From Oscillospiraceae bacterium (GTDB lineage: Bacteria > Bacillota > Clostridia > Oscillospirales > Acutalibacteraceae), in the NCBI GenBank assembly GCA_902792905.1, contig CADBBH010000015.1, positions 1 to 47,476 of the forward strand: 47,476 nucleotides of DNA. The letters are read 5' to 3'. The notes below the pieces were generated by a model, which saw only the letters and a program-made list of their open reading frames with translations, searched no databases and was not told where the DNA came from. Positions 1-47,476 of this stretch are shown one piece after another; positions within the stretch are counted from its first letter, which is position 1, and the number at the start of each line of letters is the position of its first letter. The position numbers and the translations under genes were made by a program.

Positions 1-242
1 TCCGGCAATATTCTACTCTTTTTATCGACTGATTTCCACTGTTTTATGATTTATTGTCAGTTTTTTGTTTCTTCCTTGCGTTTAATTTTTCACTCAAACA
101 TTCTTGCAAAATATATTCTCTGTTCCATCAGCAAGCAATGCCTCGGTATATACCATCGTCGCTTGCTGAGGAAGTGCTCCCCAGACCCCCGGCACATCAT
201 TGATAAATCAATGAGCTTATTCTTATAAAATATTTTTCATAT
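1..242. other. no supported gene; one palindrome
   Basis: I see no convincing gene here. The longest open frame is 60 codons of unrecognisable sequence without a clear ribosome binding site. A perfect palindrome, CATTGAT-AA-ATCAATG, lies at 198-213. Confidence 0.5.
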
Positions 243-270
243 AAAAAAAGCCGCTGAAAAAAACAGCGAC
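243..270 (-). terminator. intrinsic terminator after fic
   Basis: On the minus strand GTCGCTG and CAGCGGC (one G-U pair) form a 7-bp stem with a T7 loop, followed by a run of seven T. It lies 28 bases past the fic stop codon. Confidence 0.8.
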
Positions 271-297
271 TTTCATCGTTTAAGTAATATGCAGATT

Positions 298-1404
298 TCA
301 GATATCCTTGAGGATTTGTGAAATATTATCTTTATTTGCTATGGTAAAATCACTTAGTTTGTATGAACGGATTCGTTCTTTGACAATTACAGGAACAACA
401 TAACCGTTTGCTGCCAGTGCGGTACACCTGTTTATTATTGTTTTATTGGTGACCGCGACTTTTTTGCTTATTTCAATAGGAGTAAATTCGTAATAATGAT
501 TCTCTATCAAAAAAGCCAGCAAAGATTTTTCTTTGAGATTAAGATGAGATAGGCCCTCATAGATATTGTCGGTATTGAATGATTGAGATATTTCACATAC
601 CTTATTTGAATACAGTTCAACCATTCTCAGAAAATATCCAACCCAGATTTCCGGGTGGGGAGGATTATCTCTTCCTGAATAATATAAAGCCGGCAATCCC
701 ATTTGCAGTGAATTATAGTATTCATCAATGTTATAAGCATAGTATTCATCAAGAGAACCGATACCATTAAATCCGTAACCGTTCAGTTCGAGAATATATC
801 CCGACATAAGACGGGCAGTTCTTCCGTTTCCGTCTTCAAATGGATGAATCGTAACAATTTGATAATGAACCACTGCGGCAATAATCAAGGGATGATCATC
901 TGTTGTGTTTACATATTCTACAAGTTCATCAAGAAGTAACGGAACATCGGTATACTCAGGCGGTATATAATCCGGATTTCCGGTTTCAGAATCATAAACC
1001 GCAAAAAGATATCCCGGAGGCATGGGACCTCTTAATCCGATTTTTTCTTTTGCAGCGCCTTTTTCAACTAATGCCTGAACTTTAAGAATCAACTCTTTAG
1101 AAATAGGAACTTTTTTCTTAATCTGTTTATCCAGATAATCAAGCGCAAGATAATAGTTGCGTATTTCCTGCTCCGGTTTAATAAAATGTTTATGCGGATC
1201 GGCCTCTATTACAGCATCTGCCTGAGCTTCCGTTAACGGATTACCTTCGATTTTGTTTGAAGCATAGGAGCTCTTCTTTTTAGAGTTTTTGCGAAGCTTA
1301 TTTGCAGTTGAAACCGATAGCTTGGTTTCATTGACTGTAAATTTATTCTGATCTATTGCAGAGACTCTCTTGAGGATAGCATTATCAAGTGTCACTTTTA
1401 TCAT
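298..1404 (-). CDS. Fic family protein, class II, with C-terminal winged helix
   Basis: Fic enzymes transfer AMP or another nucleotide moiety to hydroxyl groups of target proteins. The core motif HPFEDGNGR is at residues 187-195, with His187 as the catalytic base. An N-terminal SNKIEG stretch (49-54) matches the inhibitory [S/T]xxxE[G/N] helix, so Glu53 should block ATP binding; this makes it a self-inhibited class II Fic that needs no separate antitoxin. Residues about 296-345 look like a winged helix-turn-helix, typical of Fic proteins of about 370 residues. The ATG has a good AGGTGA site. It stands alone with its own terminator. Target and physiological role are unknown; it is probably cargo of the tRNA-Pro element. 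Confidence 0.93.
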   Translation of the reverse strand: MIKVTLDNAILKRVSAIDQNKFTVNETKLSVSTANKLRKNSKKKSSYASNKIEGNPLTEAQADAVIEADPHKHFIKPEQEIRNYYLALDYLDKQIKKKVPISKELILKVQALVEKGAAKEKIGLRGPMPPGYLFAVYDSETGNPDYIPPEYTDVPLLLDELVEYVNTTDDHPLIIAAVVHYQIVTIHPFEDGNGRTARLMSGYILELNGYGFNGIGSLDEYYAYNIDEYYNSLQMGLPALYYSGRDNPPHPEIWVGYFLRMVELYSNKVCEISQSFNTDNIYEGLSHLNLKEKSLLAFLIENHYYEFTPIEISKKVAVTNKTIINRCTALAANGYVVPVIVKERIRSYKLSDFTIANKDNISQILKDI

Positions 1405-1427
1405 AACATCACCTCTTTACAGATGAT

Positions 1428-1436
1428 AGTATACCA
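1428..1436 (-). promoter_or_regulatory. possible extended -10 promoter of fic
   Basis: On the minus strand TGG-TATACT forms an extended -10 element 24 bases before the fic start. The -35 (TGGAAA, spacer 17) is weak, so this is a tentative call. Confidence 0.4.
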
Positions 1437-1581
1437 TAAAAAGCTGAGAATTTCCACTAAAATTTCACTATTTTTACACTATTTTTCATTAAACGAGCTT
1501 TATTATCCTGATTTTTAAATCAACAATAAAAGAATACAGCTTCGCCTTAAACAAACATATTCAATCAAAAAAGTGCTATCT

Positions 1582-2022
1582 TCAATAAATTGTATTATCC
1601 ATAAGGTAGCTAATCAAATCCGTTTTTTTAACTATTAATCTAATTTGCGAATTCAATTTGATTTTATATATCTTTATTTCATTGCCTGCAATCACTCTTT
1701 TAATTGTAGACTTGCTGACATTAAGATAATCACAGACATCAGCAACTGTCATCAAATCAGGATAAGAAGACAAAGACTCCTTATAACAAATCTGAATAAA
1801 ATCTTTTGAACGGTTAAACTCATCTCCTTCAGCCAGATATGCCGTAAAAAGAGATGATGGAATCCGAATGTTGCCTTTGACTATTACATGAACAAACTTT
1901 TTCTTTTTCAGCAATTTATAAAGATATTTATCCTGTATTCCGATTGCTGAACAGACATCGCTGTATTTCATCATAAACGGAAAAGATGCAGTAAGATTTA
2001 TTACATCAGAATTGATTTTCAT
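1582..2022 (-). CDS. excisionase-like protein with two HTH regions
   Basis: The protein has 146 residues and two similar segments. Residues about 14-60 (start FPFMMKYSDVCSAIG) and about 90-140 (MTVADVCDYLNVSKSTIKR) both look like the MerR/excisionase-type helix-turn-helix followed by a small beta wing. Such proteins bend DNA next to element ends during excision or act as small regulators. The ATG is preceded by GGAGTGTTAAA. It lies next to the element end and its tandem repeats at 2157-2242, which are plausible binding sites. The double arrangement is less usual than the single-domain 60-70 residue Xis. A role in excision is inferred; a phage-type repressor is the alternative. Confidence 0.65.
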   Translation of the reverse strand: MKINSDVINLTASFPFMMKYSDVCSAIGIQDKYLYKLLKKKKFVHVIVKGNIRIPSSLFTAYLAEGDEFNRSKDFIQICYKESLSSYPDLMTVADVCDYLNVSKSTIKRVIAGNEIKIYKIKLNSQIRLIVKKTDLISYLMDNTIY

Positions 2023-2156
2023 TTTAACACTCCGGTTTTAATAATCAATCAAATCATGTGTAGTTCCGGAGTATAGAAAATTTGATTCGGTGGTTCAGAT
2101 TTCGCCCAAAAAACTATCTATAAATTTATCTAAAAATCAGCGTTTTGGTAGAAAAT

Positions 2157-2178
2157 CTATCAATTTTCTATCAATTTT
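2157..2178. repeat. tandem 11-bp repeat CTATCAATTTT x2
   Basis: Two exact head-to-tail copies at 2157-2167 and 2168-2178. The spacing is one helical turn, as in Xis or integrase arm sites, and they lie between the HTH gene and the attachment site. Confidence 0.75.
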
Positions 2179-2204
2179 TTCGGCTTTTGTTGAAGTTGCA
2201 CAAA

Positions 2205-2257
2205 CCCTTGAAAATAAGGGCTTATTGACCCTGATTGACCCTAGTTGAAATTTTCAA
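2205..2257. repeat. hairpin, ATTGACCCT direct repeats and palindrome at element end
   Basis: In order: an inverted repeat CCCTT-gaaaat-AAGGG (2205-2220); two direct copies of ATTGACCCT at 2224-2232 and 2234-2242 with 10-bp spacing; and the palindrome TTGAAA-T-TTTCAA (2245-2257). They abut the tRNA-Pro half. Helical phasing and position suggest integrase/excisionase binding sites; this is inference. Confidence 0.6.
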
Positions 2258-2263
2258 AAGTCG

Positions 2264-2309
2264 CCTGGGGGGCAAGAGGCCGTGAGTTCAAGTCTCGCCA
2301 CTCGGACCA
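2264..2309 (+). other. attachment site: 3' half of tRNA-Pro(GGG)
   Basis: The segment folds as the 3' half of a tRNA. Anticodon loop CTGGGGG is at 2265-2271 (anticodon GGG), followed by 3' anticodon stem GCAAG (2272-2276), variable loop AGGCC (2277-2281), T stem GTGAG/CTCGC around loop TTCAAGT (2282-2298), acceptor strand CACTCGG (2299-2305), discriminator A and CCA (2306-2309). The expected 5' stem CTTGC is replaced by GTCGC, and no D arm or acceptor 5' strand exists upstream. Homology therefore begins at the anticodon loop, a usual crossover point for tyrosine integrases. This is a displaced gene half and not a functional tRNA. Confidence 0.85.
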
Positions 2310-2313
2310 TCTT

Positions 2314-2347
2314 AAAGCCGTTGATATCAACAGATATCGGCGGCTTT
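2314..2347 (+). terminator. native tRNA-Pro terminator
   Basis: AAAGCCGTTGATATC and GATATCGGCGGCTTT form a 15-bp stem (two G-U pairs) with loop AACA, five bases after the tRNA CCA. Its presence here indicates that this tRNA half is the original chromosomal one. Confidence 0.75.
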
Positions 2348-2612
2348 AATGATTCATATATTCATAATTCTCGACAAATAAAAATGCATCATTCTTTACC
2401 CCACTCATTTTGCTTGAACCACGACTCCCGCTGGGGGCTGTCTGAAACAGGGCAGCAGGCGGGTTAAGTTGTGTTTCACTCAGCTCACAGCCGCTCGCCT
2501 TGGCGCGAGTCTTGAACGGCTGTGGGATTTGTATTTTTAATAGAGAAATTTCCACATTACTAAGGAATTGACTCGGCAATAACATTTAATACTCGGGATA
2601 CTTATAAAGCAG
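2348..2612. other. non-coding, hairpin-rich stretch
   Basis: No supported gene; a 79-codon minus-strand frame overlaps the hairpins and resembles no family I know. Two nested structures are visible. CCCGCTG (2427-2433) faces CAGGCGGG (2456-2463). CACAGCCG (2486-2493) pairs with CGGCTGTG (2517-2524) around an inner stem CTCGC/GCGAG (2494-2498/2505-2509). It may be a structured RNA, a transposon remnant or a repeat. Confidence 0.45.
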
Positions 2613-2638
2613 AAATCCCCGCCTTATGACGGGGATTT
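2613..2638. terminator. intrinsic terminator, better on plus strand
   Basis: AAATCCCCG-ccttatga-CGGGGATTT, 9-bp stem, followed by TTCTT on the plus strand. It may also end the minus-strand operon that stops at 2659. Confidence 0.7.
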
Positions 2639-2658
2639 TTCTTAATGCTTTATTCTTT

Positions 2659-3738
2659 TTATATCTCCCATTTTACATAAAAGAGGGAGGCGTAGGAGTC
2701 GGATTCAAAGCGGGCGTAGTAGGCGGTGAAGAGCGTGCCGTCGGGGAGAACAACTGTCGCGGGATAGCCGAGATCGCTGTCAATTTCGGAACAGGCGGCG
2801 AGGAGAAATTCGTTATCGGATATTTCACCGTCGGGCGAAACCTCTCTGCCGTATATACCGTATGGGCTCACGCGCCTGCCGTAGGTCAGAGCGCATCTGC
2901 CGTCGGGAAGGCGGCAGAGGTGCGGCGGAGAGCCGCAGATGCCGGTTTTTTCCCATTCGCTCCAGGTTTTGCCGCCGTCATCGGAATATGTTTTCATAAT
3001 TGTAAAATAAGAATCATCCTCGGTAAGATGAGTGCGGAAAAGGGCGATAATTCTGCCCGAAGGCAGCTCGGCGCAGTGGACCTCATGGAACTGATCCGAC
3101 GAATAGCCGCCGGGAATCGGGCATTCGGCGTGTTTAATAAAAGTTACTCCCCTGTCATCGCTGATATAGACGGAAAACTTATCCTTTCTTTCGGGATCTT
3201 CGGAGAAGACCTCCTTACCGAGATAGAAAATTCTGCCGCTTTTCAGCAGAATTGGGCCGTGGGGACAATGCACCGGAATACGCTGTTCTTCACGGGATTT
3301 CTCCGCATAATCTGTCAGGATACGATAGAAGCATCCTCCCCTTCTCTCTTCATCGGGAATGCTTTTATAATGCTTAAGAAGTCCGAGACCGGCATCTCCG
3401 CTGTCGCTCTGAATCCAGTCAACATATTCGGTTTCATAGCTTTCCGCAGGATGAGAGCAGCGGGTCACAATGAATTCGCCGCCGCCGAGATACAGTATTC
3501 CGGAATCGCGGTCATCGAGAAAATGATCATTGACGACAACCGGCAGTGAGTATGTTTCTCCGCCGTCGCGGCTCTTATAAAGCACTATTTTTCCGAACGG
3601 ATCAACGTGGCCCATACGAAAGCCCGAACAGACAACATATATAACGCCGTTTTCATCAACGCAGGCCGAAGGCCATGACTGAAAATTGAAAAAGCTACCG
3701 GTAATTCTTGATATCAATCCCTGCTTTATTATTCTCAT
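2659..3738 (-). CDS. sialidase-like (BNR/Asp-box) beta-propeller protein
   Basis: The protein has 359 residues and three clear Asp-box motifs, SRDGGETY (56-63), SDDRGVTF (193-200) and SDDGGKTW (252-259), the hallmark of six-bladed sialidase-type propellers. A Glu/Arg-rich stretch around 219-235 (FHEVHCAELPSGR) and RLPDGR near 277 resemble active-site blades of exo-sialidases. There is no signal peptide, so it probably acts in the cytosol on imported glycans, if it is an enzyme. It is last in the minus-strand operon, ten bases after the phosphoesterase. Sialic-acid specificity is not shown; other exo-glycosidases and non-catalytic propellers share the fold. Confidence 0.8.
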   Translation of the reverse strand: MRIIKQGLISRITGSFFNFQSWPSACVDENGVIYVVCSGFRMGHVDPFGKIVLYKSRDGGETYSLPVVVNDHFLDDRDSGILYLGGGEFIVTRCSHPAESYETEYVDWIQSDSGDAGLGLLKHYKSIPDEERRGGCFYRILTDYAEKSREEQRIPVHCPHGPILLKSGRIFYLGKEVFSEDPERKDKFSVYISDDRGVTFIKHAECPIPGGYSSDQFHEVHCAELPSGRIIALFRTHLTEDDSYFTIMKTYSDDGGKTWSEWEKTGICGSPPHLCRLPDGRCALTYGRRVSPYGIYGREVSPDGEISDNEFLLAACSEIDSDLGYPATVVLPDGTLFTAYYARFESDSYASLFYVKWEI

Positions 3739-3748
3739 ATTATATCCT

Positions 3749-4591
3749 TTATACTATAGTTATTTCACGCGCCCGGCCTTCGTATCCGCTGCCTGTTACA
3801 AACTGGGGAAGTCCGGGAGTAATATTGCTTAAATAATTGAAATGAACATGTCCTGTCAGAATAGCTTTAATCAGAGGCTCGCTTTTGATATATTCAATCA
3901 TTCGCAGAGTCGGCTCATCCGGGCGATGCTGATAGGCGCGGAATTCGCTGTAGCGCGCGAGATGATCTTCGTCAAGTCCGGTAAGATAGGTACATGTATC
4001 ATTCGGAACGCGCTCATAATGATAATCATAGAGCGATTGCTCAAAGAGTGGATCGTGAAACGCGAGGATAATCGGAAGACCCTTTTCTACTTCTTTTTTT
4101 AAGTGATGAATCTGCCAATCCTCAAAAAGCTGATAGGCGTTGTCAATACCTACAATATTTACGCCGCCGACAATTCGCGTATTCCAGAGCATCGGGACGC
4201 CGAATCCGCCGTATCTCTCAATTTCCATATAGCTGTTCATACGATAGGCCTTGTCTTCCCAGGCCTCTCCGACATATTGTGAGTATTCATGATTTCCCGC
4301 GATAAAGAAGATATGCTCGTCGGCGAGAATTTCACGCGCCTTGATTGTATTGGCGTGAGAGACAAAATCCATAAGATCGCCGGTATGTACAAGAACGTCG
4401 CAATTCTCCTTTGAATAAGCGATTTGTTCTTTAAGATACTCAACTCTTTCCGGAGATTCAAATCGTTTTGCGAGCTCGTGCTTACGCTCGTCATCGTATT
4501 CATCGGCAAAAGCAATATGCGAGTCCGTAACGTGAAGAATCTTAACCGGTTTCTCAAGACCGATTTCAAGCGTATTTTTCAATAATTGCAT
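3749..4591 (-). CDS. calcineurin-like metallophosphoesterase
   Basis: The dimetal phosphoesterase signature is complete: DSH (Asp23, His25), GDLMD (Asp72), GNHE (Asn100, His101), His179 in AFHDP, and GHVH (His248, His250). The family includes 3',5'-cyclic nucleotide phosphodiesterases and various phosphatases. With 280 residues and no signal peptide it is probably cytosolic. Substrate is not evident. It is preceded by a 63-base gap holding a possible attenuator hairpin and followed closely by the sialidase-like gene. Confidence 0.9.
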   Translation of the reverse strand: MQLLKNTLEIGLEKPVKILHVTDSHIAFADEYDDERKHELAKRFESPERVEYLKEQIAYSKENCDVLVHTGDLMDFVSHANTIKAREILADEHIFFIAGNHEYSQYVGEAWEDKAYRMNSYMEIERYGGFGVPMLWNTRIVGGVNIVGIDNAYQLFEDWQIHHLKKEVEKGLPIILAFHDPLFEQSLYDYHYERVPNDTCTYLTGLDEDHLARYSEFRAYQHRPDEPTLRMIEYIKSEPLIKAILTGHVHFNYLSNITPGLPQFVTGSGYEGRAREITIV

Positions 4592-4614
4592 ATCAATTCC
4601 CTCTTAACATAAAT

Positions 4615-4649
4615 GCCCGCATAACGGTCTGACGGCCTTAACTGCGGGC
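4615..4649 (-). terminator. possible terminator or attenuator hairpin
   Basis: GCCCGCA/TGCGGGC outer stem (4615-4621/4643-4649) with an inner GGTC/GGCC pairing. There is no strong U tract on the minus strand, so it may be a partial terminator or a processing site inside the operon. Confidence 0.45.
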
Positions 4650-4654
4650 TGAAA

Positions 4655-5458
4655 TTATTTTTCAAAGAATTTATATATGTTTAATGCAAAATCGGGCGCG
4701 GTATCATAAACCGCGTGGCCGAAGCCTTCGGTAACAGATGCTTCAAAGCCGGAACATTCCGCGAACAAATCCGAGATTTCATAACCGGCTTCAGCGCCGA
4801 GAACATCATCATTCTTATCAAAGGCACAGAATACGGGACATTTTATTTTTTTCGCTTGAGCGGTAATGTCAAAGCCGCGGGTGCCTTCCGCAAGAGTGAT
4901 GAAGCGATCAAGTTCAGCTTCGCTGACTGTTTCGGATAAGGCAATAAAAGCTTCCCTGTTCTGAATAAATAACTCAGACGGATAAACTTTGCATGCAAAT
5001 GACAGATAAAGCTCCTTCGCTTTTCTTTCGCGCGCGAGTGTAATCCATTCATCAATAGCATCAAAACGTTTTTCATCAACACGCACAGAGGTGGAGGCAA
5101 CGGCAATCTTATTGACTGAACCCGGGTATTCGGCGGCGAGAGAGAGAGCAATCATTCCGCCCTGCGACGCTCCGAATATATCGGCTTTTTCTATACCGAG
5201 AGCTCTCATAACCTCTGCGGTATCATCCGCCATACAGTTAACTGGATAGCTGCAGGGCAGTTCGTTTCTGCGCTCAATAAGATATACTGTATATTTCTGC
5301 GAAAAAATCTCGTATTGTTTTTCAACGGCGCCGGCATAGGGCAGGACACTCTTCACACTGAGCCCCGGAAGAATAACCATATTCCTGCTGCCGTTTCCGA
5401 ATTTCATATATCCGGCTGTGAACAGGCCGGTATTTACCATTGATGTGATATGGCTCAT
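4655..5458 (-). CDS. alpha/beta hydrolase
   Basis: The 267-residue protein has the alpha/beta-hydrolase catalytic triad: nucleophile elbow GASQGG with Ser98, an acid at Asp217 or Asp218 (DKNDDVL), and His248 (GFGHAVYD). HPG-like oxyanion strand ILPGLS is at 29-34. No signal peptide. The substrate cannot be told from sequence; esterase or thioesterase is most likely. Its ATG overlaps the stop of the DUF3592 gene by four bases (ATGA), indicating translational coupling. Confidence 0.88.
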   Translation of the reverse strand: MSHITSMVNTGLFTAGYMKFGNGSRNMVILPGLSVKSVLPYAGAVEKQYEIFSQKYTVYLIERRNELPCSYPVNCMADDTAEVMRALGIEKADIFGASQGGMIALSLAAEYPGSVNKIAVASTSVRVDEKRFDAIDEWITLARERKAKELYLSFACKVYPSELFIQNREAFIALSETVSEAELDRFITLAEGTRGFDITAQAKKIKCPVFCAFDKNDDVLGAEAGYEISDLFAECSGFEASVTEGFGHAVYDTAPDFALNIYKFFEK

Positions 5459-5868
5459 CTTTTCTTACCGCGCAGTATAAACAAAGCCGCAGAACCCAGA
5501 CCCGCAATCACGGCAACCGAGCCGAATGCGAGACACAGAACACCGGAAGTGGTGGTAGCTCCCGTAACATAATCGGGCTTGTCGGGATTATAGCGGACGG
5601 TTATGACATCGCCCTCATTTACTTTTGCAGGGGGATCCTGCAGGATTTCATTGAATCTCTGACCGCTCAGATCATACTCAACATATACCGTAATATTCTC
5701 TGCCGTGCTGTCGGGATCGGCGGACGGCGTTCTGTTAATTGCGGTGACGCGCGCCTGAATCTGAGTATAGTTTTTAACAGCGGAAAGATTACCCGATCCG
5801 ATAACGATAAAAACAATACCTATTATCAACGCAAGAACTGAAAATGCGATTCTTTTAATAATTTTCAC
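5455..5868 (-). CDS. DUF3592-like membrane protein
   Basis: The 137-residue protein has one membrane helix at about 8-26 and another at about 109-131, with a loop (about 30-105) of beta strands and the pattern VNEGDVITVRYNPDKPDYV. That pattern is typical of DUF3592, whose loops contain a conserved GDxVxVxYxPxxP segment. Function is unknown. The start is GTG, chosen because GGAGGTGGAACA stands just before it. It is coupled to the downstream hydrolase and lies 18 bases after the STAS-kinase gene. Confidence 0.75.
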   Translation of the reverse strand: MKIIKRIAFSVLALIIGIVFIVIGSGNLSAVKNYTQIQARVTAINRTPSADPDSTAENITVYVEYDLSGQRFNEILQDPPAKVNEGDVITVRYNPDKPDYVTGATTTSGVLCLAFGSVAVIAGLGSAALFILRGKKR

Positions 5869-5886
5869 TGTTCCACCTCCAGATGA

Positions 5887-7032
5887 TCAGAAATAAAGCT
5901 TTTCGGTTGAAGGCACATTCTCAATAAGATAATTCCTGCAGTATTCAACAAGCGCTTTATTATATTCATCCTCGGTGCCGAAGCGTTTGAGAGTTCTTCT
6001 GACAAGGCGGGTATAACAGATAATTGATGCCTTTCTTGTTATATCATCAAGATAATCGTCGCCTTTGCCTTCAAAATAGTATTTCAATGTATATTTCCAG
6101 AAATCTCTGCACTGGTCTTCGGCAATACCGAGGAAGTTATAGCACTTGCTCATATCAAGGCAGCCGAAGCCGACATAGGCGGCATAAATCGCGGCGAATT
6201 CATAGACCGGGTGGCCCATTGAGAGAGTATCCATATCGATAAGCAGATTCTCGCCGTTCTGGCGCATGATATTCTTGATATGGAAATCGCCGTGAAGCAT
6301 ATTGTTTGTCTCGGGGATTGCGGTGAATAACTCAACGAGCTTTCTGCCTGTCTCTTCGGGCAGATAATCGGCGGTAAACTGCGCCCAGACGAGCGCCTCC
6401 TGCCTCTTGCTCGGAAGCTCGCCGTCTTTAAGCATGGTGGAGTGCATGGTCTTCAGAATTTCAACGCTCGCCTTCGCCAGCTCTTCGACGGACTCGCCCG
6501 CATTGATGAGCTTGCTGAAGGATTTGGCATTGAGAAGCTCGAATACGGAGCCGTAGAGATTGCCGACCTTGACGACGTCATAAGGAATCGCGGTCGGGAT
6601 TCCCATGACAAAGGCTTTTCTCGCGAGCTCGCGCTCATTATGGATTTCATCAAGAGAATCGGGATTCTTATAGACCTTGACTATGGTATCGGGATCGGTG
6701 CGGTAGACGACGCCGTTTGCGCCCTCGCCGATAACCTCGCATCCCTCGACCGAAAGTTCTCTGTATGCCTTGGAGATATCCATCATCTCGGTAAAGCCGG
6801 TCATATCGAATATATCATAGGTTTCGGGAGTGCAGTTGATGATTTTGGTATCGGGAATAGCCTTCTTGATTCGCAGGATTACACGCAGACCCGCGCTCGA
6901 AATATATTCGAGCTCAGCTGCGTCGATGATAAGTATTCCGGAATAATCGCCGATTTCCTTATTGAGCTCCGCTTCTCTCTCCGCAGCATTTGCGGAATCG
7001 ATTCTGCCTGAAAGTTTGATTGTTTTTTCCAT
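5887..7032 (-). CDS. STAS domain fused to an aminoglycoside-phosphotransferase-like kinase
   Basis: Residues 1-97 form a STAS (anti-sigma-factor-antagonist) domain with the LEYISSAGLR signature, where Ser45/Ser46 are the usual phosphorylation site. Residues about 98-381 form an APH-type kinase: glycine loop GEGANG (102-107), Lys119 in IVKVYK, catalytic loop HGDFHIKN (247-254) and metal-binding Asp266 in LIDMD. The kinase part resembles the TIGR02172 paralogous family. All catalytic residues look intact. No cognate anti-sigma factor is nearby. In-cis or small-molecule phosphorylation are both possible; function is not established. Confidence 0.85.
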   Translation of the reverse strand: MEKTIKLSGRIDSANAAEREAELNKEIGDYSGILIIDAAELEYISSAGLRVILRIKKAIPDTKIINCTPETYDIFDMTGFTEMMDISKAYRELSVEGCEVIGEGANGVVYRTDPDTIVKVYKNPDSLDEIHNERELARKAFVMGIPTAIPYDVVKVGNLYGSVFELLNAKSFSKLINAGESVEELAKASVEILKTMHSTMLKDGELPSKRQEALVWAQFTADYLPEETGRKLVELFTAIPETNNMLHGDFHIKNIMRQNGENLLIDMDTLSMGHPVYEFAAIYAAYVGFGCLDMSKCYNFLGIAEDQCRDFWKYTLKYYFEGKGDDYLDDITRKASIICYTRLVRRTLKRFGTEDEYNKALVEYCRNYLIENVPSTEKLYF

Positions 7033-7044
7033 AGTGTTCTCCCG

Positions 7045-8433
7045 TTATTTATTGAATTTTGCCGGTTTTGCAAATATACCGAAATTCTCAAATTTGTCTC
7101 TGATTCTGTCGACAAGTTCAACTCTCTTGGCGTTAAGGTCGGCAATCGAGTCGTTTATTTTGTCCGCAGCAGCCTGAATCGGGGATTTCTTTGCATCGCT
7201 GAATCCGTCTCTGACAGCGTAATACGCAGGCTTGGGATTGCCCTTGCCGTCGATAAGTCCCCAGCCCGTCTCAACCGGGCATTCTGCCTGGCCGCAGACA
7301 TAGCAGTGAGAGGAATCTGCCCAGCAATAGACAAACGCGCCGCAGAGGTAATCGAGCTTGCGGAGTTTCGGAATAAGGTTCCTGTAGAATTTCGCCTGGC
7401 CCTCGGGGGTATGGTCATAGCCGTAAAGCTTGCAGTTCTTCGGAAGCGATTTATAGAAATGGTTCGCGTATTCGCCCTTGAATATCATTTCGCCGAGCTC
7501 CTCGTCGGTGGCATCGGGATAGAGCTCCTCGATTTCGTTGCTCATATCGGGCGGCAGTTCGTCAAGGAATTCATCCATATTCTCTATGGCGTCGGTTTCG
7601 CTCTTGAAGCCGTAGCTGTTGATGAGTTCTTTCTTCTCGGATTTGCTGAGCGCCTCGCCGTAGCCGATATAGCCGAATTCGCAGAGAATCAGAGGCTTCT
7701 GGGAAACGCCGCGGATGATGCCGAGCAGGACGGGGAAGAGATTGATATCGTGAACAAATTCCTCGAAGCAACCGATATAGAGATCGAGGCCGATATAGTC
7801 AATCCATTTGCTGTATTTGAGCATCTTTATCGCAACGGTCGGATTCGCGATATTGTAGCCGATAATGACATTGGAATTTCTTGTTTCCTTATACATTACC
7901 TCGGCGTGCATCGCGATAAAATCAACGGCCTCTTCAAGAGTCAGAGGCAGGGTGAAGCGGTCGATACCCATTTCGTTTGTAATCTGGAACGCGCCGACAA
8001 TACCTGCGAGGTCCTTGACATAGAATTTCGCAATCTTCTGAATCGCGGCCCTGTTTTCGGGTTTGCGCGGGTCGAGGCCGTAATCGATATAATCATGGGG
8101 ATAAGGAGTGATGGCAAAGACTTTGATTCCGTTGTCGTGATACTGCTTCATCTCCTTTTTCCAGCTGAGATAGTATTCGGAGAGGGAGCCGTCTTTATTA
8201 TACGGGAAGGGAATATCCTTGCGGGTCCACTCAATATTCGCGCCCTCGAGCAGGTCGTAATCCTGATTGGTGTGGCAGCAGCCCTTCATAAAGCCGCCGG
8301 TCTTCTCGAGCACCTCTTTGACATTCGGGTCAATCTTGGCGCCGGGATGAAAAGACATCCACAGATTGAGCGGAATCAGAAAAGTAAGCAATACCGAAAC
8401 GATTCTGGTTAAGAATGTAGTCTTGAGATTCAT
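7045..8433 (-). CDS. membrane-anchored or secreted clan-A glycoside hydrolase-like protein
   Basis: The 462-residue protein begins with a positively charged stretch and a hydrophobic helix (about 8-27), a signal peptide or anchor. The body reads as a TIM barrel of glycoside hydrolase clan A: QITNEM supplies a putative acid/base Glu154 after strand 4, and LILCEFGYIG supplies a putative nucleophile Glu252 after strand 7. Asp and Trp-rich segments (YCWADSSH) and several cysteines follow. The C-terminal 50 residues are charged and helical. I cannot assign a GH family or substrate. The gene is second in the operon with GGAGGTAAATT before the ATG. Confidence 0.7.
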   Translation of the reverse strand: MNLKTTFLTRIVSVLLTFLIPLNLWMSFHPGAKIDPNVKEVLEKTGGFMKGCCHTNQDYDLLEGANIEWTRKDIPFPYNKDGSLSEYYLSWKKEMKQYHDNGIKVFAITPYPHDYIDYGLDPRKPENRAAIQKIAKFYVKDLAGIVGAFQITNEMGIDRFTLPLTLEEAVDFIAMHAEVMYKETRNSNVIIGYNIANPTVAIKMLKYSKWIDYIGLDLYIGCFEEFVHDINLFPVLLGIIRGVSQKPLILCEFGYIGYGEALSKSEKKELINSYGFKSETDAIENMDEFLDELPPDMSNEIEELYPDATDEELGEMIFKGEYANHFYKSLPKNCKLYGYDHTPEGQAKFYRNLIPKLRKLDYLCGAFVYCWADSSHCYVCGQAECPVETGWGLIDGKGNPKPAYYAVRDGFSDAKKSPIQAAADKINDSIADLNAKRVELVDRIRDKFENFGIFAKPAKFNK

Positions 8434-8477
8434 AATTTACCTCCGTTATCCCATATATATTCAACAGACGCGGTCTG

Positions 8478-9002
8478 TCAGATATTTTCGCCGAGCTCGT
8501 CGATGACTTTTTTGAGAATGTCTCTGTTGACCTCGCCCGATTCGATTTTCTCATCAAACCAGAGTTTGAGATTGTCGACATTCATTGATATATGCTTGAG
8601 ATAGTGATTTATCATCACGAAATCCTTGATTTCGTCATCGTGAATAACGCCGTCGGAAGTGATTTCGATAAGGCGGTCCTTCTGCCCCTGCAGTTTATTC
8701 AGCAGGGCAAGAGTTTCGAGCACGATTTCGGAGAGCGACTTCTCCTCGATTTCGGGAACATATTTTTTGCCTATCGCGCACTCGTTGCTGCAATAGTGGT
8801 TGCAGAGGCCTGGCTTCTTATATGCCTTCGCCATCTCGAGGACCTCCTCGGGAGTGGCGGCGCATTTCCCGCTCTCGATTTTTTCAATTCTCGAGTCGGA
8901 TATCCAGACCAGCTTTTCGCTCGCCTGAGCCCTGGTCAGCCCGCACTCCTCGCGCGAGAGCTGATAAATACTTTTATTCTCTTTGGATGAAGCTCTTCCC
9001 AT
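8478..9002 (-). CDS. XRE-family regulator with a short cysteine cluster
   Basis: Residues about 13-62 form an XRE-type helix-turn-helix (LTRAQASEKLVW...RIEKIESGK). They are followed by CNHYCSNECAIG, a CxxxCxxxC cluster that could bind metal or sense redox state, and then by a helical C-terminal domain. The start is placed at 9002 because ATG there is preceded by CCGGAGGC; an upstream TTG at 9017 would add five residues without a better site. It is the first gene of the minus-strand unit and divergent from the isomerase operon, so it may regulate either. Ligand unknown. Confidence 0.85.
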   Translation of the reverse strand: MGRASSKENKSIYQLSREECGLTRAQASEKLVWISDSRIEKIESGKCAATPEEVLEMAKAYKKPGLCNHYCSNECAIGKKYVPEIEEKSLSEIVLETLALLNKLQGQKDRLIEITSDGVIHDDEIKDFVMINHYLKHISMNVDNLKLWFDEKIESGEVNRDILKKVIDELGENI

Positions 9003-9100
9003 AACGCCTCCGGACAATATATAGATAATATTATATACCGATTATACTATATGTTGCGCAAAAATAAAAGAGTAAATTTTGATTTTTATAAAATAATTTC

Positions 9101-9129
9101 TTGTATATTGACGAATTATATGATATCAT
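9101..9129 (+). promoter_or_regulatory. promoter of the isomerase operon
   Basis: TTGTAT (9101-9106) and TATCAT (9124-9129) with a 17-base spacer, 43 bases before the chosen start. The 8-bp palindrome TTGCGCAA lies upstream at about 9054-9061 and could be an operator shared with the divergent XRE gene. Confidence 0.55.
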
Positions 9130-9171
9130 TTGAAATGGACAATTAAATACTCCGAAAGAGAGATGATAATT

Positions 9172-9993
9172 ATGAGTTTACCCGTAGCGGTTCAGCTCTA
9201 TTCAGTCAGAGACGAGGCCGAGAAGGATTTACTCGGAACCATCCGCAAAATGAAGGAACTCGGCTATGACGGAGTCGAATTCGCAGGCCTCTTCGGCAAC
9301 GAACCGGCAAAAATCGCCGCTTTCTGCAAAGAAACCGGTATCACCCCGATATCGGCGCATGTTCCCTACTATGACATGCTCGAAAACCCCGCAGGAGTGC
9401 TCGCGGATTACGCGGAAATCGGCTGTAAATACGTCGCGGTCCCCTATCTTACAGAGGAATGCAGACCGGGCACGGACGGCTGGGAAGCGACAATCGAGGG
9501 AATCAGAAAAATCGCGGAAGAAGCGAAGAAACTCGGCATTCAGCTCCTCTATCACAACCACGATTTTGAATTCGTGAAGATTGACGGCAAATACGCGCTC
9601 GATATACTTTATGATTCAATAGACGAGGACCTTCTCAAGACGGAACTCGACACCTGCTGGGTCAATGTCGGCGGCGAAAATCCCGCAGGCTATATACTTA
9701 AATATTCGGGCCGTTCCCCCGTTGTTCATCTGAAAGATTTCAAGGGGCAGAAGTCCGACAAGCCGCTCTATAAACTCATCGGAATTGATGACAATGAAGA
9801 GGAAGCGGCGGCAAATACATTTTCATTCATGCCCGTCGGGCACGGAGTTCAGGATATGCCCGCTATTCTCGATGCCTCGCTTGAAGCGGGCTCGGAATGG
9901 GTAGTCGTCGAGCAGGATAACCCGGCAGAAGGCGACACCCCGCTCAATTCAGTAAAACTCAGCAGAGAATATCTTAAATCACTCGGCTGGTAA
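9172..9993 (+). CDS. sugar phosphate isomerase/epimerase family TIM barrel
   Basis: The 273-residue protein starts VAVQLYSVRDE and shows the xylose-isomerase-like TIM-barrel pattern: HNHDFEF, ELDTCW, HLKDF and VVEQD carry the likely divalent-metal ligands and catalytic acids. Family members isomerise or epimerise sugars and inosose-type cyclitols. ATG at 9172 is preferred (AGAGAG upstream, family-like N-terminus); ATG 9163 and TTG 9130 are alternatives. It is followed 14 bases later by a Gfo/Idh/MocA oxidoreductase, a common pairing in sugar or inositol catabolism. Substrate is not determined. Confidence 0.88.
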   Translation: MSLPVAVQLYSVRDEAEKDLLGTIRKMKELGYDGVEFAGLFGNEPAKIAAFCKETGITPISAHVPYYDMLENPAGVLADYAEIGCKYVAVPYLTEECRPGTDGWEATIEGIRKIAEEAKKLGIQLLYHNHDFEFVKIDGKYALDILYDSIDEDLLKTELDTCWVNVGGENPAGYILKYSGRSPVVHLKDFKGQKSDKPLYKLIGIDDNEEEAAANTFSFMPVGHGVQDMPAILDASLEAGSEWVVVEQDNPAEGDTPLNSVKLSREYLKSLGW

Positions 9994-10007
9994 TAAGGAG
10001 GATAAAT

Positions 10008-11150
10008 ATGTCAGAGAACATTCTTGATGCTTTCAAAGAGGATCACAGCGCAAAAAAAGAAATTGATATGAGCAAAAAGCTCAGAGTCGGCATTATCGGC
10101 ACAGGCTGGATTGCCGAGGCGCATGTCAAGGCTTATCAGAAATGCCCCGATGTTGAGATAGTCGCGCTGGCAGACCTTATCCCCGGCAAGGCCGAGGCAT
10201 TCTGCGAGAGATACAATGTGGGCGAAAACGTCAAGTTTTTCCCGAGCCACAAGGAACTTATCGATTCTGGTATGTGCGACGCCGTCAGCGTCTGCACCTA
10301 TAACGCAACCCACGCGGAGTGCACGATTTACGCGCTCAACCACGGCGTGAGCGTCCTTCTAGAAAAGCCGATGTGCGTCACTCTCGACGAGGCAGTCGCC
10401 ATCTGCAAGGCGGATAAGGCGAGCGACGCGGTTCTCTCAATCGGCTTCCAGCCGCGTTTTGACGAGAATATGAAGATGCTCAAGAGAATCTGCCAGTCCG
10501 GCGAGCTCGGAAGAATTTATTATATCCAGACAGGCGGCGGCAGAAGAAGAGGCATCCCGACTCCGTTCGGCACCTCCTTCATCGAGAAAGAGACCGCGGG
10601 AATCGGCGCTCTGGGCGATATCGGCTGCTATTCGCTCGATATGGTTCTCAATTCAATCGGCTACCCGAAGCCCCTGACCGTAACCGGATATAAATCCGAT
10701 TTCTTCGGCAAATCACCCGATTACGAGCATCACGACGTATTCGGCGTTGACGATTTCGCGGCAGGCTTCATCCGCCTCGAGGGCGATATCATTCTCGACT
10801 TCAGAATCGCATGGGCAATGAACCTCGACACCCCGGGCGACACGATAATCATGGGCACCAAGGGCTCGGTAAGAGTTCCCTCGACCGAATGCTGGAACGG
10901 CTCCATCGGCGGTCCGCTTGTAATTTATCACGAAATCGCGGGTGAGCAGATTGAGACAGTCATCCCCGAGAAATCAAACGACACGGACTGCTTCGACATC
11001 AAAATCCGCTCCTTCTGCGACGCGGTCAAGGAAGGCGGAGCGGCACCCGTTCCGAGCAGCGAAATTCTTTATAATCAGGCAATAATCGACGGTATTTCAC
11101 GCTCAGCCGAGCTCGGCAGAGAAATTGAAATCGAGATACCCGAAATATAA
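10008..11150 (+). CDS. Gfo/Idh/MocA family NAD(P)-dependent oxidoreductase
   Basis: The 380-residue protein has the Rossmann motif GIIGTGWIAEAH (28-39) and the family EKP motif (119-121), where Lys120 is the usual catalytic residue. The second half is the alpha/beta substrate-binding domain. The first 20 residues before MSKKLRVGI are extra to the fold, but AAGGAGG before the ATG at 10008 supports the longer start. It sits between the isomerase and the P-loop kinase and probably oxidises or reduces the same sugar or cyclitol. Substrate unknown. Confidence 0.92.
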   Translation: MSENILDAFKEDHSAKKEIDMSKKLRVGIIGTGWIAEAHVKAYQKCPDVEIVALADLIPGKAEAFCERYNVGENVKFFPSHKELIDSGMCDAVSVCTYNATHAECTIYALNHGVSVLLEKPMCVTLDEAVAICKADKASDAVLSIGFQPRFDENMKMLKRICQSGELGRIYYIQTGGGRRRGIPTPFGTSFIEKETAGIGALGDIGCYSLDMVLNSIGYPKPLTVTGYKSDFFGKSPDYEHHDVFGVDDFAAGFIRLEGDIILDFRIAWAMNLDTPGDTIIMGTKGSVRVPSTECWNGSIGGPLVIYHEIAGEQIETVIPEKSNDTDCFDIKIRSFCDAVKEGGAAPVPSSEILYNQAIIDGISRSAELGREIEIEIPEI

Positions 11151-11168
11151 AACCGGAGGTATATTCAT

Positions 11169-11732
11169 ATGGTATTGGCAGCGGTAGGCAAAAACGGCAC
11201 AGGCAAGGATTTCTTCCTTGAATATGTGGCAAAGACCTATAATTTCCCGATGATTTCCATCGGCGACGTAGTCCGCGAGCTCGCGACGAACGACGGCCTT
11301 GAGCTCACGAGAGACAATCTTCACGCGACTTCCAAAAAATACATGTCGGAAAACGGTCAGACCTTCTTCCCCGAGATGATAGTCAAGAAAATCAAGGAAT
11401 CAGACAGCCCGAATTTCCTTGTTTCCGGCATCCGTCCCCCCTCGGATATTGAGGTCTTCAAGAAGGCATTCGGCGACAAATTCGTGCTTGTTGACGTAGT
11501 TATCAGCGATGACGAGGTCCGCTATCAGAGAATGCTCGCCAGAGGCAGCGAGAGAGACGGCAAAAGCGTTGAAAAACTGCGCGAAAACGACATTCACGAG
11601 GAAGAGATTTTCCACACGAGCGAGAGCGAAAAAATGGCGGATTACGTCATGAAAAACGACGGCTCGGTCGAGGATTTCTACGCGGGAGTTCAGGATTTCT
11701 ACGAGAATTATCTCAAGGCGAAACTCGATTAA
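11169..11732 (+). CDS. UPF0200/CoaE-like P-loop nucleotide kinase
   Basis: The 187-residue protein starts with a Walker A motif GKNGTGKD (7-14), followed by the MISIGDVVRELA segment and SGIRPPSDIEVF. It resembles the UPF0200 group of dephospho-CoA-kinase-like NMP kinases known mainly from archaea. Lid-type Arg residues and an Asn-rich C-terminal segment (DYVMKNDGS) agree. The start has CCGGAGG. It closes the three-gene operon before a good terminator. Substrate is unknown; a nucleoside monophosphate or phosphorylated metabolite is likely. Confidence 0.7.
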   Translation: MVLAAVGKNGTGKDFFLEYVAKTYNFPMISIGDVVRELATNDGLELTRDNLHATSKKYMSENGQTFFPEMIVKKIKESDSPNFLVSGIRPPSDIEVFKKAFGDKFVLVDVVISDDEVRYQRMLARGSERDGKSVEKLRENDIHEEEIFHTSESEKMADYVMKNDGSVEDFYAGVQDFYENYLKAKLD

Positions 11733-11746
11733 AAATAATAAGACAG

Positions 11747-11777
11747 GCACCGGTCATTCGGCCGGTGCTTTTTCTTT
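11747..11777 (+). terminator. terminator of the isomerase operon
   Basis: GCACCGG-tcattcgg-CCGGTGC, 7-bp stem, followed by TTTTTCTTT; 14 bases past the kinase stop. Confidence 0.9.
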
Positions 11778-11859
11778 GTCCGGATATTTCGGAATAATAA
11801 TCAATATTCTCTTTATTTCCCTTTCAGATTTGTGCAAAAAGTAATTTTTAATTATTATA

Positions 11860-11888
11860 TTGACATTATATAGTAGTTTTGTTATACT
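11860..11888 (+). promoter_or_regulatory. purine operon promoter
   Basis: TTGACA (11860-11865) and TATACT (11883-11888) with a 17-base spacer. The predicted start near 11895 leaves a leader of about 134 bases before purE. TTGTGCAAA at 11830-11838 lies 21 bases upstream of the -35. Confidence 0.85.
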
Positions 11889-11910
11889 TTAGTTACTAAA
11901 TATAGTATAT

Positions 11911-11990
11911 AGAGGCAGCCGACGGGTTAGCTGGACGTCAGGGCGCACTTATCTCGGATTCCCCGGGATGAAGTGCACTCTTTTTATTTG
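11911..11990 (+). promoter_or_regulatory. purE leader: structured domain plus intrinsic terminator
   Basis: A compact domain (11916-11944) can fold in two ways. One is a pseudoknot of CAGC/GCTG (11916-11919/11930-11933) with GACG/CGTC (11921-11924/11936-11939). The other is a nested 7-bp stem using GCC and GGC (11918-11920/11942-11944) outside GACG/CGTC. Directly after it, 11945-11957 and 11963-11976 make a 13-bp terminator stem (one bulge, one G-U), then ACTC and TTTTTATTTG. This places an intrinsic terminator about 40 bases before the purE start. It has the layout of a riboswitch or attenuator. I do not recognise a known class, and no antiterminator pairing is obvious by eye. Confidence 0.7.
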
Positions 11991-12028
11991 TTTGTAATTT
12001 TTATCGATATATTTAAGGAGGCAGAAAA

Positions 12029-12523
12029 ATGAAAAAAGTCGGAATTGTCATGGGCAGCGACAGCGATCTTCCCATCATCAAAAAAGCGACCGATACCCTC
12101 GACGCATTCTCCATCCCCTACGAAGTGCATATCTATTCGGCACACCGCACACCGGAGCAGGCCAAAAATTTTGCGGCATCCGCTGCAGATAACGGATTCG
12201 GCGCAATAATTGCAGCCGCAGGTATGGCTGCTCATCTCGCGGGAGCAATAGCGGCAAACACCGTTTTGCCCGTTATCGGCATACCCTGCAAATCAACAAC
12301 ACTGGACGGCATTGACGCCCTTTTATCCACAGTTCAGATGCCCTCGGGGATACCTGTAGCCACTGTAGCGATAAACGGAGGAGTTAATGCCGCTTTACTT
12401 TGCGCTGAGATTCTCGCTGTTGAGGATAATGAGCTCAGACAAAAGCTGATTGATAAAAGAAATAAAGACGCCGCGGCAGTCCTTGCAAAGGATGCGGACG
12501 TGATGAATAAACTTAAAGATTAA
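12029..12523 (+). CDS. purE: PurE, N5-carboxyaminoimidazole ribonucleotide mutase
   Basis: PurE converts N5-CAIR to CAIR in purine synthesis. The 164-residue protein shows class I features: GSDSDLP near the start, SAHRTPE around residue 38, and GMAAHLAG and GIPCKS for the nucleotide site. AAGGAGG precedes the ATG. It is first in the operon, just after the leader terminator, so its expression and that of eight downstream genes depend on read-through. PurK, PurC, PurB and PurA are not in this window, so partners must lie elsewhere. Confidence 0.96.
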   Translation: MKKVGIVMGSDSDLPIIKKATDTLDAFSIPYEVHIYSAHRTPEQAKNFAASAADNGFGAIIAAAGMAAHLAGAIAANTVLPVIGIPCKSTTLDGIDALLSTVQMPSGIPVATVAINGGVNAALLCAEILAVEDNELRQKLIDKRNKDAAAVLAKDADVMNKLKD

Positions 12524-12537
12524 CGGAGAGAGAAATT

Positions 12538-13962
12538 ATGGGCGGATTTTTCGGAATCACATCAAAAGAGAACTGTCTGAGCGACGTATTCTTCGGCACG
12601 GACTATCATTCACATCTCGGCACAAGAAGAGGCGGCATCGCCGTCTATGATAAGGAAATCGGTCTTCAGAGGGAAATTCACAATATCACGAACTCCCCTT
12701 TCAGGACCAAGTTTGACAAGATTTTTGAGGAGATGCAGGGCACCTCGGCAATCGGCTGCATCAGCGATACCGATCCCCAGCCGCTGCTTATAAGCTCAAA
12801 TCTCGGCAACTACGCCATCTGCATTATCGGCATCATCAACAATTCGCAGGAGCTCATCCAGCAGTTCCTCTCATTCAGCGGCGGCCATTTCAACGCTATG
12901 ACCGGCAGCAAGATAAATCAGACCGAGCTTGTCGCGGCGCTGATTAACCAGAAGAGCGATTTCACCGAGGGCATAAGATTTGCCCAGAAATCGATTGAGG
13001 GCACGGCGTCAATCCTCCTGCTTCGCGATGATGGCAGCATAATCGCGGCGCGCGACCGCCTCGGCAGACTGCCCGTGCTTATCGGCAAGGGCGAGAACGG
13101 CTACGCTGTCACCTTTGAATCCTTCGCATATCAGAAGCTCGGCTATGTTGACGAGAAGGAGCTCGGGCCGGGCGAGATAGTCGAGATTACTCCCGACGGA
13201 ATCAAACAGCTCTCCCCTCCCGGCAAGAAGAAAAGAATCTGCGCTTTCCTCTGGAGCTATTACGGATATCCGACGGCGACCTATGAAGGCGTCAATGTAG
13301 AGATGATGAGAAACAGAAACGGCGCGATTATGGCCGAGCACGATAAAGAGCTCGGCAACGCCGAGGGAATAGATTTTGTCGGCGGCGTTCCCGATTCGGG
13401 CACCGCTCACGCGATAGGCTATTCCAATAACGCCCATGTTCCCTACGCGAGAGCGTTTATCAAATACACTCCGACCTGGTCGAGAAGCTTCATGCCGACG
13501 ATGCAGAGCGAGAGAAACAGAATCGCGAAAATGAAGCAGGTCCCCGTGCTCGATTTGATCAGGGACAAGAACCTCCTCTTTGTTGATGACTCGATAGTCA
13601 GGGGCACACAGCTCAAGGAAACGGTTGAATTCCTTTACGGAAACGGCGCTAAATCCGTCCACATGCGCTCCGCCTGCCCGCCCATCATGTATGGCTGCAA
13701 ATATCTCAACTTCTCGCGCTCGACCAGCGATATGGAGCTCATCGCAAGGCGCGTTATAGTCGAGCTTGAGGGCGAGGAAGGCTTTAATTATATCGAAGAA
13801 TACTCCGACGGCAACACAGAGAGAGGCAAAGCGCTCAGGAAGGCAATCTGCGATAAGTTCAATTTTTCATCGCTTGAATTCCAGTCTCTCGAAGGAATAA
13901 TCAAGGCAATAGGCATAGACCCCGACGACCTCTGCACCTACTGTTGGAACGGAAAGGAATAA
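12538..13962 (+). CDS. purF: PurF-type amidophosphoribosyltransferase lacking the N-terminal cysteine
   Basis: PurF makes phosphoribosylamine from PRPP and glutamine-derived ammonia. The PRPP loop LLFVDDSIVRGTQ (346-358) is intact. Cys235, Cys387, Cys466 and Cys469 (CTYC) match the [4Fe-4S] ligand pattern of Bacillus-type PurF; Cys380 is another cysteine near Cys387. The Ntn-hydrolase domain, however, begins MGGFFGITSKE where the family has (M...)CGxFG: the nucleophile Cys1 is Gly. No in-frame upstream codon supplies a cysteine. The enzyme should be unable to hydrolyse glutamine in the usual way and may use free ammonia or another amidase, or have a regulatory role. Start has GGAGAGAG; 14 bases from purE. 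Confidence 0.92.
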   Translation: MGGFFGITSKENCLSDVFFGTDYHSHLGTRRGGIAVYDKEIGLQREIHNITNSPFRTKFDKIFEEMQGTSAIGCISDTDPQPLLISSNLGNYAICIIGIINNSQELIQQFLSFSGGHFNAMTGSKINQTELVAALINQKSDFTEGIRFAQKSIEGTASILLLRDDGSIIAARDRLGRLPVLIGKGENGYAVTFESFAYQKLGYVDEKELGPGEIVEITPDGIKQLSPPGKKKRICAFLWSYYGYPTATYEGVNVEMMRNRNGAIMAEHDKELGNAEGIDFVGGVPDSGTAHAIGYSNNAHVPYARAFIKYTPTWSRSFMPTMQSERNRIAKMKQVPVLDLIRDKNLLFVDDSIVRGTQLKETVEFLYGNGAKSVHMRSACPPIMYGCKYLNFSRSTSDMELIARRVIVELEGEEGFNYIEEYSDGNTERGKALRKAICDKFNFSSLEFQSLEGIIKAIGIDPDDLCTYCWNGKE

Positions 13963-13965
13963 GCT

Positions 13966-15009
13966 ATGAATACACAATCAAAATCAGACAGCTACGCATC
14001 AGCGGGCGTTGACATAACTGCAGGCTACAAAGCTGTTGAACTGATGAAAAAACATATAGCGAGGACTTCAGTCCCCGGCGCGGATACGGATATCGGCGGT
14101 TTCGGCGGCCTGTTTGAGCTTGACCTGACCGGCATTTCAAAGCCGGTGCTCGTGAGCGGCACGGACGGCGTCGGAACAAAGCTCAAAATCGCATTCCTAA
14201 TGGATAAGCATGATACGGTCGGCATAGACTGCGTCGCGATGTGCGTAAACGATATCATCTGCGCCGGAGCAAAGCCGCTGTATTTCCTTGATTATATCGC
14301 CTGCGGCAAGAATTATCCCGAAAAGATTGCGGATATCGTCAAGGGCGTATGCGAGGGCTGCGTTCAGTCCGGAGCGGCGCTCATCGGCGGCGAGACCGCG
14401 GAGATGCCCGGCTTCTATCCGGTTGACGAATACGATCTCGCGGGCTACTGCACCGGCATAGTCGACAAGGATAAGATAATCGACAACAAGACCATGAAGG
14501 CCGGCGACGTTATAATCGCCCTGCCCTCGAGCGGCGTTCACTCAAACGGCTTCTCTCTGGTCAGAAAAGTATTCGACGTTGAAAACGCGGATATAAAGAC
14601 TCCGCTTGAAGCGCTCGGTGGAAAGAGCCTGGGCGAAGCGCTGCTGACTCCGACGAAGATTTATGTAAAGCCCGTTCTCGCCCTGCTTGAAAAGGTTAAG
14701 GTAAAGGGAATATCCCATATCACGGGCGGCGGCTTCTATGAGAATATTCCGAGAAGCATTCCCGACGGCCTCGGCGCGGTTATCAACAAAGCCGACATAA
14801 AGATTCTGCCGATATTCAAACTGCTTGCCGAAACGGGCAATATCAGCGAGAGAGATATGTTCAACACCTACAACATGGGCGTCGGCATGAGTATAGTCGT
14901 CGCTCCCGAAGATGTTGATACCGCTCTTGAAATTCTTAGGGCAAACGGCGAGGACGCCTATGTAATCGGCAGGATTGAAGAATCCGAAAACAAAATCACG
15001 CTCAGCTGA
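13966..15009 (+). CDS. purM: PurM, phosphoribosylformylglycinamidine cyclo-ligase
   Basis: PurM closes the imidazole ring, turning FGAM into AIR with ATP. The protein has the usual 347 residues, with the ATP-site segments [12 protein letters not shown] and [11 protein letters not shown] and the later [12 protein letters not shown] and HSNGFSLVR motifs of the PurM/PurL/SelD superfamily. It starts three bases after purF ends, with GGAAAGG at the end of purF as its ribosome site. Nothing unusual. Confidence 0.97.
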
Positions 15010-15018
15010 GGTAAAAAG

Positions 15019-15627
15019 ATGAAAGACAAGGCAAACGTTGCCGTGCTCGTTTCGGGAGGCGGCACCAATCTGCAGGCGATAATCGACGCAGTCAATTCGG
15101 GAATTATCACCTCCGCGAAGCTGCAGATAGTCATTTCAAATAATCCGGATGCCTATGCGCTCGAAAGAGCCAGGAAAAACGGCATAAAGACCGCTGTCAT
15201 AACCAAAAAGGAATGCGGCGGCGCAGAGGCGTTTGAAGCAAAGATAATCGAAACGCTCGAGAGCGAGGATATCGATTTAATCGTTCTCGCGGGATTCATG
15301 AGCATACTCAGCAAGAATTTCACGGACAGATTCCCCGAGAGAATCATAAACGTTCATCCGTCTCTGATTCCATCATTCTGCGGCGAAGGCTTCTACGGGC
15401 TGAAGGTCCACGAAGCCGCGCTCGCGAAGGGAGTCAAGGTAACGGGCGCCACGGTGCATTTTGTGAACGAAATTCCCGACGGCGGCAAAATAATACTGCA
15501 GAAAGCCGTTGAGATTGAAGAGGGCGACACGCCTGAAATTCTGCAGAAGAGAGTAATGGAACAGGCCGAGTGGATAATTCTTCCCAGGGCCGTTGAACTG
15601 ATAAGCAAAGAAATTACGGGAGGGTAA
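15019..15627 (+). CDS. purN: PurN, glycinamide ribonucleotide formyltransferase
   Basis: PurN transfers the formyl group of 10-formyl-THF to GAR. The 202-residue protein has SGGGTNLQAI near the N-terminus, the catalytic NVHPSLIPS with Asn111 and His113, and Asp154 in EIPDGG, matching the Asn/His/Asp triad of the family. Its cofactor is made by the fhs product at the end of the operon. The IMP cyclohydrolase start lies two bases beyond its stop, so they are probably translated together. Confidence 0.97.
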   Translation: MKDKANVAVLVSGGGTNLQAIIDAVNSGIITSAKLQIVISNNPDAYALERARKNGIKTAVITKKECGGAEAFEAKIIETLESEDIDLIVLAGFMSILSKNFTDRFPERIINVHPSLIPSFCGEGFYGLKVHEAALAKGVKVTGATVHFVNEIPDGGKIILQKAVEIEEGDTPEILQKRVMEQAEWIILPRAVELISKEITGG

Positions 15628-15629
15628 TT

Positions 15630-16349
15630 ATGGATATTTACAAAATCAACAAAATCGACGAACTCATCACCGGCAACCCCTATGTCGGCAGAGGAATCAT
15701 TGTCGGCAAGAGCGCAGACGGCAAAAGCGCAGTTTCCGCATATTTCATTATGGGCAGAAGCGCAAACAGCAGAAACAGAGTTTTCACAGAGAAAAACGCA
15801 GAAGTATTCACCGAGCCTTTTGACGCTTCAAAGGTCGAGGACCCGAGCCTGATTATTTACGCGGCAATCCGCAAATACGGTAACGCTCTTATCGTCACCA
15901 ACGGCGACCAGACCGATACGATTTATGACGGTCTCAAAGCGGGCAAATCCTTCTCCTGCGCGCTCACAAGCAGAGAATTTGAACCCGACAAACCGAATTT
16001 CACTCCGAGAATCAGTGCCGTTTCATATTTTGCGGATAAAGATTTCACCTACGAGATGAGCATTCTCAAGAGCGCGGACGCCGACGGCACCGCCTGCAAC
16101 AGATACACTTTCTCATATAATCCCCTCCCCGGTCTCGGCCATTTCATTCATACCTATGTGACCGACGGCAATCCGATTCCGACCTTCCAGGGCGAGCCCG
16201 AGAGAGTATTCGTCGGCAACGATATCGACGAATTCACCGACACTCTCTGGAACGCGCTCGACGCGGATAACAAGATTTCACTCTATGTAAGATATACAGA
16301 CCTTGAAACAGGCGCAGAAACCAACAGAATCATCAACAAAAACAATTAA
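15630..16349 (+). CDS. purO: PurO-type IMP cyclohydrolase
   Basis: The 239-residue protein resembles the PurO family (PF07826) that catalyses the last step, FAICAR to IMP, in archaea and in some Clostridia. Recognisable segments are the start NPYVGRGIIVG, MGRSANSRNRVF, GNGDQTD-like TNGDQTDTIYDG and the YNPLPGLGHFIHTY region. It replaces the MGS-type cyclohydrolase half of bifunctional PurH. It is directly followed by a stand-alone AICAR transformylase, so the pair together equals PurH. GGGAGG precedes the ATG. Confidence 0.9.
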   Translation: MDIYKINKIDELITGNPYVGRGIIVGKSADGKSAVSAYFIMGRSANSRNRVFTEKNAEVFTEPFDASKVEDPSLIIYAAIRKYGNALIVTNGDQTDTIYDGLKAGKSFSCALTSREFEPDKPNFTPRISAVSYFADKDFTYEMSILKSADADGTACNRYTFSYNPLPGLGHFIHTYVTDGNPIPTFQGEPERVFVGNDIDEFTDTLWNALDADNKISLYVRYTDLETGAETNRIINKNN

Positions 16350-16360
16350 GGAGAAGCAAA

Positions 16361-17545
16361 ATGAAAGAATTCGAACTCAAATACGGTTGCAATCCCAATC
16401 AGAAGCCCTCAAAAATCTTTATGGCTGACGGCACCGACCTGCCTATCGAGATTCTCAACGGCAGACCCGGATTCATCAATTTCCTTGACGCCTTCAATTC
16501 CTGGCAGCTTGTAAAGGAACTCAAAGAAGCTCTCGGCATGCCCGCAGTCACTTCTTTCAAACACGTAAGCCCCACATCCGCCGCAGTCGGCACAAAGCTC
16601 TCCGATACGCTTAAAAAAGCTTATTTTGTTGATGATATAGAAGGTCTCGACGATTCTCCCCTCGCATGCGCTTACGCGAGAGCGAGAGGCACGGACCGTA
16701 TGTGCTCCTTTGGAGACTGGGTCGCTCTCTCGGATGTTTGCGATGTAACCACCGCAACTATGATCAAGAGAGAAGTATCGGACGGAATCATCGCTCCCGG
16801 ATATGAGCCGGAGGCGCTTGAAATCCTCAAATCAAAGAGAAAAGGCACTTACAATATCGTAAAGATTGATCCCGATTATGTACCCGACCCCGTTGAGCAT
16901 AAGCAGGTGTTCGGAATCACCTTCGAGCAGGGCAGAAATAATTTTGAAATCAACCGCGAACTGCTCGCGAATATCGTTACCGAGAATAAGGATATGCCCG
17001 AATCGGCTGTCAGGGATCTTATAATCAGCCTTATCACTCTCAAATACACGCAGTCAAATTCAGTCTGCTACGCCTATGACGGCCAGGCAATCGGCGTGGG
17101 CGCGGGCCAGCAGTCGAGAATTCACTGCACCCGTCTCGCAGGCACTAAGGCGGATACCTGGTTTCTGCGCCAGCATGAGAAGGTTCTCAATCTCCCGTTC
17201 CGCTCGGATATCGGCAGACCGGACAGAGACAATATCATTGACGGATATATCAACAAAAACGAAGAGGATGTCTGCGCGGACGGTATCTGGCAGAAGTATT
17301 TCACCGAGCAGCCCGCACCGCTGACCGATGAGGAAATCAAGGCATATCTTGCCACAAAGACCGATGTTGCTCTCGGCTCGGACGCTTTCTTCCCGTTCTT
17401 TGATAACATCGAGAGAGCATACCGCAGCGGCGTCAAATACATTGCGGAGCCCGGCGGCTCAATCAGAGACGATCTTGTAATCGACTGCTGCAACAAATAC
17501 GGTATGGTAATGGCATTTACCGGAATGAGACTTTTCCATCATTGA
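16361..17545 (+). CDS. stand-alone AICAR transformylase
   Basis: The 394-residue protein corresponds to the C-terminal formyltransferase domain of PurH, which converts AICAR to FAICAR using 10-formyl-THF. Lys67-His68 in FKHVSPTSAA occupies the place of the catalytic KH in PurH (KHxNPCG), but Asn-Pro-Cys is changed to Ser-Pro-Thr. Segments TQSNSVCYAYDGQAIGVGAGQQSR and EPGGSIRDD are typical of the family. It lacks the MGS cyclohydrolase domain, which PurO supplies. AAGGAGAAGC precedes the start. It lies between purO and purD. Confidence 0.93.
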   Translation: MKEFELKYGCNPNQKPSKIFMADGTDLPIEILNGRPGFINFLDAFNSWQLVKELKEALGMPAVTSFKHVSPTSAAVGTKLSDTLKKAYFVDDIEGLDDSPLACAYARARGTDRMCSFGDWVALSDVCDVTTATMIKREVSDGIIAPGYEPEALEILKSKRKGTYNIVKIDPDYVPDPVEHKQVFGITFEQGRNNFEINRELLANIVTENKDMPESAVRDLIISLITLKYTQSNSVCYAYDGQAIGVGAGQQSRIHCTRLAGTKADTWFLRQHEKVLNLPFRSDIGRPDRDNIIDGYINKNEEDVCADGIWQKYFTEQPAPLTDEEIKAYLATKTDVALGSDAFFPFFDNIERAYRSGVKYIAEPGGSIRDDLVIDCCNKYGMVMAFTGMRLFHH

Positions 17546-17557
17546 GGTGAAAAACTT

Positions 17558-18826
17558 ATGAATATAATCGTAATCGGCTCCGGCGGCAGAGAGCACGCTG
17601 TCATCAAAAAGCTGAAAGAGAGCCCTCTCTGCGGCACTGTTTATGCCCTGCCCGGCAACGGCGGCATGGCGGATGACGCTGTCTGCGTGCCGATAAAGGC
17701 CACTGATATTGAAGCGATAGCGGAATACGCCGTTTCAAACAATATCGACTACGCGGTCGTAACTCCCGACGATCCGCTCGTTCTCGGATGCGTTGACGCC
17801 CTCGAAGCCAAAGGTATAAAGTGCTTCGGCCCGAGAGCAAACGCCGCGATAATCGAAGGCAGCAAGGTATTCTCCAAAAATCTGATGAAGAAATACGGAA
17901 TACCGACCGCCGCCTATGAGACTTTTGACAATGCGCAGGCCGCTCTCGATTATCTCGAAAGCGCAAAGACTCCGATAGTCATAAAGGCTGACGGCCTCGC
18001 GCTCGGCAAGGGAGTAATAATCGCTCAGAATAAAGAAGAGGCCCGCGAAGCCGTTATCTCCATTATGGAGGATAAGAAATTCGGCGCAAGCGGCAATCAC
18101 ATAGTTATCGAAGAATTCATGACAGGCCCCGAGGTTTCCGTTCTCGCATTCACGGATGGCAAATGCGTAAAGCCGATGGTCTCCTCAATGGATCACAAGC
18201 GCGCGCTTGATAACGATGAAGGTCTCAATACCGGCGGTATGGGCACTGTCGCTCCGAATCCTTATTATACTAAATCAGTCGCGAATGAATGTATGGATAA
18301 GATTTTTATCCCGACAATGAACGCGATGAATACTGAAGGCAGAACCTTCAAAGGCTGCCTCTACTTCGGCCTTATGATAACTCCCGACGGTCCGAAGGTT
18401 GTTGAATATAACTGCCGTTTCGGCGACCCGGAAACACAGGTTGTGCTTCCGCTTCTAGAAAGCGATCTGCTTGAAATAATGCTTGCAGTAACAAACGGGA
18501 CGCTCTCTGATACAGAGGTTAAAATCTCGGAAAAGAGCGCCTGCTGCGTAATCATGGCTTCCGAAGGTTATCCTGTTTCCTATGAGAAGGGGTACGAGAT
18601 TGAGGCGGATGACGAAGTGAAGAAAGATATCTACTTTGCGGGCGCAAAGCTTGCCGGCGGAAAGCTTCTCACGGATGGCGGAAGAGTTCTCGGCGTCACC
18701 TCGGTCGCGGATACGCTTGAAGAGGCAATCGCCGCCTCATACAAAAAGGCGGAAAAGATTAAATTTGCGAATGCGTTTTACAGACACGATATAGGAAAAC
18801 GGGCGCTGGAGGCAGGAAAGGAGTAA
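17558..18826 (+). CDS. purD: PurD, phosphoribosylamine-glycine ligase
   Basis: PurD joins glycine to phosphoribosylamine with ATP. The 422-residue protein starts IVIGSGGREHA, the usual PurD N-terminus, followed by an ATP-grasp domain with IVIKADGLALGKGV, GPEVSVLAF and VVEYNCRFGDPETQ. Length and motifs are normal. It uses the unstable product of PurF, and the two lie in the same operon. The purL start is only one base beyond its stop. Confidence 0.97.
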   Translation: MNIIVIGSGGREHAVIKKLKESPLCGTVYALPGNGGMADDAVCVPIKATDIEAIAEYAVSNNIDYAVVTPDDPLVLGCVDALEAKGIKCFGPRANAAIIEGSKVFSKNLMKKYGIPTAAYETFDNAQAALDYLESAKTPIVIKADGLALGKGVIIAQNKEEAREAVISIMEDKKFGASGNHIVIEEFMTGPEVSVLAFTDGKCVKPMVSSMDHKRALDNDEGLNTGGMGTVAPNPYYTKSVANECMDKIFIPTMNAMNTEGRTFKGCLYFGLMITPDGPKVVEYNCRFGDPETQVVLPLLESDLLEIMLAVTNGTLSDTEVKISEKSACCVIMASEGYPVSYEKGYEIEADDEVKKDIYFAGAKLAGGKLLTDGGRVLGVTSVADTLEEAIAASYKKAEKIKFANAFYRHDIGKRALEAGKE

Positions 18827-18827
18827 T

Positions 18828-21800
18828 ATGGTTTACAGAGTATATACCGAAAAGAAACAGGGCTTCAATAACGAGGCGAAGACTCTGCTTTCCGATTTCA
18901 GAACCCTGCTCGGAATAACTTCGCTTGAAAATGTTCGTCTTATCAACAGATATGACGCCGAACAGATTGCCGAAGATATATTTGAAAAAGCGGTACCGAC
19001 CGTTTTCTCCGAGCCTCAGGTCGACAATGTTTATGACGAACTGCCGGACGAAGGCGCAACAGCATTCGCGGTTGAATATCTGCCGGGTCAGTTTGATCAG
19101 AGAGCTGATTCCGCAGCACAGTGTATTCAGATCATGTCGCAGGGCGAGCGCCCCGTTATCCGCTCCGCTAAGGTCTATCTGCTCTATGGAAATCTCAGCG
19201 CCGGGCAGATTGCGGAAATCAAGAAATATGTCATAAACCCGGTAGAGGCGAGAGAAGCGAAACTCGAGAAACCCGAAACAATTATCACAAAATATGAGAT
19301 TCCGACAACGGTCGAAACTCTCGACGGTTTCATCGTTCTTTCCAGAGATGAACTTGAAAAATTCGTTGAGAATTACGGCCTCGCGATGGATGCGGACGAT
19401 ATAGAATTCTGTCAGAATTATTTCAAATCTGAGCAGCGCGACCCGACAATCACCGAAATCAGGATGATTGACACCTACTGGTCGGATCACTGCAGACACA
19501 CCACCTTCCTCACGACCATTGATAAAGTGAGTTTTGAGGATGAACTGCTTCAGAAGGCTTATGACGAATATATAGCCGTCAGGAAAGAACTCGGCAGGAC
19601 AAAGCCGATCTGCCTTATGGATCTGGCAACCGTGGCAGTCAGATATCTCAAAACTCAGGGCAAGCTCAATAAGCTCGATGAATCCGAAGAAATCAACGCC
19701 TGCACGGTCAAAATCAATGTTGATGTTGACGGTGTTTCCGAGCCCTGGCTCCTGCTCTTCAAGAATGAAACGCACAATCACCCGACAGAAATCGAGCCAT
19801 TCGGCGGCGCCGCTACATGTATAGGCGGAGCTATAAGAGATCCTCTTTCGGGCAGATCCTATGTTTACGGCGCAATGCGCGTCACGGGCGCGGCCGATCC
19901 TCTCAAGCCCATCAGCGAGACGATTCCCGGCAAACTCCCGCAGAGAAGCATTGTCACCACCGCGGCCGCCGGCTATTCATCCTACGGCAATCAGATAGGC
20001 CTCGCTACCGGTATAGTCGATGAGCTCTATCATCCCGGATACGCGGCAAAGAGGATGGAAATCGGCGCTGTCATAGCGGCCGCTCCCGCGGAGAATGTCA
20101 GGCGCGAAGTCCCCGCCCCCGGCGATGTTGTTATCCTGCTCGGCGGCGCGACCGGCAGAGACGGTATCGGCGGCGCGACAGGCTCATCCAAAGCGCACAA
20201 TATGCATTCGGTTGAGACATGCGGAGCTGAGGTCCAGAAGGGCAACGCACCCGAGGAGAGAAAGCTTCAGCGTCTCTTCAGAAATCACGATGCCTGCCGC
20301 ATGATAAAGCGCTGCAACGACTTCGGCGCGGGCGGCGTATCGGTTGCAATCGGCGAACTTGCGGACGGTCTTGAAATCGACCTGAACGCTGTTCCCAAGA
20401 AATATGACGGCCTTGACGGCACTGAACTTGCAATCAGCGAATCGCAGGAGAGAATGGCCGTCGTTATCGAAAAAGAGAATATAGATGCCTTCCTCGCCCT
20501 CGCTCAGAGCGAAAACCTCAACGCAACAGTAGTTGCCGAGGTAAAAGCGGAGCCGCGCCTTGTCATGAACTGGAACGGTAAAACAATAGTTAACATCAGC
20601 CGTGAATTCCTAAACTCTAACGGCGCTGAAAAGCACATTGAAATCGAAGCGCCCGAGATAAAATCATTTGATAAAGAGTATTCGGGCGATTTTACCGAAA
20701 ACTATAAAAAGCTGGCGGGCGACCTGAACATCTGCTCGAAGCGCGGTCTGAGCGAAAGATTCGACTCGACAATCGGAGCAGGAACAGTTCTTATGCCTTT
20801 CGGCGGCAAATATCAGCGAACACCTATCCAGGCGATGGTCCAGAAGATTTCGGTTGAGAAGAAACATACCGACGACTGCTCCGTTATGAGCTGGGGCTAT
20901 AACCCGTTCATTACGGAAAAGAGCCCCTATCACGGCGCTTATCTTGCGGTCATTGAATCCGTATCGAAGGTGATTTCTACCGGAGCTTCATTTGAGGATA
21001 TGTATCTTACATTCCAGGAATACTTTGCAAGACCCGGCAGGGATTCAAAGCGCTGGGGCCAGCCGCTTTCCGCACTGCTCGGCGCATTCAAAGCCCAGCT
21101 TGAGCTCGGAATCGGCTCTATAGGCGGCAAGGACTCAATGAGCGGCTCTTTTGAAAAGCTTGATGTTCCGCCCACGCTCGTTTCGTTTGCGGTAACCACC
21201 GATAAAATCAAGAATATTATTTCCCCCGAATTCAAGAGCGCGGGCAATAAAGTCATCTTCCTTAAACCCGATTATGACGAGAACGGTCTGCCCGTCACTG
21301 CTTCGCTTCTCAAAGTGTTTGAAACGGTTACATCCCTTGTCCGCTCGGGCAAAGCCGTATCGGCCTACACTCCCGGCGAGGGCGGAATTGCGGAAGCGGT
21401 CCTCAAAATGTGTATGGGCAACGGCCTCGGCTTTGAATTCTCCGGAGCTCTTCAGGAGAAGGATATATTCGCCTATAATTACGGCGCGTTCATTCTCGAA
21501 GTCACCGACGCGGCGGATTTCACTGTCATAGGCGAAGTTACGGATAAGTGTGAAATTGCTTACGGCGAAGCTTGTGTCAATCTCGCGGAGCTCTGCGATA
21601 TATATGAAAACAAGCTCGAGAGCGTATTCAGCTGCAACATAAAGAACAACACCACACCCGTCAAGAATTTCTCCTACGAATGCGGTGAAAGAAGAAGCGC
21701 GGCGATTAAAACCGCTAAACCGAAAGTGCTTATCCCCGCCTTCCCGGGCACAAACTGCGAATTCGATTCCGCGAAGGCTATGCGCGACGCGGGAGCGGAA

Positions 21801-22514
21801 CCCGAGATTATGGTTATCAACAACCTCTCGTCCGACGGCATCCGCAGAAGCGTTGATAAATTTGCGAATGCGCTCAAAGATACGAATATGATATTCATCC
21901 CGGGCGGATTCTCCGGCGGCGACGAGCCCGAGGGAAGCGGCAAATTCATAACCGCGTTCTTTAGGAATGATTCGATCAAAGAGAGCGTAACCGATCTGCT
22001 TGAAAACAGAGACGGCCTCATCTGCGGAATCTGCAACGGTTTCCAGGCACTTATCAAGCTCGGCCTTGTACCCTACGGCAAGATAATCGACGCCGATGCC
22101 GACTGCCCGACGCTGACATTCAACACCATAGGCAGGCACCAGTCAAAGATAGTCAGGACAAGAATCGCTTCCAATAAATCTCCCTGGCTCTCATTCACGA
22201 ATGTCGGCGATGTTTACTCAGTCCCGATTTCACACGGAGAAGGCAAATTCATCGCAAGCGACGCTCTTATGGCAGAGCTTGAAACGAACGGGCAGATAGC
22301 TACGCAGTATGTTGACCTTAACGGCAATGCAACCGATGACATTCAGTTCAATCCGAATAATTCCTACTGCGCGGTTGAAGGCATCACTTCGCCCGACGGC
22401 AGAGTGTTCGGCAAAATGGGTCACTCCGAGAGATGGGGCGCGGGGCTGTACAAGAATGTTCCCGGCAACTATGATATAAGAATGTTTGAATCCGCGGTTA
22501 AATATTTCAAATAA
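18828..22514 (+). CDS. purL: PurL, single-chain FGAM synthase
   Basis: The 1228-residue protein joins synthetase and glutaminase in one chain and converts FGAR to FGAM. The synthetase part has [29 protein letters not shown] and repeated PurM-like domains. The C-terminal class I amidotransferase has ICGICNGFQ with nucleophile Cys1069, then ISHGEGKF with a catalytic His. The architecture matches the Clostridia-type clade of large PurL. The glutaminase is intact, in contrast to the PurF of the same operon. GGAAAGGAG precedes the ATG; fhs follows 13 bases later. Confidence 0.96.
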
Positions 22515-22527
22515 GCGAGGTATAATT

Positions 22528-24204
22528 ATGGCATATCTTTCAGATATAGAAATAGCCCAGCAGTGTCAGATGAAGAGGATTACCGAAATTGCGGAATCCG
22601 CGGGCATTGATGATAAATATCTCGAACAATACGGCAAATACAAGGCAAAGGTCGATCCCGCGCTTCTGAACGAAGTCAAGGGAGAAGACGGGAAACTGAT
22701 TCTTGTGACGGCTATCACTCCGACACCCGCAGGCGAAGGCAAAACCACAACTACAATAGGCCTAGCGGACGGTCTCAAAAAAATAGGCAAAAAGCCGGTC
22801 GTCGCTCTCAGAGAGCCGTCGCTCGGCCCGGTATTCGGAATCAAAGGCGGTGCAGCCGGCGGCGGATACGCGCAGGTTGTCCCGATGGAGGATATCAACC
22901 TTCATTTCACCGGTGATTTTCACGCGATAGGCGCTGCCAACAACCTTCTTGCCGCGATGCTCGACAATCATATTCAGCAGGGTAATTCATTGAATATAGA
23001 TCCGAGAAGAATCACATGGAAACGCTGTGTCGATATGAATGACAGACAGCTCAGGTTCGTTGTTGACGGTCTCGGCGGTAAAGTAAACGGAACTCCGCGC
23101 GAGGATGGCTTTGATATAACGGTCGCAAGCGAGATTATGGCAGTTTTCTGCCTCTCCTCTTCGATTACCGATCTTAAAGAACGCCTTTCAAGAATAGTTG
23201 TTGCCTATACTTATGACGACAAGCCCGTTACCGCCGGTGATCTCAAGGCGGTAGGAGCAATGGCAGCGCTTCTCAAGGATGCACTCAAACCGAATCTGGT
23301 GCAGACTCTCGAAGGCACTCCGACCTTCGTGCACGGCGGACCGTTTGCGAATATAGCTCACGGCTGCAACTCGGTGATGGCAACAAAGCTTGCGCTCAAG
23401 CTCGGCGATTATGCCGTTACGGAAGCGGGATTCGGCGCCGATCTCGGCGCTGAAAAATTCCTTGATATAAAATGCAGAATGACTGGTATTAAACCCAATG
23501 CGGTAGTTATGGTGGCAACGGTAAGAGCCCTCAAAATGCACGGCGGACTTGCCAAGACAGAACTCGCAGGAGAGAATCTCGACGCTCTCGGCAAGGGCGT
23601 TCCCAATCTTCTGCGCCATGTTTCCAATATCAAGGATGTTTATAAACTTCCCTGCGTTGTTGCGATCAACAGATTCCCGACAGATACGGATGCCGAAATC
23701 GATTTCATAATCGCAAAATGCAAAGAGCTCGGCGTAAACACCGTATTATCAACTGTCTGGGCTGACGGCGGCGAAGGCGGAAAGGCGCTCGCCGAAGAAG
23801 TGGTACGCCTGTGCGAAGAGGACAATTCGTCATTCTCATTCTCATATGATGTCAATGATTCGATTGAGAACAAGATTCTCGCGGTTGTCAGAAACGTCTA
23901 TCGCGGTAAGGATATAAATATCACACCCGCGGCGAAGAAACAGATTGATACGCTGACCGCGCTGGGATATGACAAGCTTCCCATCTGCATAGCAAAGACT
24001 CAGTATTCCTTCTCGGATGACCCGACTAAACCCGGCGCTCCCGAAGATTTCACGGTAACCATCAAAAATGTCAAGGTTTCCGCAGGCGCGGGCTTCCTGG
24101 TTGTCCTGACCGGCGATATCATGACGATGCCCGGCCTTCCTAAAGTTCCCGCGGCCGAAAAAATCGACGTTGATGAAAACGGCGTAATTACAGGATTGTT
24201 CTGA
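22528..24204 (+). CDS. fhs: formate-tetrahydrofolate ligase
   Basis: Fhs activates formate to 10-formyl-THF with ATP. The 558-residue protein has the P-loop [11 protein letters not shown] (65-75), [19 protein letters not shown] and [11 protein letters not shown], all typical. The start is placed at ATG 22528 (GCGAGG upstream, family-like N-terminus); an upstream alternative overlaps purL and adds 14 residues. As the last gene of the purine operon it feeds PurN and the AICAR transformylase, which suits an anaerobe that gets its formyl groups from formate. Confidence 0.96.
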
Positions 24205-24230
24205 TAATTGAAATTGATAATAACAAAAAA

Positions 24231-24257
24231 GGCTGTCACCGGAATTCGGTGACAGCC
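24231..24257. terminator. bidirectional terminator of the purine operon and the small gene
   Basis: GGCTGTCACCG-gaatt-CGGTGACAGCC, an 11-bp stem. The minus strand has a clean T6 tract after it; the plus strand has only a distant CTTTT. Confidence 0.85.
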
Positions 24258-24341
24258 TGCCGCTTTTATAGCTCCAAAGCAAAGATTGCTTCGGTATATT
24301 AAATCCGCCAGGAGGAGCGGATAACTGGTGACGATCTGTGA

Positions 24342-24467
24342 TTATCTGCTGCTGAGCAGACTCTCAAGCGCCATAATTTTGAAGAACTTGCTCCAGGAGA
24401 AAAATCTCTTATCCTTCTCGATTTCCTCAATCAGTACCCATTCAAGTTCTTTTTCGTATTTGTTCAT
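24342..24467 (-). CDS. 41-residue hypothetical protein
   Basis: A 41-residue frame begins MNKYEKELEWVLIEE and ends FKIMALESLLSSR. The N-terminal half is acidic and helical, while the middle RFFSWSKFFKI is aromatic and basic; the whole could be one amphipathic helix. Support for a real gene comes from GGAAGG before the ATG, a consensus promoter 36-63 bases upstream of the start, and the bidirectional terminator 85 bases past the stop. I do not recognise the family. It is convergent with the purine operon. Confidence 0.7.
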   Translation of the reverse strand: MNKYEKELEWVLIEEIEKDKRFFSWSKFFKIMALESLLSSR

Positions 24468-24502
24468 AATCAAGAACCTTCCTTTCGTGTTTCGGTGGCT
24501 TT

Positions 24503-24530
24503 ATTATATCACTTTTTCCGGAATTGTCAA
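24503..24530 (-). promoter_or_regulatory. promoter of the 41-residue gene
   Basis: On the minus strand TTGACA (24530-24525) and TATAAT (24508-24503) with a 16-base spacer, both perfect consensus. It gives a leader of about 30 bases. Confidence 0.8.
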
Positions 24531-24537
24531 GACATAC

Positions 24538-24649
24538 TGCACAATTACCGATATCTCGATTTGTGCAAATTGCACCAAAATCGACCTCTTGTGTTTTTTG
24601 CACTGTCAACAAAAAATACCGGATTTGCCACATATTTTATGCAAATTGC
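24538..24649. promoter_or_regulatory. cluster of GTGCAA/TTGCAC sites upstream of the small gene
   Basis: TGCACAA at 24538-24544 lies just upstream of the -35. The palindrome GTGCAA-A-TTGCAC at 24563-24575 is flanked by CGATTT and AAATCG. TTTGCAC lies at about 24597-24603 and GCAAATTGC at 24641-24649. They look like operator sites for an unknown regulator. The rest of 24650-24780 shows no supported gene. Confidence 0.5.
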
Positions 24650-24780
24650 CGGCAAGAAATCACATTACGCAGAGTTTATGAATAAACTGTTACGCATTTA
24701 ACGAATTGTAAACATTAAATTTGGAGGATTGAACAAGAAAATACAAGATATTGTGTATGACACTCTGTGAGCAAACAATC

Positions 24781-24805
24781 AAACCCCGCCCTATTGGCGG
24801 GGTTT
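24781..24805. terminator. terminator of the activase operon
   Basis: AAACCCCGCC-ctatt-GGCGGGGTTT, a 10-bp stem, seven bases past the stop at 24812. Short T-rich tails lie on both sides. Confidence 0.85.
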
Positions 24806-24811
24806 GGTTTC

Positions 24812-26089
24812 TTATGATACAAACTTTTTGATATCGGAAGCGCAGGCGTTTTCCTTTGCGACCGCGAGCATCAGCTTTATTCTGTTTTCCTGATTGACCT
24901 TGGTCGCGCCCGGGTCGTAGTCGATGGGTACGATATTTGAATCGGGATAGATTTCGCGCAGCTTTCTTATCATGCCCTTGCCGACTATGTGATTCGGAAG
25001 GCACCCGAAGGGCTGGGCGCAGACGATATTGCCGTAGCCGCTCTCGGCGAGTTCCATCATTTCAGCTGTCAGAAGCCATCCCTCACCCATCTTGCAACCG
25101 TAGCCCATAACAGGTTTGATAAGCTCGCGCAAATGCATATATGAGCCGGGCGCTGTGAAATCGCCGTATGCTTTGACTGCGCTGATGATGCATTTCTCTA
25201 TATGAAGCATATATCTCATAAGCAGTTTCATAAAGAATTTCTTAAGTTTCTTGCCGCCGTAGAGGCGGATATCTTCGATACGGTTATCGGTTTTGAAGAG
25301 TACAAATCCCATAAGGCCGGGAACGTTGACCTCACATCCCTGACTGAGAAGAAAATCTTCAAGATTATTGTTGCCGAGAGGAGAATACTTGACATATATT
25401 TCGCCGACGATGCCGACCTTGATTTTTTCCTCTTTGCGAACAGCTATCATCGAGAAATCCCTTGTGATTTTGGGAAGAACCGTTTTAAGAGCTATTACGC
25501 CGAAGCCCCTGTTTTTATCAAACATATCGATAAGCTTCGTTATCCATTTCTCAACCATGAAATCGGTCTCGCCCTCGTTGAGTTCATAGGGCTTTACCTG
25601 ATTCTTAAGAAGCATAATGAGATCGCCGTAAATGAGGCAGGAGAGAAATTTCATCGCCATAACCGGAGTGAATTTAAATCCCGAATTCTTTTCAAGTCCG
25701 GAGAGATTGAGTGAAATTACGGGAACATAGCCGTACCCGGTCTTTTTCAGCGCTTTTCTGAGAAGATGAATATAATTCGACGCCCTGCATCCGCCGCCGG
25801 TCTGGGTAATAAGAAGCGCGGTTTTATGAGGATCGTATTTGCCGCTCTTGAGAGCGTTGATAAGCTGGCCGATTACGAGGAGCGCGGGGTAGCAGGTATC
25901 GTTATGAACTGTATTGAGTCCGTCATCCACTATATCCCTGCCGGTGGTTTTCAAAAGCTCGGTCTTGTAGCCGTGCTGCTTCAAGACTCTGTTGAGAAGC
26001 TCGAAATGAATCTGAGCCATATTCGGGATGAGAATGGTGTAATCCTTTCTCATTTCCTTTGTGAATTCGATTCTGTCTTGCGTATTCAT
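24812..26089 (-). CDS. 2-hydroxyacyl-CoA dehydratase-like subunit
   Basis: The 425-residue protein resembles the domain found at the C-terminus of large activase-type proteins and in 2-hydroxyacyl-CoA dehydratases. Conserved cysteines are in NDTCYPALL, GGGCRASNY, GYGCKMGEG and QPFGCLPNH; they could hold an iron-sulfur cluster. The start is put at ATG 26089 with GGAG 8 bases upstream; GTG 26098 is the alternative and would overlap the activase gene as GTGA. In many Clostridia this domain is fused to the activase; here the two are separate, overlapping or abutting genes. Substrate is unknown. Confidence 0.8.
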   Translation of the reverse strand: MNTQDRIEFTKEMRKDYTILIPNMAQIHFELLNRVLKQHGYKTELLKTTGRDIVDDGLNTVHNDTCYPALLVIGQLINALKSGKYDPHKTALLITQTGGGCRASNYIHLLRKALKKTGYGYVPVISLNLSGLEKNSGFKFTPVMAMKFLSCLIYGDLIMLLKNQVKPYELNEGETDFMVEKWITKLIDMFDKNRGFGVIALKTVLPKITRDFSMIAVRKEEKIKVGIVGEIYVKYSPLGNNNLEDFLLSQGCEVNVPGLMGFVLFKTDNRIEDIRLYGGKKLKKFFMKLLMRYMLHIEKCIISAVKAYGDFTAPGSYMHLRELIKPVMGYGCKMGEGWLLTAEMMELAESGYGNIVCAQPFGCLPNHIVGKGMIRKLREIYPDSNIVPIDYDPGATKVNQENRIKLMLAVAKENACASDIKKFVS

Positions 26090-26094
26090 GATAA

Positions 26095-29001
26095 TCACTC
26101 CAATCCCAGGGCGGCAAACAAACTGCGCAGTCTGATTTTTACGGCGCCGAGATTTGTTATTTCGTCGATTTTTATCTGAGTATATATTCTGTCTTTACTT
26201 TCGAGTATTGAGCGGACTTCATCGGTTGTTATGGCGTCGGTGCCGCATCCGAACGAGACAAGCTGAACGAGATTGATTCTGCTGTCCTGAGATTCCGCAA
26301 CATATTTAGCCGCGGCATAGAGACGCGAATGATAGGTCCACTGGTCAAGAACATTTGTGTTGAATTTTGAAATATGCTCGCTGATTGAATCCTCAGTTAC
26401 AAGCACGGCTCCGCATTCACAGATGAGCTTGTCAATACCGTGGTTAATCTCACTGTCAAGGTGATAAGGTCTGCCGCAGAGGATTATTACGGGCAGATTC
26501 TTTTCTTTGGCGAGAGAAATATATTCGTCGCCTTTAAGACGCACAGCGTTCATATACGCATCGTATTCGGCGTATGCGGCGTTTACCGCGCTCTCCGTTT
26601 CTTTCAGCGAAATCTTTCCGAGACGCTCGCAGACGATTTTATGAATTCTCGGCACGAAATCGTCCCTGCGGTGAAGTCCGACATAATCCCAGATGAGATT
26701 GAGTTCGCCCAGCGAAGCGCTGTTTGAGCGGATTACTTCGGGATAGTAAGCAACAACGGGACAATTATAATTGTTATCGCCGAGACCCTCATCCACATTA
26801 TAGGTCATACAGGGATAGAAAATATCTTTAATCCCCTCTTTAACCAGGTATTCGATGTGGCCGTGCATGAGCTTCGCCGGATAACATACCGTATCGGACG
26901 GGATGGAATGCTGACCGAGCAGATAAGTCTTTCTCGTGGATTCGGGAGATACAACGACCTCAAATCCGAGACGGGTAAAGAAAGTGTGCCAGAACGGCAG
27001 AAGTTCAAACATATTGAGGCCCATCGGGATTCCGATTCTGCCTCTCGTTCCTTTGACAGGCTGATACTGTGAGAGCAGTTCTCTCTTATAATCATATAAA
27101 TTATACTGAACCTTACCCGCAGTTCCGCTCACGGGTTTGCTGCATCTGTTGCCGCCGATGAATTTTCTGCCTGAATTGAAGGTATTCACAGTCAGACGGC
27201 AGGCGTTTGAGCATCCGTTGCAGGTAATCGCTTTTACTTTATGCTCAAATACGGCAAGTTCTTCCCTACCGAGAATCGACGATTCGCCTTTGCAATGCTC
27301 CATCGCGTAGATTGCCGCGCCGTAAGCACCCATAAGCCCCGAAATATCGGGCCTGACAACCTCTCTGCCTATCTCCTTCTCAAACGCTCTGAGAACCGCG
27401 TCATTGAGGAAGGTTCCGCCCTGAACGACGATATTCTTTCCGAGATCGTCTGCATTTGAAGCTCGTATAACTTTATAAATCGCGTTTTTGATAACGCTGA
27501 TTGAAAGACCGGCCGAAATATTTTCGATTGTTGCGCCGTCCTTCTGAGCCTGCTTGACCGAGGAATTCATAAAAACGGTGCATCTTGAGCCGAGGTCAAC
27601 GGGCTTATCGGCAAACAGACCGATTTTCGCAAAATCGGCTATGCTGTAATTCCAGGCGCTCGCGAAGGTCTGAAGGAACGAGCCGCAGCCTGAGGAACAC
27701 GCTTCGTTCAGGAAAATATTATCGATGACGCCGTTCCTGATTTTGAAACACTTTATATCCTGGCCGCCGATATCGATAATAAAGTCAACATCGCTTCTGA
27801 AGCGTTTCGCGGAGGTGTAGTGAGCGATGGTTTCAACTATGCCCATATCGGCGTTGAATGCATTTTTGATTATTTCTTCGCCGTAACCGGTGACTGCGGA
27901 ATAAGCGATTGCGCAGCCCGGATATTTATCATAGAATTCAATAAGAAAATCGCGCACGGCGGGGACGGGATTGCCGCTGTTTGACATATACTTGCTGAAA
28001 ACAATTTCCGCTTTTTCATTGATAACAGCGCATTTAATCGTAGTTGAGCCGGCATCTATACCGAGATAAACCTTCTCACCGTTTTCAATCCTCTCAACGG
28101 TCTTTACCGTTTCTTTCGCGTGACGCGCAGTAAACTTCTCATACTCATCTTTATCCGCAAACAGTGGCGGACAGCTGAGATAACCGCTTTCGGATTTATA
28201 ATTGCCGATTTCTTCTATTATTTCTTTGATGTTAACGCAATTGCTCTCGGGTGAATATGCTGCGCCCATCGCGACATAATAAAGCGAATTATCAGGGCAG
28301 ATACCTTTGAGGCCGAGAGTTTCGTCAAAGGATTTGCGAAGCTCGGGCAGGAAAGAGAGCGGGCCGCCGAGATAGACAACACTGCCCTCAATAGGTCTTC
28401 CCTGAGACAGACCGGCGACTGTCTGATTGACGACCGCTTTGAATATACTCGCGGCTATGTCGCTCTTCTTTGCCCCCTGATTGAGAAGGGGCTGAATATC
28501 GGATTTTGCGAATACGCCGCATCTTGAAGCGATTGTATATATCTTTTCGCTCTTTTCTGCAAGAGCGTTGATTTCATCGGTTTCCACTCCGAGCAGATTT
28601 GCCATCTGATCGATGAAAGCGCCTGTACCGCCGGCGCAGGAGCCGTTCATACGCACTTCGGTTCCGCCCGTAAAGAAAAGAATTTTCGCGTCTTCGCCGC
28701 CTAGTTCGATTACCGCGTCGGTATCCGGCAGGAGCTTCTTGACAGCAATCCTTGTCGCGTACACTTCCTGAACAAACGGGAGCGAAAGCTGCTGTGCAAA
28801 CCCCATACCGGCTGAACCGGAAACAACAAGAGAAATCTCTTTAATCTCAGGAAACTGCCCGGATATTTCAGTGAGGAGCTCCGCAGATTTAGAAGTAATC
28901 TGCGAAAAATGCCTCATATATTTTTTAAATACTATTTCTTCATTATCATTCAGCGCTACGCACTTGAGAGTGGTAGAGCCGACATCAAGACCGATTTTCA
29001 T
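26095..29001 (-). CDS. double ASKHA (BadF/BcrA-type) dehydratase activase with DUF2229
   Basis: Two activase modules of the acetate/sugar-kinase/Hsp70 fold stand in tandem. The first begins MKIGLDVGSTTLKCV, with GGEDAK and GSCAGGTGAF; the second begins LGIDAGSTTIKCAV near 318, with GGQDIK and ACSSGCGSF. Cysteines in ASRCGVF and GSRCTVF fit the [4Fe-4S] cluster of HgdC-like activators. A DUF2229-type part with ITCNGCSNAC follows. Such activators drive ATP-dependent one-electron reduction of dehydratases. The start at ATG 29001 has GGAGG five bases upstream; a further upstream start overlaps the small gene. 968 residues. Confidence 0.85.
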   Translation of the reverse strand: MKIGLDVGSTTLKCVALNDNEEIVFKKYMRHFSQITSKSAELLTEISGQFPEIKEISLVVSGSAGMGFAQQLSLPFVQEVYATRIAVKKLLPDTDAVIELGGEDAKILFFTGGTEVRMNGSCAGGTGAFIDQMANLLGVETDEINALAEKSEKIYTIASRCGVFAKSDIQPLLNQGAKKSDIAASIFKAVVNQTVAGLSQGRPIEGSVVYLGGPLSFLPELRKSFDETLGLKGICPDNSLYYVAMGAAYSPESNCVNIKEIIEEIGNYKSESGYLSCPPLFADKDEYEKFTARHAKETVKTVERIENGEKVYLGIDAGSTTIKCAVINEKAEIVFSKYMSNSGNPVPAVRDFLIEFYDKYPGCAIAYSAVTGYGEEIIKNAFNADMGIVETIAHYTSAKRFRSDVDFIIDIGGQDIKCFKIRNGVIDNIFLNEACSSGCGSFLQTFASAWNYSIADFAKIGLFADKPVDLGSRCTVFMNSSVKQAQKDGATIENISAGLSISVIKNAIYKVIRASNADDLGKNIVVQGGTFLNDAVLRAFEKEIGREVVRPDISGLMGAYGAAIYAMEHCKGESSILGREELAVFEHKVKAITCNGCSNACRLTVNTFNSGRKFIGGNRCSKPVSGTAGKVQYNLYDYKRELLSQYQPVKGTRGRIGIPMGLNMFELLPFWHTFFTRLGFEVVVSPESTRKTYLLGQHSIPSDTVCYPAKLMHGHIEYLVKEGIKDIFYPCMTYNVDEGLGDNNYNCPVVAYYPEVIRSNSASLGELNLIWDYVGLHRRDDFVPRIHKIVCERLGKISLKETESAVNAAYAEYDAYMNAVRLKGDEYISLAKEKNLPVIILCGRPYHLDSEINHGIDKLICECGAVLVTEDSISEHISKFNTNVLDQWTYHSRLYAAAKYVAESQDSRINLVQLVSFGCGTDAITTDEVRSILESKDRIYTQIKIDEITNLGAVKIRLRSLFAALGLE

Positions 29002-29021
29002 TACATCCTCCGGTATGCCGA

Positions 29022-29246
29022 TCAATCGGCCTTTAGAAATTTATTCAGAAGTTTCACCGTGCCGATACCGGCAGCAACCGCCGCTATTCCGGAAACCGCA
29101 ACAACGGCAGAGAGATACTTATTGGTATTCTCATAATTATATGTGCTTGAAAGCGTTTTATTGATTATCTTCGCCTGAACATCGCTCGGGATATCCACCG
29201 AAGACATAACTCTTCTGTATTCGCTTACAGCCTCTTTGTTAGTCAT
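29022..29246 (-). CDS. small membrane protein coupled to an ECF sigma factor
   Basis: The 74-residue protein has a polar N-terminal half and one hydrophobic helix (about 44-66). Its ATG overlaps the end of the sigma factor gene by eight bases (ATGACTAA), with GGAGAG inside the sigma gene. Coupling to an ECF sigma factor suggests a partner or anti-sigma factor, but the soluble part (about 40 residues) is short and shows no ZAS motif. Function is unknown. Confidence 0.7.
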   Translation of the reverse strand: MTNKEAVSEYRRVMSSVDIPSDVQAKIINKTLSSTYNYENTNKYLSAVVAVSGIAAVAAGIGTVKLLNKFLKAD

Positions 29247-29754
29247 TCAAATCACTCTCCATAATCTTTCTGAGTTTGGTTCTGCCGGTCTGCATTCTCT
29301 TTCTGACTGCGTCGGCATTGATACCCGTTATTTCGGAAATCTCGCTCGCGGTGTATCCCTCTATATAATGTAAATCCATTACTATCTTATATTTTGCGGG
29401 AAGGGACATGATTGCATCGAAAACTCCGCTGTCCTCTTCGCTGACTCCGACCTCTCTGATTTCATCAAGCGAGAGAGAATATCTGCGGATATTGAATTTA
29501 TTGATATTCTTGCATATATTTGTCGACACTCTGATAAGCCAGGCTTTTTCATGCTCTTCATTAATAAACTGCGGTGCCTTTGTCATAAGCTTAATAAAAG
29601 TATCCTGAACCGCATCCTCAGCGTCGTCATAATCGCGAAGCAGAGTAAAGCACAGACGGAAAAGCATCTTGCTGTATTTCTCAACAGAGCTCTCAATATA
29701 TGAAGCGGCTAAATAATTTTCCGCGTTTTTCAATTGATCTTCGATGATAAACAC
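29239..29754 (-). CDS. ECF-type RNA polymerase sigma factor
   Basis: Region 2 is seen in FRLCFTLLRDYDDAEDAVQDTFIKL, split by the usual acidic DAED segment, and region 4 in LPAKYKIVMDLHYIEGYTASEIAE-type sequence with the helix-turn-helix INADAVRKRMQTGR. At 171 residues it has the normal ECF length. The start is GTG 29754, with GGAAG ten bases upstream; the longer open frame before it is cysteine-rich and unlike the family. It leads the four-gene minus unit with the small membrane protein, the activase and the dehydratase-like gene. Confidence 0.9.
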   Translation of the reverse strand: MFIIEDQLKNAENYLAASYIESSVEKYSKMLFRLCFTLLRDYDDAEDAVQDTFIKLMTKAPQFINEEHEKAWLIRVSTNICKNINKFNIRRYSLSLDEIREVGVSEEDSGVFDAIMSLPAKYKIVMDLHYIEGYTASEISEITGINADAVRKRMQTGRTKLRKIMESDLND

Positions 29755-30024
29755 CCCGATTTCGCTTCCATAATAAATACAATTCAAAAAGCCAAAATGT
29801 GAATTATTGTCCCGTAAACAAACTGTAAAGAAAATATGAATAGTTATTGAACATGCACAAACAGATATTAAAATCATTGTATATTATAACAATAAGTATA
29901 ATAAAATACCACTAAATGTTGCATTTAAAAAATAAATCATATACAAGACCAAAATATCAGACTCGAGTTCAGTTTTCTTGTGCAAATTGATATAATTTCA
30001 AAATTATCCGGGAATTTTTCGATT
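29755..30024. other. divergent intergenic region
   Basis: AT-rich stretch between the ECF sigma gene and the sulfur operon. It holds TTGTGCAAA at 29978-29986 and, on the minus strand, TTTGTGCA at 29854-29861. TATAAT-like hexamers occur on the minus strand, but no -35 partner is convincing. No gene seen. Confidence 0.5.
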
Positions 30025-30059
30025 TACCTATTGACATAGTAGGTAAGTGGTATTATAAT
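30025..30059 (+). promoter_or_regulatory. promoter and operator of the iscS operon
   Basis: TTGACA (30031-30036) and TATAAT (30054-30059) with a 17-base spacer form a perfect promoter. TACCTA (30025-30030) and TAGGTA (30040-30045) make an inverted repeat with a 9-base spacer that encloses the -35. The pattern resembles operators of Rrf2-family regulators (IscR, CymR), which control Fe-S and cysteine genes in Firmicutes. Repression when bound is inferred from the overlap; the regulator is not in this window. Confidence 0.7.
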
Positions 30060-30091
30060 GTCAAAAAACAGACGTACGGAGATAACAATTT

Positions 30092-31279
30092 ATGAACATA
30101 TATGCAGACAATGCCGCCACAACAAAAATGAGCGATGCGGCGGCTGAAATAATGACACAATATAATAAGGAATATTACGGTAACGCATCCAGCTTATATA
30201 CATTAGGACAGAAAGCCAAAGAAAAACTTGAAGAAGCGCGATGTATTATCGCCGGCATAATTAATGCCGAGCCATCCGAGATTATCTTTACCTCCGGCGG
30301 AAGCGAATCCGACAACCAGGCGCTGCTTTCGGCATCCGAGAACGGTAAGAAAAACGGCAAAATGCACATTATCTCTTCCGCGTTTGAACATCACGCGATT
30401 CTGCATACATTAAAGAAACTTGAAAAGAACGGTTTTGAAGTTACTCTCCTCCCCGTCCACGAAAACGGAATAATACATCCCGATGAAATCGACGCGGCGA
30501 TCAGGGAAGACACCTGCCTTGTGACAATAATGACCGCCAATAACGAAATCGGCACAATACAGCCGATAAAGGAAATCGGTGAAATCTGCAAAAACCGCGG
30601 CGTACCGTTCCACACGGACGCAGTTCAGGCAATCGGTCATCAGCTGATAGATGTTAAAGAGCAGAATATTGATATGCTCTCGGCATCAGCTCATAAATTT
30701 CACGGCCCCAAGGGCGTAGGATTCCTATATGTTAAAAAAGGAATCAGAATATCTAATTTAATTGAAGGCGGAGCGCAGGAAAGAGGCAAGCGCGCGGGCA
30801 CAGAAAATCTTCCCGGCATAATGGCGATGGCAGTCGCTCTGAAAGAATCCGCCGACAATATGGAAACAGCAAATGCTCATAAATCCGAAATCAGAGACTA
30901 TATCATAAAAGGTCTCTCCGAAATCCCCCACTCCGCCCTCAACGGAGACGCGCGAATGCGACTGTCCGGAAACGTAAATTTCAGTTTCGAGGGAATTGAA
31001 GGCGAATCGCTGCTAATTCTGCTTGATATGAAAGGCATAAGCTGTTCATCCGGAAGCGCCTGTACATCCGGTTCGCTGGATCCGAGTCACGTGCTGCTTG
31101 CAATCGGCAGGATTCACGATGTAGCTCACGGCTCGCTGAGATTGTCTTTAGGTGAGGAAATCACGCTTGAAGAAGCTGATTATATAATTTCGGCGGTCAA
31201 AGAGGTCGTCGAATACCTCAGAGGCATCTCTCCGGTATGGAGAGACCTCGTATCGGGCAAAAGAGAATTCATTTTATAA
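30092..31279 (+). CDS. iscS: cysteine desulfurase, IscS/NifS type
   Basis: The enzyme releases sulfur from cysteine for Fe-S clusters. The 395-residue protein has the PLP Lys202 in SASAHKFHGPKG, TANNEIGTIQPI, and the active Cys324 in SSGSACTSGSLDPSH. It is followed 36 bases later by an IscU-like scaffold and then by a sulfhydrylase, so sulfur mobilisation and assimilation are under one promoter. CGGAGATAAC precedes the ATG. Substrate role between Fe-S assembly and thio-cofactor synthesis cannot be separated from sequence. Confidence 0.95.
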   Translation: MNIYADNAATTKMSDAAAEIMTQYNKEYYGNASSLYTLGQKAKEKLEEARCIIAGIINAEPSEIIFTSGGSESDNQALLSASENGKKNGKMHIISSAFEHHAILHTLKKLEKNGFEVTLLPVHENGIIHPDEIDAAIREDTCLVTIMTANNEIGTIQPIKEIGEICKNRGVPFHTDAVQAIGHQLIDVKEQNIDMLSASAHKFHGPKGVGFLYVKKGIRISNLIEGGAQERGKRAGTENLPGIMAMAVALKESADNMETANAHKSEIRDYIIKGLSEIPHSALNGDARMRLSGNVNFSFEGIEGESLLILLDMKGISCSSGSACTSGSLDPSHVLLAIGRIHDVAHGSLRLSLGEEITLEEADYIISAVKEVVEYLRGISPVWRDLVSGKREFIL

Positions 31280-31315
31280 AGGAATTATCATAGCATATTC
31301 CAAGGAGGTATCTAT

Positions 31316-31699
31316 ATGGCTTTATACAGCGAAAAGGTAATGCAGCATTTTCTCCACCCGCAGAACATCGGAATTATTGAAGATGCAGACGCAGTCGGCG
31401 AAGCCGGCAATGCGAAATGCGGAGATATTATGCGAATGTATCTCAAAATAGATGATGACGTAATTACAGACGTAAAATTTGAAACTTTCGGTTGCGCGAG
31501 CGCAATTGCATCAAGCTCAATGGCAACCGAGCTCATAAAAGGAAAGCCCGTCGCAGAGGCGGCGGAACTCACAAACAAGGCGGTTGCAGAGGCGCTTGAC
31601 GGTCTCCCCGCCCATAAAATGCACTGCTCTGTACTCGCAGAAGAGGCAATCAGAGACGCATTGGAAAACTATAATAAAAACAAGGAGAATAAACCATGA
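31316..31699 (+). CDS. iscU: IscU/NifU-type Fe-S scaffold protein
   Basis: The 127-residue protein has the three scaffold cysteines Cys35, Cys60 and Cys104 in GNAKCGD, FGCASAI and HKMHCSVLA, with Asp37 next to the first. It receives sulfur from IscS and builds a [2Fe-2S] or [4Fe-4S] cluster. It has a strong AAGGAGG site, and its stop overlaps the start of the next gene (ATGA). No iscA, hscA or ferredoxin follows, as is usual for Clostridia. Confidence 0.95.
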   Translation: MALYSEKVMQHFLHPQNIGIIEDADAVGEAGNAKCGDIMRMYLKIDDDVITDVKFETFGCASAIASSSMATELIKGKPVAEAAELTNKAVAEALDGLPAHKMHCSVLAEEAIRDALENYNKNKENKP

Positions 31700-32976
31700 G
31701 TTATAAATTTGAAACATTACAGTTACACGTAGGTCAGGAGCAGGCGGATCCCGCCACCGATTCAAGAGCGGTCCCCATTTATCAGACAACTTCTTATGTA
31801 TTCCATAATTCAAAACACGCGGCAGACCGTTTCGGTCTGGCAGACCCCGGCAACATTTACGGCAGACTAACCAATTCCACTCAGGATGTGCTCGAAAAGA
31901 GAGTGGCGGCGCTTGAAGGCGGCTCGGCGGCTCTCGCGGTTGCATCTGGCGCGGCGGCCATTTCGTATACAATCGAGGCCCTCGCGGCAAACGGCGGGCA
32001 TATCGTAGCGCAGAAAACCATATACGGCGGCAGCTTCAATCTTCTCTCCCACACCCTGCCTCAATACGGAATTGAGACAACATTCGTTGACGCTCACAAT
32101 CTCGCCGAAGTTGAAGGAGCGATCAAAGAGAATACACGGGCGATATATCTTGAAACTCTCGGTAATCCCAACAGTGATATTCCCGACATTGACGCGATTT
32201 CAGAGCTTGCTCACAAGTACGGTCTGCCGGTAGTTGTTGATAACACTTTCGGAACCCCCTACCTCATCAGACCTATAGAACACGGTGCCGACATAGTTGT
32301 TCATTCGGCAACCAAATTCCTCGGAGGTCATGGAACAACACTCGGCGGAATCATTGTTGAAAGCGGAAAATTCAACTGGAAAGCAAGCGGTAAATATCCC
32401 AACATCGCAGAAGCGAATCCGAGCTATCACGGCGTTTCATTTTATGATGTTGTAGGGCCCGCGGCATTTGTAACCTACATCAGAGCGATTCTTTTAAGAG
32501 ATACCGGCGCGGCCATTTCGCCCTTCAACGCGTTTCTTCTGCTTCAGGGCATTGAAACACTTTCTCTCCGCCTTGAAAGACACGCGGAAAATACAAAGAA
32601 AGTGGTCGAATATCTCTCAAATCACCCGCTTGTTGAGAAGGTTAACCATCCTTCACTTCCCGATCATACCGACAACGCGCTTTATAATAAGTATTTTCCG
32701 AACGGCGGAGCTTCAATTTTCACTTTCCGGATTAAAGGCGGCAGAGAAGAAGCCTGGAAATTCATCGATGGTCTTGAAATATTCTCACTGCTCGCGAATG
32801 TCGCGGATGTCAAGAGTCTTGTAATCCATCCCGCATCAACAACGCATTCTCAGCTCTCGACCGAAGAACTGGCCGATCAGGGAATCTATGAAAATACCAT
32901 TCGTCTTTCAATAGGTACAGAACATATAGACGACATCATCGCCGATCTTGAAAAAGGTTTCGCTGCAATTAAATAA
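31696..32976 (+). CDS. O-acetylhomoserine sulfhydrylase (MetY-like)
   Basis: This PLP enzyme of the Cys/Met-metabolism family has 426 residues. PLP Lys207 is in HSATKFLGGHG, with YGRLTNST, ALAVASGAAAI and VVDNTFGTPYL around the cofactor. The length and the pattern NPTSR-like YGRLTNSTQ favour O-acetylhomoserine (or O-acetylserine) sulfhydrylase over cystathionine gamma-synthase. It makes homocysteine or a related thiol from sulfide. Coupled to iscU (ATGA overlap), it suggests that sulfide release and capture are regulated together. Exact substrate is not certain. Confidence 0.88.
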   Translation: MSYKFETLQLHVGQEQADPATDSRAVPIYQTTSYVFHNSKHAADRFGLADPGNIYGRLTNSTQDVLEKRVAALEGGSAALAVASGAAAISYTIEALAANGGHIVAQKTIYGGSFNLLSHTLPQYGIETTFVDAHNLAEVEGAIKENTRAIYLETLGNPNSDIPDIDAISELAHKYGLPVVVDNTFGTPYLIRPIEHGADIVVHSATKFLGGHGTTLGGIIVESGKFNWKASGKYPNIAEANPSYHGVSFYDVVGPAAFVTYIRAILLRDTGAAISPFNAFLLLQGIETLSLRLERHAENTKKVVEYLSNHPLVEKVNHPSLPDHTDNALYNKYFPNGGASIFTFRIKGGREEAWKFIDGLEIFSLLANVADVKSLVIHPASTTHSQLSTEELADQGIYENTIRLSIGTEHIDDIIADLEKGFAAIK

Positions 32977-32989
32977 GCATTAAAATATC

Positions 32990-33021
32990 AAACCCGCAGG
33001 ATTGAAATTTCCTGCGGGTTT
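32990..33021. terminator. bidirectional terminator
   Basis: AAACCCGCAGGA-ttgaaatt-TCCTGCGGGTTT, a 12-bp stem between convergent genes. ATTTTATT follows on the plus strand. Confidence 0.9.
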
Positions 33022-33024
33022 ATT

Positions 33025-34113
33025 TTATTCAGATTCATTGTAATCAAATTTCCACATTACGTCGGTGGGATTCTTTGAAGTCTTCCAGAAGAAATAACTG
33101 CGGGTATTATACTTATCGCTTGCGGATTCGGTAATGAAATTCACGCTCCCGTTTCTGATGAAGAAACCCTCAATCATCGGCATACCGGTATAGACCCGGG
33201 CGGTCTTCTCATCAAGCTTTGCTTTCGCAGTAAAAATATAAAACTCACTGTCATTCCGGCGCCCGTATGATGATACGGCAAAAAGCTTATCGCCCTTGAT
33301 TGCCGCGCACTGAATTTTGCTTACCGTTTCGGGAAGTATATACTTCTTGGGAGCGCTCTTTGCAAAGTTTTTCCATTCATCAGCTGACGACTTGCCTTTG
33401 AGAGTATAGCTTAAAACAACGCTTGAATAATCCTTGCCGGCCTTTTTATTATACGGCTCTTCTGTGTGAAAGAAATTACCGGTGCAGAGAATACCGTCCG
33501 TCACAGTGACATAGGAGGCAGATGCCCCTCCGACAGCCTCGGAAATATCGGTGAATTCGGCTATTGCTACGTCTCTGACAGTTCCGTCGGGAACATAGAG
33601 CATGGAAAGGTCTATATAACCTATCTCGCTCCCCTCGCCCGTTAAATAGAGATTGTAGTTGCTGACACCAATCCCTCCGACATGCCCGGTATAATCCTTG
33701 CCGTCTCTTTTAAGATTGAACTGCGCTTTGAATTCGCCGGTTTTACCGCTCAGAGCGTAAATGACGCTTGGCATTTTCCCTTCCGGATCACAGGCGGAAA
33801 TCAGATACCAGCCCTTCGGATTGAAATATGCCGCACCCTGAGGTACGGTTATTCTGCTGCCGGTAAGACCGGGGATACAGACATCGGGAAGACCATCCTC
33901 TGAATCGTATGAATTGATTCTGCCGCTGAAATACCTTGAAACATATTTCTTATATACTTTGGCATAATCCGCAACGGTATGCGTCTGAGTATAAACAGAA
34001 CCTTCGAGAGTATCAACCGTAACATTGTCCTCTTTCGGTTTCAAGAAATACGGGACCGTAAGACCGGCGGCAATTGCCAATACAATAATAACTGCAATAA
34101 TTGCTTTTTTCAT
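33025..34113 (-). CDS. membrane-anchored extracytoplasmic protein of unknown function
   Basis: The 362-residue protein has an N-terminal helix at about 4-24 after two lysines, an uncleaved anchor or signal peptide. No lipobox cysteine is present. The rest alternates beta-strand segments with GKTGEF, GGIGVSNYNLY, VTDGILCTGN and KGDKLFAVSSYGRR, suggesting a propeller-like fold facing the outside. I recognise no family. It starts seven bases after the alpha-galactosidase stop and probably shares its transcript. Confidence 0.7.
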   Translation of the reverse strand: MKKAIIAVIIVLAIAAGLTVPYFLKPKEDNVTVDTLEGSVYTQTHTVADYAKVYKKYVSRYFSGRINSYDSEDGLPDVCIPGLTGSRITVPQGAAYFNPKGWYLISACDPEGKMPSVIYALSGKTGEFKAQFNLKRDGKDYTGHVGGIGVSNYNLYLTGEGSEIGYIDLSMLYVPDGTVRDVAIAEFTDISEAVGGASASYVTVTDGILCTGNFFHTEEPYNKKAGKDYSSVVLSYTLKGKSSADEWKNFAKSAPKKYILPETVSKIQCAAIKGDKLFAVSSYGRRNDSEFYIFTAKAKLDEKTARVYTGMPMIEGFFIRNGSVNFITESASDKYNTRSYFFWKTSKNPTDVMWKFDYNESE

Positions 34114-34120
34114 AATTCAC

Positions 34121-35782
34121 TCACTGTTTGATAATTACACCCTGCTTGAGATTGAAGGTGAAATTCTTTTCCGCACCGTCTTCAATGTAAATAACCGAAA
34201 TGACATCCTTGTCCGTAAAGCCGGCGGAAATAATCTTTGAGTCATTTACCTTGAAGAATTTTCTGACAAGCTCGGTTTCTTTCTCGCCGTAATCGCCTGC
34301 GTTATCGGAGACGAAAAGAACGTCGCCGAAGAGATTATTGACTTTACCCAGAATAAATTTCTGTTCATCGGTGAAATCAAGATTATTCTTTCTCAGGAAG
34401 AAAACATCAGGATCATTGCAGAACACTCTGTGATTGAGATGACGGCGGAAAATGCTGTTATTCATTGAATTCTGAGCTGAGGGAACCTCGCGGTTGACTC
34501 CGAGCTTATTATAGAATTTACCGCCGTAAACCAGATCGACATCACAGGAAATGCGGCAGGCGTCAACTACGCCGAAGGACGGACCGAGCGGCACACCGCA
34601 GCCGAGGATAAGTTTTTCCTCACCGACGCACTCGCGCAGAAAATCCATTGCCTCGCACATAATCTGACCTCTTGATTTGCCGTTTCTCGGATAAATAGCC
34701 TGAGAATAAAGGAAATCAAGCTTTACCATATCGTAGCCCCAGTCATTGAGGATGACATTGAAGAAATTGCGGATATAATCTGCCGCTTCGGGATTATACA
34801 TATCGAGAGTATATGCGCCTCCCCAGGCAAAGCATCCCCACATCGGCTTGCCCTTCTCATCTTTGATAAGCCATTCCGGATGCTCTTTGGCAACAACCGA
34901 TACTCTCTGGCAAGAGAAAGGAGCAATCCAGATGCCGGCAGTGTAGCCCTTTTCATGGATTCTATCCGCTATAAACTTCATGCCGCGCGGAAATTTCTTT
35001 TCATCAACGGAAAGCCAGTCGCCGACGAAAGTCTCATAGCCGTCATCAATCTGGAAAATGGAAACAGCATCCTTTACTTTGTCGAGTCCGTCAAGGTCGC
35101 GAAGAATAATCTTTTCATCGATTTTCTGGAAATAATTATACCAGCTCGTATAGCCGGACATGTGCTCTATCTTTGATTTGCGCAGATTCAGTGAAGCAAA
35201 ATACTCATCAAACGCTTCATCATATGATTTATTTATGATTAAAACATTGAGAAGTTCATAATCGCCTGAAGCAATAACACCGCAGACATCCTTTTTGATG
35301 AAAAATTTTCCTTCAGAAGTATCATTTTCAAATATGGTGTATCCGGTGCGCTCGGTCTCAGAGCCGAAAAGCTCAATATCCGTACCTTTACGGAAGTAGG
35401 TATAGGTAAAAGAATGAAAATGACCGGGTTTGCCGTCGTAATTCTCAAAAAGATAATCTCCGCTCATCGACGCAAGGTGTCTTGTGAATTTGCTGATATT
35501 CGCTATTGAATTTATGCCCTTGACGATTTCATTGCATCCGACCTCGGGCGAGGTGGACCATGATTGAAAACCGTTTACGAAGAACACTTCATCAGCAGAC
35601 ATCTTTCTTGCGGTTTCAAGTGAAAAAGAGACAAGTTCAATTTCCTTCGCGGGATGAAGAACGACTTTGACAGCGGAATCGGTAACATTGATATCAAGCG
35701 AATAATCATCCGATTTAAGCTCAGATGATTCCTTTATTGAGCCGTTTAATTTATACTTAAAATGAGGAATGAAATTATACAT
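34121..35782 (-). CDS. GH36-type alpha-galactosidase
   Basis: The 553-residue protein has the GH36/melibiase barrel. The nucleophile is Asp356 in MVKLDF (KxD motif), preceded by IFQIDDGYE and GIWIAPFS, and the probable acid/base is Asp414 in RISCDVD. The N-terminal about 200 residues form the beta-sandwich that precedes the barrel. There is no signal peptide, so it acts inside the cell on imported alpha-galactosides. ATG 35782 is chosen for AAGGAG eight bases upstream; an upstream ATG lacks a site. Alpha-galactoside specificity is the likely but unproven call. Confidence 0.88.
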   Translation of the reverse strand: MYNFIPHFKYKLNGSIKESSELKSDDYSLDINVTDSAVKVVLHPAKEIELVSFSLETARKMSADEVFFVNGFQSWSTSPEVGCNEIVKGINSIANISKFTRHLASMSGDYLFENYDGKPGHFHSFTYTYFRKGTDIELFGSETERTGYTIFENDTSEGKFFIKKDVCGVIASGDYELLNVLIINKSYDEAFDEYFASLNLRKSKIEHMSGYTSWYNYFQKIDEKIILRDLDGLDKVKDAVSIFQIDDGYETFVGDWLSVDEKKFPRGMKFIADRIHEKGYTAGIWIAPFSCQRVSVVAKEHPEWLIKDEKGKPMWGCFAWGGAYTLDMYNPEAADYIRNFFNVILNDWGYDMVKLDFLYSQAIYPRNGKSRGQIMCEAMDFLRECVGEEKLILGCGVPLGPSFGVVDACRISCDVDLVYGGKFYNKLGVNREVPSAQNSMNNSIFRRHLNHRVFCNDPDVFFLRKNNLDFTDEQKFILGKVNNLFGDVLFVSDNAGDYGEKETELVRKFFKVNDSKIISAGFTDKDVISVIYIEDGAEKNFTFNLKQGVIIKQ

Positions 35783-35813
35783 AATACTCTCCTTATTCAT
35801 ATAAATCTTCAAA

Positions 35814-35839
35814 GCGGCGGCATCGGGAGATACCGCCGC
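35814..35839 (-). terminator. possible terminator of the foldase gene
   Basis: GCGGCGG/CCGCCGC outer stem (35814-35820/35833-35839) with an inner ATC/GAT pairing and GGGA loop. The minus-strand tail TTTGAAGATTT is weak. Confidence 0.55.
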
Positions 35840-35845
35840 AGCAAA

Positions 35846-37630
35846 TTACTTCTGCCTGTTCTGATATGCAATATTGGATTTGATTGTCTTGCAGAAATTC
35901 TTCATTACTCTGATTGTGCACTTCTCATTGACATCGGCAACATACTTGCCGTCATCCGCGAGCAGAGCCTTTTCGTTTTCAGTAACCTTGTCAGAGGCCA
36001 TCTTTGTCCTGATGGTATCGTACTGGTCTATGTCATCCTTGTTATTGCTTACGAAATAAACGATTTCATAGCCGTCGTCATCAGCTTTGATAACCTTGGT
36101 ATCACCCTTCTTGCGATCGGCGCTGAAAATCCAGGTATTGAACTCATCATTATAACCGCCGGAAGAGATTCTGTAATTCTTAACAAGTCCGCCGATGGTA
36201 TTGGTCTCGGAATCCGAGCTTTCTTTATTTGCAAGATCGGAGAAAGTTTCCTCGGTCTTATCGCCGGCTTTCCACTCCTTGTAGACGCTGTCGGCAGTCT
36301 TTTTGGCTTCCTTCTTTTCGGCATCGGTCACATTCTCGGCATCCTCTGCCTGAACGGCGATCTTGATATGGCGGAAGGAAACGCTGTTACCGGTATATGC
36401 GGGCTTATCAATGATGATAATGTATGCGCTGGCGCCGTCTTTGATGAGGGTCTTATCACCGGCCTTGCGGTCCTTTGCATATACCCAATCTCCGCCCTTG
36501 GTGCTGACAGCGGAGCTGATTGAGCTGTAAGAGGAATTCTTGAGCTCGATTGTATTCTTGACCTCTTCCTTATCTTCCTCTTTATCCTCTGCCTGCTCTT
36601 CGGTCTCTGCAGGCTCCTCGGCAGTTTCTTCTTCTTTTTCGTCTTCTGCCTTATCTTTTTCTTCTTCTGCCTTCTTCTCTTCCTCTTTTGCCTTCAGGTA
36701 GTCGGCAAGGGCTGTTTCAAGAGTGGCAACATCAGTGACATCGGCATAAACGCCTTCTGCCTCTTTATATATCTTTTCGTTCTCTTTATTCTGTCTCTTT
36801 TCGAGATCCTTCTCGGTCTCTCCCTCTTCAGCGGTAAGGGTTTCGCCGGCGAACTTATAATAATGGATATCAGCGTAGTCATAGTCCTTCTTGTTCTTAT
36901 TATACTCCGCTTTGATATCATCAAGTTTTACGGCTGCGGTGAAATCTTCCTTGAGCTTTTCCTGATAATGAGAAGCTGTCTCCTGTATCTCGAGCTGCTT
37001 TCTGAACATCTTGGTGGTGAAGCCTGCGCCGAAGGACGCTCTGAGATAGCTGTCAAGCGAATAGCCGTTTTCGGCGGCAGTGCTCTTATAATTCTCGATT
37101 GTTTCGTTGATTTCATTCTGAGCATCTTCGTCAAGCTCAAATCCGTTAGCCTTCGCTTCAAGATAATATGCTAAAAGCTGACGGGCCTGCTCAATGGATT
37201 CGGTTCTGAAATACTCGGCATAGTTGGTCGGTTTGCCGTCTTCACCGGTGAAAGGAATCTCATCGGGAGCTTTATCGGTTGAGAATCCGGAACTCTGGCC
37301 ATACTGCTGATACATCTGCTCCATATAAGCAGCCTGCTGATACATATTCTTATAATAGAATTCATACTCGGTAGCCGAAACTCTCTGGCTGCCGACCTTG
37401 AGAGCGGTAGACATCTTGCCGGTAAAGCCGAAAATGGCGTTTGCCCAGCAGCAGATACCGAAGAGAATCGCCGCGCAGAGAACAACTGCAACGACTTTCT
37501 TGCCTATGCCGGCCACTTTTTTGCCGGCTTCAAGGCTCTTGGCATTCTTTTTATTGGCCTTGGCTATTCTGGCTTTACGTTCTTCGCGATAAAGCTCAGC
37601 CTTGGTTTTTTCGTTTTCTTTCTTTGCCAT
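35846..37630 (-). CDS. membrane-anchored SurA/PrsA-type foldase (PPIase)
   Basis: The 594-residue protein has a charged cytosolic N-terminus (about 1-40) rich in Lys, a membrane helix at about 45-66, then an outside SurA_N-like helical region (about 70-220). Next comes a Lys/Glu-rich low-complexity stretch (about 285-330), and a parvulin-type rotamase segment with SFRHIKIAVQ (about 430) and FSDLANKESSDS. It should help exported proteins fold. ATG 37630 is preferred to 37642, where the site would touch the start. It has its own promoter and precedes the GH36 gene. Confidence 0.82.
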   Translation of the reverse strand: MAKKENEKTKAELYREERKARIAKANKKNAKSLEAGKKVAGIGKKVVAVVLCAAILFGICCWANAIFGFTGKMSTALKVGSQRVSATEYEFYYKNMYQQAAYMEQMYQQYGQSSGFSTDKAPDEIPFTGEDGKPTNYAEYFRTESIEQARQLLAYYLEAKANGFELDEDAQNEINETIENYKSTAAENGYSLDSYLRASFGAGFTTKMFRKQLEIQETASHYQEKLKEDFTAAVKLDDIKAEYNKNKKDYDYADIHYYKFAGETLTAEEGETEKDLEKRQNKENEKIYKEAEGVYADVTDVATLETALADYLKAKEEEKKAEEEKDKAEDEKEEETAEEPAETEEQAEDKEEDKEEVKNTIELKNSSYSSISSAVSTKGGDWVYAKDRKAGDKTLIKDGASAYIIIIDKPAYTGNSVSFRHIKIAVQAEDAENVTDAEKKEAKKTADSVYKEWKAGDKTEETFSDLANKESSDSETNTIGGLVKNYRISSGGYNDEFNTWIFSADRKKGDTKVIKADDDGYEIVYFVSNNKDDIDQYDTIRTKMASDKVTENEKALLADDGKYVADVNEKCTIRVMKNFCKTIKSNIAYQNRQK

Positions 37631-37689
37631 AGTGAATATCATCCTTTTCTCAGATAATGCTTATTGACGCAATGTCACATAATGAATAT

Positions 37690-37718
37690 ATAATAAACTA
37701 TTTTTATTATTTTTACAA
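37690..37718 (-). promoter_or_regulatory. promoter of the foldase gene
   Basis: On the minus strand TTGTAA (37718-37713) and TATTAT (37695-37690) with a 17-base spacer, 60 bases before the ATG. Confidence 0.6.
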
Positions 37719-37740
37719 GTATTTTTTTATAAAAGCAGAT

Positions 37741-38712
37741 TTATTTTACAAACAGTTCACCGGAAAGAAATTCTTTCTTGAACCATACCTCCTGTGTTTC
37801 AAACTCCATACCGTTGAGATAATTGAGCTGGCCTGCATCTGATTCAAAATCAAACCCGAGCTTTTGCGAATACAAAAACTGCTTTTTATAGCCGTATTTT
37901 TTATTGAGAGCGTTCGTGCCGTATTTGCCGTCTCCGAGAAGCGGGTGGCCGATATGGGCAAACTGGGCGCGTATCTGATGAGTCCGTCCGGTAAGAAGTT
38001 CGACCTCGACGAGAGATAAATCGTTCTTTTCGGCCAGTACAGAATACTTGGTCTTCATAAGCTTTCCGCCCGGAATCTCTTTATCGAATACCTCCGCCTT
38101 ATTCTTACCCTCATCTTTTATCATCCACGCTTCAAGCACTCCGCTTTTCTTATTGATGATACCGTGAACAACACAGAGATAGTATTTATGAATCTCGCGG
38201 TTTTTGAGCTTAAGATTGAGAATCCTCAGCGACTCGGCATTCTTTGCGGCGATAACAATACCGCCCGTATTGCGGTCGATTCTGTTGACGAGCGAAGGAG
38301 TAAAGGAATTCTCGGCTTTCGGATCATACTCCCCTTTTTCATATAAATACCGCTGAACACGGGAAATCAGAGTATCGTTATACTCATTATTATCCGGATG
38401 AGAAAGCACTCCGACACTTTTATTAAGAAGCATCAGATTTTCATCCTCATAAACTATATCGAGTTTTCTTGACGCAGTCAGAAAATCATACTTTTCGCGC
38501 ACCGAAGCAAAGAATTCATCCTTGACATAAAGCGCGACAACATCACCCTCGCAGAGCTTATCGGAAATCTGCGCGCGCTTGCCGTTGACCTTAATGTTCT
38601 TGCGGCGTATTTCCTTATACATAAGCGATTGCGGGAGAGCGGGTACTGCCTTGGAAATGAACTTATCCAGGCGCTGACCTGCGTCGTTTTTCCCTACGGT
38701 AAATTGTTTCAC
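37741..38712 (-). CDS. RluA-family pseudouridine synthase
   Basis: The enzyme isomerises uridine in 23S rRNA or tRNA. The 323-residue protein has an S4 RNA-binding domain (about 12-65) and the catalytic Asp146 in VNRIDRNTGG, then LTGRTHQIRAQFAHIGHPLLGD. The start is GTG 38712 with GGAG seven bases upstream, and it overlaps the recombinase stop (GTGA). The overlap arises because the recombinase reads into the ribosome site of this gene. Exact target uridine is unknown (RluC/RluD-like). Confidence 0.93.
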   Translation of the reverse strand: MKQFTVGKNDAGQRLDKFISKAVPALPQSLMYKEIRRKNIKVNGKRAQISDKLCEGDVVALYVKDEFFASVREKYDFLTASRKLDIVYEDENLMLLNKSVGVLSHPDNNEYNDTLISRVQRYLYEKGEYDPKAENSFTPSLVNRIDRNTGGIVIAAKNAESLRILNLKLKNREIHKYYLCVVHGIINKKSGVLEAWMIKDEGKNKAEVFDKEIPGGKLMKTKYSVLAEKNDLSLVEVELLTGRTHQIRAQFAHIGHPLLGDGKYGTNALNKKYGYKKQFLYSQKLGFDFESDAGQLNYLNGMEFETQEVWFKKEFLSGELFVK

Positions 38713-40232
38713 TGATTACTCCGTTCTGATGTATTGAAAAAAGCACCCATCGGGTGCTTCTTTCGTGGCGCACCGGCTGATAAAGATTCCGAACTGTCTA
38801 TTGCACCTTCAACTTCCTTGAAAGAGATGGTTTTCTTAACATTCTTAAAGTTATATGTGATTATTACTTTATCATCATAAAGATAAATCTTGTTGACAAA
38901 ATGATTAATAAGTTTTCTTCGGTGGTCAACACGGTCCGGGTCATAATTACGGAAACTTTTGAGATAAGCAAGAATCATTTCCTTGTTTATATTTGGCTTT
39001 TTTGATTCCAACGCTGCTATTCCCGTATTCAGCTTTTTCTTTTGAGCTTCGAGTTCCTCAAGTCTTTGCTTTGTTGACTCTGTAATTATCCCCTGCTCCA
39101 TCGCTTTTATCAGATTTGATATGCTCTTTTGAACATCATCGACCTGACTGCGATATGCAGGCAAAAGCGGGTCTTCAGTTCCGACCAATGCAATAATTTT
39201 GTCTGCAATGTATTCAATCAGCTTGTCGTCCAGCAACATTTTGACAGTATCGTTTACTACAAGGTCCTCAATCCATTCTTTTTTAACCGACTTCTTGTCG
39301 CATCCGCCGTGCCGTTTAACATCTGCACATTTATAATAGCGATAAATGATTCCGGCGTGATTCTTTCCGCTTTCGCCGAACATCTGATTTTTGCATTTGC
39401 CGCAATAAAGCTTTGTAGTCAGCAAATATTCTTCTGCCGCTTTATGTTTTGCTATTGACCGACGATTGACATTCAGCATTTCCTGAACGGTATCAAATAA
39501 CTCTTCGCTTATAATTGCCGGGATACCATTAGGAACAACCACATCGCTGTGCTTGTATTCTCCGATGTATATTCTGTTATGCAGAATTCTTCCGACAGAA
39601 TTCACATTGAGCGGATTTCCTCTAGAATTGACAACTCCTTTTTCGTTCAGCTTATCGACTATCTGCTGAAGTTTCATTCCTTCCGAATAGTTAACGAATA
39701 TCTCTTTGACAAGAGGAGCAGTAACCGGATCGGGCTTTAAATGCTGTTCTTCGTCAACATAAAGTCCAAACGGTATCCCTCCGCCGTTATATTTACATTT
39801 CAAAGCGTTTTCTGTTTGTCCGCGTTTAACTTTTTCGGCAAGTTCAACAGAATAGTATTCCGCCATGCCTTCAAGCATGGTTTCAAGCAGAATTCCTTCC
39901 GCTCCCTCGGAAATTGTTTCAGTTGCAGATATAACCCTGACACCATTCTTTTTCAAAACATATTTATATTTTGCACTGTCATATCTGTTCCTTGCAAAAC
40001 GGTCCAGTTTCCAAACAAGCACTGCTTCAAATGATTTGTTCGCGCTGTCTTTAATAAGCTGCTGAAATTCGGGCCTGTTATCAGTTTTGGCAGAAAACGC
40101 TCTGTCTGTGTATACGCCGATAATATCCATTCCGTTTTTCTCAGCGTATTCACGGCATTCTCTTACCTGCCCTTCAATTGATTCCTCGCGCTGATTATCG
40201 GATGAATATCGGGCATAGATTACTGCGTTCAT
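38709..40232 (-). CDS. large serine recombinase (site-specific integrase)
   Basis: The 507-residue protein has the resolvase catalytic domain (about 1-140), with nucleophile Ser10 in YARYSSDNQ, WKLDRFARN and EGMAEYYSVELAE. A recombinase domain follows, then a zinc ribbon (CGKC...C...C, about 275-312) and a coiled coil (about 365-410). It catalyses integration or excision without extensive homology. The last about 17 residues (KKHPMGAFFNTSERSNQ) are encoded by a terminator hairpin and the ribosome site of rluA, so the native C-terminus may be shorter. It follows the AlbA gene by 18 bases and is probably cotranscribed. Confidence 0.93.
   Translation of the reverse strand: MNAVIYARYSSDNQREESIEGQVRECREYAEKNGMDIIGVYTDRAFSAKTDNRPEFQQLIKDSANKSFEAVLVWKLDRFARNRYDSAKYKYVLKKNGVRVISATETISEGAEGILLETMLEGMAEYYSVELAEKVKRGQTENALKCKYNGGGIPFGLYVDEEQHLKPDPVTAPLVKEIFVNYSEGMKLQQIVDKLNEKGVVNSRGNPLNVNSVGRILHNRIYIGEYKHSDVVVPNGIPAIISEELFDTVQEMLNVNRRSIAKHKAAEEYLLTTKLYCGKCKNQMFGESGKNHAGIIYRYYKCADVKRHGGCDKKSVKKEWIEDLVVNDTVKMLLDDKLIEYIADKIIALVGTEDPLLPAYRSQVDDVQKSISNLIKAMEQGIITESTKQRLEELEAQKKKLNTGIAALESKKPNINKEMILAYLKSFRNYDPDRVDHRRKLINHFVNKIYLYDDKVIITYNFKNVKKTISFKEVEGAIDSSESLSAGAPRKKHPMGAFFNTSERSNQ
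38741..38759 (-). terminator. terminator inside the recombinase 3' end
   Basis: AAGCACCC-atc-GGGTGCTT, an 8-bp stem followed by TTTT on the minus strand. It ends transcription before rluA and may be an original host terminator captured in the coding frame. Confidence 0.75.
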
Positions 40233-40250
40233 CGTATCACCTGATTTCTC

Positions 40251-41501
40251 TTAATCACAAATGTATTTGATTCCTCTACCATTTCCTGTTGTTTTAATAT
40301 AGCCGTTTTTGACAAGATTCTTTAAAATGCTGACGGTTTTTGTTTTTCCGAACCCGCACCCTTCAGCTATTTCAGAACTCGAAAGGGCAATATTGTTTTT
40401 CAAAAATGTGTATATCGTTTTTTCATCTTCATTTAAAGGTATTTCTTTTTCAACAGTAGGCAAAATTACACTGATTGTATTATCTGACACTTCAAACCTT
40501 GGTTTTATTTCGCTGTCGGTGTAAGCTTCGTTTATTCTTTTGACTCCGGTTCCGAACCGTTCAATCTGATGAAGCCGGAAAAACACATTACCGATTATCG
40601 GATTTCTGAGAATTGAAAGCCTTCCCGCAAGATATTCTTCTTTTGATATACCGTGAGGCAAACCGCCGGGAGAAACAATTTCTATTCTGTCCTTGAACAT
40701 GGAAACTCTGACATTTGCGTTTACATCCCATGTTCTGTGAACTATAGCATTAACGACAGCTTCTCTGAATGCTTTTTCGGGGATAAGTTCTTTTTCCGTT
40801 CTTAGCATACCATCAATTATTTCATACTGATAATACTTTTTGAACATTTCACAGGCAACATCAAATTGGGCAAGGCAGGATGTTTTTTCACAGAGTTTTC
40901 TATCCATAATGATATCAATGCTTTCACCGAAGCGCACAATGTCAATTCCGGGAAAGCTGTTTTTGTCCGCAAGAATCTCACCGGCAATATTATAACCTTC
41001 ATCATCAGAATACAATTCAAGGGTTTTCAATATGTTTTCATCAAGTTTTTTAATGGTTATCTGCTCTTTCAGCTTTTGCTCAAGTACACCGAATTTTAGA
41101 TTTTGAGTCTTTGACGGAAGATCTTCAAATGATTTATTCTGGCCTTCAAGCAAAAGCCGGCGCAGTTCGACAGCATCAACCTCAACAGTAGATGTATCGT
41201 TTCTGATATAAGCTTTTGATTTATATAAATATGGTTTATTAAGTCCTTCGTATACTGTCAGGGTAATAATGTTATTACTGTTAACTGAAAGCGTATATCT
41301 CGGCTTAGGAGAAATACTGTCGTTTATTTTGTTTTCAATATCCAGGCAGGCAGACTTAGGTTCATTAACTCCAACCGGCTTGCCGGAATCGGTAATTCCG
41401 AACTTTATTTCTCCCGTTCCGAAATTCGCGAATGCGCTGACTGTTTTAAGAAATGTATTGGTGATTTTTTCTTTATATTCTAAAACATTTGACTCTTTCA
41501 T
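40251..41501 (-). CDS. AlbA_2/Schlafen-type DNA-binding protein with GHKL-like and wHTH domains
   Basis: The 416-residue protein starts with an AlbA_2 domain (about 1-110) marked by ESNVLEYKEK, SAFANFGTGEIKFGITDSG and the Arg-Asn pair in KAYIRNDTST. A GHKL ATPase-like segment follows, with REAVVNAIVHRTWD and HGISKEEYLAGRLSILRNPIIGNVF, then FGTGVKRI. A winged HTH is at the end (SSSEIAEGCGFGKTKTVSILKNLVKNGYI). Such proteins are transcriptional regulators common in mobile elements. It has an operator-rich promoter of its own and lies upstream of the recombinase, which it may control. Confidence 0.88.
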   Translation of the reverse strand: MKESNVLEYKEKITNTFLKTVSAFANFGTGEIKFGITDSGKPVGVNEPKSACLDIENKINDSISPKPRYTLSVNSNNIITLTVYEGLNKPYLYKSKAYIRNDTSTVEVDAVELRRLLLEGQNKSFEDLPSKTQNLKFGVLEQKLKEQITIKKLDENILKTLELYSDDEGYNIAGEILADKNSFPGIDIVRFGESIDIIMDRKLCEKTSCLAQFDVACEMFKKYYQYEIIDGMLRTEKELIPEKAFREAVVNAIVHRTWDVNANVRVSMFKDRIEIVSPGGLPHGISKEEYLAGRLSILRNPIIGNVFFRLHQIERFGTGVKRINEAYTDSEIKPRFEVSDNTISVILPTVEKEIPLNEDEKTIYTFLKNNIALSSSEIAEGCGFGKTKTVSILKNLVKNGYIKTTGNGRGIKYICD

Positions 41502-41520
41502 TATTCACACTCCAATCTGT

Positions 41521-41614
41521 TTTGCGTTCATATAATACCACATTATGAACGCAAATGCAACCGTAAATATTTGCGTTCGCATTATCGTTCGTTTTATTCT
41601 TTTTTGTGAACGAT
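41521..41614. promoter_or_regulatory. promoter and inverted-repeat operators of the AlbA gene
   Basis: On the minus strand TTGCAT (41560-41555) and TATTAT (41537-41532) with a 17-base spacer form the promoter. TTTGCGTTCATA (41521-41532) and TATGAACGCAAA (41544-41555) are perfect 12-bp arms around 11 bases that cover the -10 and spacer. A third half site TTTGCGTTC lies at 41570-41578, and ATCGTTC/GAACGAT at 41584-41590/41608-41614. This suggests tight autoregulation, inferred from position only. Confidence 0.75.
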
Positions 41615-41829
41615 ATCTTTTAGGTTTATACGACTTTTTTACGCAAAAGGATACAGTTTATTGAAAAACTTTTTTGTCAGAGGTAAGGACATAGGTTATT
41701 AAAAATAAAAAAGATAAGGAACCATATTTTACTATACATTTTTTATCTGAAAATGTGTATAATTGTCAATGTAAATCGTCTTATTATTGAGATCTCAAAT
41801 CAGGCCGGCAATGCAAAGGAGGTGAACTG
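41615..41829. other. intergenic region before the ECF pair
   Basis: No gene seen. TATAAT at 41758-41763 may be a -10 for the sigma gene with a poor -35. It sits at one end of an imperfect inverted repeat TATACATTTT...AAAATGTGTATA (about 41733-41760). Confidence 0.35.
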
Positions 41830-42321
41830 GTGAATAATGATGTGGTTTTAAAACTGTATGAAAAGTACGCGCAGGATATATTCAGGTTCGCTTATTCTTA
41901 TTTAAATTCCTACAGTGATGCTCAGGATGTTGTCCACGAAGTTTTTCTGAAAATGCTGAAAAGCAATATCAGAATAACAGAGGGTAAAGAAAAAAGCTAT
42001 ATTCTCAAAATGGCGGCAAACAACTGCAAAGACCTTCTTAAATCAAAAAACCGTTCTGCTGTTATTTCGTTTGACGAATTGCCCTCAAGCGCCGAAGCAT
42101 ACGAAGATGATTTTAAGGATAACGAACTTACAGCGGCGCTGAAAAAAATTCCCGAGAATTACAGAATCGTTATCCACCTTCACTATTACGAAGAACTGAG
42201 CGTGAAAGAAACAGCAAAAATCCTGAAACTGTCGGTTTCATGTGTTTCAATGCGGCTGACAAGAGCAAAAGAAATGCTCAGAGAAGCATTAAAGGAGTAT
42301 AGCTATGAAAAGATTTTATAA
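41830..42321 (+). CDS. ECF-type sigma factor
   Basis: The 163-residue protein has region 2 (IFRFAYSYLNSYSDAQDVVHEVFLKML) and region 4 with the HTH LSVKETAKILKLSVSCVSMRLTRAKE. The GTG start has AAAGGAGGTGAACT, an excellent site. Its end overlaps the next gene by 17 bases, and that gene encodes a membrane protein like an anti-sigma factor. It is likely autoregulated. Unlike the ECF factor at 29239, it belongs to the accessory region. Confidence 0.9.
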   Translation: MNNDVVLKLYEKYAQDIFRFAYSYLNSYSDAQDVVHEVFLKMLKSNIRITEGKEKSYILKMAANNCKDLLKSKNRSAVISFDELPSSAEAYEDDFKDNELTAALKKIPENYRIVIHLHYYEELSVKETAKILKLSVSCVSMRLTRAKEMLREALKEYSYEKIL

Positions 42322-42964
42322 CGAAAAAATCAGTGAGATTAAAATGGACAAGACCGATTTTGATTTAATCAAAGAAAAAATTCAAAACAACAAAACCGTA
42401 TCCAAACCTGAAAACAGAATATTGAAAATTGCCGTTTCTGCGGCAGCGATAATAGCTCTTATGTTCTGCTTTCCTCAGGTCAGAACTTTCGCGAGTAATA
42501 CAATCAACAAGTTTGTTGTATTTACTTTCTTTGACGGCACAAAAGGTGAAATGACAGAAGGAGAAGATTACACGGCGGTGTCAATCGAAGAGTCACCCGT
42601 TGAAGAGGACTTTTTCACTGTCGAAGACGGTAAACTGTATTTTGTTTATGACGGCAGCAAAGCCGATATTACCGACAAAGTCGGCGGGAATAACTATTTC
42701 AGATTTGAAATCACACGCCAAAACGGTAAATCGGTGCTGTTTATCGGCGGCGACGCCGGGAATTACGGTTGGTGCGAGTTGGTGTTTGATGCCAACGGAA
42801 ACTATATTACAAACCGTATGTGTGTGCCGACAGGAAACAGCGCTAATAATGATAATAACGATGAAGTATTTTCTGATCCCGATTGGCTCGAAATAGCCAT
42901 GCATAACGAGGGTGTGCCTTGCGGAAATCCGGAACTTGACAGTAAATTGGAAAACAATGATTAA
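42305..42964 (+). CDS. anti-sigma-factor-like membrane protein
   Basis: The 219-residue protein has a cytosolic N-terminus (about 1-38), one membrane helix (about 39-57, IAVSAAAIIALMFCF) and an outside domain of about 160 residues. The outside domain is beta-rich and acidic, with DGTKGEMTEGEDY, FRFEITRQNGKSVLF and GGDAGNYGW. Translation is coupled to the sigma gene, and the layout matches single-pass anti-sigma factors. A classical ZAS motif is not seen. The signal it senses is unknown. Confidence 0.75.
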   Translation: MKRFYNEKISEIKMDKTDFDLIKEKIQNNKTVSKPENRILKIAVSAAAIIALMFCFPQVRTFASNTINKFVVFTFFDGTKGEMTEGEDYTAVSIEESPVEEDFFTVEDGKLYFVYDGSKADITDKVGGNNYFRFEITRQNGKSVLFIGGDAGNYGWCELVFDANGNYITNRMCVPTGNSANNDNNDEVFSDPDWLEIAMHNEGVPCGNPELDSKLENND

Positions 42965-43000
42965 AAACTTATAATCCCCAAACAAGTAATAATCAATAGC

Positions 43001-43034
43001 GAAAAGAGCCGAGGCCTTCGCCCCGGCTCTTTTC
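43001..43034 (+). terminator. terminator of the sigma/anti-sigma pair
   Basis: GAAAAGAGCCG/CGGCTCTTTTC (11 bp) with an inner GGC-cttc-GCC stem, followed by ATTTTT. Confidence 0.9.
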
Positions 43035-43239
43035 ATTTTTGGAGTAAATCGTGGTTTCATCTTATAGCTTAATTGCTGCAATCATATGATTCACAAGGGA
43101 TTGCGGGTTTTTAATTGACTCCTATATAGGAAGAGGAACACTCTTCCGTTTGTGCTGCCAATACAATGAAACTATTATTGCCACCTTAAAACATACATAA
43201 TCATTTTTGTAATGTAGTGTTACACTTTCGCACTTTTCC
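43035..43239. other. intergenic region with palindromes
   Basis: No gene seen. It holds the 12-bp palindrome AATCATATGATT (43080-43091) and the hairpin GGAAGAG-gaaca-CTCTTCC (43129-43147) without a T tract. Confidence 0.45.
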
Positions 43240-43268
43240 TTGAATGAGCACAGAAAATATGATATTAT
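43240..43268 (+). promoter_or_regulatory. promoter of the GNAT cargo operon
   Basis: TTGAAT (43240-43245) and TATTAT (43263-43268), 17-base spacer, 32 bases before the ATG at 43301. Confidence 0.6.
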
Positions 43269-43300
43269 TTTCAATAGAAAACAAAAGGGTAGCTTGAAAT

Positions 43301-43780
43301 ATGATACTTGAAATTGAAGATAAATCAAAATTACCAATTAGTTTAGAGATTATACAAAAGAGCTTTGCTACGGTGGCGGATGAATTCCATTTAACAAAGG
43401 AAAACTGTCCCGGGCATACTACTTTTATGACGCTTAACAAACTGCAGCATTCATTTGAATCTGGCAAACGGATGTTTTTGTATTGCTCGGGTTCAAAGCC
43501 AGTCGGTTTCTTCTCATTGAAACAGATTGACTGTGAAACCTGGGAACTGGATCATCTTTCCGTACTTCCGGAATACCGTCACTGCGGAATCGGAAAAGAT
43601 CTGTTGGATTATGCCGAAGAAACTGTTCATGAGCAAAACGGAAAACTGCTGAAAATCGGCATTATGGAAGAAAACGAACAGTTAAAACAGTGGTATTTGC
43701 AGAATGGATTTGTATCGACTGGAACGAGCCACTTTGAACATCTGCCGTTTACTGTTGGATTTATGAAGAAGGATGTTTAA
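43301..43780 (+). CDS. GNAT-family N-acetyltransferase
   Basis: The 159-residue protein carries the acetyl-CoA loop in LSVLPEYRHCGIGKDLLDYAE (motif A, R/Q-x-x-G-x-G) and IMEENEQLKQWYLQNGF (motif B). The N-terminal part contains IIQKSFATVADEF, usual for small GNATs of Clostridia. Acceptor is unknown; a small molecule is as likely as a protein. It is first in a run of close genes: the next start lies two bases past its stop. Confidence 0.88.
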   Translation: MILEIEDKSKLPISLEIIQKSFATVADEFHLTKENCPGHTTFMTLNKLQHSFESGKRMFLYCSGSKPVGFFSLKQIDCETWELDHLSVLPEYRHCGIGKDLLDYAEETVHEQNGKLLKIGIMEENEQLKQWYLQNGFVSTGTSHFEHLPFTVGFMKKDV

Positions 43781-43782
43781 TA

Positions 43783-44589
43783 ATGAACTTGCTATTTCGT
43801 ATCAGCAGAGCTAAAACACGGCTTTATTGCAGGAAAAAGTTGATTTCATCAAAAGAAGAATACACATCATTTTTGAAGAAATGTGCTGATGACTATAAAC
43901 CGCAAGTATTAACCGTGGTGGATAATACAGTAAAATGTAAAGCGAAACAAAGTGAGTTGTTTTGTGTTATTCCGGAGCACAGTAATTTAGGCAGAAAATA
44001 TGGCTTTCCTTATTCTGATGAATTAACAGATAAAGAAAATGCTTTTGCAATAATGAATTATCTGACAAAGCATACATATTATTGCGGAGCAACGAGAAAC
44101 ATTCTTCCTGATGACGGCATGGAAATACTGCGATATTCTTTTAACCAACCGTTTAAAAAAGCAATAAACTGCAGAGCAAAGGCAATTGCTTTAACGGATA
44201 TACTTAATTCATATGGAATAAATTCGCTGCCCGTATGCTGTATGTCAAATGGCGGCGGCAGCCATTTTCTGGTGAATATATGGCTTAAGGAAGAAAACCG
44301 GTTTATTGTTCTTGACCCTTCATTTAACTGTTATTTCAGCAATGACCGCGGAAGAAATATGTCAGTTTATGAACTAAGTGAGTGCGTTTTGAATAACCGT
44401 TCTGTGACGGTAAACGGTTATTCTTTTCTCGGAACAGAAGAATTCAAAGATTATTATTTCGACGCTTTTATCAGAGATTTAATGGCAAACATATCAACAT
44501 GGGAAACAAATAAGCGCTGTAGAAAAGAACTGTCAAAAGTATGCGGAGTGGTTTTTGATACGAGAGTGCCGAAAACATTAGCTCTTTGA
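43783..44589 (+). CDS. transglutaminase-like superfamily protein
   Basis: The 268-residue protein has the cysteine-protease-like triad of the transglutaminase fold: Cys130 in AINCRAKAIAL, His161 in GGSHFLVNIW and Asp178 in VLDPSFN. The spacing (31 and 17 residues) is right for the family. No signal peptide or membrane helix is seen. Function may be peptidase, amidase or a structural role. It is coupled to the GNAT gene. I do not know a narrower family. Confidence 0.75.
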   Translation: MNLLFRISRAKTRLYCRKKLISSKEEYTSFLKKCADDYKPQVLTVVDNTVKCKAKQSELFCVIPEHSNLGRKYGFPYSDELTDKENAFAIMNYLTKHTYYCGATRNILPDDGMEILRYSFNQPFKKAINCRAKAIALTDILNSYGINSLPVCCMSNGGGSHFLVNIWLKEENRFIVLDPSFNCYFSNDRGRNMSVYELSECVLNNRSVTVNGYSFLGTEEFKDYYFDAFIRDLMANISTWETNKRCRKELSKVCGVVFDTRVPKTLAL

Positions 44590-44606
44590 CTGAATAGAAT
44601 AATTAT

Positions 44607-45158
44607 ATGAATATCAAGGAAATCACAGATTATATTTTTATCGGAACCGAGCCTAGTAAATCGGACGCAATCTTTGTTGTAGGTGGGTCATTACCTGACG
44701 CTGCCGAACTCGCCGCGGATTTATATCACAGAAATTTTGCCCATACCGTTATCATTGGCGGTAAATACAGCGTCAAGCGCAACAGTTTTCCGTTGCCGGA
44801 ATATGAAACCGAATATGACTTCTATAAGGATATTCTTCTGAAAAGCGGTGTGCGCGAAGAGGATATTTACGGTGAGCGGGAATCGGGATACACAAAGCAA
44901 AACGCCGAATTTGCAAAACGTGTTGTTGATGAAAACGGCTTGATGATAAGCAAGGCTTTGATCGTCTGCAAGTCATTTCACGCAAAACGCTGCCAGCTAT
45001 TATATCAAATGTATTTCCCCGATGTAGATTTTACGGTTGTTACTTTTGACGGCTTCGGTATCAGCAGGGATAATTGGTATCAGACCGAATACGGCAAAGA
45101 ACGGGTTATGGGCGAACTGAAAAGAATTGAGGAGCAATGCAAAAAAACTTATGAATAA
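44607..45158 (+). CDS. YdcF-like (DUF218) protein
   Basis: The 183-residue protein shows the DUF218 pattern: SDAIFVVGGSLPDAAELAADLYH, HTVIIGGKYS, ERESGYTKQNAEFAKRV and ALIVCKSFHAKRCQLL. Members bind nucleotide-like ligands and some are envelope-related; the function here is unknown. The ribosome binding site is poor, and translation may depend on the preceding gene 17 bases upstream. Its end overlaps the start of the methyltransferase. Confidence 0.8.
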   Translation: MNIKEITDYIFIGTEPSKSDAIFVVGGSLPDAAELAADLYHRNFAHTVIIGGKYSVKRNSFPLPEYETEYDFYKDILLKSGVREEDIYGERESGYTKQNAEFAKRVVDENGLMISKALIVCKSFHAKRCQLLYQMYFPDVDFTVVTFDGFGISRDNWYQTEYGKERVMGELKRIEEQCKKTYE

Positions 45159-45750
45159 CGATGTTATTTATCATTACGACAAATTGATAGATGAAGGTAA
45201 TGATCCTGTAAACGATCCTTTGATGCTGAAAGAATATATGGATAAATGGGACGGACGGGTCTTTATTGACAAACTGCAACTGAGTACGGAAAAAACCGTG
45301 CTTGAAATCGGCGTTGGAACAGGCAGGCTGGCGGTTAGGGTCGCTCCGTTTTGCGAGGAATTCACGGGTATTGATATTTCTCCGAAAACAATCGAGCGGG
45401 CAAAAGAAAACCTTGCCGAATATGACAATGTATCTTTAATTTGTGATGATTTTGGTGATTTCAATTTTGACAGCACATTTGATATAATCTATTCGTCACT
45501 TACCTTTATGCATATAGAAAACAAGCAAGAAACAATTAATAAGATTTACGGTTTGCTTAATCCCGGCGGCAGATTTGTTTTATCAATTGACAAGAATCAA
45601 GATGAATTTATTGATTTTAAAACCAGAAAACTCCGTGTTTATCCTGATTATCCTGATGACACAAAGCATCGTTTGGAATTATCAGGATTTGCAAAAATTG
45701 AAATGACGGAAGCGGAATTCGGATACGTTTTTTCCGCTGAAAGAAGATAG
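45151..45750 (+). CDS. class I SAM-dependent methyltransferase
   Basis: The 199-residue protein has motif I VLEIGVGTGRLA (50-61), followed by FTGIDISPKTIERAKE and ICDDFGDF (motifs II-III) and PGGRFVLSID. The start is ATG 45151, overlapping the end of the YdcF-like gene by eight bases (ATGAATAA). A TTG at 45127 would lengthen it by eight residues, but GAGGAG lies too close. Substrate unknown; its neighbours give no pathway. Confidence 0.88.
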   Translation: MNNDVIYHYDKLIDEGNDPVNDPLMLKEYMDKWDGRVFIDKLQLSTEKTVLEIGVGTGRLAVRVAPFCEEFTGIDISPKTIERAKENLAEYDNVSLICDDFGDFNFDSTFDIIYSSLTFMHIENKQETINKIYGLLNPGGRFVLSIDKNQDEFIDFKTRKLRVYPDYPDDTKHRLELSGFAKIEMTEAEFGYVFSAERR

Positions 45751-45754
45751 AATT

Positions 45755-47083
45755 ATGCTATATATCAAACCCGCGAATCTTGAAGATGCCGAAAAAGAAT
45801 GGCGATTTGTCGCAGCCATACCCGAAGATGAAAACGGATTGACAAACAAATGGCACGGCGTTTCCCGTGAGAGGTTTTTATCCGAAGCATTGCCGGAAAT
45901 GATAAATCGCGCAAACGGGATTGGCTTGCCTGAAGGCTTTGTACCGGATACAACGCTGTTTCTCTGGAATGAGGGCGAGATTGTCGGTCAGTTTAGACTG
46001 CGGCACTATCTGCCTGAAGCGCTTGTGCCTGGTCATATTGGATATTTTATTGCAAAAGAACACAGGGGCAAAGGATTCGCCACAGAGGGCTTGCGTCTGA
46101 CGCTTGCATATGGTGCAAGTATTATTCCCGAAGAGGAGTTTTTTCTTCGCTTGAACAAGAACAACCCTGCATCACTGAGAGTGATGCTCAAAAACGGCGG
46201 CAGGATTGTCGGCGAAAACGAAGAAAAGTATTTTGTGAGCATACCAAAATATCACGCAATCCTCGGTCATACAGTTCGTGTCACGGTCGACCGTCCGCTA
46301 GGATCATATCATCCGCAGCACAAAGATATATATTATCCGATAAATTACGGCTATATTGAGGTAACTCTTGCTACCGACGGAGAAGAACAGGACGCTTATA
46401 TCATCGGCGTTGACAAACCGCTTTTAACATTTGAAGGCAAAGTGATTGCTGTAATTCACAGAAACGATGATGTTGAAGAAAAATGGGTTGTCGCTCCAGA
46501 AGGAATGTCATTTACAAAAGAAGAGATCGAGTCGGCTGTTCGCTTTCAAGAGCAGTTTTTTGATTACTTTGTGATCGTAAAACAAGAGACATTCACTTGC
46601 AGAGTTGCTTCTTCCGAAGAGATGAGCCGAAAATGGGATGACGAAATCTCACGCCATCCCGAGTCAAAAGAAAACTGGATTATCTGGAAAAATGAAGCAA
46701 TAGAAAACGCAGAAAAAGGATACAGTATCCCATATTACGGTTATTTAAAAGACAGTATTATTTGTGAAGCTACGGCAATGATACTGCCGGACAAAGTTCA
46801 GAACAGTGCAGGGCTTGTTGATGAGCATACCGCATATCTCTGCGCATTCAGGACGGTTTTCGAATATCAGGGCTTAGGCTATTTTTCAAAATTGTTTCAT
46901 TATATGATTAATGACCTGCGAAACAAAGGCTATACAAAAGTAACACTGGGCGTTGAACCGGATGATGAAAAGAATCTGAAAATATATAAGCATTTCGGAT
47001 TTGATGAGTTTATCAAACAAGGTAAAGAAAGTTTCCCCGACGGAACTGTTATTGATGTGATTTATTACGGGAAAAAGATTTAA
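45755..47083 (+). CDS. GNAT - pyrophosphatase-like - GNAT fusion protein
   Basis: The 442-residue protein has three parts. Residues 1-165 are a GNAT with KEHRGKGFATEGL (101-113). Residues about 170-277 match a short soluble inorganic-pyrophosphatase-like domain with VDRPLGSYHP, DIYYPINYGYIE, DGEEQDAYIIGVD (compare DGDPLDxLxI of PPases, so Asp208, Glu210 and Asp213 may bind metal) and HRNDDVEEKWVV. Residues about 280-442 are another GNAT with FEYQGLGYFSKL (369-380) and GVEPDDEKN. The single frame has no internal stop. A bifunctional role is inferred; the start has only weak GAAG. Confidence 0.82.
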   Translation: MLYIKPANLEDAEKEWRFVAAIPEDENGLTNKWHGVSRERFLSEALPEMINRANGIGLPEGFVPDTTLFLWNEGEIVGQFRLRHYLPEALVPGHIGYFIAKEHRGKGFATEGLRLTLAYGASIIPEEEFFLRLNKNNPASLRVMLKNGGRIVGENEEKYFVSIPKYHAILGHTVRVTVDRPLGSYHPQHKDIYYPINYGYIEVTLATDGEEQDAYIIGVDKPLLTFEGKVIAVIHRNDDVEEKWVVAPEGMSFTKEEIESAVRFQEQFFDYFVIVKQETFTCRVASSEEMSRKWDDEISRHPESKENWIIWKNEAIENAEKGYSIPYYGYLKDSIICEATAMILPDKVQNSAGLVDEHTAYLCAFRTVFEYQGLGYFSKLFHYMINDLRNKGYTKVTLGVEPDDEKNLKIYKHFGFDEFIKQGKESFPDGTVIDVIYYGKKI

Positions 47084-47152
47084 ACTGATTATAGTATAAA
47101 CATTTATTTAATACCTCTTGGACATATGCAACTTAATACTTCTTACATTTTT

Positions 47153-47187
47153 AAGGGTACGGAGAACACTGAAATCTTCGTACCCTT
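47153..47187. terminator. hairpin between convergent genes
   Basis: AAGGGTACG/CGTACCCTT, 9-bp arms with a 17-base loop. The loop is long and the T tract short, so terminator activity is tentative. Confidence 0.45.
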
Positions 47188-47250
47188 TGATATTTATGGA
47201 TTCTGTTTCAAAATGTGGCGAAATAAATGGTATGGGGAAATGTTGCTGCT

Positions 47251-47476
47251 TTATTCCTCACTCGGTATCTTTGCCGTAATCATATCGGTATCCGACAATT
47301 TGAAGTTGTATCGAAATGTATCATAATCGTCCTTTGACAGCTCGCCCCGTCTCATTGCTTTCCTCTTCCGGTTCCATGCAAAAAGCATTTCAAACAGAGT
47401 GGCGTAGGTTGTGCCTTTTGTTTTGTCTAACCTTAGGCAGAGTTCGCCGTCTATGTCATCTATGTATAAACCGTAC
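47251..47476 (-). CDS. partial hypothetical protein (C-terminal 74 residues)
   Basis: An open frame enters from the right edge on the minus strand and ends at TAA 47253-47251. The visible part includes YIDDIDGELCLRLDKTKG, MLFAWNRKRKAMRR and DDYDTFRYNFKLSD, a charged sequence that does not resemble a family I recognise. It is convergent with the fusion gene. It probably belongs to the accessory region; its start lies outside the window. Confidence 0.6.
   Translation of the reverse strand, partial: YGLYIDDIDGELCLRLDKTKGTTYATLFEMLFAWNRKRKAMRRGELSKDDYDTFRYNFKLSDTDMITAKIPSEE

Follow-up and report, generated by a model that had tools for sequence, protein, structure and literature searches.

Purine synthesis is described in teaching as committed by a step that depends on glutamine, and the locus analysed here raises the question of how that step is taken by a PurF that carries glycine where the catalytic cysteine should stand. 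The window, that is the whole 47,476-nucleotide stretch of Oscillospiraceae DNA that was analysed, encodes such a protein within a pur operon (Table 1).

Glutamine site, synthase half and fold of the window PurF

The N-terminal Cys nucleophile of class II glutamine amidotransferases is absent from the window PurF, which opens MGGFFGITSKE from an ATG at 12538. In the alignment to B. subtilis PurF (1ao0), window Gly3 lies opposite residue 2 of the mature protein, and so Gly2 occupies the Cys1 position. A wrong start that hides a Cys-containing propeptide was ruled out, given that the nearest upstream in-frame stop, TAA at 12514-12516, lies 21 nt before the ATG, which is preceded by GGAGAGAG, and that the seven residues between them (RLTEREI) are free of Cys. 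A 217-aa open frame antisense to purF (13009-13662, minus strand) is probably a by-product of codon bias.

As judged from the alignments, the remaining parts of the glutamine site have also changed, a point that the first-pass annotation understated in pointing to Cys1. RYxT, AHNG and SDTE, which we take to be the glutamine-binding residues of PurF (Arg73, Asn101 and Asp127 in E. coli PurF), are all lost: aligned to 1ao0, AHNG reads CIIG, and SDTE becomes NQTE after a 5-residue insertion. The same sites are lost, with the QHRGQ Arg replaced by Leu27, when the protein is aligned with Cys-PurFs of its own order. Cys74, which stands at the place of a canonical His, was considered as a replacement nucleophile acting with the Gly amine and was rejected, since it is invariant in 14 rows but gives way to V, G or S in six rows of a set of 76.

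The PRPP loop DDSIVRGT is present, and the four cysteine positions of a B. subtilis-type Fe-S cluster are all occupied, the cluster being predicted from these residues. An AlphaFold model built on 55 rows (pLDDT 87.8, pTM 0.86, pLDDT below 50 only at residues 312-318) has the two-domain Ntn and phosphoribosyltransferase fold of PurF; its best solved match is 1ao0 (TM 0.81/0.84), and the top 17 hits in the PDB are all chains of PurF. On the NCBIfam purF profile TIGR01134 the protein scores 159.3 bits, below the 350-bit cut-off, which is a fair test since eight of eight Cys-PurFs, seven of them from the same order, score 490-529 bits. Among Pfam domains, GATase_7 reaches 33 bits (cut-off 25), GATase_6 remains at 16.8 bits (cut-off 27) and the phosphoribosyltransferase match is sub-threshold. 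The protein shares with B. subtilis-type PurF (1ao0, 1gph; EC 2.4.2.14) the two-domain fold, PRPP loop, Fe-S cysteine positions and pur-operon context, but is only 27% identical to it and lacks Cys1, the RYxT loop, the AHNG Asn and the SDTE Asp. On its residues, it lacks the defining glutamine features of PurF, and by context it would work like the synthase half of that enzyme.

Several readings of the first-pass annotation are thereby borne out, namely Gly in place of Cys1, no in-frame Cys upstream and a preserved PRPP loop with four Fe-S-type cysteines; its intact PurL Cys1069 was likewise correct, residue 1069 being Cys.

Table 1. Features of the Gly1-type purF gene and its operon (window coordinates unless a locus is named)
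Feature	Position	Strand	Basis
Promoter-like TTGACA-17-TATACT before purE	11860..11888	+	consensus match only
purE, first operon gene	12029..12523	+	TIGR01162, 193.6 bits (cut-off 149.6)
purF, Gly1 form, 474 aa	12538..13962	+	ORF, alignment, AlphaFold model, 1ao0 match
MGGFFG start, Gly2 at place of catalytic Cys1	12538..12555	+	alignment
DYHSHLGT, clade-specific motif replacing canonical ALQHRGQ; canonical Arg to Leu27	12601..12624	+	alignments
GCISD, residues 73-77; canonical GHVRYxT glutamine loop with 8-residue deletion	12754..12768	+	alignment
I-I-G, residues 96-98, where canonical has H-N-G	12823..12831	+	alignment
N-Q-T-E, residues 127-130, where canonical has S-D-T-E; Asp lost	12916..12927	+	alignment
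Cys235, Fe-S position	13240..13242	+	alignment
Flexible loop K309..K333 (KYTPTWSRSFMP), with one residue more than the 1ao0 loop; pLDDT low at 312-318	13462..13536	+	
PRPP-binding loop LLFVDDSIVRGTQ, residues 346-358	13573..13611	+	alignment
Cys387, Fe-S position	13696..13698	+	alignment
Cys466 and Cys469 (CTYC), Fe-S positions	13933..13944	+	alignment
purM	13966..15009	+	ORF, Pfam
purN	15019..15627	+	ORF, Pfam
IMP cyclohydrolase-like gene	15630..16349	+	PF07826
Separate AICAR transformylase-like gene	16361..17545	+	PF01808
purD, user of phosphoribosylamine	17558..18826	+	TIGR00877, 514.6 bits (cut-off 288)
purL, 1228 aa; Cys1069 present in the C-terminal glutaminase domain	18828..22514	+	Pfam, residue check
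Full-length carB upstream of Gly-PurF, no carA beside it (family f39)	L204:5146-9812; also L205-L208	same as Gly-PurF	

Spread and conservation of the Gly form

Gly2 of the window protein is not a product of chance or sequencing error, since 143 of 150 clade copies have Gly at residue 2, seven have Ser and none has Cys (127, 4 and 0 among 131 distinct copies); the 150 comprise 78 copies from named loci and 72 from other genomes, with L079, L132 and pieces below 440 aa dropped. The four distinct copies with Ser (SGFFG) are represented by loci L044, L141, L145 and L221. The first-pass annotation mentioned similar N-termini in other gut anaerobes, and rightly so: at least 593 of the 594 candidate stretches listed in a GTDB scan encode relatives. 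The 80 loci kept among the matches listed come mostly from Clostridia metagenome bins, many of them from animal guts, and named carriers among those matches include Criibacterium bergeronii and Candidatus Agathobaculum stercoravium. Across the phylum, 12 of 199 sampled genomes carry the Gly form. On a FastTree tree of 131 sequences (75 Gly-form, 56 Cys-form), an analysis proposed at first pass, all Gly forms fall into one group with support 0.83, on a stem of 1.97 substitutions per site.

MGGFFG, DYHSHLGT, G73-I75-D77, Q81-P82 and N102 show little or no variation in 76 rows, which include the window and omit 5 of the 80 named loci that lack a usable start or match. In 55 rows the PRPP loop is nearly invariant and the four Fe-S cysteines are fully invariant. 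Among 12 hand-picked pairs, dN/dS is 0.02-0.11 in both halves of the protein in the 11 computable pairs, the N-half dS being saturated in the twelfth. The clade is under strong purifying selection in both halves, and these ratios rule out the N-domain as a degrading pseudogene. The N-domain matches the other half in conservation and has motifs of its own, more than a mere dead glutaminase would need, and this counts against the ammonia reading given below. Conversion of this domain into a new amidase, or one using another nitrogen donor, with other residues in place of Cys1, would fit the newly invariant D22, Y23, H24, S25, H26, Q81 and N102 (55 rows) and the seven copies with Ser2; Ser2 is nevertheless rare, Cys74 varies and no Cys is invariant in the N-domain of the 55 rows, and such a conversion is judged most improbable.

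Genomes and operons that carry the Gly form

The 158 genomes of the order, 157 rated at least 97% complete plus the window's own at 84%, were sorted by match number and E-value, with totals that agree with the search tallies: 30 have the Gly form only, 55 the Gly form and another PurF match, 68 the Cys form only and 5 neither, the "both" class resting on match counts with the second match inspected in part of the genomes. A second PurF with Cys1, whose search the first-pass annotation had advised, is present in the window's own genome. With G022, G025 and G026 added, 33 Gly-only genomes rated at least 96% complete were searched with TIGR01134, and none has a PurF over the 350-bit cut-off. A Cys-type piece lies at a contig edge in G382, which probably belongs to the "both" class; in the other 32 no Cys-PurF was seen. 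PurD exceeds its cut-off in 32 of the 33, although the matches of G265 and G369 hold an in-frame TAA, and is found in one of the five genomes without any PurF. The exception among the 33 is G056, with Ser at position 2 and neither PurD nor CarB, whose PurF possibly has another role or is a remnant. The Gly form is thus the sole PurF seen in 31 genomes in which its product still has a user, and the retention of PurD without another PurF over the cut-off argues that the Gly form very probably makes phosphoribosylamine.

These genomes bear directly on a further proposal of the first-pass annotation, a regulatory or moonlighting paralogue that makes no phosphoribosylamine and serves as a PRPP or nucleotide sensor or as partner subunit of a Cys-PurF. 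Co-occurrence of both forms in 55 of 158 genomes, their adjacency in some (among the matches listed, G276, G291, G301, G315, G325, G337, G354 and G359; also G054) and the existence of Gly copies outside the pur operon are consistent with it. A paralogue of this kind should accompany an active enzyme, however, and the proposal misfits the 33 genomes without a PurF over the cut-off, 32 of which keep PurD. The Gly form also occupies the purF slot of the operon, and in Salmonella, according to PMC3485032, no PurF-independent route gave enough phosphoribosylamine for purines; a purely regulatory role is very unlikely.

At the 80 named loci, purE lies upstream of Gly-PurF in 66 of 69 testable cases and purM after it in 67 of 69, with purD downstream in 44 of 45 and purL in 43 of 45; a Cys-PurF adjoins it in 5 of the 80. 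The Gly-only genomes G056, G278, G265 and G343 have no labelled pur gene alongside Gly-PurF. Copies at L216, L217 and L218 (G032, G002 and G052) stand beside guaA, two of them also beside purC, and G032 and G002 have two Gly-PurF copies each. In the window, the PurO-like IMP cyclohydrolase and the AICAR transformylase (15630-17545) are separate genes, with no fused PurH. Promoter-like sites (19, and 11.7 in shuffles) and terminator-like sites (17, and 12.3 in shuffles) carry little weight, and no Rfam family reached its gathering score in the window or in L184.

Of the ORFs that intervene between pur genes, 32 lie between purE and purF, 13 between purM and purN and 3 between purV and purD, with a few single ones elsewhere. 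Ten of them were scanned: three code for SAICAR synthetase (purC), four for formate/nitrite transporters, two for serine hydroxymethyltransferase and one for a xylose-isomerase-like protein, and none is an amidase. The gene of about 205 aa between purM and purN was rejected as an amidase in this way, its four scanned copies being formate/nitrite transporters (PF01226; L094:4919-5527, L100:10405-11013, L120:12486-13112 and L096:5052-5675). Similar transporter ORFs were found by motif at 14 of the 80 loci and may supply formate for the formyl steps.

The normal Cys-PurF of the window's genome is the last gene after glnA, an amt-glnK fusion (ammonium transporter fused to P-II) and a split glutamate synthase (L184:8220-18076, G000:C9). 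Among 22 "both" genomes of the order with the two genes apart, a hand-picked, non-random set in which G280 was placed by coordinates, the Cys-PurF lies beside glnA, amt-glnK, glt, ANTAR, carAB, pyrG or guaA in 18, in the pur operon in 2 and in neither context in 2. Ten Cys-only loci divide equally between pur operons and nitrogen or glutamine-enzyme clusters. Outside the order, the arrangement is reversed in six of eight "both" genomes examined (families f39, f43 and f80), whose pur operon holds the Cys-PurF and whose Gly form is encoded at another site. A Cys-type PurF with one in-frame TAG occurs at G046:C19:14437-15639, in a genome without CarA and glutamate synthase.

Ammonia use by the Gly form predicts a weaker dependence on glutamine routes in the genomes that rely on it, and this prediction was tested. 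Glutamate synthase (PF01645) occurs in 4 of the 30 Gly-only genomes, in 54 of the 55 in the "both" class and in 51 of the 68 Cys-only genomes (Fisher p 1e-16, Gly-only versus "both"; z 6.8 for Gly-only versus the rest stratified by family, strata that correct kinship only partly). One of the four Gly-only exceptions is G382, whose move to "both" gives 3 of 29 and 55 of 56; the enzyme is also absent from 17 of the 68 Cys-only genomes. Physical linkage of the Cys-PurF to glt or carA is frequent, and a single deletion could then remove both; linkage explains part of the co-absence, but 18 "both" genomes have a one-piece GltB that is not of the split operon type. Genomes with CarB and no CarA number 13 of 29 in the Gly-only class, 2 of 54 in the "both" class and 5 of 67 in the Cys-only class (stratified z 4.5, with kinship again corrected only in part), and CarA is still present in 16 of the 29. 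Genes for carB outnumber those for carA in 34 of 83 Gly-bearing and 6 of 67 Cys-only genomes, eight genomes with two weaker carB matches each being counted as having one, inferred to be split. That the missing Cys-PurF is an artefact of incomplete or mis-binned assemblies would suit the many Gly-only genomes in dozens of contigs and the truncated Cys piece of G382, but is scarcely credible when 32 genomes of such completeness show nothing and the pattern matches the absence of glutamate synthase and CarA.

In family f39, four genomes carry five Gly-PurF copies, each directly behind a full-length carB without an adjoining carA (one of these carB genes was checked by Pfam), and G215 has two such pairs; the only carA of these genomes lies beside the other carB. 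G168 of the same family, without Gly-PurF, has one carA and one carB as a pair. Six further genomes were searched: carB genes exceed carA genes by one in G155 and G244, G080 has one of each, G253 has none, and G112 and G218 have two of each, the second carB being on another contig than the second carA. The genome of the window itself carries a single carB and a single carA, as well as glutamate synthase. Upstream of purE in L059, L101 and L113, ORFs of 1057-1060 aa are followed by others of about 245, 303-316, 232 and 210-223 aa, a series that by size looks like a carB-containing, carA-less pyrimidine operon next to the pur operon.

PurQ feeds small PurL, and on this model a separate glutaminase could act in trans, binding the remodelled N-domain and channelling ammonia to Gly-PurF. 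The strongly conserved N-domain with its clade-specific motifs is what such an interface would look like, but the ten scanned ORFs of the pur operons are not amidases, the carB-purF strand of the f39 loci L204 and L205 has no further ORF above 150 aa within 5 kb, that of L207 has a single one of 335 aa at a distance of 1.4 kb, and Gly-only genomes lean away from glutamine enzymes. The partner amidase raised by the first-pass annotation thus finds no support in the gene neighbourhoods examined; a glutaminase coded elsewhere is possible, and the arrangement as a whole is unlikely.

Ammonia as the probable nitrogen donor

Direct use of ammonia, the best supported of the three options in the first-pass annotation, is predicted from the genomes. 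It is likely that Gly-PurF is a working PRPP amidotransferase without glutaminase, which makes phosphoribosylamine from PRPP and free ammonia and is paired with the Cys form as an isozyme. The loss of the glutamine site, the conservation, the Gly-only genomes with PurD, the operon contexts and the co-occurrence patterns are observed; from them we infer ammonia as the substrate and nitrogen-dependent switching of isozymes. The PRPP-binding half is intact and the N-terminal half keeps its Ntn fold, although the old glutamine site would have been remodelled for some other conserved purpose, perhaps to admit ammonia, to bind a partner or to cap the structure. In many species, including that of the window, Gly-PurF is the pur-operon isozyme, and a normal glutamine-using PurF encoded with nitrogen-assimilation genes would step in at low ammonia supply; genomes without the glutamate synthase route would usually retain the ammonia form alone.

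In E. coli PurF, Cys1 to Ala or Ser mutants lose glutamine activity and keep ammonia activity (Mei and Zalkin 1989, cited in PMC3261824). The catalytic Cys is absent and ammonia serves as donor in these mutants, which are laboratory-made with an otherwise intact glutamine site, whereas Gly-PurF is a natural clade that would fix the Cys1-less, ammonia-using state and drop the glutamine pocket. The same paper describes Mlab_0150 of Methanocorpusculum labreanum, also a PurF paralogue without Cys1 but with Ser, a relatively recent duplicate of true PurF that its authors suspect is not the enzyme. The CarB subunit makes carbamoyl phosphate from ammonia, and E. coli CarB without CarA is likewise a synthase on ammonia with its glutaminase absent, although E. 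coli CPSase needs very high, likely unphysiological, ammonia concentrations; CarB differs in serving the pyrimidine/arginine pathway and in having a separate glutaminase subunit, that of PurF being a fused domain (PMC6245113). Evenly balanced, in our judgement, is a wider reading in which an ammonia-driven nucleotide module, made up of Gly-PurF and a CarB that lacks CarA, uncouples the first steps of purine and pyrimidine synthesis from glutamine throughout a gut-anaerobe clade; whether this module accompanies the glutamine-driven set or replaces it would depend on possession of the glutamine synthetase/glutamate synthase route.

Gly-PurF is a variant of the known enzyme PurF, of which no earlier report was found in the open-access literature searched. 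Gly-only gut bacteria probably start purines from ammonia rather than glutamine, as their gene content suggests. If so, many gut Clostridia would begin purines from ammonia, glutamine analogues would miss this step in them, and genome-scale models and the annotation "amidophosphoribosyltransferase, glutamine-requiring" would be wrong for them. Gly-PurF as the only PurF would then be a sequence marker of an ammonia-fed way of life, and genomes with both forms would hold natural pairs of isozymes, with the choice of PurF expected to follow nitrogen status.
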